32,741 nucleotides of DNA from an uncultured Clostridia bacterium (lineage in GTDB: Bacteria; Bacillota; Clostridia; Christensenellales; Aristaeellaceae), in the NCBI GenBank assembly GCA_946536315.1, contig CAMNEH010000019.1, forward strand, positions 1-32,741, read 5' to 3'. Below are positions 1 through 32,741 of this stretch, in pieces (position 1 is the stretch's first letter; each line of letters starts with the position of its first letter). The position numbers and the translations under genes are program-made. The notes under the pieces were generated by a model, which did not search any database, had not been told where the DNA came from, and worked only from the letters and a program-made list of their open reading frames with translations.

Positions 1-152
1 GTGAGCCACAGAGCATAGCTGGCGGTAGCCTGCTATGCGACAATGGCGAACTGTGAGCCGAAGGGACGACAGGCAAAGCTGTAGGGGGGTTCCGCAGGGG
101 GGACGCCAGTCCCCCCTGCGTTGCCTGTTCAGTCTGCGACTGAACAGGCAAC
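1..152 (-). repeat. Mosaic hairpin repeat, copy A (cut by window edge)
   Basis: Noncoding repeat, read on the minus strand from its hairpin end at 152. Positions 120-152 form a perfect 15-bp stem with a 3-nt loop (arms GTTGCCTGTTCAGTC and its complement). Next, 93-120 form a 12-bp stem with a 4-nt loop (arm CGCAGGGGGGAC). A small hairpin around ACAGGCAAAGCTGT lies near 69-82. Positions 1-54 match 18261-18314 in inverse orientation with a single mismatch. The same modules recur at 9256-9599, 18165-18750 and 32344-32741. The copy continues beyond base 1. The stop codon of the aldo/keto reductase lies inside the first hairpin. Confidence 0.9.
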
Positions 153-1190
153 ATCGATTTTCTGATTTCCCGTGGACCAGACATGCTTTTCTCCGACGTT
201 GGCAGGCTTGTTCTGCGCCATGACGCCCGCCAGCGCATGCGGCACATAGGGCGCCTCCAGATACGCGATCTCGTCCTCGCTCAGTGCCAGCGCTGTCGCC
301 TTTACCGCGCCATCCACATGGTGGAACTTGGTCGCGCCGACCACGGGCGCAGCCACCTTCGTCAGCAGCCAGGCCAGGGAGATCTCGGTCATGGTGACGC
401 CGCGCTTCTCCGCCAGCTCCGACACCCTGTCGATGATGACGCCGTCCTGCTGCGCTGTGGCGTCATACTTGAATTTGGCGTAGGCGTCCTTTTCCAGGCG
501 CTCGGAGCTTTCGCCGGCCCTGCGGGCAAGCCTTCCGGCCGCCAGGGCGCTGTACGGGGTCAGGGCGATGCCTTCCTCCTGGCAATAGGGCACCATTTCC
601 CGCTCCTCCTCCCGGAAGATCAGGTTATAGTGTCCCTGCACGGAGATAAACCGGGCCCAGCCGTTCTGGTCCGCCAGGGCATTGGCCTTCGCCAGCTGCC
701 AGGCAAAGCAGTTGGAAATGCCGATGTACCGGGTCTTGCCCGCCTGCACCATCCGGTTCAGTCCGTCCAGGATGTCCTCGATGGGCGTCTGCCAGTCCCA
801 CATGTGGTAGATGTACAGGTCCACGTAGTCCATACCCAGGTTCCGCAGGCTCTTATTGAGCATGCGCTCGATATGCTGCTGCCCGGTGACGCCGTTCTCG
901 ATCTCCTCCTGGGTGCGGGGCAGGAACTTGGTGGCCACCACCACCTCGTCCCGCTTTGCGAAATCCCGGAGCGCGCGGCCCACATACTGCTCGCTGGTGC
1001 CGCTCTGGTAGGCGATCGCGGTATCATAGAAGTTGACGCCCATTTCCAGCCCGTGACGGATGATCTCACGGGAGTGCGCCTCATCCAGCGTCCAGCCGTG
1101 CTGGCCCTGGCCCGCGTCGCCAAAGCCCATGCAGCCCATGCAGATCCGGGAGACTGTCAGGTCGGATTTTCCGAGTTTTGTGTATTTCAT
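129..1190 (-). CDS. Aldo/keto reductase
   Basis: A 353-residue NADPH-dependent oxidoreductase of the aldo/keto reductase superfamily, which reduces aldehydes or ketones in the cytoplasm; the substrate cannot be told. The catalytic tetrad is visible as D56 and Y61 (DTAIAY), K88 (VVVATKF) and H129 (YIYHM). The ATG at 1190 is chosen because MKYTKLGKSDL is the usual family N-terminus and its ATG overlaps the TGA of the tetR gene (ATGA), so the pair is translationally coupled. It is probably induced by the TetR ligand. The last residues (about DVACSVAD) are encoded by the hairpin of the adjoining mosaic repeat, so the native C-terminus may have been replaced. Family assignment is secure. Confidence 0.93.
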   Translation of the reverse strand: MKYTKLGKSDLTVSRICMGCMGFGDAGQGQHGWTLDEAHSREIIRHGLEMGVNFYDTAIAYQSGTSEQYVGRALRDFAKRDEVVVATKFLPRTQEEIENGVTGQQHIERMLNKSLRNLGMDYVDLYIYHMWDWQTPIEDILDGLNRMVQAGKTRYIGISNCFAWQLAKANALADQNGWARFISVQGHYNLIFREEEREMVPYCQEEGIALTPYSALAAGRLARRAGESSERLEKDAYAKFKYDATAQQDGVIIDRVSELAEKRGVTMTEISLAWLLTKVAAPVVGATKFHHVDGAVKATALALSEDEIAYLEAPYVPHALAGVMAQNKPANVGEKHVWSTGNQKIDVACSVAD

Positions 1191-1816
1191 GCCTTTCCCT
1201 CCAACAGTTTTTTCAAGCAACGGCAGGTCAGCTCGTACGCGGACTGATATACATAGGGCAGGCCGGCCTCCCGCATGGCGACCTGCTGCTTTTCGGTGAC
1301 GCTGGTATAGGGGTAGATGCCGTAGATAAACGGGAAAAAGGCGTACAGGAACCGCTGCCTGTCCTCTTCTGTCATCTCCGGGATGTATTTCCGGAGCATC
1401 TGATCCACCGTTTCCAGCGAAGCGCCGAAGGAAACCTTGAAGGCCGTCAGCCTTTCCGGGCGGGAGTTGGCCTCCATCTCATACAGGTTCATGGACAGCA
1501 GGCGCAGCAGCCGGGGATGGTCCGTCAGCGTCCGGGCCAGCGCAGAGGCCACCTCTTCGCGGCTCAGCCGCTCCTTCTGATCCATGACGCCGCGCATATC
1601 CGCCACCCAGGCGTCGTACTCCCGGCCCAGCAGGGCCAGGAATATCTCCTCCTTGGTCTGGAAATACAGGTAAATGCCCGTGCGCGTCAGCGTCGTTGCC
1701 GCGCCGATGTCCTTGAGCGTGATTTCCTTGAATCCCTTCGTCTCGTAGAGCGCAGCGCAGGCGTTCAGGATCTCCTCCGTCCTGGCCTCCGTCAGCTGCG
1801 GGGATCCCCTGGACAT
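1187..1816 (-). CDS. TetR/AcrR-family transcriptional regulator
   Basis: A 209-residue one-component repressor. The N-terminal helix-turn-helix spans about residues 10-55 (EEILNACAALYETKGF, then TLTRTGIYLYFQTKEEIF, a typical TetR recognition helix). The C-terminal ligand-binding and dimerisation part is all-helical and diverged. The start at 1816 is preceded by a strong GGGAGGTGAG site. The stop overlaps the ATG of the aldo/keto reductase by 4 nt. Two copies of a perfect palindrome lie in its own promoter, so autoregulation of the regulator-reductase operon is likely. The ligand is unknown; a reactive carbonyl or other small toxic molecule would fit the reductase partner, but that is inference. 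Confidence 0.93.
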   Translation of the reverse strand: MSRGSPQLTEARTEEILNACAALYETKGFKEITLKDIGAATTLTRTGIYLYFQTKEEIFLALLGREYDAWVADMRGVMDQKERLSREEVASALARTLTDHPRLLRLLSMNLYEMEANSRPERLTAFKVSFGASLETVDQMLRKYIPEMTEEDRQRFLYAFFPFIYGIYPYTSVTEKQQVAMREAGLPYVYQSAYELTCRCLKKLLEGKA

Positions 1817-1840
1817 GGCCTCACCTCCCTGAAACTAAAC

Positions 1841-1889
1841 TGACACAGTGTCATCATAGCTACTATACACCATAAATGACACCGTGTCA
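1841..1889 (-). promoter_or_regulatory. Twin TetR-type operators
   Basis: Two copies of TGACAC-N-GTGTCA occur, at 1841-1853 (centre A) and 1877-1889 (centre C). Each has perfect 6-bp arms. Centres are 36 bp apart. One copy covers the -35 box and the other the region just downstream of the -10 box, a layout expected for repression by the TetR protein encoded immediately downstream. Confidence 0.85.
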
Positions 1890-1890
1890 A
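1862..1890 (-). promoter_or_regulatory. Sigma-A type promoter of the tetR-reductase operon
   Basis: On the minus strand, TTGACA (1890-1885), a 17-nt spacer and TATAGT (1867-1862) give a near-consensus vegetative promoter. It lies about 50 nt upstream of the tetR start codon, and both repressor-type palindromes overlap or flank it. Confidence 0.85.
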
Positions 1891-1944
1891 TATATTATCA
1901 GACAATTGAGCTTCCCTCGTATCTCTTCAACGCGCGTCAAGGAT

Positions 1945-2481
1945 TCAGCAGTCAAGCGTATAGACATCCGCAGTGCTCAGATGGTCGCCGCCCCAATCCT
2001 CTGTTTTTGTCAGCAGATACTCGAATCCGTTTTTCAACAGGCATTTTGAAGAAGCGATATTCTCAGGCCGTACATGGGCGGTGACCAGCTCGACCTCCGT
2101 ATTGTTTTGAATATAATCCAGCAGGCAACGGACACAGCTGGTGGCGAGGCCTCTCCCCCAGTATGCCGGCAGGAATCTGTACCCTATTGAAATCACTTTC
2201 CCGGATTGCTTATAGTCATACAGCTCTGCCAGCCCGATCAGTCTGGAGGGCTCCGTTTTCTCGTATACGCCCAGGATGCACTGTCTGTGTTCATCCAGGT
2301 CCATGCTTTGAAGCGCTTTCAGCGCTTCTTCAGGCGTTCCCTGCAGCTCCAGGAGATATGTCGGCTCGTAGCGATAGACCTGCCGGTCGCATCTGAGGGA
2401 CTTCAGCGCTTCAAGGTCCTGTGTGTTTAAGCCGCAGATGATCAGCCTGTCGTTCTCAATGCGTATCGGGCTCCGTCTCAT
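1945..2481 (-). CDS. GNAT family N-acetyltransferase
   Basis: A 178-residue acetyl-CoA-dependent N-acetyltransferase of the RimJ/RimL-like branch (Acetyltransf_3 type). The acetyl-CoA motif A is seen at about residues 98-125 (SIGYRFLPAYWGRGLATSC), followed by VTAHVRPENIASSKCLLKNGF, the typical beta-bulge and C-terminal arm. The start at 2481 (MRRSPIRIEN) follows AGAGGGGGG at good spacing; an in-frame ATG six codons upstream is possible but less well placed. The gene is monocistronic, divergent from the phosphatase fusion and followed by the tetR promoter. The substrate is unknown: a ribosomal protein N-terminus, another amine or an antibiotic are all possible. Confidence 0.88.
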   Translation of the reverse strand: MRRSPIRIENDRLIICGLNTQDLEALKSLRCDRQVYRYEPTYLLELQGTPEEALKALQSMDLDEHRQCILGVYEKTEPSRLIGLAELYDYKQSGKVISIGYRFLPAYWGRGLATSCVRCLLDYIQNNTEVELVTAHVRPENIASSKCLLKNGFEYLLTKTEDWGGDHLSTADVYTLDC

Positions 2482-2529
2482 AGGCCCCCCTCTGCACATC
2501 CCTGTTTTCCGGGTTGCGCGTTCCTCCAG

Positions 2530-2538
2530 ATGATACCA
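2530..2538 (-). promoter_or_regulatory. Possible extended -10 promoter for the GNAT gene
   Basis: TGGTATCAT on the minus strand is an extended -10 element (TG-N-TATCAT). Only a poor -35 match (TTCCGA) lies 17 nt upstream. The 5' leader would be about 40-50 nt. Confidence 0.4.
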
Positions 2539-2592
2539 CATATCGGCGCGCTTCGGAAGACCTGATTCCTTCCCGGCGGGATTTTCGGCATA

Positions 2593-2622
2593 TTGACAAT
2601 ACGCGAACGCATCCATTACAAT
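2593..2622 (+). promoter_or_regulatory. Promoter of the HAD-histidine phosphatase gene
   Basis: TTGACA (2593-2598), an 18-nt spacer and TACAAT (2617-2622). The leader that follows contains a 6-bp inverted repeat CTCCCC/GGGGAG near 2634-2651 before the ribosome binding site. Confidence 0.75.
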
Positions 2623-2697
2623 GAAAGGGACAATCTCCCCGCTCCCGGGGAGACAGGAGCGTCCCTGAAAACGGAACAGAATGGAGGAGGCAGGCAC

Positions 2698-5043
2698 ATG
2701 AAGGCAAACAGACTGTTGGCATGGCTGCTGTGCACGCTGCTGATGACGGCGAACGCGGCAGGGCCCGTCCTGGCGGAAGCGGTGCCCGCGGCAGAGGACG
2801 GCGGGACGTATTTCACCCTGTGGAACACCAACGCGCCAGCGCTGAATACGCTGACGGATTATGTGAAGGCCGTAACGGCTCCCGGCTCCCCGGACTTCAT
2901 TCCGGAAAGGGATCGCATCGCGACCTTCGATATGGACGGCACGCTGATGGGCGAGCTGTTCCCGACCTACCTGGAGGTGGCGCTGCTGACCGAGCGCATC
3001 CTGGCCGATCCATCCTGGAAGCCGGACGAAGAAATGCTGGCATTTGGCCGCATGACCCGGGATCACGCGCTGGACAAGTCCTTTCCGGCGGATTATGATA
3101 CCGAGTTCTCCCGTCATCAGGCCCGGGCCTTCGCCGGAATGACGCTCCAGGAGTACGAAGACTTTATTGCCGGCTTCCTGGCGCGCGAGGCGGACGGCTT
3201 CGAGGGCATGACCTATGGGAGCGCCTGTTACCGGCCGATGGCCGGGGTGATCCGGTATCTGCAGGACAACGGCTTCAAATGCTTCATCGTTTCCGGCAGC
3301 GACCGCTTTATCGTTCGCGCCGCGATCGGCGGCCTGGCGGATATCCCCCCTGAAAATATCATCGGCTCGGATACCGCGCTGGCCGCGCGGAACCAGGGCG
3401 ACACGGACGGCATCGAGTACGTGTTCACCGGCGACGATGAGCTGGTGCGCACGGACAAGTTGCTCATCAAGGACCTCAAGACCAACAAGGTCCTGCAGAT
3501 CGCGCAGGAGATCGGCCGGCAGCCGGTGCTGTCCTTCGGCAATTCCAGCGGCGACGTGAGCATGAACAACTACGCGCTGCTGAACAACCGTTACCGCAGC
3601 GCGGCATTCATGCTGATCGCGGATGACGACGTGCGGGATTACGGCCGTCCCGAAAAGCACGACGAGCTGACCGAAAAGTGGCAGGGCATGGGCTATCAGG
3701 TGATCTCCATGCGCGACGACTGGAAGACGATCTACGGCGAGGGCGTCACAAAGACCGGCCAGTTCCGCTGGCTGGCGCAGTATTCGGACCAGAACATCCC
3801 CGCCCGCGACGGGAGCATCGCGGACAAATATACGCTTGAACAGGTGGTCGTGCTCAGCCGGCACAGCCTGCGCGCGCCGCTCTCCAGCAACGGCTCGGTG
3901 CCAAACGAGCTGACGCCCCACGCCTGGATCAACTGGTCGGCAGGCTCCAGCGAGCTGACCCTGCTGGGCGGCGTCGAGGAGGTCAGTATGGGCCAGTATT
4001 TCAGGAAATGGCTGGCCCAGGAGGGGCTGATTCCGGAGAACACGGTCCCGCAGGCGGGCGAAATGCGCTTTTCCGCCCGCAACAAGCAGCGCTGCCTCGC
4101 CACGTCCCGCTATTTCGCCGCGGGCATGCTGCCGGTGGCGGATGTTCAGGTGGAATACCCCGGCGACGCCCACGGCACGGTGGATTTCATGCAGCCCGTC
4201 CTGCATTTTTACAGTGACGACTACGCCGCCGACGTCATCACCCAGGTAGCGGCCCTGGGCGGCGAGGCGGGCTTTGACGGCCTCGCCGCGCAGAACCGGG
4301 ACGTGATCCGGCTGATCATGGATACCGTGGACATGGAGGACAGCGAGCTCTACCAGAGCGGAAAATACGGCGATCTGCTGACCGACGGCTTCGGCGTCAC
4401 GATGGCGCCCGGCAAGGAGCCGGACGTCACCGGCGCGGTCAAGCCGGCCTATCAGGTGGCGGACGCGCTGCTCCTGCAATACTATGAAGAACCCGACCCC
4501 GTCAAAGCCGCCTTCGGCCACACGCTTTCCGGGGAGGACTGGGCGCGGCTCGGCGCGTTCATGAGTACCTGCCTGCAGATGCGGCACGGCGCGCCCATGG
4601 TGGCCGCGAACATCCAGCATCCCCTGCTCATGGAGCTGAAGAGCGAGCTCCAGAACCAGGACAGGAAGTTCACCTTCTTCTGCGCCCACGACGTCACCGT
4701 CTTCGGCGCCCTTTCCGCCCTGGGCGTGGAGGACTATTCCCTGCCGCAAAGCATTGAGACCAAGGCGCCCATCGGTGTGAAGCTGGTGTTTGAGCGCCGG
4801 CGCGACGCCGAAGGCCAGGCCTGGTACCGCGTGAGCCTGATCTATCGCAGCACGGCGCAGATCCGCAGCGGCGAGCTGCTGACGCTGGATAACCCGCCCC
4901 TGCGCTATGATCTGCGCTTTGAAGGCGTTGAGACCAACGCCGACGGCCTGATCGCCGAGGCGGACCTGATGGCCCTGTTCGGCCGTTCCATCTCCGTACT
5001 GGATGAGCTGGAGCGCGCTTACGCGATGGACGACGCCGCGTAA
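2698..5043 (+). CDS. Exported fusion: HAD phosphatase plus histidine acid phosphatase
   Basis: A 781-residue exported protein with two unrelated phosphatase domains. Residues 1-28 are a signal peptide (cleavage near VLAEA). Residues about 50-345 form a HAD phosphatase: nucleophile motif FDMDGT with D78 and D80, motif II at FIVSGSD (about 197-202), a lysine near 254-259, and FGNSSGD with D286. Residues about 375-781 resemble glucose-1-phosphatase/phytase (Agp-like): RHSLRAP with H389 and R392, then the proton-donor HD pair H664-D665. The ATG at 2698 follows GGAGGAGG by 7 nt and begins the signal peptide. Both active sites look intact. Likely role: scavenging phosphate from sugar phosphates or inositol phosphates outside the membrane. 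Substrate is inference. Confidence 0.92.
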   Translation: MKANRLLAWLLCTLLMTANAAGPVLAEAVPAAEDGGTYFTLWNTNAPALNTLTDYVKAVTAPGSPDFIPERDRIATFDMDGTLMGELFPTYLEVALLTERILADPSWKPDEEMLAFGRMTRDHALDKSFPADYDTEFSRHQARAFAGMTLQEYEDFIAGFLAREADGFEGMTYGSACYRPMAGVIRYLQDNGFKCFIVSGSDRFIVRAAIGGLADIPPENIIGSDTALAARNQGDTDGIEYVFTGDDELVRTDKLLIKDLKTNKVLQIAQEIGRQPVLSFGNSSGDVSMNNYALLNNRYRSAAFMLIADDDVRDYGRPEKHDELTEKWQGMGYQVISMRDDWKTIYGEGVTKTGQFRWLAQYSDQNIPARDGSIADKYTLEQVVVLSRHSLRAPLSSNGSVPNELTPHAWINWSAGSSELTLLGGVEEVSMGQYFRKWLAQEGLIPENTVPQAGEMRFSARNKQRCLATSRYFAAGMLPVADVQVEYPGDAHGTVDFMQPVLHFYSDDYAADVITQVAALGGEAGFDGLAAQNRDVIRLIMDTVDMEDSELYQSGKYGDLLTDGFGVTMAPGKEPDVTGAVKPAYQVADALLLQYYEEPDPVKAAFGHTLSGEDWARLGAFMSTCLQMRHGAPMVAANIQHPLLMELKSELQNQDRKFTFFCAHDVTVFGALSALGVEDYSLPQSIETKAPIGVKLVFERRRDAEGQAWYRVSLIYRSTAQIRSGELLTLDNPPLRYDLRFEGVETNADGLIAEADLMALFGRSISVLDELERAYAMDDAA

Positions 5044-5105
5044 ATTCAAATTCGACGTATTCGAACGCGCTATGGATCGACCAGATATAAAAACATCCTG
5101 AAATG

Positions 5106-5142
5106 ACCGACCGGCTCCCGCTGCTTACGGGAGCCGGTCGGT
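5106..5142. terminator. Hairpin terminator between convergent genes
   Basis: A perfect 15-bp stem (arm ACCGACCGGCTCCCG) with a 7-nt loop lies between the phosphatase stop and the stop of the small membrane protein. On the minus strand a TTTTTA tract follows about 14 nt after the stem. No T-tract follows on the plus strand, so termination there would rest on the stem alone. Confidence 0.65.
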
Positions 5143-5164
5143 ACGGTCAGGCAAAGGATTGGGC

Positions 5165-5380
5165 TTATGCCCGCGCGGAAACCGCGTTCTTTTTGACGCT
5201 GAAGAACGTGCACGCGGCCTGCACCGCGCCGACCGCCGCCATGATCGCCAGATGGAAGGGACTCGTAAAGATTTCGCCCCAGGTCCGTCCGTCGATCTGC
5301 GTCCACACCAGGTCCATCACGCCAAACAGCGCCACCACGCCCAGAAAACTCAACAACGCCATCCACATCGGTCTTTTCAT
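5165..5380 (-). CDS. Small two-helix membrane protein, unknown function
   Basis: A 71-residue hypothetical protein. The start at 5380 (MKRPMWMALLSF) has AAGGGGAG 7 nt upstream. An upstream in-frame start at 5449 would add 23 charged residues and has no comparable site. Two hydrophobic segments are visible, about residues 5-26 (ALLSFLGVVALFGVMDLVW) and 43-61 (FHLAIMAAVGAVQAACTFF), with basic residues at both ends, so both termini are probably cytoplasmic. I do not recognise the family. It stands alone between two hairpin terminators, downstream of the glutamine synthetase operon and convergent with the phosphatase fusion. Confidence 0.7.
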   Translation of the reverse strand: MKRPMWMALLSFLGVVALFGVMDLVWTQIDGRTWGEIFTSPFHLAIMAAVGAVQAACTFFSVKKNAVSARA

Positions 5381-5484
5381 CGCACGCTCCCCTTCCGTAT
5401 CCCGGCGCTTCGTCGGGTTTTGCCGGACTTTTGCCCTGCACAGATTCATACGTAAAACGAGGGGCAGCTGGCAGAGTCCGCACG

Positions 5485-5528
5485 AAAAAAAGGCCGAAAA
5501 TGGACCGGGCGCCTGTCAGACAGGCGCC
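5485..5528 (-). terminator. Probable terminator of the GNAT/glnA operon
   Basis: The inverted repeat GGCGCCTG / CAGGCGCC (5508-5528, 8-bp core) lies 18 nt after the double-GNAT stop. It is followed on the minus strand by a run of seven T (5491-5485), about 16 nt past the stem. The distance is longer than in a textbook intrinsic terminator. Confidence 0.5.
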
Positions 5529-5545
5529 ACACGGTTCAAGGTGGA

Positions 5546-6613
5546 TCAGAGCGCTTTTTTCATCACCGCGAAGCGCCGGACCACGCGGAAGCCGCAGCGA
5601 AGGTAGATCCGCTGGGCATGGTTGGTATCGCCCGTGAAAATGGTGCTGAACGCCGCGCCCTCGGCGATGAATTCCTGCATCAGCAGATTGAACAGGACCG
5701 ACGCGATCCCCTGGCGCTCAAAGAGCGGGTCGGTACAGATGCCCGTGAACCAGCCCCGTCCGCTTTTCTGCAGGTCGATCGGTCCGCACTGCGCCACGAT
5801 GGCCCTGTCCGGGTGGGATACGGCGGCCAGGATCGGGCGCGGCCCCGCCGGGACCCTCCCGTCGGGAATGAAGCGCGGGTCGGTGTTCGGCACGCCCTGT
5901 TTGTGGCAGGCAATTTCGCTCTGCAGCACGCTGCGCCAGTATTCGCTGCCCACGCGGTCGCACATGCCGTCATAATCGTAATTGAGGTCCGGATCGTACC
6001 GGCCCACGAAAATGCCGCGCGCCGCCAGCGCCTCGCGGCGCGCTGCCAGCTCCGGCCAGGGGCGGTAATCCTTCAGGTTCAGGTACATCGCGATCTCCCG
6101 GTCGGCGACCTCAAACCCCAGCGCCCTGAGGAAAGGGAAGCCGGCGCAGTCCTCGTCCATACCGGGCGCGTTGTTGTGGTCGTGTCCCGGGGTGCCGGGC
6201 ACGAGCCAGTCCAGGTTGACCGGATTCCCGCCGCAGGCGATGACGGCCTTCCCGCGCGCGCGGAACGCGTCCTCCAGCGCCCGGACCAGCGCCCGGCCGA
6301 CGCCATGGCGGCGGCAGTCCCGCCGGACAAAGACGCAGGTCAGGTAGCCGGGCGTGTTTTCGTTGTTTTCATGCGGGAGAAACACCTTCTGGGCGACCCC
6401 GCTGATCCAGCCGGCGACCTGCCCGTCTTCCTCCGCGACCAGCGAAAGCGCGGGGTCGTAATTCAGGTCCTGCTCAAAGATCCGGTGAAAGTCCCCGCGC
6501 GTGAGCGGCGCGTACACCGTCTCTCCGGCCGCGGCGGCCCCGTTCCACAGGGCGAGGACCGCGTCCAGGTCGGCGGGCCGCATTGGCCGGATCATACTCG
6601 CTTCGTATGCCAT
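5546..6613 (-). CDS. Double-domain GNAT N-acetyltransferase
   Basis: A 355-residue protein with two GNAT folds in tandem. In the first (about residues 7-190) the acetyl-CoA loop is seen in CVFVRRDCRRHGVGRALV. In the second (about 225-355) TGICTDPLFERQGIASVL precedes the C-terminal arm YLRCGFRVVRRFAVMKKAL. The middle contains GTPGHDHNNAPG, a loop I cannot assign. The start at 6613 lies one base after the glutamine synthetase stop, which implies coupled translation; an ATG at 6595 (MIRPMRPADL) is a plausible alternative start. The substrate is unknown. The operon with glutamine synthetase and an exported serine hydrolase hints at amine or cell-wall amino-acid metabolism, but that is only context. 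Confidence 0.85.
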   Translation of the reverse strand: MAYEASMIRPMRPADLDAVLALWNGAAAAGETVYAPLTRGDFHRIFEQDLNYDPALSLVAEEDGQVAGWISGVAQKVFLPHENNENTPGYLTCVFVRRDCRRHGVGRALVRALEDAFRARGKAVIACGGNPVNLDWLVPGTPGHDHNNAPGMDEDCAGFPFLRALGFEVADREIAMYLNLKDYRPWPELAARREALAARGIFVGRYDPDLNYDYDGMCDRVGSEYWRSVLQSEIACHKQGVPNTDPRFIPDGRVPAGPRPILAAVSHPDRAIVAQCGPIDLQKSGRGWFTGICTDPLFERQGIASVLFNLLMQEFIAEGAAFSTIFTGDTNHAQRIYLRCGFRVVRRFAVMKKAL

Positions 6614-6614
6614 A

Positions 6615-7943
6615 TCAATAGGTCACCAGGTACTTTTCGATTTCCCAGCTGCTCACGCGGGTGCAGTAGGCTTCCCATTCGCGCTGCTTGCCCTCGATGT
6701 ACTGCTCGGTCACGTGCTCGCCCATGGTCGCGGTCATCAGGCGGTCGGCCCTGAACGCGGTGAGCGCCTCCTCCAGCGAGGCGGGCAGGCCGCGGATGCC
6801 CTTCTCGGCGCGCTGCTCCGGGGTCATCAGGTAGATGTTTTCAGTGATTTCCGGCGGCGGGGTAAGACCGCGCTCAATGCCGTCCAGCCCGGCCGCCAGG
6901 CAGGCGGCGATTTCCAGGTAGGGGTTGCAGGCGGGGTCCGGGCTGCGCAGCTCCACGCGCGTGCCCTTGCCGCGGGAGGAGGGGATGCGCACCAGCGCGC
7001 TGCGGTTGCCGGCGGACCAGGCGACGTAGCACGGCGCCTCATAGCCCGGCACCAGGCGCTTGTAGGAGTTGACCAGCGGGTTGGTCAGCGCGCACATGCC
7101 CTCGATATGGTCGAGCAGGCCGGCGATGAACTGGTAGCAGGTCGCGGACAGTCCGCGCTCGCCCGCGGGATCGTAAAACGCGTTCTGCCCGTCCCTGAAC
7201 AGGCTCATATTGGTATGCATGCCGCTGCCCGCCACGCCGAAGAGCGGCTTGGGCATGAAGGTGGCGTGCAGTCCGCTGCGCTGCGCCATGGACTTGACCG
7301 TGAGCTTGAAGGTCATGATGTTGTCCGCCGCGCGGAGGGCGTCGGTGTACTTGAAATCGATCTCGTGCTGTCCCTGCGCGCACTCATGGTGCGAGGCCTC
7401 GATCTCAAAGCCCATCTGCTCCAGCGCGAGGCAGATCTCGCGCCGCGTGCTCTCGCCGTGGTCCAGGGGGCCCAGGTCAAAATACCCCGCCTCGTCGCCG
7501 GTCCTGGTCGTGGGGCGGCCGTTTTCGTCCAGCTGGAACAGGAAAAACTCGCATTCCGGCCCGACGTTGAAGCTGTAGCCCTGGTCCGCCGCGCGCTTCA
7601 GCACGCGTTTGAGCGTGCCGCGCGGATCGCCGACAAAGGGCGTGCCGTCCGGGTTATACACATCGCAGATCAGCCGCGCGATTTTGCCGTGCTCGCGGTG
7701 CCAGGGCAGGACGGTGAACGTGTCCAGGTCCGGGTGCAGGTACTGGTCCGACTCGTGGATGCGGACGAAGCCCTCGATGGAGCTGCCGTCGAGCGAGATT
7801 TCGTTGTTTACCGCGCGCTCGATCTGCGAGGCGGTGATGGCCACGTTCTTCAATTGTCCGAAAATATCCGTGAACTGCAGCCGGATAAAGTTGATGCCTT
7901 CCTCCCGCACGCGGCGGACGATGTCTTCTTTCGTGCTTGACAT
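6615..7943 (-). CDS. glnA: Glutamine synthetase, type I (GSI-alpha)
   Basis: A 442-residue cytoplasmic enzyme that makes glutamine from glutamate, ammonia and ATP; a dodecamer in this family. The N-terminal beta-Grasp domain includes [11 protein letters not shown] with R61, the counterpart of the feedback-sensing arginine of Bacillus GS. The catalytic domain shows GPECEFF, the GQHEIDF metal loop, [11 protein letters not shown], and the [11 protein letters not shown] and [14 protein letters not shown] substrate and ATP segments. Length and the [16 protein letters not shown] segment fit GSI-alpha, which is controlled by feedback and not by adenylylation. AAAGGAA precedes the ATG. The gene starts 18 nt after the serine hydrolase stop and ends one base before the GNAT start. 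No GlnR site was recognised. Confidence 0.97.
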
Positions 7944-7961
7944 GCGTTCTGATTCCTTTCG

Positions 7962-9233
7962 TTAATACGGTGAGTTCCTGAAAGTAAAGCCTTCCTCATC
8001 TCCGGCGGCTTCCTGCGTATCCCCGGCGTCGTCCGGCGCGTCGTCCGCGGGCTCGTCGTCGCTGTCCGCCCAGTTCCATTCCACGGTGGGCCGGTAGCGG
8101 TCCCAGTCGGTATCCGCCGCGCGTTCCATGGTATAGATCGCGATGGAAGCGAGGGCACCGGCCTTCAGTCCGTTGTACCCGTTCGCGATGACCGTGACCA
8201 CGAGGCCCTTCTCGGGCAGATAAAACAGGTCCGAGGTGAGCCCGTCCTTCATGCCCTGGTGCCCGTACCAGGTATTGCCGTACCTGTCCTTCACGCGCAG
8301 GACGCTCAGGCCGTACGGCCCCTCCGTGCGCACGGAGGAATCCGGCTGCAGCTGCTGGTCCGTCTGCATCAGGCGGACGGTGTACGGGCTCAGGATGCGG
8401 ACGCCGTCCAGCCAACCCTCGTTGCACAGCATCCTGCCGATGCGGTTGAGCCCGTTGGCGCTGATGTACAGGCCGCCGACGGTGACGTCCAGGTGCCGGG
8501 CCGGGTCGCAGGTGTCCTCGTATTCCAGCTCCATGGCGCGCTCGGGGGACATGATATTGCTGCCCGCCTTGGACATCTGATGGCTGACGTCCGAGGTGTC
8601 CGGCAGCAGGCGCGGCGTGTACGCGGCGTTGACGCCGAGCGGACCGAACACGTTCTGCGCCATGTACGTATTCACGCTCTGCCCGGTCAGCGCCTCGATC
8701 AGCGCGCCGAACAGGCCGCCGTTGATATTGGAATAGACATACGAACCGCCCGGATGCGCGTAATGCTTGAACATGCTTTCGGTGTTCCGGGCGGATACAT
8801 AGGCCCAGTTGACCTTCGTCTGCTGCGTCTGCAGCACGCCGGTCGTGTGCGAAAGCGCCTGGCGGATGGTCAGCGGCTCATCGCGGTAAGCGGTGTTGAC
8901 CACCGGGAACGGGAGTGTGTCGCTGAGCGCCGCATCCAGCGCGAAGTATCCCCGGTCATACAGCTGCATCAGCCCGACCGCGGACACCAGCTTGGTGACC
9001 GAGGCGATGCGGAAGCACGTGTCCAGCGTGACCGGATCGTAGGCCCGCGCCGACTTTGAGCCATAGGTATAGCTGAACACCGTTTCGCCGTAGCGGGAGA
9101 CGATCACCGCGCCGCCCACGACCTTCCGCGTCCGGAAGGCGTTCTCCATCCAGCGCGAGGTCAGCTCGTCCGCGCCTGCTGCCGCCGGCCACACCAGCGT
9201 CATCACCAGCAGCAGGATTGCCCATCGTTTCAT
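7962..9233 (-). CDS. Exported serine hydrolase, class C beta-lactamase-like
   Basis: A 423-residue member of the beta-lactamase/penicillin-binding (PF00144) superfamily. Residues 1-21 form a signal peptide (cleavage near PAAAGA). The nucleophile motif SVTK gives S78 and K81, the second motif YSN lies at 167-169, and HQG at 325-327 stands where KTG or HxG is found. Such proteins act as D-Ala peptidases, esterases or amidases outside the membrane; true beta-lactamase activity is not implied. The last 35 residues form an acidic tail rich in D and E, perhaps a linker or surface tail. The start at 9233 has ACGGAG about 10 nt upstream. It heads the operon with glnA and the double GNAT. Mosaic repeat copy B ends 22 bp upstream of its ATG. 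Confidence 0.93.
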   Translation of the reverse strand: MKRWAILLLVMTLVWPAAAGADELTSRWMENAFRTRKVVGGAVIVSRYGETVFSYTYGSKSARAYDPVTLDTCFRIASVTKLVSAVGLMQLYDRGYFALDAALSDTLPFPVVNTAYRDEPLTIRQALSHTTGVLQTQQTKVNWAYVSARNTESMFKHYAHPGGSYVYSNINGGLFGALIEALTGQSVNTYMAQNVFGPLGVNAAYTPRLLPDTSDVSHQMSKAGSNIMSPERAMELEYEDTCDPARHLDVTVGGLYISANGLNRIGRMLCNEGWLDGVRILSPYTVRLMQTDQQLQPDSSVRTEGPYGLSVLRVKDRYGNTWYGHQGMKDGLTSDLFYLPEKGLVVTVIANGYNGLKAGALASIAIYTMERAADTDWDRYRPTVEWNWADSDDEPADDAPDDAGDTQEAAGDEEGFTFRNSPY

Positions 9234-9255
9234 GATTGAGATGCTCCGTTCATTT

Positions 9256-9599
9256 GTAACTATTCAGTCGTGCGCTAAAGAGAGGCTCACGTCGGTCCTT
9301 TTCAGCACGGAATCCCATCGTCCGCCGATTCATTCGGCGGATGGCGAAGCCACCCGAAGGGCGATGGGATGGGAGTGCTGAAAAGGACATGGCGAGGGGA
9401 GTACAGAGGGGGAACACCCTCTGTTGAAATCCGCAGCGGCGGCATGTACGGCGCGAGGACGCTTTTGCGTCAGCAAAAGCTACCTTGCAGCTTTGCCGCC
9501 CGGGAGGACCGCAGGTCCGACAGGCAAAGCTGTAGAGGGGTTCCGTAGGGGGGACGCCAGTCCCCCATGCGGCCTGTTCAGTCTCCGACTGAACAGGCA
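9256..9599 (-). repeat. Mosaic hairpin repeat, copy B
   Basis: Fills the whole gap between hisJ and the serine hydrolase; no gene lies in it. Read on the minus strand, it starts with hairpin 9572-9598 (12-bp stem, TCC loop, arm GCCTGTTCAGTC), one base outside the hisJ stop. A GGGGGAC/GTCCCCC hairpin and the CTTTGCCTGTC module follow. Then come an 8-bp hairpin at 9461-9480 (arms GCTTTTGC and GCAAAAGC), a 90-nt branched module at 9297-9386, and the end sequence GACTGAATAGTTAC (9269-9256). That end is a 10/14 match to the inverted start, giving loose terminal inverted repeats. Compared with copy C it lacks three internal modules. Confidence 0.9.
9297..9386 (-). other. Candidate structured RNA module in repeat copy B
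   Basis: A closed 90-nt unit. The outer stem CCTTTTCAGCAC (9297-9308) pairs perfectly with 9375-9386. An inner stem uses CCCATCG and CGATGGG. A hairpin TCCGCCGA/TCGGCGGA lies at about 9321-9341, and a smaller one sits around GGCGAAGCC. The predicted shape is a three-way junction. A close copy lies at 18620-18709. It may be transcribed as part of the serine hydrolase leader; no promoter was recognised. Confidence 0.45.
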
Positions 9600-9600
9600 T

Positions 9601-10395
9601 CTATTCTTTCCGCCATTCCAGTCGTTCGAGCGGCACGATGCCCGCCGCGGCGCAGAGGCGCTCCTGCCGCTCAAAATCGAACATCAGCGTCTCCGGACTG
9701 TGGCTGTCGCTGCTCAGCACGAAGCGCGCGCCGCGGTCCGCCAGGTAGCGGAGGATCGGCGCGGAGGGATACGCGTCCGTGCGGTAGCCCCTCGCGATCG
9801 CGCCGGTGTTGATTTCAAAGGGAACGCCGGTGCTCAGCAGCGCGTCCGCGGCCTGCTGCCAGGCCGCGACGTACCGCGGATCGCGCTCGTCAAAGAGGCG
9901 CCCGCCCTCGTTCAGCTTGCTGATCAGGTCGAAATGCCCGATCAGCTGGCAGCGCGTCCGTTCGACGACCTTCGCCGCCAGGCGGTAGTATTCCTCCGCC
10001 ACGGTGATCAGGTCGCCGCCCAGGCCCTCCGCCGCGCGGTCCAGCGTGTCGCGCTTCCAGTCCACGGTCAGGTACTCGCCGTTGACCCGCACATAGTGCA
10101 CCGCCCCGATGACATAGTCGTACCCGTCGGTCGGCTCGTCCGAAAAATAGTCCTGCTCGATCCCGCAGTACACCGCCATGCGGCCCGCGTACGCACGCTT
10201 CACCGCCTGGCAGGCGGCCCGGTAGTCGGCGATCCGCTCCCGATCCATGCAGCAGGGCAGGTCGTACGGCGCGTACACGTGGTCCGAAAACCCGAGCGCC
10301 GTCATGCCCCGCGCGTACGCCGCCGCGGCGACCGCCGCCGGATCCGCCCCGCCGTCGGAAAATGTGGTGTGCACGTGATAGTCGCAGCGGATCAT
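9601..10395 (-). CDS. hisJ: Histidinol-phosphatase, PHP family
   Basis: A 264-residue metal-dependent phosphatase converting histidinol phosphate to histidinol, the penultimate stage of the pathway. PHP metal motifs are visible in order: H7 and H9 (DYHVHTTFSDG), FSDHVY, GIEQDYF, GAVHYV, IGHFDLI and the final SSDSH. It is the last gene of the operon. Its ATG overlaps the hisIE stop by 4 nt (ATGA). Its TAG stop at 9601-9603 abuts the hairpin of mosaic repeat copy B, which probably serves as the transcript end. It supplies the phosphatase that the monofunctional HisB here lacks. Some databases call this type HisK. Confidence 0.94.
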   Translation of the reverse strand: MIRCDYHVHTTFSDGGADPAAVAAAAYARGMTALGFSDHVYAPYDLPCCMDRERIADYRAACQAVKRAYAGRMAVYCGIEQDYFSDEPTDGYDYVIGAVHYVRVNGEYLTVDWKRDTLDRAAEGLGGDLITVAEEYYRLAAKVVERTRCQLIGHFDLISKLNEGGRLFDERDPRYVAAWQQAADALLSTGVPFEINTGAIARGYRTDAYPSAPILRYLADRGARFVLSSDSHSPETLMFDFERQERLCAAAGIVPLERLEWRKE

Positions 10396-11039
10396 GTCAT
10401 TTTTTCCTGCTTGACCTTGTGATCGATCACGTGCCGGGATGCGAGCTCCCGGTGCACGTCCTCCAGCGAGATACCCATCTGCGTCATCAGCACCATCACA
10501 TGGTAGGCCAGGTCCGCGATCTCGTAGACGGTTTCGCGCTTGTCCTCGGCCTTCCCGGCGATGATGACCTCCGTGGCCTCCTCGCCCACCTTTTTCAGGA
10601 TTTTGTCGAGCCCCTTCTGGAACAGGTAGGTGGTGTACGAGCCCTCCGGCAGGGTGTCCTTCCGGCCCTTCAGGAGCGCCATCAGCCCCTCCAGCGAAAA
10701 CTCGCTGCGTTCACTGCTTTCCCACACGCGGTCGTTGAAGCAGGAGTCTGTCCCCAGGTGGCAGGCGGGGCCGTCCTTTTCCACCATCACGACGAGCGCG
10801 TCGCGGTCGCAGTCGGCCGTCACGGACACCACGTGCTGATAATGGCCCGAGGTTTCGCCCTTCAGCCACAGCGTCTGCCTGGAACGGCTCCAGAAGCAGG
10901 TCAGGCCCTTTTCCAGCGTGATGCGCAGGCTTTCGCGGTTCATATACGCCAGGGTCAGCACGCGCTTGCTGATGGCGTCCACCACGATCGCCGGGATCAG
11001 GCCGCGGTCGTCAAATTTCAGTTCGTCAATGCTCAGCAT
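10392..11039 (-). CDS. hisIE: Bifunctional phosphoribosyl-AMP cyclohydrolase / phosphoribosyl-ATP pyrophosphohydrolase
   Basis: A 215-residue fusion for steps 2 and 3 of histidine synthesis. The HisI cyclohydrolase part covers about residues 1-115, with the metal and catalytic stretch DCDRDALVVMVEKDGPACH and a later DSCF cysteine. The HisE pyrophosphohydrolase part covers about 120-215, with KVGEEATEVIIAGK and EIADLAYHVMVLM, a MazG-like helical signature. GGAGGAG lies just upstream of the ATG at 11039. The gene overlaps hisF by 7 nt and hisJ by 4 nt. Length is normal for the fused form. Confidence 0.96.
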   Translation of the reverse strand: MLSIDELKFDDRGLIPAIVVDAISKRVLTLAYMNRESLRITLEKGLTCFWSRSRQTLWLKGETSGHYQHVVSVTADCDRDALVVMVEKDGPACHLGTDSCFNDRVWESSERSEFSLEGLMALLKGRKDTLPEGSYTTYLFQKGLDKILKKVGEEATEVIIAGKAEDKRETVYEIADLAYHVMVLMTQMGISLEDVHRELASRHVIDHKVKQEKMT

Positions 11040-11821
11040 GGCAGCTCCTCCGTCCTGGGTGATGTGATCCTGACCGGGATCCCCTCCGCGGCGAGCGCGC
11101 GCTTGAGCGCATCGATGCGCACCTCGCCGAAATGGAAGATGGACGCGGCCAGGCCCGCGTCCACACGCGGCAGTGTTTTGAACAGCGTCACGAAATCGCT
11201 GACGCGGCCCGCGCCGCCCGAGGCGATGACCGGCACGGACACCATTTCCGATACGGCGCGCAGCATGTCCAGGTCAAACCCGCCCTTCACGCCGTCGGTA
11301 TCGATGGAATTGAGGACCACCTCGCCCGCGCCGTCGTCCACCGCGCGGCGGATCCAGGACAACGCCTCCAGCCCGGTATCCTCCCGCCCGCCGCGCGCGA
11401 AGACGCGGAACTCCCCGTTCACGCGCTTCACATCGGCCGACAGCACCACGCACTGGCTGCCGTAGCGCTTCGCGGCCTCCCCGATCAGCGCGGGACGCCT
11501 GATCGCGCCGGAGTTCACGGACACCTTGTCCGCGCCGCACTTCAGGACGCGGTCAAAGTCGTCCAGCGTGTTGATGCCGCCGCCCACGGTGAGCGGAATG
11601 AAGATGGTGGACGCGACCTCGCGCAGGATGTCCGTAAACAGCCTGCGGCCCTCTGCGGAGGCGGTGATGTCGTAAAACACCAGCTCGTCCGCGCCGGCCT
11701 CCGAATAATACGCGCCGAGCGCGACGGGAGAGGACACGTCCCTGAGCCCCGCGAAGTTGACGCCCTTCACCACACGCCCGTCGCGCACATCCAGGCACGG
11801 GATGATGCGCTTGGCGATCAT
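11033..11821 (-). CDS. hisF: Imidazole glycerol phosphate synthase, cyclase subunit
   Basis: A 262-residue (beta/alpha)8 barrel that uses ammonia from HisH to convert PRFAR to imidazole glycerol phosphate plus AICAR. The catalytic aspartates D11 (IPCLDVRDGRVVKG) and D130 (VLSADVKR) fall at exactly the canonical positions. Phosphate-binding glycine loops TVGGGI and ASGGAG are present. Its ATG overlaps the hisA stop (ATGA), and its end overlaps hisIE by 7 nt. It is separated from its partner hisH only by hisA, which is a common order. Confidence 0.97.
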   Translation of the reverse strand: MIAKRIIPCLDVRDGRVVKGVNFAGLRDVSSPVALGAYYSEAGADELVFYDITASAEGRRLFTDILREVASTIFIPLTVGGGINTLDDFDRVLKCGADKVSVNSGAIRRPALIGEAAKRYGSQCVVLSADVKRVNGEFRVFARGGREDTGLEALSWIRRAVDDGAGEVVLNSIDTDGVKGGFDLDMLRAVSEMVSVPVIASGGAGRVSDFVTLFKTLPRVDAGLAASIFHFGEVRIDALKRALAAEGIPVRITSPRTEELPC

Positions 11822-12534
11822 GACGCGGCCTCGATCGCGGCGCGAAGCGACAGCGTGCCCTCATAGTACGCCTTGCCGACGATCGCGCCGTACAGCCCCA
11901 GCCGCCGGAGCGCCAGGACGTCGTCCAGGCTGCTGACGCCGCCGGACGCGATGATGTTCACGGAGATTTCCTCCGCCAGGCGCTGGTACAGCCCGCTGTT
12001 CGCGCCCTGCAGCGCGCCGTCGCGGGAAATATCCGTGCTGATGATGGTTTTGACGCCGAGCTCCTCCATCCGGCGGCAGAAGGCAAACGCCTCCAGCCCC
12101 GAGGACGCCGTCCAGCCCTGAATGGCGACCATGCCGTCCCGGATATCCACACCGACCGCGATTTTATCCTGGTAGCGTCGCACGGCCTGCTCCACAAAGC
12201 CGGGATCGGTGACCGCCGCGGTGCCGATGATCACCCGGTCGACCCCCGCGTCCTCCAGGTAGCGGCTGACGACCTCCATATTGCGGATGCCGCCGCCCAC
12301 CTGCATGAACAGCCCGGTGGCGGCCTTCATCGCCGTGATCAGCGGCAGGTTGGGCGTCAGCCCGTCGCGCGCGCCCTGCAGGTCCACCACGTGGACCACG
12401 GAAGCGCCTTCCTGCTGGAAGCGCGTCAGCAGCCTCGCGGGAACCTCCTCGTACACCTTCATCTGCGCGTAATCGCCCTTCAGCAGGCGGACCGCCTTGC
12501 CTTCGTATAAATCAATCGCCGGAATAATCAGCAT
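11818..12534 (-). CDS. hisA: ProFAR isomerase
   Basis: A 238-residue (beta/alpha)8 barrel isomerising ProFAR to PRFAR, step 4 of the pathway, homologous to HisF. The general acid/base pair is D8 (IPAIDLYEG) and D130 (VGVDIRDG). Phosphate loops are QVGGGIRN and ASGGVSS. The start at 12534 is set by ACGGAGGAAAC just upstream and by the canonical MLIIPAIDLY start; the open frame continues about 84 codons further upstream as a shadow of hisH. The ATG overlaps the end of hisH by 7 nt, and the stop overlaps hisF by 4 nt. Confidence 0.97.
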   Translation of the reverse strand: MLIIPAIDLYEGKAVRLLKGDYAQMKVYEEVPARLLTRFQQEGASVVHVVDLQGARDGLTPNLPLITAMKAATGLFMQVGGGIRNMEVVSRYLEDAGVDRVIIGTAAVTDPGFVEQAVRRYQDKIAVGVDIRDGMVAIQGWTASSGLEAFAFCRRMEELGVKTIISTDISRDGALQGANSGLYQRLAEEISVNIIASGGVSSLDDVLALRRLGLYGAIVGKAYYEGTLSLRAAIEAAS

Positions 12535-13151
12535 AATGTTTCCTCCGTTTCCGCAAACGCCTTCAGAATGCTCAGTCCTACGCGGCCGCTCTTTTCCGGA
12601 TGGAACTGGCAGCCCGCTACGTTGTCCCGCCCAATCGCCGCCGTCACCGGCGCGGAATACTCCGTCAGCGCCAGCGTGTCCGCGCCGCACTGCGTGCCGT
12701 GGAATGAATGCACAAAGTACACCGAATCGCCGTCGCGCACGTCCCTGAAGAGCGCCGACGGGCGGGTCAGCGTCAGCGCGTTCCACCCGATGTGCGGGAT
12801 TTTCAGCGCCGGGTCCACCGTTTCGGACAGCGCGCGCACGACGCCGGGGATCAGATCGAGCCCCGCGTGGTCGCCAAACTCCGTGCTGCGGCTCATCAGC
12901 AGCTGCATGCCCAGGCAGATGCCCAGCACCGGCTTCCCGCGCCCGGCTTCCGCCCTGACCGCCTCGCCCAGGCCGGTCCGGCGCAGGCGCTCCGCCGCGT
13001 CGCCGAACGCGCCGACCCCTGGCAGGATCAGCCGGTCCGCCTGCCTGAGCGCGTCCGGGTCGCCGGTCACCAGCACCTGCTGGCCGATGTGGCGCAGCGA
13101 GCTGACCAGCGAAAACAGATTGCCGACGCCGTAATCTATGACCGCGATCAT
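12528..13151 (-). CDS. hisH: Imidazole glycerol phosphate synthase, glutamine amidotransferase subunit
   Basis: A 207-residue class I glutamine amidotransferase that feeds ammonia to HisF. The triad is visible: nucleophile C79 (GICLGMQLL) with H184 and E186 (QFHPEKSG). The N-terminus MIAVIDYGVGN is canonical, which fixes the ATG at 13151. That ATG overlaps the hisB stop (ATGA). Length is as expected for bacterial HisH. Confidence 0.97.
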   Translation of the reverse strand: MIAVIDYGVGNLFSLVSSLRHIGQQVLVTGDPDALRQADRLILPGVGAFGDAAERLRRTGLGEAVRAEAGRGKPVLGICLGMQLLMSRSTEFGDHAGLDLIPGVVRALSETVDPALKIPHIGWNALTLTRPSALFRDVRDGDSVYFVHSFHGTQCGADTLALTEYSAPVTAAIGRDNVAGCQFHPEKSGRVGLSILKAFAETEETLC

Positions 13152-13738
13152 AATACGCCTTTCGTGGACGGGATCTGATCGCCGAAGTCCGGATCCGGCC
13201 TGACGGCGGCGCGCAGCGCCCGTCCCAACGCCTTGAACGCGCCCTCGATGATGTGGTGACTGTTGATCCCGGCGAGCCGGACCAGGTGCAGCGTGCACCC
13301 GGCCTCCCGCGCGAACGCGGTCATGAACTCCGCGACGAGCTCGGTATCGAAGGCGCCGACCTTTTCGGTCGGGATGGGCAGCTGCCCGTAATACCCGCCG
13401 CGGCCCGAAAAATCGACCGCCGCGAGGATGAGCGCCTCATCCATCGGCAGGTGGATATCCCCGTAGCGGCAGATGCCGCGCTTGTCGCCCAGCGCCTCGC
13501 GGAACGCCTGGCCCAGGACGATGCCGATGTCCTCCGTCGAGTGGTGATCGTCCACCTGCGTGTCGCCCCGGCAGGTGAGCGTCAGGTCAAACCCGCCGTG
13601 GCGCGTGAACAGGGTCAGCATGTGATCCAGAAAGCCCACGCCAGTATGGATGTCCGCTTCGCCGCTGCCCTCCAGGCGCAGCGCCAGCGCGATGTCCGTT
13701 TCCGCCGTCCGGCGGGTCAGTGTCGCCGTGCGCATCAT
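13148..13738 (-). CDS. hisB: Imidazoleglycerol-phosphate dehydratase
   Basis: A 196-residue monofunctional dehydratase converting imidazole glycerol phosphate to imidazole acetol phosphate. Two manganese-binding histidine clusters are clear: DHHSTEDIG near residue 65 and SHHIIEGAFK near 163. The FLDHMLTLFTRHGGFD segment is also diagnostic. The phosphatase half found in enterobacterial HisB is absent, consistent with hisJ in the same operon. The start has two consecutive ATG codons (13738 and 13735); the first overlaps the hisC stop. Confidence 0.97.
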   Translation of the reverse strand: MMRTATLTRRTAETDIALALRLEGSGEADIHTGVGFLDHMLTLFTRHGGFDLTLTCRGDTQVDDHHSTEDIGIVLGQAFREALGDKRGICRYGDIHLPMDEALILAAVDFSGRGGYYGQLPIPTEKVGAFDTELVAEFMTAFAREAGCTLHLVRLAGINSHHIIEGAFKALGRALRAAVRPDPDFGDQIPSTKGVL

Positions 13739-14796
13739 AACCCTCCCAATATCGCCCTCAGCTCGTCCAGCAGCCGGTCGATCTGTTCCCTGGTGCCGAC
13801 CGTGATGCGGACATACTGGCTGATGCGGCGCTGGTCAAAATGCCTGACCAGCACGCCGCGGTCCCGGAGCATCTGGCAGAGCGCGCCGCCGTTGACGCGC
13901 AGATGCCGCGCGAACACAAAGTTCGCCATGGAATCCGTGCAGACGAAGCCCAGCGCCTTCAGCCCCGCGGTCAGGTATGCGCGGTTTTCGACGATCGCCG
14001 CGCAGTTCCGGCGCACGGTCTCCTCGTCGCGCAGGACGCCGACGCCCAGTGCCTGGGTAAAGGAGTTGACGTTGTACGGGTTGAGGGAATAGCGGATCGT
14101 CTGCAGATCGCCAATCAGCTGCGGGCAGCCGACGCAGAAGCCCAGCCGCGCCCCCGCCAGGGAGCGGGACTTTGAAAACGTCTGGACCACCAGGATATTC
14201 TCATAGCGCTGCGTCAGGGGGACGCAGGAGGCTCCGCCGAAGTCCACGTACGCTTCGTCCACGACGATCACGCTGTCCGGGCTGCGCTGCGCCAGGCGCG
14301 CGATGTCCTCCGGCGGGAGGAAGATGCCCGTCGGCGCGTTCGGATTCGCCAGGAAAATGACCGCCTTCCGCCCCGCGTAGCGTTCAAGCCGGATCGTCAG
14401 ATCGTCCTCGAGGGGGATCTCCGTATACGGGATGCGGTTCACCTCCGCGTAGACCTTGTAAAACCCATAGGTGATGTCCGGAAAAAGCGCGGGCCTGGCC
14501 TCGCTGCCAAAGGCCACGAAGGCAAAGTTCAGCATCTCGTCCGAGCCGCTGCTCACCATGACGCATTCCGGCGGCACGCCATAGCGCTCGGCCAGCGCCT
14601 GTCTGAGCGCCACCGCCTCCGTATCGCAGTACAGCTCATAGCTTCTCGCATGGGCCAGCGCGTATTCGATGGCCTCCTGTTCCGGCGCGAAGGGCGACTC
14701 GTTGGTATTCAGCTTCAGGTATTGCCGGTCCCGCGGCTGTTCGCCGGGAACGTAAGGCTTGAGCGCGGTATGGCGCTCGCTCAGGAACCGGCTCAT
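13735..14796 (-). CDS. hisC: Histidinol-phosphate aminotransferase
   Basis: A 353-residue PLP-dependent fold-type I aminotransferase acting on imidazole acetol phosphate with glutamate. The PLP lysine is K209 in QTFSKSRSLAGARLGF. LNTNESPF near residue 29, SGSDEML near 84, NPNAPTG near 151 and VVDEAYVDF near 178 are family signatures. The ATG at 14796 is chosen for MSRFLSERH and because it overlaps the hisD stop as ATGA, with a GGAGGA stretch upstream; the open frame extends about 100 codons further upstream as a shadow of hisD. Confidence 0.96.
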   Translation of the reverse strand: MSRFLSERHTALKPYVPGEQPRDRQYLKLNTNESPFAPEQEAIEYALAHARSYELYCDTEAVALRQALAERYGVPPECVMVSSGSDEMLNFAFVAFGSEARPALFPDITYGFYKVYAEVNRIPYTEIPLEDDLTIRLERYAGRKAVIFLANPNAPTGIFLPPEDIARLAQRSPDSVIVVDEAYVDFGGASCVPLTQRYENILVVQTFSKSRSLAGARLGFCVGCPQLIGDLQTIRYSLNPYNVNSFTQALGVGVLRDEETVRRNCAAIVENRAYLTAGLKALGFVCTDSMANFVFARHLRVNGGALCQMLRDRGVLVRHFDQRRISQYVRITVGTREQIDRLLDELRAILGGL

Positions 14797-16073
14797 ACGT
14801 CCTCCTCCGTCCGGATCAGCGCGCTGCGCGCGTGCCCGGTGAGGCCCTCCGTCCGGGCGAAGAGCGCGACGTCCTCCGCCACGCTCCGGAGCGCGTCGCG
14901 CGTGAAGTAGGTGAACTGCATCTTTTTGACGAAGTCGTCCACGGACAGCGGGCTGGAAAACCGCGCCGTACCGCTGGTCGGCAGCGTGTGGTTCGGCCCG
15001 GCCAGGTAATCGCCCAGCGCTTCCGGACAATCGCGGCCCATGAACACAGACCCCGCGTGCCGGACCTCGCCCAGCCAGTCGAACGGCCGTTCCACGCACA
15101 GCTCCAGGTGCTCCGGCGCGAGTTCGTTCGCGACCTCGATCGCCTTGTGCAGGTCGTCGGTCACGATGATCTTGCCGTTCTGTTCGATGGAAGCGCGCGC
15201 GATGCTTTCCCGCTCGAGCAGGGGCAGCTGGCGCTCGATTTCCGCCTGCACGGCCTGCGCGAGCGCTTCGCTGTCGGTGACCAGCACCGCGCTGGCCACG
15301 CGGTCGTGCTCCGCCTGGGACAGCATATCCGCGGCGACGTGGCGCGGGTCGGAAGCCGCGTCCGCGACCACCAGGATCTCGCTCGGTCCGGCGATCATTT
15401 CAATGGACACCCGCCCGAAGACCTGGCGCTTGGCCTCGGCCACGTAGACGTTGCCCGGGCCGACGATTTTATCGACCCGCGGGACCGTTTCCGTGCCGTA
15501 GGCGAGCGCGGCGATCGCCTGCGCGCCGCCGACCTTGAAGATCCGGTCGATGCCCGCGACGTGCGCGGCGCACAGGATGGCCGGATGGACCTTCCCGTCC
15601 CGGCCGGGCGGCGTCGTCATCACGATTTCCGGTACGCCCGCGATGCGCGCGGGGATCACGTCCATCAGCACTGTCGAGGCCAGCGCCGCCGTGCCGCCGG
15701 GCACGTACACGCCCGCCCGGTCCACCGGGATCACGCGCTGGCCCATCGTCACGCCCGGCTCGGGCGTCAGGACGAAGCTTTCCCGCTTCTGCGCCTGGTG
15801 GAAGCGCCGGATGTTGTCCGCCGCGCGGCGCAGCACGCGCAGGAATTCCGGGTCCGCCGCGTCCAGCGCGGCCCGGATCTCCTCGGGCGTCACCGTCAGG
15901 GAGGACAGCCTCGCGCCGTCAAAGCGCTCCGTCAGGCGGAGCAGCGCTTCGTCCCCGTTCGCTCGCACATTCTCAATGATGTCCCGTACCGCGCCGGAGA
16001 CGTCCGTGCCTGCGGAAGCCCGCGCGAAGATCTCCGCCGGAGCGACCTCGCCCATTTTCAGGATCCGGATCAT
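14793..16073 (-). CDS. hisD: Histidinol dehydrogenase
   Basis: A 426-residue zinc enzyme that oxidises histidinol to histidine in two NAD-dependent steps, ending the pathway. Q253 and H256 of LSQAEHDR are the expected zinc ligands, and GPNHTLPTSG near residue 360 carries the later part of the active site. The conserved GPGNVYVAEAKRQVFG and IAGPSEILVVAD segments are intact. The ATG overlaps the hisG stop by 4 nt, and the stop overlaps hisC by 4 nt. Length is normal. Confidence 0.97.
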   Translation of the reverse strand: MIRILKMGEVAPAEIFARASAGTDVSGAVRDIIENVRANGDEALLRLTERFDGARLSSLTVTPEEIRAALDAADPEFLRVLRRAADNIRRFHQAQKRESFVLTPEPGVTMGQRVIPVDRAGVYVPGGTAALASTVLMDVIPARIAGVPEIVMTTPPGRDGKVHPAILCAAHVAGIDRIFKVGGAQAIAALAYGTETVPRVDKIVGPGNVYVAEAKRQVFGRVSIEMIAGPSEILVVADAASDPRHVAADMLSQAEHDRVASAVLVTDSEALAQAVQAEIERQLPLLERESIARASIEQNGKIIVTDDLHKAIEVANELAPEHLELCVERPFDWLGEVRHAGSVFMGRDCPEALGDYLAGPNHTLPTSGTARFSSPLSVDDFVKKMQFTYFTRDALRSVAEDVALFARTEGLTGHARSALIRTEEDV

Positions 16074-16696
16074 AGTTTCCCCTCCAATGCACTCATCAGC
16101 GACCCGATCCGCGCCCGCTTGAACGCGTAGGCCGCTTTATTGGCGATCAGGCGCGCGCTGATCTGCGCCACCACGTCGATCACTTCCAGATGGTTCTCCC
16201 TGAGCGTCGTGCCCGTTTCGACGATGTCCACGATGACGTCGGACAGCTTGAGCAGCGGCGCGATTTCAATGGACCCGTTCAGATGAATGATTTCGATTTC
16301 CCGCCCGAGCCCGGCGTAATAATCCTTTGCGATGCGGGAAAACTTGGTCGCGACGCGCAGGGTGCGCTCCGGGTCCAGCCACGCGCCCTCCGGGGCGGCG
16401 ACCGCCATGCGGCAGCGCCCGGTGTTCAGGTCCATCAGCTCGTACACGTCGGGGCGGTACTCCAGCAGGATATCCTTGCCCGCGACGCCGATATCCGCCG
16501 CGCCCTGCTCCACATAGATGGATACGTCCGACGGCTTGGCCCAGAAATACCGGACGCGCAGCGCCTCGTTGTCAAAGATCAGCTGGCGCGTGTCCGACAG
16601 CACGCCCTCGCAGGGAAAGCCCGCCTGCGCAAACAGGCCGTAGACCTTCTCCCCCAGGCGCCCCTTGGGCAGCGCCACCGTCAGCCATTCAGTCAC
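16070..16696 (-). CDS. hisG: ATP phosphoribosyltransferase, short catalytic subunit
   Basis: A 208-residue short-form HisG, which joins ATP and PRPP to commit flux to histidine. It begins TEWLTVALPKGRLGEK and contains DIVETGTTLRENHL, the PRPP-binding loop. The C-terminal regulatory domain of long HisG is missing, as expected when HisZ is present. No ATG is available in frame; GTG at 16696 is preferred because GGAGGAGAG lies about 12 nt upstream and it overlaps the hisZ stop by 8 nt. A GTG at 16741 would add 15 residues unlike the family N-terminus. Confidence 0.94.
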   Translation of the reverse strand: MTEWLTVALPKGRLGEKVYGLFAQAGFPCEGVLSDTRQLIFDNEALRVRYFWAKPSDVSIYVEQGAADIGVAGKDILLEYRPDVYELMDLNTGRCRMAVAAPEGAWLDPERTLRVATKFSRIAKDYYAGLGREIEIIHLNGSIEIAPLLKLSDVIVDIVETGTTLRENHLEVIDVVAQISARLIANKAAYAFKRARIGSLMSALEGKL

Positions 16697-17795
16697 GCGC
16701 GTCCACCCCGCTCTCCTCCAGCCGCTCGATCCGTTCCACACGGAGCTTGTCCGGCACCGTTTTCTGCGCGCAGACGGCCAGGCCGTCCGCCCTCAGCCGC
16801 CGCGCGGCCTGCGCGACGCGCGCCGCCGGCGTCCCCTCCGGGTACACCAGCAGCACGTCCGCGTCCAGGCGGCCGGTGCCCTGCTGCTGGCGCTCCAGCG
16901 CGTCCAGGTACACCGCGAAGCCCACCGCGCCGCCGCGGCGGCCCAGCTTGGGCAGGAGCGGGTCGTACTGCCCGCCGGCGATGACGCGCTCCGGCACGTC
17001 CGCCACGTAGCCCCGGAAGACCAGGCCGTTGTAATACCCCAGGTCGTTGACCGTGGACACGTCCAGCGTGAGCATCCCGTAATCCGGCGTATCGCGCAGC
17101 GCGTCCGTCACGCGGCGCAGGACGGCCGCCTCCTCCGCGCAGGGCAGCGCCTCCAGCGCGTCGAGCGCGCGCGGCAGGTCCTCCGGCAGGTCAATCAGCC
17201 GGCGCAGGCAATCCGCCGCCTCCGGCGTGCTGCCGGCGTCGCGGCACACCGCCGCCAGCTCATGCGCGGACCGCGCGGACAGCGCGGCCACGGCGCGGCG
17301 TTCGTCCGCCTCCCCGAGCCCGGCCAGGCGCGTCAGCCGGCGCACCAGCCCCATGTGGGAAATGTGCAGCACCGCCCTGGGCGCGATGGTCCGCAGGCTC
17401 TCCGCCGCCATCTCCAGCACCTCGGACAGGCAGTATTCGTCCAGCGCGCCGATGCATTCCACGCCGGTCTGCAGGATTTCGCGGTAGCCCTGCCCCTGCC
17501 GGGACGGGCGATAGACGTTTTCCTGGTAATAGACCTTCTGTACCTCGCCGGGCGCGTCGCGGCCCGAGCGGACGATGGACAGCGTCACGTCCGGCTTGAG
17601 CGCCAGCAGCGTGCCGTCCGTATCCGAAAAGGCGATGATCTGCTCCGAGGAGAGAAAGTCCTTGTTGCCCGCGTATAAATCGTACGTTTCAAACTTGCGC
17701 ATCCGGTAGGGGGTATAGCCATACCGCCCGTACAGCGCGCGCAGCGAGAACAGAATACGCTCTTCCGGCTTGAGAATTTGATCCGGGATGTTCAT
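16689..17795 (-). CDS. hisZ: ATP phosphoribosyltransferase regulatory subunit
   Basis: A 368-residue paralogue of histidyl-tRNA synthetase without synthetase function. It assembles with short HisG and confers activity and histidine feedback. The class II synthetase-like core covers about residues 1-320: YRMRKFETYDLYAG, LKPDVTLSIVRS, VYYQENVYR and GVECIGA are recognisable remnants of motifs 1 and 2. GGQYDPLLPKLGRRGGAVGFAVYLD near residue 270 matches the motif 3 area. The ATG overlaps the yerC stop (ATGA). Confidence 0.95.
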   Translation of the reverse strand: MNIPDQILKPEERILFSLRALYGRYGYTPYRMRKFETYDLYAGNKDFLSSEQIIAFSDTDGTLLALKPDVTLSIVRSGRDAPGEVQKVYYQENVYRPSRQGQGYREILQTGVECIGALDEYCLSEVLEMAAESLRTIAPRAVLHISHMGLVRRLTRLAGLGEADERRAVAALSARSAHELAAVCRDAGSTPEAADCLRRLIDLPEDLPRALDALEALPCAEEAAVLRRVTDALRDTPDYGMLTLDVSTVNDLGYYNGLVFRGYVADVPERVIAGGQYDPLLPKLGRRGGAVGFAVYLDALERQQQGTGRLDADVLLVYPEGTPAARVAQAARRLRADGLAVCAQKTVPDKLRVERIERLEESGVDARD

Positions 17796-18091
17796 ACTGA
17801 CTCCTTTGTATCACCGAGCCGGTCAATGGCCAGCCGGTATCCGCCCGCGCCGTACATCAGGCAGCGGTTGACCCGGCTGATCGTGGCGGAGCTGACGCCG
17901 GTGTCCCGCGCGACGTCCTGGTACTTGCGCCCTCCGTTCAGCAGGTAGGCGATTTCCAGCCGCTGGGCCATATCCTGCACTTCCCTGACCGTGCACAGAT
18001 CGTCGAACAGGCAGTACGCCTCCTCCCGGCTGCGCAGGCTCAGCAGCGCGTCCATCAGCCTGTCTGTCGCCTGCGTGCGTTCATACGCCAT
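17792..18091 (-). CDS. yerC: YerC/TrpR-like regulator, probable histidine repressor
   Basis: A 99-residue all-helical protein of the YerC/YecD TrpR-related family. The helix-turn-helix is seen in YLLNGGRKYQDVARDTGVSS followed by ATISRVNRCL (about residues 50-80). It is the first gene of the histidine operon and overlaps hisZ by 4 nt. Family members heading his operons in Firmicutes are predicted histidine-responsive repressors (sometimes named HisR). A palindrome placed exactly in the promoter spacer supports autoregulation here. Histidine as co-repressor is inferred. GGAAGGGGG lies upstream of the ATG. Confidence 0.88.
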   Translation of the reverse strand: MAYERTQATDRLMDALLSLRSREEAYCLFDDLCTVREVQDMAQRLEIAYLLNGGRKYQDVARDTGVSSATISRVNRCLMYGAGGYRLAIDRLGDTKESV

Positions 18092-18124
18092 CCCTTCACG
18101 CCCCCTTCCGACTTCACAAGCCGC

Positions 18125-18153
18125 ATTTTAACACAGTAGCACGTTAAAGTAAA
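18125..18153 (-). promoter_or_regulatory. Histidine operon promoter with spacer operator
   Basis: On the minus strand TTTACT (18153-18148), a 17-nt spacer and TAAAAT (18130-18125) form a good promoter. The palindrome TTAAC-N10-GTTAA occupies 18128-18147, filling the spacer and touching the -10 box. It is the obvious candidate site for the TrpR-like product of the first gene. No T-box or his leader peptide was seen in the short leader. Confidence 0.7.
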
Positions 18154-18164
18154 GTAGTTTGCGC

Positions 18165-18750
18165 GTGCCTGTTCAGTCTGCAACTGAACAGGCACCGCAT
18201 GGGGGACAGCGTCCCCCCTACGGAACCCCCCGACAGCTTTGCCTGTCGGACCTGCGGTCCACAGTTCGCCATTGTCGCATAGCAGGCTGCCGCCAGCTAT
18301 GCTCTGTGGCTCACTGGGACTCCTCCCGCCTTCATCCGCCACAGGCGGCGGCGGGATACGTCCCACGGGCGGCAAAGCTGCAAAGTAGAAATCGCTAACG
18401 CGATTTCGTCCTCGCGCCGTACACGCCGCCGCTGCGGATTTCAACAGAGGGTTTCCTCAATTCGGCATTGTCGCAACAGGAATCGCGCGCGCACCGCGGG
18501 CGCAAGCGCCTCACGCACCGCGCACGGTATGCTCTGTGCCTCATTGCGGCTCCACCCGCCTTCATCGTCCACAGGACGCGGCGGGCTCCGCCGCCCCCTC
18601 TGTACTCCCCTCGCCAAGTCCTTTTCAGCACTCCCATCCCATTGCCCTTCGGGTGGCTTCGCCATCCGCCGAATCAATCGGCGGACGCTGGGATTCCGTG
18701 CTGAAAAGAACCGATATGAGTCTCTCTTTACTGCACGACTGAGTAGTTAC
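18165..18750 (+). repeat. Mosaic hairpin repeat, copy C (longest complete)
   Basis: Fills the gap between the divergent his promoter and the glycosidase promoter; no gene lies in it. Modules in order: hairpin 18165-18195 (13-bp stem, arm GTGCCTGTTCAGT); GGGGGAC hairpin near 18200-18219; CGACAG/CTGTCG hairpin near 18231-18248; a 54-bp unit 18261-18314, also in copy A; a unit closed by TGGGAC/GTCCCA near 18315-18364; a unit 18366-18450 with an 8-bp hairpin at 18388-18407; a GC-rich unit 18454-18597, shared with copy D; a branched module 18620-18709; and the end GACTGAGTAGTTAC (18737-18750). It is an inverted, longer relative of copy B. Confidence 0.92.
18620..18709 (+). other. Candidate structured RNA module in repeat copy C
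   Basis: Close copy of 9297-9386 in opposite orientation. The outer stem pairs CTTTTCAGCAC (18621-18631) with 18698-18708. The central hairpin TCCGCCGA/TCGGCGGA is unchanged, with only its loop differing (ATCAA against ATGAA). The inner stem is weaker here (CCCATTG against CGCTGGG, one mismatch and one wobble). Confidence 0.45.
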
Positions 18751-18760
18751 ATCTGCGCGG

Positions 18761-18790
18761 TTGACACCCGGGGAGGCTGTTTGATATCAT
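18761..18790 (+). promoter_or_regulatory. Promoter of the GH43 gene
   Basis: TTGACA (18761-18766), an 18-nt spacer and TATCAT (18785-18790). It begins 10 bp after the end of mosaic repeat copy C. An AAGGAGG ribosome binding site lies further down, before the ATG at 18824. Confidence 0.75.
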
Positions 18791-18823
18791 AGGGATGATC
18801 AATCATAAGGAGGCGTTCTGACC

Positions 18824-20173
18824 ATGCCCAATCCCATTCTGCCCCTCTGGGAATACGTTCCGGACGGCGAGCCCCGGGTGTTCGGGGACCGCGTATACCT
18901 GTACGGCTCGCACGACCGGCCCGCCGGCGAATCCTTCTGCGATATCAAGCTGAAGGTATGGTCGGCATCCGTTTTTGACCTGAACCGGTGGGTCTGCCAC
19001 GGCGACAGCTTCCGCACCCGCCCCTCCAGCTCGGGCCGGCCGGCGGATACCCCCTGGACCGATCACGCCCTGTTCGCGCCGGACGTGATCGAAAAGGACG
19101 GGAAATACTACCTCTATGCCTACATCGTCGGCGCGCGCGGCGCGGTCGGCGTCGCAGACCGGCCCGAAGGGCCGTTCCGCCTGCTGTCCCCCTACCGCTA
19201 TACCCGCGAGGAGGGCGCCGCCGCCGACGCCGAGGTCGGCGACGACGGCATTTTCAACGACGCGGGCGTGCTGGTGGACGACGACGGCCGGGTCTACGTA
19301 TTCTACGGCTTCACCCAGTCCTGCATGAACGAGCTGAACCCGGCGAACATGTGCGAGGTGCTGCCCCATACCCTGCGCCGCGAGGTCATCGACGGCGCGG
19401 AGGACGTGCCGGAGGAGCGTCGGTTTTTCGAGGCGAGCTCGCCCCGGAAGATCAACGGCCGGTATTACCTGATCTACTCCCCGCGCCGGGGCAGCCGCCT
19501 CGCCTACGCGACCGCAGAGCGCCCGCAGGGCCCGTATACCTACCGCGGCTATATCATTGACAACGGCGTGGACTATCCCGCCGGCAACAACCACGGCTCG
19601 GTCGCCTGCATCAACGGGCAGTGGTACGTCTTCTACCACCGCATGACCAACGGCACGCTGACCTCCCGCCGCGCCTGCGTGGAAAAGATCACCATCCTCC
19701 CGGACGGCACCATCCCGCCCGTCGAGATGACCTCGCTGGGCTTCGAGGACGCGCTGAACCCCTACCAGCCCACGCCCGCGGACATCGCCTGCGTGCTGAC
19801 CGGCGGCTGCAAGATCATTGAAAAGGACGTCATGACCCGCGTCGTCACGGACATCACGGACGGCTGCGTCATGGGCTATAAGTATTACGATTTCGGCGAG
19901 GACCTGACCCACGAGCCCATGACCCTGGCGGTCCGGGTGCGCGGGATGGGCACGCCGTGCCGCCTGCGCGTGCTGCTGGACGCCCCGGACGGCCCCGAGG
20001 CGGGCGTATGCGCCATCGGGACCGCCGACGGCGTCTACCGCGCGCGGCTGACGCCCATCACTGGCCGCCACGCGCTGTACCTGCGCGCCGAGCATCAGGT
20101 GGAGGGCTGGATGCACGACTTTTTCAAGGGAAAACACCTGTTTGAATTGGAACAATTTGTGATTTTGAAGTGA
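18824..20173 (+). CDS. Glycoside hydrolase family 43-like protein
   Basis: A 449-residue five-bladed beta-propeller glycosidase, probably acting on arabinose- or xylose-containing oligosaccharides. No signal peptide, so cytoplasmic: it would process imported oligosaccharides. The propeller covers about residues 8-290. Candidate catalytic residues are D31 (YGSHDRP), D87 (FAPDVIEKDGKYYLY) and E203 (FFEASSPRKINGRYYLIYS), with H257 (NNHGS) as the usual central ion-binding histidine. Residues about 300-449 form a beta-rich C-terminal domain resembling an accessory carbohydrate-binding module. The ATG follows AAGGAGG. Arabinofuranosidase or xylosidase specificity cannot be told, and no sugar transporter is adjacent. 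Confidence 0.88.
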   Translation: MPNPILPLWEYVPDGEPRVFGDRVYLYGSHDRPAGESFCDIKLKVWSASVFDLNRWVCHGDSFRTRPSSSGRPADTPWTDHALFAPDVIEKDGKYYLYAYIVGARGAVGVADRPEGPFRLLSPYRYTREEGAAADAEVGDDGIFNDAGVLVDDDGRVYVFYGFTQSCMNELNPANMCEVLPHTLRREVIDGAEDVPEERRFFEASSPRKINGRYYLIYSPRRGSRLAYATAERPQGPYTYRGYIIDNGVDYPAGNNHGSVACINGQWYVFYHRMTNGTLTSRRACVEKITILPDGTIPPVEMTSLGFEDALNPYQPTPADIACVLTGGCKIIEKDVMTRVVTDITDGCVMGYKYYDFGEDLTHEPMTLAVRVRGMGTPCRLRVLLDAPDGPEAGVCAIGTADGVYRARLTPITGRHALYLRAEHQVEGWMHDFFKGKHLFELEQFVILK

Positions 20174-20179
20174 AACCCC

Positions 20180-20208
20180 TTGAAAACCGGGCAGTTATTT
20201 GCTAAGAT
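20180..20208 (+). promoter_or_regulatory. Promoter of the WG-repeat protein pair
   Basis: TTGAAA (20180-20185), a 17-nt spacer and TAAGAT (20203-20208), starting 7 bp after the glycosidase stop. AAAGGAGC precedes the ATG at 20242. Confidence 0.75.
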
Positions 20209-20241
20209 CAGGATATCAAGCGTGAAAGGAGCAAACACACC

Positions 20242-21597
20242 ATGAAACGGATCATCGCATGTTCCCTGCTGCTCGCGCTGCTGCTGAGCGCCTGCGGCGC
20301 CGTCGCCGATGGCATTGAGCTCACCGCCAGGCTCGAGTATATGCCGGCCGTCACCGCGGTCAACGGCACAAACTACGTGATCGTCACCGAGAAATTCACC
20401 CGCGCCAATAGCGTATATACCACCGCCGGCGAAAAGCTGGCCTCCTTCCCCTTCGCCAACCTGAGCTACAGCAAATTTGACTGCTTTACCGCCTACAACG
20501 AGGCCGGCGTCAACAACCGCGCGCTGGTCCACCTCAACGGCGCGCAGATCACCGAGCCGATTTACGGCGCGTTCACTGTGTACAGCGACCGCTGGGCGCT
20601 GGCCTATATGCTGACTCCCGCCACCGAGGAGCAGTACACCTACAAGCGCGGCAAGGAGTTCTTCGACATCGAGCGTTACGAGCTCTATTATCTGGGCGAC
20701 GAGCCCGCCAGCGCCACGCCCATCGCATCCCTGCTGCCCGATCAGTTCTCCGCCGCGGCGGCGCACGGCGACTATATCGCCATTCAGGACGGGCAGGAGC
20801 AGATCACCCTCTACGACAAGGAATTCAAGGCCTGCGACCTCTCCATGGAAAAGCTGACCACCCCGGTGTACGGCGTGCAGGAATACGCCATCGTCAACCA
20901 GGTGACGGGCGACATGGTCAAGGACGGCTTCACCGCCGTCACGGAGCAGGCCGTGAACGCCGGGCTGTGGCTGATCGGCACGCGGTATAACTTCAAGGGC
21001 CAGAAGGTCTCCGGCATCATCGACACCGCCGGCAACGAGCTCATGCCCGTGGAGTATTTCATTTCCAAGGCCTCCGACGGCTACGTGGTGGTCACGGACG
21101 ACACGAAAAAGCTGAAGGGCCTCTACTCGCTGAAGGAGCAGAAGCAGATCGTGCCCTGCGAGTATAACAACATCATGGTCGGCAAGGTGTCCACGGACAA
21201 TTACGTGCATAACGGCTACGTCGGCGTGGAGAACGGCGACCTGCGCGGCTATTACGACGTCGCGGCGGGCCGGCTCTCCTGCGAGATCAAGTATGACCGC
21301 AACGCCGTGACGACCATCGGCTGCTCCACCTTCTGGAAGGTGGACGAGGGCGTATACATGATCGCCGCCGCCGACGGGGTGGAAACGGAGGTCCATGTGG
21401 ACGAGATCAGCGCCAAGACCCGCGGCGACGGGTACCTGCTGGTCGCCCAGCGCGGCGGCATGTACGGCGTGATCGACTGGCACGGCAACGAGGTGCTGCC
21501 CTTTGAGCACAATAAGAACATTATCATTACCGACGACTCGCAGGCGCTGATCCGGACCAGCACCGGCCTCAGCCTGGAGCAGATCGTCAGAAAGTGA
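20242..21597 (+). CDS. Exported WG-repeat-like (putative lipo)protein
   Basis: A 451-residue exported protein. Residues 1-18 carry a signal sequence with a lipobox-like LLSAC (C18), so it may be a lipoprotein. The rest consists of degenerate WG/KWG-type beta repeats: GIIDTAGNELMPVEYF, GLYSLKEQKQIVPCEYN and YGVIDWHGNEVLPFEHN share the pattern of a short strand, a turn, then (I/L)xPxEY. Such repeats form propeller-like or beta-sheet surfaces of unknown role, probably binding. It is followed after 7 nt by a diverged paralogue, and the two are probably co-transcribed. Function unknown. Confidence 0.8.
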   Translation: MKRIIACSLLLALLLSACGAVADGIELTARLEYMPAVTAVNGTNYVIVTEKFTRANSVYTTAGEKLASFPFANLSYSKFDCFTAYNEAGVNNRALVHLNGAQITEPIYGAFTVYSDRWALAYMLTPATEEQYTYKRGKEFFDIERYELYYLGDEPASATPIASLLPDQFSAAAAHGDYIAIQDGQEQITLYDKEFKACDLSMEKLTTPVYGVQEYAIVNQVTGDMVKDGFTAVTEQAVNAGLWLIGTRYNFKGQKVSGIIDTAGNELMPVEYFISKASDGYVVVTDDTKKLKGLYSLKEQKQIVPCEYNNIMVGKVSTDNYVHNGYVGVENGDLRGYYDVAAGRLSCEIKYDRNAVTTIGCSTFWKVDEGVYMIAAADGVETEVHVDEISAKTRGDGYLLVAQRGGMYGVIDWHGNEVLPFEHNKNIIITDDSQALIRTSTGLSLEQIVRK

Positions 21598-21604
21598 GCT
21601 GCCC

Positions 21605-23050
21605 ATGAAACATATTATGCCCCGCCTCTGCGCGCTGCTGACCGCGGCGCTGCTGCTGGCCGCCGCGATGACGCCGGCGGCGTCGGCCAAGACGGAGATC
21701 ACGCTGCAGACCATTCTGACGAACATGGGCGAGATGATCCCGGTCCCCCAGACGGACCGCCTGATGGTGTACTCCGAGGACGCTGGGCTGTGGGGAGTGT
21801 TTGACACCGCCGGGAATCAGGTGATGCCCTATATCATGCATGCGCCGGAATACGTCGCGTACGGCGTATTCGCGGACACCTGGACCGGCGACGCCGAAGC
21901 GGCTGCGGACACCGGCGCGTACAGCGAGCTGATGAGCGTGGACTACACCGCCGCGCCGGAGGTCAACACCAACGCCAAGGCGCTGGTCACACCGGACGGG
22001 CAGCTGGTGTCCGACTACGTTTACGGCGTCATCCGCGCTTATAACGACCGCTGGGCCGCCGGCCTGGTCGTTTCGGACGCGACCGAGGAGGCCTTCGACG
22101 TGAAAGTCGGCAAAACCGGCTTCTACAACATCGAGCGCTGCGACGTGTTCTCGCTGGCGGACGAGCCGCGGCTCGCCGCGTCCTTCTCCCGCGAGGATTT
22201 CGCCAGCGCCGCCGCTCACGGCGACTACCTCTCCATCGCGGACCGCGAGGGACGCGTGACCGTGTACGACCGGGAGATGACCGTCACCGGCCTGGAGGCC
22301 GACAAGGTCAGCACTGCCGTATACGGCGTCAGGGACTTTGCCGCCATCAACAAGGTCACCGGCGAGGTCATCCTGGACGGCTGCACGGCCTGCAAGGAGC
22401 TGAGCACCGCCAACGGCCTGCTGCTGCAGGTGACGCGCGTCCATTACAGCGGCGTCAAGCAGAACGGCCTGTGCACGCTGGACGGCGAATGGGTGCTGCC
22501 GGTCGGGGACTATACGGTCAAGAGCGTCACGGGCGATTACGCGCTGCTGGCGCACGACGAGCTGCAGGGCCTCTATTCCATCAGCGGACAGCGGATGATC
22601 GTCCCCTGCGAATACGAAAGCATCCTGACCAGCAAACAGACCGCCAATCCCTACGCCTTCTACGGCTACGTCTGCGGCGTCCGCGGAACCGCTCGCGACT
22701 GGATCGACGTTGCGACCGGCGAAGTGGTGAACAGCGTCCAGTACGACCCCGCCGTCATGAAGACCATCGGCGGCACGAGCTATGAAATCCTGAGCAAGAT
22801 CTTCTTCGGCTTCACTTCTGCCGCCGGCAAGACCTGGCGCGTCCGCGACGTGATAATCGCCGCCACGCGCGGCGACGGGCGGCTGATCGTGGTCCAGAAC
22901 AAGGAAAACAGCCGCTACGCCGTGTACACGATGAACGGCGACCTTGCCCTGGACTTCAAATACAAAAACCCTCCCGTCATCACCGATGACGGGAAGGTGA
23001 TCCTGAACAGCCTCAACAACGGGTACCAGTTAATACAAATCGAGTTTTAA
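21605..23050 (+). CDS. Exported WG-repeat-like protein, paralogue of its neighbour
   Basis: A 481-residue exported protein with a signal peptide of about 28 residues ending in TPAASA; there is no lipobox. It aligns along most of its length with the preceding protein. For example AAAHGDY, TPVYGVQEYAIVNQVTGDM against TAVYGVRDFAAINKVTGEV, and GLYSISGQRMIVPCEYES against GLYSLKEQKQIVPCEYNN. Tandem duplication followed by divergence is the simplest reading. The start codon is 7 nt after the previous stop with only a weak AAAGTGAG site. The TAA stop lies inside the left inverted repeat of the 169-bp element that follows. Confidence 0.8.
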   Translation: MKHIMPRLCALLTAALLLAAAMTPAASAKTEITLQTILTNMGEMIPVPQTDRLMVYSEDAGLWGVFDTAGNQVMPYIMHAPEYVAYGVFADTWTGDAEAAADTGAYSELMSVDYTAAPEVNTNAKALVTPDGQLVSDYVYGVIRAYNDRWAAGLVVSDATEEAFDVKVGKTGFYNIERCDVFSLADEPRLAASFSREDFASAAAHGDYLSIADREGRVTVYDREMTVTGLEADKVSTAVYGVRDFAAINKVTGEVILDGCTACKELSTANGLLLQVTRVHYSGVKQNGLCTLDGEWVLPVGDYTVKSVTGDYALLAHDELQGLYSISGQRMIVPCEYESILTSKQTANPYAFYGYVCGVRGTARDWIDVATGEVVNSVQYDPAVMKTIGGTSYEILSKIFFGFTSAAGKTWRVRDVIIAATRGDGRLIVVQNKENSRYAVYTMNGDLALDFKYKNPPVITDDGKVILNSLNNGYQLIQIEF

Positions 23051-23215
23051 GGAAACGCTGATTTAATGAGGTGGTTGGATGGCGGATGGATTTTTCGGGC
23101 TGATGAAGCCGTATGAAGCGAGGCGTAGCCGGGCTACGTCGAGCGGAATGAGGCAAAATCAGACCGGAAAAGACATGCGCCAGACATGCCGCCGAATAAA
23201 TCAGCGGTTCCTTAA
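23047..23215. mobile_element. MITE-like element with 19-bp terminal inverted repeats
   Basis: Left end TTAAGGAAACGCTGATTTA (23047-23065) and right end 23197-23215 are inverted repeats matching at 18 of 19 positions. The 169-bp unit holds no gene. A perfect CGTAGCC-G-GGCTACG hairpin lies at 23124-23138 within a longer imperfect stem. It sits exactly between two convergent genes: the upstream stop TAA is its bases 2-4, and the downstream gene's stop begins at the next base. It could double as a bidirectional terminator. No transposase is present, and the family was not recognised. Confidence 0.75.
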
Positions 23216-24343
23216 TCAAATATCGATATCCATCACCAGGCGGAAATGATACTCAGGGTACATTTCCGCCGCTTCTTTTGAAATGTGGTCGAAGATGTCC
23301 TTGCGGTCCTTGCGGGCGTAATCCACGATGACGTCGAAGTCGATGGTCTTGTCCTCCTCGTTGACATTGAAGCCGTGCACCTGCAGGATGCCTTCGTGCG
23401 ACATGACCATGTGGGTCAGGCGGGAGCGCATTTCCGCGATGCGGTCGTCGCCGGTGTTCCGGGCATAAATGCCGATGGCCGTCATCAGCACACCGTGGCG
23501 CTGATAGACCTCGCCCGCGATACGGCGCTCGAGGCGGTCCAGCTCGGCCGCGGTCATGGTATCCGGCACCTCGACGTGCACCGAGCCGATCACACGTTCC
23601 GGCCCGTAGCTGTTCAGGATCAGGTCAAACGCCCCGCTGACCTCCGGCTCCTCGCAGATGGTCTGCTTGATCGCCTGCACCGTATCCTCGTCCAGGCGCT
23701 TGCCCAGCAGCTCGTCCGTCGCGTCCGTCAGCATTTCAAAGCCCGCGCGGATGATGAAAACGGCGATGACCACGCCCACCAGCGCTTCGAGGTTCAAGCC
23801 GGTGGTCATATAGATCACGGCGGACACCAGCACCGACAGCGAGAGCACCGCGTCCGACAGCGCGTCGGAGCCGGACGCCTGCAGCGCGCCGGAATTGACG
23901 CGCTTGCCCGTCTCGCGGAAATAGCGGCCCAGCGCCAGCTTGACGATGACCGCCACCGCCAGGATGACCAGCGTCAGCGCGGAATAATCCGGCGTTTCCG
24001 GGTGGATCAGCTTCTTGACCGATTCGATCAGCGCGGTGATGCCGGCGTACAGGACGATGGCCGAGATGATCATGGTGCTCAGGTATTCGATGCGGCCGTA
24101 GCCCAGCGGGTGCTTCTTATCCGGCGTCCGTCCCGCCAGCCGCGTCGCGATGATGGTGATCAGCGACGAGAGCGCGTCGCTCAGGTTGTTCACCGCGTCC
24201 AGCACGACGGCGATGGAATTCGCGATCAGCCCGGCGGCGGCTTTCCCCGCGGCGAGGGCCAGGTTCGCGCCGATGCCGATCAGGCTGGTGCGCACGATCA
24301 CGCTGTTGCGGTCTTTTTCTGCCGTCAGGATGTCGTTGCTCAT
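23216..24343 (-). CDS. Cation diffusion facilitator family transporter
   Basis: A 375-residue inner-membrane cation/proton antiporter of the CDF family (PF01545), exporting zinc, manganese, iron or a similar divalent metal. Six transmembrane helices cover about residues 15-215. Metal-site aspartates appear in DAVNNLSDAL (helix 2) and SGSDALSDAV (helix 5), and KKHPLGYGRIEY is the conserved cytosolic loop. The cytoplasmic C-terminal dimerisation domain (about 215-290) is followed by roughly 80 further residues (GDDRIAEMRSRLTHMVMSHEGILQVHGFNV) that look like a second such domain. The ATG overlaps the stop of the PIG-L gene (ATGA). Confidence 0.94.
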   Translation of the reverse strand: MSNDILTAEKDRNSVIVRTSLIGIGANLALAAGKAAAGLIANSIAVVLDAVNNLSDALSSLITIIATRLAGRTPDKKHPLGYGRIEYLSTMIISAIVLYAGITALIESVKKLIHPETPDYSALTLVILAVAVIVKLALGRYFRETGKRVNSGALQASGSDALSDAVLSLSVLVSAVIYMTTGLNLEALVGVVIAVFIIRAGFEMLTDATDELLGKRLDEDTVQAIKQTICEEPEVSGAFDLILNSYGPERVIGSVHVEVPDTMTAAELDRLERRIAGEVYQRHGVLMTAIGIYARNTGDDRIAEMRSRLTHMVMSHEGILQVHGFNVNEEDKTIDFDVIVDYARKDRKDIFDHISKEAAEMYPEYHFRLVMDIDI

Positions 24344-25554
24344 GGCGCCGCCTCCACATCATTGCTCAGGCTGGCCGGGTCGATATGCTCGAACGGGTCA
24401 TCCCCGCGCTCGTCCGGCCCGACGGTCGTAAACGCCAGGCCGAACCGATAGCAGCTTTTGACGCTGTCCCGCGGCTCCACCCGGTACTGCGGCTGCTGCT
24501 GGGACGCGTACAGCTTATACGCCTCCACCGCGGTCTCGAACCCCGTTTTTCCGCCCTGCGAGGCCAGGGGCACGTCCCAGTTGAACTCCACGGGATTGTC
24601 CTGGTACATGTGAATATACAGCTTTTTCGGCTGCCAGACGCCCCAGGTCTTCACGCTGGCGGTATATTTGTCCGGATTGGCGGCCAGCGTGACGCACTGC
24701 AGGCAGGCGTCCGCACACACACGGTGCGCGCCGTGCCCGTATTCGCCGTTCACGTCCTGTGTGGCGATCACCTCCGGCTTGTAGCGGCGGATCAGCCCGG
24801 TCACATAGCCGAGCACCTTGCTCTTGCCCCAGACCTCGTACTGCGTCTTCAGCTTGAGCGAATACTTGTCCCAGAAATTGCCGATATCCGGATACTGCCG
24901 CACGCCGCAGTACCACAGCCCGTTCAGCAGCTCGCTGCGCCGCCCGGGCGTATTGCAGGTCAGGTAGCAGACCACCACGCTCATGCCGTACTCCCCGGCA
25001 TAGGTGGGGATCATGCCGCCGAAAAAGAGCATTTCGTCGTCCGGATGCCCGACCAGGATCATCAGGTCCGCCTTTTCGGGCTGCGGCTGCCAGCGCTGCA
25101 CCCAGCCCGGCACGTCGCCCTCCCCCAGCAGGTACAGCTCGTTGACCGCGAACACCTTCTGCGCCGTCGTGTCCAGGCGGAGCCTGAAATGCGTCAGGCC
25201 GTCCAGCGGGACGTATTCGTGGCCATACAGCCCCTCGCCCCGCGCGGCGGCCGTCCATTCCTTGCCGTTGGGCGTTTCCACCACCCACGGCGCGGGCGAG
25301 TCCATGCCGCTGCACAGGTACACGCCGTACACCGGCGACGGGCTGTTCACCTCGATGTTCGCGCGGCGCTCCTTGGCGCTCTTCCAGATCGTTTCATAGT
25401 CGCGGTCCGACGCGCGGTGCAGCGCCGCGCCCTTGCTGGACGCCTTCAGCGACGCCTGGGCCGTGATATCCTCCGCTTCTTGCGCCATGGCGCTGCCCGA
25501 GAGCAGCGCCATGAAAAGAAGCAGAACACCGAATATCCATTTTTGTTTCATCAT
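24340..25554 (-). CDS. Exported PIG-L family deacetylase
   Basis: A 404-residue exported zinc-dependent N-deacetylase (PIG-L/LmbE family). The signal peptide covers residues 1-24 (SGSAMA-QE). Residues about 30-145 form a beta-rich domain (IEVNSPSPVYGVYLCSGMDSP, then THFRLRLDTT), possibly a galactose-binding-like module. The catalytic domain starts near 160: GHPDDE with H170, D172 and D173, then GEYGHGAHR with H274 and H277, which fit the metal ligands. Its likely substrate is an N-acetylated sugar of the cell surface (inference). Two consecutive ATG codons start the gene with a poor GGCGG site. It lies 36 nt after the repeat-protein stop and is coupled to the CDF gene. Confidence 0.9.
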   Translation of the reverse strand: MMKQKWIFGVLLLFMALLSGSAMAQEAEDITAQASLKASSKGAALHRASDRDYETIWKSAKERRANIEVNSPSPVYGVYLCSGMDSPAPWVVETPNGKEWTAAARGEGLYGHEYVPLDGLTHFRLRLDTTAQKVFAVNELYLLGEGDVPGWVQRWQPQPEKADLMILVGHPDDEMLFFGGMIPTYAGEYGMSVVVCYLTCNTPGRRSELLNGLWYCGVRQYPDIGNFWDKYSLKLKTQYEVWGKSKVLGYVTGLIRRYKPEVIATQDVNGEYGHGAHRVCADACLQCVTLAANPDKYTASVKTWGVWQPKKLYIHMYQDNPVEFNWDVPLASQGGKTGFETAVEAYKLYASQQQPQYRVEPRDSVKSCYRFGLAFTTVGPDERGDDPFEHIDPASLSNDVEAAP

Positions 25555-25590
25555 ATTCTGCCGCCTGTATTCCTAATCCGTTTCCGGCCG

Positions 25591-28095
25591 TTATTCCGCG
25601 TCCTCCGCAGTCTCCGGCGCTTCCTCTGTGGCCGATGGCGCGGCGTCCGCAGGCGCTTCCGTCGTCTCCGCGGTCTCCTCCGCCGCTTCGGCAGGCGCGT
25701 CCGCGGTCTCCTCCGCCGTCTCCGCAGGTTCGTCCGCGGCCGGGGCTTCCACCGCCTTCAGCAGGGGGATGACCCGCACGCGCCAGACGTAATTGCTGTT
25801 GGTCTGGTCGATCACATACCGGTACTCCAGGGCATTCGCGTCCTCGATGTCGTACACGGTCACGCCGTTGTCCGGCGAATACTGCCACTGGACGATGACC
25901 TGGTCCATGTCGTACCCGATCAGGGACGCCGTCAGCACCACCTCGGTGCCGGCCTGTACCGTCGTCACGCCGTCCAGGGACGAGTTCAGCCGGACCGTCG
26001 GCCGCGCGGGCGTTTCAGGCTCTTCAGCAGGTTCTTCCTCAACGGGCTGCCCGTCCGCAGGCGCTTCGGTCTCCTCTGCGGGTTCCTCTTCAGCGGGCTG
26101 CTCGTCCGCAGGCGTTTCAGGCTCTTCCGCGGGCTCTTCCTCAGCGGGCTGCTCGTCCGCAGGCGCTTCGGTCTCCTCTGTGGGTTCTTCCTCAGCGGGC
26201 TGCTCGTCCGCAGGCGCTTCGGTCTCTTCTGCGGGTTCTTCCTCAGCGGGCTGCCCGTCCGCAGGCGTTTCGGTCTCTTCCGCGGGTTCCTCTTCAGCGG
26301 GCTGCTCGTCCGCAGGCGCTTCGGTCTCCTCTGCGGGTTCTTCCTCAGTGGGCTGCTCGTCCGCAGGCGCTTCTGTCTCTTCTGCGGGTTCTTCCTCAGC
26401 GGGCTGCTCGTCCGCAGGCGCTTCGGTCTCCTCTGCGGGTTCTTCCTCAGTGGGCTGCTCGTCCGCAGGCGCTTCTGTCTCTTCTGCGGGTTCTTCCTCA
26501 GCGGGCTGCTCGTCCGCAGGCGCTTCGGTCTCCTCTGCGGGTTCTTCCTCAGCGGGCTGCTCGTCCGCAGGTGCTTCGGTCTCCTCTGTGGGTTCTTCCT
26601 CAGCGGGCGGCTCGTCCGCAGGCGCTTCGGTCTCCTCTGCGGGTTCTTCCTCAGCGGGCTGCTCGTCCGCAGGCGCTTCGGTCTCCTCTGCGGGCGCTTC
26701 CTCAGCGGGCTGCTCGTCCGCAGTCTCAGGGGCTTCAGTCTCTTCTGCGGGCGCTTCCTCAGCGGGCTGCTCGTCCGCAGGCGCTGGTTCTTCGATTTCG
26801 GTGGCAGGCGCTTCGGCGGTCTCCTGCTCGGCCGCGTCCGGTGCGGCAGATGCATCGGGCTCCGTCACCGGGGCCGCAGGCGCGAAGACGAAGCCGCCGG
26901 CAGGCTGTGCCGTTTCGGGCGTATCCGCGGCAGGCTGATCCCCAGTGTCCGCGGCCTGCGGTTCCGCCGGCGCGAAGGAGAAGGCCGGGGCTGCCGGCGC
27001 GTCTGTTGCAGCGGCAGGCGCTTCAGGCGCTGCCGCAGGCGTCTCCTCTGGCGCTTCCGCAGGCGCATCCACAGGCTTCTCCGCGGGCGCTTCCTCTGAC
27101 GTCTCCGCGGGCGCTTCTGTCGGCGCTTCCGCAGGCGTCGCCTCAGAGGCTTCCGCAGGCGTCACCTCATGCGCTTCCGCCGCCGGTTCGGACATCGGCG
27201 CGGCGGTCGCCGCAGCGGCCTCGACGCGCTCCAGCAACAGGGTGAAGGCGCCGTTCGTCCGCTCGTCCACGCGCTCCACGGTCAGCAGGTAGGTTTTGCC
27301 GCTGAGCCTGAGCCGCTGCTGAAGGGGCAGATATTCGCCGTCCTTCTGCTCCGGCTTGAGCGTCTGGCGGTCCGAGCCGTTCTCCTGCGCGATGGTGACC
27401 GTGACCGGAACGCCGCCGGTGGTCAGGCGGATTTCCGTCGCGCGGCGCAGGGAAAGCCGCAGCACATATTTCGGCTGGCCGGCCGATACCTTGGCCGAAT
27501 ACCGTTCATTGAACTTCAGTTCGCCGTCCACCTGCGGCGCGGCATTTTGTTCAGACGCGGGCTGCGCTTCCGGCGCAGGCGCTGCCGTCGGGGCCGCTGT
27601 CGGTTCCGCCGCCGGTTCTTCCGCAGGTTCCTCTTCCGGCGCTTCCGTCGGCGCAGGCACTGCCGTCGGGGCCGCCGTCGGTTCCGGCGTCGGTTCTTCC
27701 GCAGGTTCCTCTTCCGGCGCTTCCGTCGGCGCGGGCGCTGCCGTCGGGGCCGCTGTCGGTTCCGGCGTCGGCTTTTCCTCCGGCGCTTCCGTCGGCGCGG
27801 GCGCTTCTGTCGGGGCTGCCGTCGGTTCCGGCGTCGGGGCCGCCGTCGGGGCCGCTGTCGGCGCTTCCGTCGGGGCTGCCGTCGGTTCCGGCGTCGGCTT
27901 CTCCTCCGGCGCTTCGGTCGGCGCGGGCGTGGGCTCTGCCGCGGGAAGCACCGTCACTTCCACCACGATTTCCGCCTCAGCCACTTCCGCCGCTTCTGCG
28001 ATTTCCGCGGGGGCTTGTGCTGTTTCCGCTGTCACGGGCAGCGCGTTCCCCAGCAGGAACACGGCCGTCAGAAACGCTACGAGAAATTTACGCAT
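25591..28095 (-). CDS. Exported Pro/Glu/Ala-rich repeat protein with Ig-like domain
   Basis: An 834-residue exported protein. Signal peptide 1-23 (ALPVTA-ET). Residues about 24-185 are a P/T/E/A-rich linker with TEAPEE and PTPEPTAAPT repeats. A folded beta domain follows at about 187-292 (ELKFNERYSAKVSAGQPKYVLRL to AFTLLLERVEA). Residues 293-430 are low complexity. Fifteen 17-residue units (consensus EPAEETEAPADEQPAEE) cover about 431-693. An Ig-like domain (about 697-785, TVQAGTEVVLTASL, VIVQWQYSPDNG) and an acidic tail end it. ATG 28095 follows GGAGGAAAGG. No LPXTG or lipobox was seen. Likely an extended cell-envelope stalk; function unknown. Confidence 0.85.
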   Translation of the reverse strand: MRKFLVAFLTAVFLLGNALPVTAETAQAPAEIAEAAEVAEAEIVVEVTVLPAAEPTPAPTEAPEEKPTPEPTAAPTEAPTAAPTAAPTPEPTAAPTEAPAPTEAPEEKPTPEPTAAPTAAPAPTEAPEEEPAEEPTPEPTAAPTAVPAPTEAPEEEPAEEPAAEPTAAPTAAPAPEAQPASEQNAAPQVDGELKFNERYSAKVSAGQPKYVLRLSLRRATEIRLTTGGVPVTVTIAQENGSDRQTLKPEQKDGEYLPLQQRLRLSGKTYLLTVERVDERTNGAFTLLLERVEAAAATAAPMSEPAAEAHEVTPAEASEATPAEAPTEAPAETSEEAPAEKPVDAPAEAPEETPAAAPEAPAAATDAPAAPAFSFAPAEPQAADTGDQPAADTPETAQPAGGFVFAPAAPVTEPDASAAPDAAEQETAEAPATEIEEPAPADEQPAEEAPAEETEAPETADEQPAEEAPAEETEAPADEQPAEEEPAEETEAPADEPPAEEEPTEETEAPADEQPAEEEPAEETEAPADEQPAEEEPAEETEAPADEQPTEEEPAEETEAPADEQPAEEEPAEETEAPADEQPTEEEPAEETEAPADEQPAEEEPAEETETPADGQPAEEEPAEETEAPADEQPAEEEPTEETEAPADEQPAEEEPAEEPETPADEQPAEEEPAEETEAPADGQPVEEEPAEEPETPARPTVRLNSSLDGVTTVQAGTEVVLTASLIGYDMDQVIVQWQYSPDNGVTVYDIEDANALEYRYVIDQTNSNYVWRVRVIPLLKAVEAPAADEPAETAEETADAPAEAAEETAETTEAPADAAPSATEEAPETAEDAE
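26020..26790 (-). repeat. 51-bp coding minisatellite, 15 copies
   Basis: The mark GTCCGCAG recurs at 26053 and then every 51 bp up to 26716, with one final 57-bp step to 26773. That gives 15 units coding the 17-residue repeat. Two neighbouring 102-bp doublets (about 26340-26440 and 26442-26542) look nearly identical, which points to recent duplication. Copy number is likely to vary between strains. Confidence 0.9.
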
Positions 28096-28191
28096 ACACC
28101 TTTCCTCCGTCCGGGGCCGTCGCGCGGACGCCGCCCGTTTCTCACCTGTCAGCCGCGGGACCATTCGCCCGCTCATCTTCCATAATGCCAC

Positions 28192-28208
28192 CGTCAGGTT
28201 ACCTGACG
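28192..28208. promoter_or_regulatory. Perfect palindrome in the operon leader, possible operator
   Basis: CGTCAGGT-T-ACCTGACG, with perfect 8-bp arms, lies about 25-40 nt downstream of the -10 box. A repressor site or a leader hairpin are both possible. A related half-site (ATACCTGAT) occurs at about 28223-28231. Confidence 0.45.
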
Positions 28209-28232
28209 CGTTACACATCGGTATACCTGATC

Positions 28233-28261
28233 ATTTTAACATAAAATGGCCGCTGTGTAAA
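28233..28261 (-). promoter_or_regulatory. Promoter of the repeat protein/PIG-L/CDF operon
   Basis: On the minus strand TTTACA (28261-28256), a 17-nt spacer and TAAAAT (28238-28233). It lies between the stop of the adhesin-like gene and the repeat-protein start, leaving a leader of about 130 nt. Confidence 0.75.
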
Positions 28262-28306
28262 TAATCTCTCCGCCCGCCCGCGCCGCGGAAAGCTGTCAGA
28301 AAATGT

Positions 28307-31300
28307 TCACTCGATCTCCTTCCCGAGCACCGTCAGCACGCCGTCCACCATGCCCAGGGACACTGTCACCCGGTACTGCCGCCGGCTGTAGTAAATGCCG
28401 CTCTCCGGGTCATAGCCGTCGCTGTCCGCGGTCGCGGGGAGCCGTTCGCGCACCAGGTAGCGGAGCTCCGCTACGCCCGTCTGCGCGTCGGCCCAGGCCA
28501 GGTACTCCGGATACGCGTACTCGAGTGAGAACGCGAACCGTCCCCGCGCGTCGTGCGTCGCCTCCAGCAAATCGCGCCCGCCGAGCCCGGGATAGTGGCT
28601 GACGCCGCTCTCGGCGGGCAGCAGCTCAAACGTGAACTGCTCCGCCTCCAGCGCCTTGCCGCGCAGTTCCTTCACGCCCCCGACCGGCACGCTGACGCGC
28701 TGCCAGTCGTTTTCGACCGCCATCACATACAGCTCGCCGCTGCCCGACAGCACGACGCCCTCATAGCTTCCGGGCCGGGTCCACGTCTCGTCCGTCAGGC
28801 GCAGGCCCTTCTCGTCCTCGCTGTACCCCGCGCCGTTGAACACCGTAAAGTAGATCGGCGCCAGCAGCCCCTGCGCCCCGTCCGGCGCTTTGGTTTCCGT
28901 CAGCACGTAATAGCCGTTGGGCAGGTCCTCGCTGCGCGTTCCGGCGGTAAAGGTCACACTGTACGGCTCGGGCGGCGCCTGCTCATAGATGTTTTTGACC
29001 ATGCTGACCGTGAATTCCGCGCCGTCCAGGATGCCGCCGGCCTCGTCCAGCTTGTTCAGGACCAGCGACGTCTTCTGGATTTCGTTCGTGAACGTGATGG
29101 TGGTCGTGAGCCGGTCCTCAGACACCACGCGCTGCATGCCGGCAAACGCGTACCCCTTCGGGACGATTTCCTCCGCCCGGTACGGGTAATAGCCGGAGTC
29201 CTGGTCCTTTTCGTCAAAGTCGTGCGGGCGCACCAGCACCAGGCCGTACGTTTCGGACCAGGTGTTGGCCGCCTTCGTCCAGTCGGGCTCGGCCTCCGCC
29301 GGACTGACGCCGTCGCCCGCCGCGTAGCCGCTCATATCCGTCTGCGCCGGCTCGCCCGCGATCGCGCCGCGGTTCAGCGACACGTCCAGATCCTCCGGAC
29401 GGTTGCCGGTCACGTTGTTGTCGTCGACCCATACTTTGTTGATGATCACCTTCGCGCCGTAGATTTCCAGGGTCAGCTCCTTTTCCAGCGTGAAGGGCGA
29501 GCCCAGGAAGGTGCCGTTCGCCCGCGCGATGACCGTATACCTGCCCGGCATTTTCCGGCTGAAGCTGTCCTCCCAGCCGCTTTGCACGGGCACGCCGTCC
29601 ACGCTGACCAGCCTGTACTGCACCTCGCCCAGGGAATAGCCGCCGTCCGCCAGGATCTGCTCCAGCTCCTGGCGGTAGCGGGGCGTATCGTACAGGGTGC
29701 CCTTTTCCAGGACGGCGTTCGCCTCCAGCAGGTGCGTGTTCCCGTCGTACGGCAGGCGTTTGCTCTCCCCGTAGATGCCGGCCCACACGGCCTCCACCGT
29801 ATACCGTCCGCCGGTGTCCCCGTTGAAGCGGAACACGAGCTCTTCATTGTATCCGGCAGGCAGCAGCCGCCCGGGCAGCGCCGGATAGGTGACGCCGTTA
29901 TGCTTGAACTCCGGGCGATCCTTATCGAACCAGCCGAGGAATTTGTACCCCTCCGCCTGCGGCGTGTGCGTATCCAGATAGAATTTTTCGCCCCTGGCAT
30001 AGTACTGTCCGCCCTTGGTGGAATAGTACATCACCGCGCCGACGCCGGACATCATCACGAAATCCTTGGCGCCGCCCCAGCTGACCGCGGTATCGTACAG
30101 GTTCATGTTGTAGCCGACCATGCCCGACTGGGCGCCGGTTTTCCGGAACATCGCGTAGTAGGTCGCGTCCTTCAGCAGCTCGCCCTCCGGCGCCAGCGTC
30201 GGCCAGTCGTAGCCCTGGATCGGGATCACCACGTTGGGGTCGTCGGTCTTTTCGATCCAGCCCGCGAACGCGTAGTTGGCGTTTGCCCTCGCCGTAGACC
30301 CGTAGACTGTTTTCGTGTTGCTGCCGCGCCATTCATCCATGCTTCGTGTCACCGTGCCGCCGGCCGCCGGCTCGGCGACGTAGTAGATCCGGTGCACCGG
30401 CACGTCCGGGTTGTTCGTATAGTACGCGATCAGGTAATTCGCGCCGTCCTGGATGTACGCGCTCAGGTCGTACCCCGCGGGGATCGTGTTCCCCGCGACG
30501 GGCAGCCGGTTCCAGTTCAGCTCCCAGTGATCGAACACAAATTCCTCATACGCCTGGGCGATCAGGTCCGCGGGGATGGTGCCGTCCTCGCGGATATACA
30601 TGGCCACGACGTGCCCGTTCACGGTATTGTCGTAGGTGGCGCTGCCCACGTAGCCCGGCTCCGTCTCATCCACGTTCGCCACGCCGATGGTCAGGTAGCT
30701 GTCGTAGATGTCCGGCTCGAAGACCGCCGTGTAGGTCGCGCCCTCGCGGATCTGCTCGCCGGCCGGCACAAACTCGGGCCAGTACCCCACCGTGGTCCCT
30801 TTTTCGTCCATCCAGGACACAAAGCGGTAATTGCGCTTCGCGGTGGCCGTGCAGCCGGCCGCGCCGACCCTTTTATCGGCGATCTCGCTGTCGATCGAGA
30901 CCGTGCCGCGCACCTGATTGGCCTGGTAATAGATGGTGACCTGGGTGACCTCTTCAAACACGGCCCTGTAGTGGGTATTGCCGGTGATCTGGTCCGCGTA
31001 GATGCGCATGTGCGGCTCATAGCTGTAGTGAGACCCGTCCCCGTTCAGCCATTCGACGAAGCGGTAGCCGTCCTGCGGGACAGCGGTCACGTTGTTATTG
31101 ATGTAGGCGGCGTCATCGATCGTGTACGTCCCTTCGCCGTTCACGACGTAGCCGCCTTCCCCGGCGCTGAAGGTGATGGTATACGGCGCGTCGGTGACGC
31201 CGATCAGGTAGCGGGTGCCGTCCTGCGTGACGAGCGTCAGCGCCTCCTGTGAGGTGAACGCCGTCTGGCTGGTCAGCAGGAAATCCTTTTCGCCCACATA

Positions 31301-32266
31301 GACGTCCGGATGCCCGTTGCAGGTGATGTAGCCCGACACCGGCGTGACCGTCACCAGCCGGTCGTCCGTGAACCGGACCGTGGCGACCTCCCGCACGTCC
31401 AGCAGTTCGCCCCCATCCGTGCGGATGTCCAGCAGGCGGATCAGTTCCGACAGCAGGATCTGGCTTTCGCCCGGGATGGAGTAGTCCGTGCCCCGGTAGT
31501 GGAAATCCACCGTCCAGGCCACCATGTAGGGCGAGAAGCCGTCGGTGGTCATGGTAAAGCCGTACAGCGCGTTGCCGCGCACGTCAAACTCGACCTGGTC
31601 CACCGGCGACGGTTCGCCGTCCACGATATGGTAAAGCGTCAGCGTCCGCGCGGTGATCACGGCGTCCGCCTCCGCCAGCGCGACGGGCGCGTCCAGCCGC
31701 ACCTCCGTGCGGTAGTACGTCCCCGGCGTCAGCCGCTCCGGCGCGACCGCAAGGTCCAGCCCCAGCCAGCCCGTGCTTACGAAGTCCGCCGCGTTCCCGC
31801 CGGGCAGCGTCTGCGGCGTGATGCCCAGCGCTTCGGCCGCCGCGCTGACATCCGCCGGGCCCACCGTCACCGCGTCCGCGGGCAGCGCGGTCACCGGCCG
31901 CGGGTTGGACAGCGCGATCTCCAGGACGTCCCCCGTGACCGTTTCCACGGTCAGCGTGACCAGGTCAAACCAGTCCAGCGCCTCCAGGTACAGGTCTTCA
32001 TCGATCGCGACCAGCCCCGGATCGCTGACCGTGACGTCGGTCACGCCCGAATAGACGCCGTTCAGCCCCAGGACATATGACACCAGCGCCCGGTCGCCCA
32101 CGCCGTGGAACTGGTACGCGTATTCTGCCGGCGCCAGCGTCACATTCGTGTGCAGCCAGTCGCTCGTGAACGCCTCCGTCCCGGCCTGCGCCGGCAGCAG
32201 GCAGAACAGCAGCAGCAGCGCCAGTGCGCTGCGCCACCGCCGTCCCATTCCATACTGTCCTTTCAT
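28307..32266 (-). CDS. Large exported adhesin-like protein with InlB-like, Cna-B and FctA-like domains
   Basis: A 1319-residue exported protein. Signal peptide 1-29 (LLLLFCLLPAQAG). An N-terminal beta-rich region covers about 30-375. InlB B-repeat-like units follow at about 375-760 (patterns such as YRFVEWLNGDG, YRFVSWMDEKG and YAFAGWIEK, each followed by ATY or THY and VF). A Cna-B-like domain lies at about 935-1060 (NKVWVDDNNVTGNRPEDLDVSL), a SpaA-like one at about 1064-1142 (LDGAEFTV, GYYVLTETKAPDG), and a C-terminal FctA/isopeptide-linkage-like domain (GGVKELRGKALEAEQFTFEL). It stops right after that domain: no LPXTG, membrane helix or basic tail. Start 32266 follows GGGGGAGGGG. Likely an adhesin or pilus-like surface protein. 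Confidence 0.87.
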   Translation of the reverse strand: MKGQYGMGRRWRSALALLLLFCLLPAQAGTEAFTSDWLHTNVTLAPAEYAYQFHGVGDRALVSYVLGLNGVYSGVTDVTVSDPGLVAIDEDLYLEALDWFDLVTLTVETVTGDVLEIALSNPRPVTALPADAVTVGPADVSAAAEALGITPQTLPGGNAADFVSTGWLGLDLAVAPERLTPGTYYRTEVRLDAPVALAEADAVITARTLTLYHIVDGEPSPVDQVEFDVRGNALYGFTMTTDGFSPYMVAWTVDFHYRGTDYSIPGESQILLSELIRLLDIRTDGGELLDVREVATVRFTDDRLVTVTPVSGYITCNGHPDVYVGEKDFLLTSQTAFTSQEALTLVTQDGTRYLIGVTDAPYTITFSAGEGGYVVNGEGTYTIDDAAYINNNVTAVPQDGYRFVEWLNGDGSHYSYEPHMRIYADQITGNTHYRAVFEEVTQVTIYYQANQVRGTVSIDSEIADKRVGAAGCTATAKRNYRFVSWMDEKGTTVGYWPEFVPAGEQIREGATYTAVFEPDIYDSYLTIGVANVDETEPGYVGSATYDNTVNGHVVAMYIREDGTIPADLIAQAYEEFVFDHWELNWNRLPVAGNTIPAGYDLSAYIQDGANYLIAYYTNNPDVPVHRIYYVAEPAAGGTVTRSMDEWRGSNTKTVYGSTARANANYAFAGWIEKTDDPNVVIPIQGYDWPTLAPEGELLKDATYYAMFRKTGAQSGMVGYNMNLYDTAVSWGGAKDFVMMSGVGAVMYYSTKGGQYYARGEKFYLDTHTPQAEGYKFLGWFDKDRPEFKHNGVTYPALPGRLLPAGYNEELVFRFNGDTGGRYTVEAVWAGIYGESKRLPYDGNTHLLEANAVLEKGTLYDTPRYRQELEQILADGGYSLGEVQYRLVSVDGVPVQSGWEDSFSRKMPGRYTVIARANGTFLGSPFTLEKELTLEIYGAKVIINKVWVDDNNVTGNRPEDLDVSLNRGAIAGEPAQTDMSGYAAGDGVSPAEAEPDWTKAANTWSETYGLVLVRPHDFDEKDQDSGYYPYRAEEIVPKGYAFAGMQRVVSEDRLTTTITFTNEIQKTSLVLNKLDEAGGILDGAEFTVSMVKNIYEQAPPEPYSVTFTAGTRSEDLPNGYYVLTETKAPDGAQGLLAPIYFTVFNGAGYSEDEKGLRLTDETWTRPGSYEGVVLSGSGELYVMAVENDWQRVSVPVGGVKELRGKALEAEQFTFELLPAESGVSHYPGLGGRDLLEATHDARGRFAFSLEYAYPEYLAWADAQTGVAELRYLVRERLPATADSDGYDPESGIYYSRRQYRVTVSLGMVDGVLTVLGKEIE

Positions 32267-32319
32267 CGAAGCCCCTCCCCCATACGCAAACGATAAGCGT
32301 TTCTTCGCCCGACGCAAAT

Positions 32320-32348
32320 ATCATAAATGAGAGAAAAGAGATCGTGAC
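32320..32348 (-). promoter_or_regulatory. Weak promoter candidate for the adhesin-like gene
   Basis: TATGAT (32325-32320) on the minus strand is a good -10 box about 55 nt upstream of the ATG. The -35 position, 17 nt away, reads GTCACG, a poor match, and falls in the first hairpin of mosaic repeat copy D. Confidence 0.3.
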
Positions 32349-32741
32349 TATTCAGTCACAGACTGAATAGTCACCGCATGGGGGACTGGCGTCCCCCCTA
32401 CTCCTCAATTCGGCATTGTCGCAACAGGAATCGCGCGCGCACCGCGCACGAGATGGCGACAAGCGCCTCACGCACCGCGCACGGTATGCTCTGTGCCTCA
32501 TTGCGGCTCCGCCCGCCGTATCGTCCACAGGACGCGGCGGACTCCGCCGCCCCCGACAGCTTTGCCTGTCGGACCTGCTCCACAGTTCGCCATTGTCGCA
32601 TAGCAGGCTGCCGCCAGCTATGCTCTGTGTTGATTCGCGCGCGCACCGCGGGTGCAAGCACCTCGCGCACCGCGCACGAGATGCTCCTGGGACTTCTCCC
32701 GCCTTCATCCGCCTCAGGCGGCGGCGGGATACGTCTCCTCA
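32344..32741 (+). repeat. Mosaic hairpin repeat, copy D (cut by window edge)
   Basis: Starts with a perfect 14-bp stem (arm GTGACTATTCAGTC, 32344-32357, ACA loop, partner 32361-32374). A GGGGGAC/GTCCCCC hairpin follows at 32380-32397. The GC-rich unit 32402-32552 is shared with copy C, and the CGACAG/CTGTCG hairpin lies at 32554-32571. The 54-bp unit of copies A and C lies at about 32581-32630. A partial second GC-rich unit follows, then the CCGCC/GGCGG unit at about 32689-32741. The module order differs from copy C: the GC-rich unit comes before, not after, the 54-bp unit. No gene is seen in 32267-32741. Confidence 0.9.

Follow-up and report, generated by a model that had tools for sequence, protein, structure and literature searches.

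We analysed a window of 32,741 nucleotides, a whole stretch of DNA from an uncultured Clostridia bacterium of the Aristaeellaceae (contig CAMNEH010000019.1), which is high in GC and close to metagenome-assembled genomes (MAGs) from the ruminant gut. The gene under study (2698..5043, + strand) consists of 781 codons without a stop, and Pfam placed two domains in its single reading frame, PF12710 at residues 75-289 (37.2 bits against a gathering cut-off of 27) and PF00328 (His_Phos_2), whose best stretch covered residues 379-484 (51.8 bits against 23.6). Upstream of the 781-aa translation, a putative sigma-70-like promoter, TTGACA-N18-TACAAT (2593..2622, +), was recognised purely by its consensus match (11 of 12 positions), and a Shine-Dalgarno sequence, GGAGGAGG (2683..2690, +), was read just 5' of the ATG at 2698. 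The protein starts with a probable export signal (residues 1 to ~27; 2698..2778, +), which begins with charged residues, continues with a hydrophobic core and ends in an A-x-A-like motif (MKANRLLAWLLCTLLMTANAAGPVLAEA); it was predicted from the hydropathy and charge pattern alone, and pLDDT is low at 19-36. The protein continues with a HAD domain (residues ~40-360; 2815..3777, +), delimited by Pfam, alignment and model, an interdomain linker (residues ~361-373; 3778..3816, +), with a pLDDT dip near 369-372, and a histidine acid phosphatase (HAP) domain of the Agp-like kind (residues ~374-775; 3817..5022, +). An earlier note on this DNA had described two unrelated phosphatase folds in one polypeptide behind one signal peptide. 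Both folds were indeed modelled with confidence in the full-length protein (pLDDT 87.8), the interdomain orientation being of low confidence (pTM 0.57), and the N-terminal pattern fits an export signal shared by both halves. In addition, the catalytic residues that the note had named (D78, D80, D286, H389, R392, H664 and D665) were all found at the positions given.

The window gene is flanked by GNAT, glutamine synthetase and His biosynthesis genes; no phosphate-scavenging genes lay beside it, and no partner gene recurred among the window flanks and the clustered neighbours of related loci. Elsewhere in the window, a protein of 875 aa that looks exported, has no Pfam match and is extremely rich in Ala, Glu, Pro and Thr is encoded at 25591-28218 (-) by a gene in which a 51-base unit is repeated about 15 times (26005-26785) and which has a strong AT skew (-0.62). 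It adjoins a 1336-aa surface-protein-like ORF (28307-32317, -) with InlB B-repeat-like, SpaA and FctA-like isopeptide domains.

The HAP half carries the RHxxRxP motif as R388-H389-S-L-R392-A-P394 and the HD motif as H664-D665, which place it in branch 2 of the PF00328 superfamily; both motifs were kept in 42/42 fused HAPs, in which R388, H389, R392, R465, E574, H664 and D665 were invariant. Alignment with E. coli Agp (L133) gave 113 identities in 386 positions (29%), and R17, H18, R21, L24, R94, E196, H289 and D290 of Agp corresponded to R388, H389, R392, L395, R465, E574, H664 and D665, so that the Agp active-site set, including E196 and L24, was complete. In Agp, His18 is the nucleophile and Asp290 the general acid (PMC8938923). 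The closest PDB sequences were Agp proteins, followed by AppA phytases, and the modelled half matched the Enterobacter AgpE structure 3ntl with a TM score of 0.91. Similarly, the nearest NCBIfam model was that of the bifunctional glucose-1-phosphatase/inositol phosphatase (NF007553), although the score of 233.1 bits was below its equivalog cut-off of 425. The half thus shares its fold, RHxxRxP, HD and the positions of R94 and E196 with Agp (PDB 1nt4 and 6rmr from E. coli; 3ntl), but differs from it in its limited identity, its sub-cut-off score, its fusion to a HAD domain and the loss of the C-terminal Cys pair, the Agp sequence GCPIDANGFC reading GVETNADGLI here. This pair probably corresponds to a C-terminal disulphide that HAP structures are reported to conserve strongly (PMC3669009). 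AppA and other HAP phytases (1dkp, 4aro) have the superfamily and the catalytic motifs in common with the HAP half, but are farther from it than Agp (AppA: TM 0.83, 24% identity, 109 bits against a cut-off of 585); a full AppA-like phytase was disfavoured by profile score, residue mapping and structure comparison. Altogether, by sequence and model the half is more like Agp, an enzyme for glucose-1-phosphate that is also annotated as an inositol phosphatase, than like a full phytase.

Modelled alone, the HAD half reached a pLDDT of 88.3 and a pTM of 0.88. Its nearest solved relative was 4ovy, a HAD hydrolase from Planctomyces limnophilus (Z 31.9, 31% identity), which has the same GNS-x-GD motif IV but is a stand-alone chain that the PDB describes merely as a HAD domain protein hydrolase. 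The fold was also similar to that of the Pseudomonas phosphorylcholine phosphatase PchP (4as2; Z 20.1, rmsd 3.2, 253 aligned residues, 21% identity). Motifs I (DxDGT), II (S/T) and III (K) are present as D78, D80, T82, S199 and K264, and the long stretch that separates motifs I and II points to a C1-type cap. HAD dehalogenases lack the second Asp of DxD. The earlier note had called the active-site residues of both folds intact; in the HAD half D78, D80 and D286 are retained, but motif IV reads GNSSGD, N282 standing in place of its first Asp. The window HAD accordingly lacks a GDxxxD with both acidic residues, while its Pfam score and fold still assign it to the HAD superfamily. At the aligned place 4gxt has GDSDGD, and motif IV of 4as2 falls outside that profile alignment. 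In the metal-dependent phosphatase PchP the metal ligands are D31, D262 and the carbonyl of D33 (PMC3170909), whereas in the window HAD family an Asn occupies the first position of motif IV, a place that normally belongs to a ligand Asp. Because this position was Asn in 87/88 HAD rows and is also Asn in 4ovy, N282 is a family state rather than decay. D78, D80, T82, K264 and D286 were invariant in 88/88 rows across five deep lineages, with Ser or Thr always at position 199, and the same held for 44/44 fused HADs. A decayed HAD half was ruled out by this invariance together with the dN/dS values given below.

The earlier note had suggested a search for the PF12710/PF00328 architecture. In a scan of genome contigs seeded with the HAD-HAP protein, the combination recurred: 40 of the 80 related loci retained (the best 80 of 313 candidates) carried both domains in one ORF. 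These 80 loci came nearly all from ruminant-gut Clostridia and most relatives were MAGs, but carriers of the fusion included the named isolates Butyrivibrio sp. YAB3001 and Oribacterium sp. KHPX15, P6A1 and NK2B42. An assembly chimera or frameshift artefact was ruled out, since the fusion is present in some 40 loci of independent assemblies, which include named isolates. Some match was present in 41 of 150 genomes of the window's own family, in 13/200 genomes of the order sample and in 9/291 of the class sample (both at E 1e-30); in the phylum sample 5 of 299 genomes matched, with HAD and HAP as separate genes and no further fusion. Among plasmid records, 1,092 matches were obtained, none of which spanned 80% of the query, and the fusion was not found there. 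Each domain is of a known kind, and no description of a HAD-HAP enzyme or of this pairing was found in the open-licence papers searched.

The relationships among the fused proteins were analysed with a tree of 88 HAD domains and a HAP tree of 28 fused proteins, comparing hypotheses by AU tests. HAD-HAP proteins occurred in five well-separated HAD subfamilies, A (the window type), B (the Butyrivibrio type), C (L031, L044, L088 and L089), D (the Oribacterium type, L014 and L025) and E (L024, L028 and L074). A single clade of all N-terminally fused HADs was rejected (p 0.0014, reduced set), and grouping the HAP tree by HAD type was rejected for four of the five types (A, p 1.7e-97; B, 4.6e-8; C, 0.0015; D, 0.0008). 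The domain order was reversed to HAP-HAD in L030 and L031, extended to HAD-HAD-HAP in L007 and to HAD-HAP-HAD in L011, and in L071 the two domains were encoded by adjacent separate genes. Linker length was characteristic of each HAD lineage and differed between lineages, as shown by the spacing from the last HAD landmark to the first HAP landmark (A, 28-35 residues; B, 50-72; C, 15-17; D, 14; E, 41-43). Taken together, the trees, the AU tests, the presence of both orders and the lineage-specific spacing support the view that HAD and HAP were probably joined independently several times, although part of the partner swapping could reflect recombination between genes that were already fused. Export would be maintained by differing means, as sequence patterns predicted cleavable signals, lipoboxes (Butyrivibrio type) and membrane anchors (L024 and L074). 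Both halves are under purifying selection, with dN/dS of 0.09-0.32 in HAD and HAP alike.

The partners of the HAD module extend past phosphatases. It was found joined to prephenate dehydratase (PDT; L005 and L095), nucleoside deoxyribosyltransferase (Nuc_deoxyrib_tr; L032, from the window's HAD lineage), DUF3574 (L002), a dCMP-type deaminase (L098), DUF3089 with peptidase M15 (L123), SLH (L126 and L128) and Cu_amine_oxidN1 with or without SBP_bac_3 (L127 and L129). Another HAD copy in the window genome itself is fused to DUF3574, and in L009 a DUF3089 domain precedes HAD-HAP. The HAP module was joined to GH3 (L037) and to aspartate 4-decarboxylase, scoring over the curated cut-off (L046). In Selenomonas ruminantium pSRC2 (L134) a HAD gene directly follows a nucleoside deoxyribosyltransferase gene, and the HAD-deoxyribosyltransferase gene of L032 precedes a guanine-deaminase-like ORF that scores below the cut-off of that model; a link of the HAD module to nucleotide substrates would be a weak lead.

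Several of these loci have features of their own. The gene row in L134 comprises HAD, acetolactate decarboxylase, an alpha/beta hydrolase, a STAS protein, nucleoside 2-deoxyribosyltransferase and a gluconate symporter. The HAD-prephenate dehydratase proteins (L005:2379-4361 and L095:1381-3432) have an apparent export signal, which would place a shikimate-pathway enzyme outside the cytoplasm, and the aspartate 4-decarboxylase joined to the same HAP type (L046:585-3818) also appears to carry one. In L129:769-2931 (-) one polypeptide contains Cu_amine_oxidN1, HAD and SBP_bac_3, the last of which, judged by eye only, resembles cyclohexadienyl dehydratase. In L036 and L037 a NagZ-type GH3 lipoprotein-like domain is fused to an Agp-like HAP; a GH3 phosphorylase and a sugar-1-phosphatase would make a sensible pair. 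Finally, L020 and L022 have an exported N-terminal domain of ~200 residues, with no Pfam match, joined to HAP.

From the architecture, fold class, conservation, purifying selection and recurrent joining observed for the fusion, we infer the activity of each half, the substrates and the reason for the linkage. Because both halves are conserved and under purifying selection, and two phosphatase folds share one predicted export signal, two working active sites seem the best reading. Specifically, we propose, with a probability of roughly 0.6, that the product of the window gene is a bifunctional phosphomonoesterase that works outside the cytoplasm and has two independent active sites joined by a tether. 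The N-terminal signal would take the protein out of the cytoplasm. In the HAP half, which would act like a glucose-1-phosphatase, H389 would attack the phosphate to form a phosphohistidine and D665 would protonate the leaving group, with no metal required. In the HAD half, similar to HAD phosphatases with a type-I cap, D78 would attack and form an aspartyl-phosphate, D80 would be the acid/base, and a divalent metal would be held with the help of D286 and possibly N282. At the cell surface each site would act on small organophosphates of its own, and the flexible tether would keep the export of the two complementary activities at a fixed 1:1 ratio, with no substrate channelling. The lack of phosphate-scavenging genes beside the window gene speaks against this reading.

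A closer cooperation, in which a single multi-phosphorylated substrate (phytate, sugar or nucleotide phosphates) is processed by the two halves one after the other, HAP removing some phosphates and HAD the rest, for instance, would fit with HAD-HAP being the most recurrent pairing found, in both orders, with the annotation of Agp-type enzymes as inositol phosphatases too and, as a hint at nucleotides, with the fusion of the window HAD lineage to nucleoside deoxyribosyltransferase in L032 and its place next to such a gene in Selenomonas. Since the linkers range from 14 to 72 residues among lineages and the modules have many other partners, tethering seems preferable to a dedicated channel, and the low confidence of the interdomain orientation (pTM 0.57) likewise speaks against the sequential enzyme. 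The nearest precedent for the pattern points the same way: exported fusions of chorismate mutase and cyclohexadienyl dehydratase occur in nine species of Proteobacteria, in both domain orders and by inferred convergence, and join consecutive steps of one pathway, yet tests revealed neither channelling nor a kinetic gain (PMC10520331). They resemble HAD-HAP as exported two-enzyme proteins found in both orders, but consist of different enzymes in a different phylum. We consider a true two-step enzyme unlikely, and a broader pH or metal range, the other advantage proposed in the earlier note, would be conjectural.

Given the Asn in place of a metal-ligand Asp, the HAD site could also be weak, differently metalated or no phosphatase at all. 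That the HAP half alone is a working phosphatase, while the HAD half binds a ligand or performs other chemistry, is suggested by N282 when compared with the PchP ligands (PMC3170909) and with the GDSDGD of 4gxt. This seems quite improbable to us, as D78, D80, T82, K264 and D286 are invariant in all HAD rows with Ser/Thr always at 199, the Asn is itself a conserved family trait shared with 4ovy, and the half keeps the second Asp of its DxD. The linkage, in turn, may be nonspecific, because the HAD module also joins enzymes with no obvious phosphate link, such as prephenate dehydratase, a dCMP-type deaminase and DUF3574. The diversity of partners described above for HAD, and GH3 and aspartate 4-decarboxylase for HAP, would agree with exported modules being joined freely, HAD and HAP merely being common ones. 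Against such a fusion without specific meaning, the HAD-HAP pairing turned up in at least five HAD lineages and in both orders, more than any other pairing, although a scan seeded with HAD-HAP favours finding it; we regard free joining as somewhat unlikely.

Two tethered, independent active sites thus remain our preferred reading. More tentatively, it is possible that Clostridia of the gut and rumen maintain, outside the cytoplasm, a set of small-molecule enzymes that arose by the repeated joining of a few exported modules, in which HAD would be the hub (with HAP, prephenate dehydratase, nucleoside deoxyribosyltransferase, DUF3574, deaminase and DUF3089 as partners), HAP would in addition be joined to GH3 and aspartate 4-decarboxylase, and HAD-HAP, as the most recurrent product, would be the sign of an exported metabolic system that has gone unrecognised. 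A clear target is provided by the HAD subfamily that has a solved member and an Asn in motif IV, and the fusion can be tested because named isolates carry it. That this pair of phosphatases was apparently fused repeatedly and independently, in either order, is natural evidence that their co-export benefits the cells and suggests that the two cooperate outside the cell; the fusion is also relevant to the ways in which phosphate and carbon are freed from organic phosphates by rumen bacteria.
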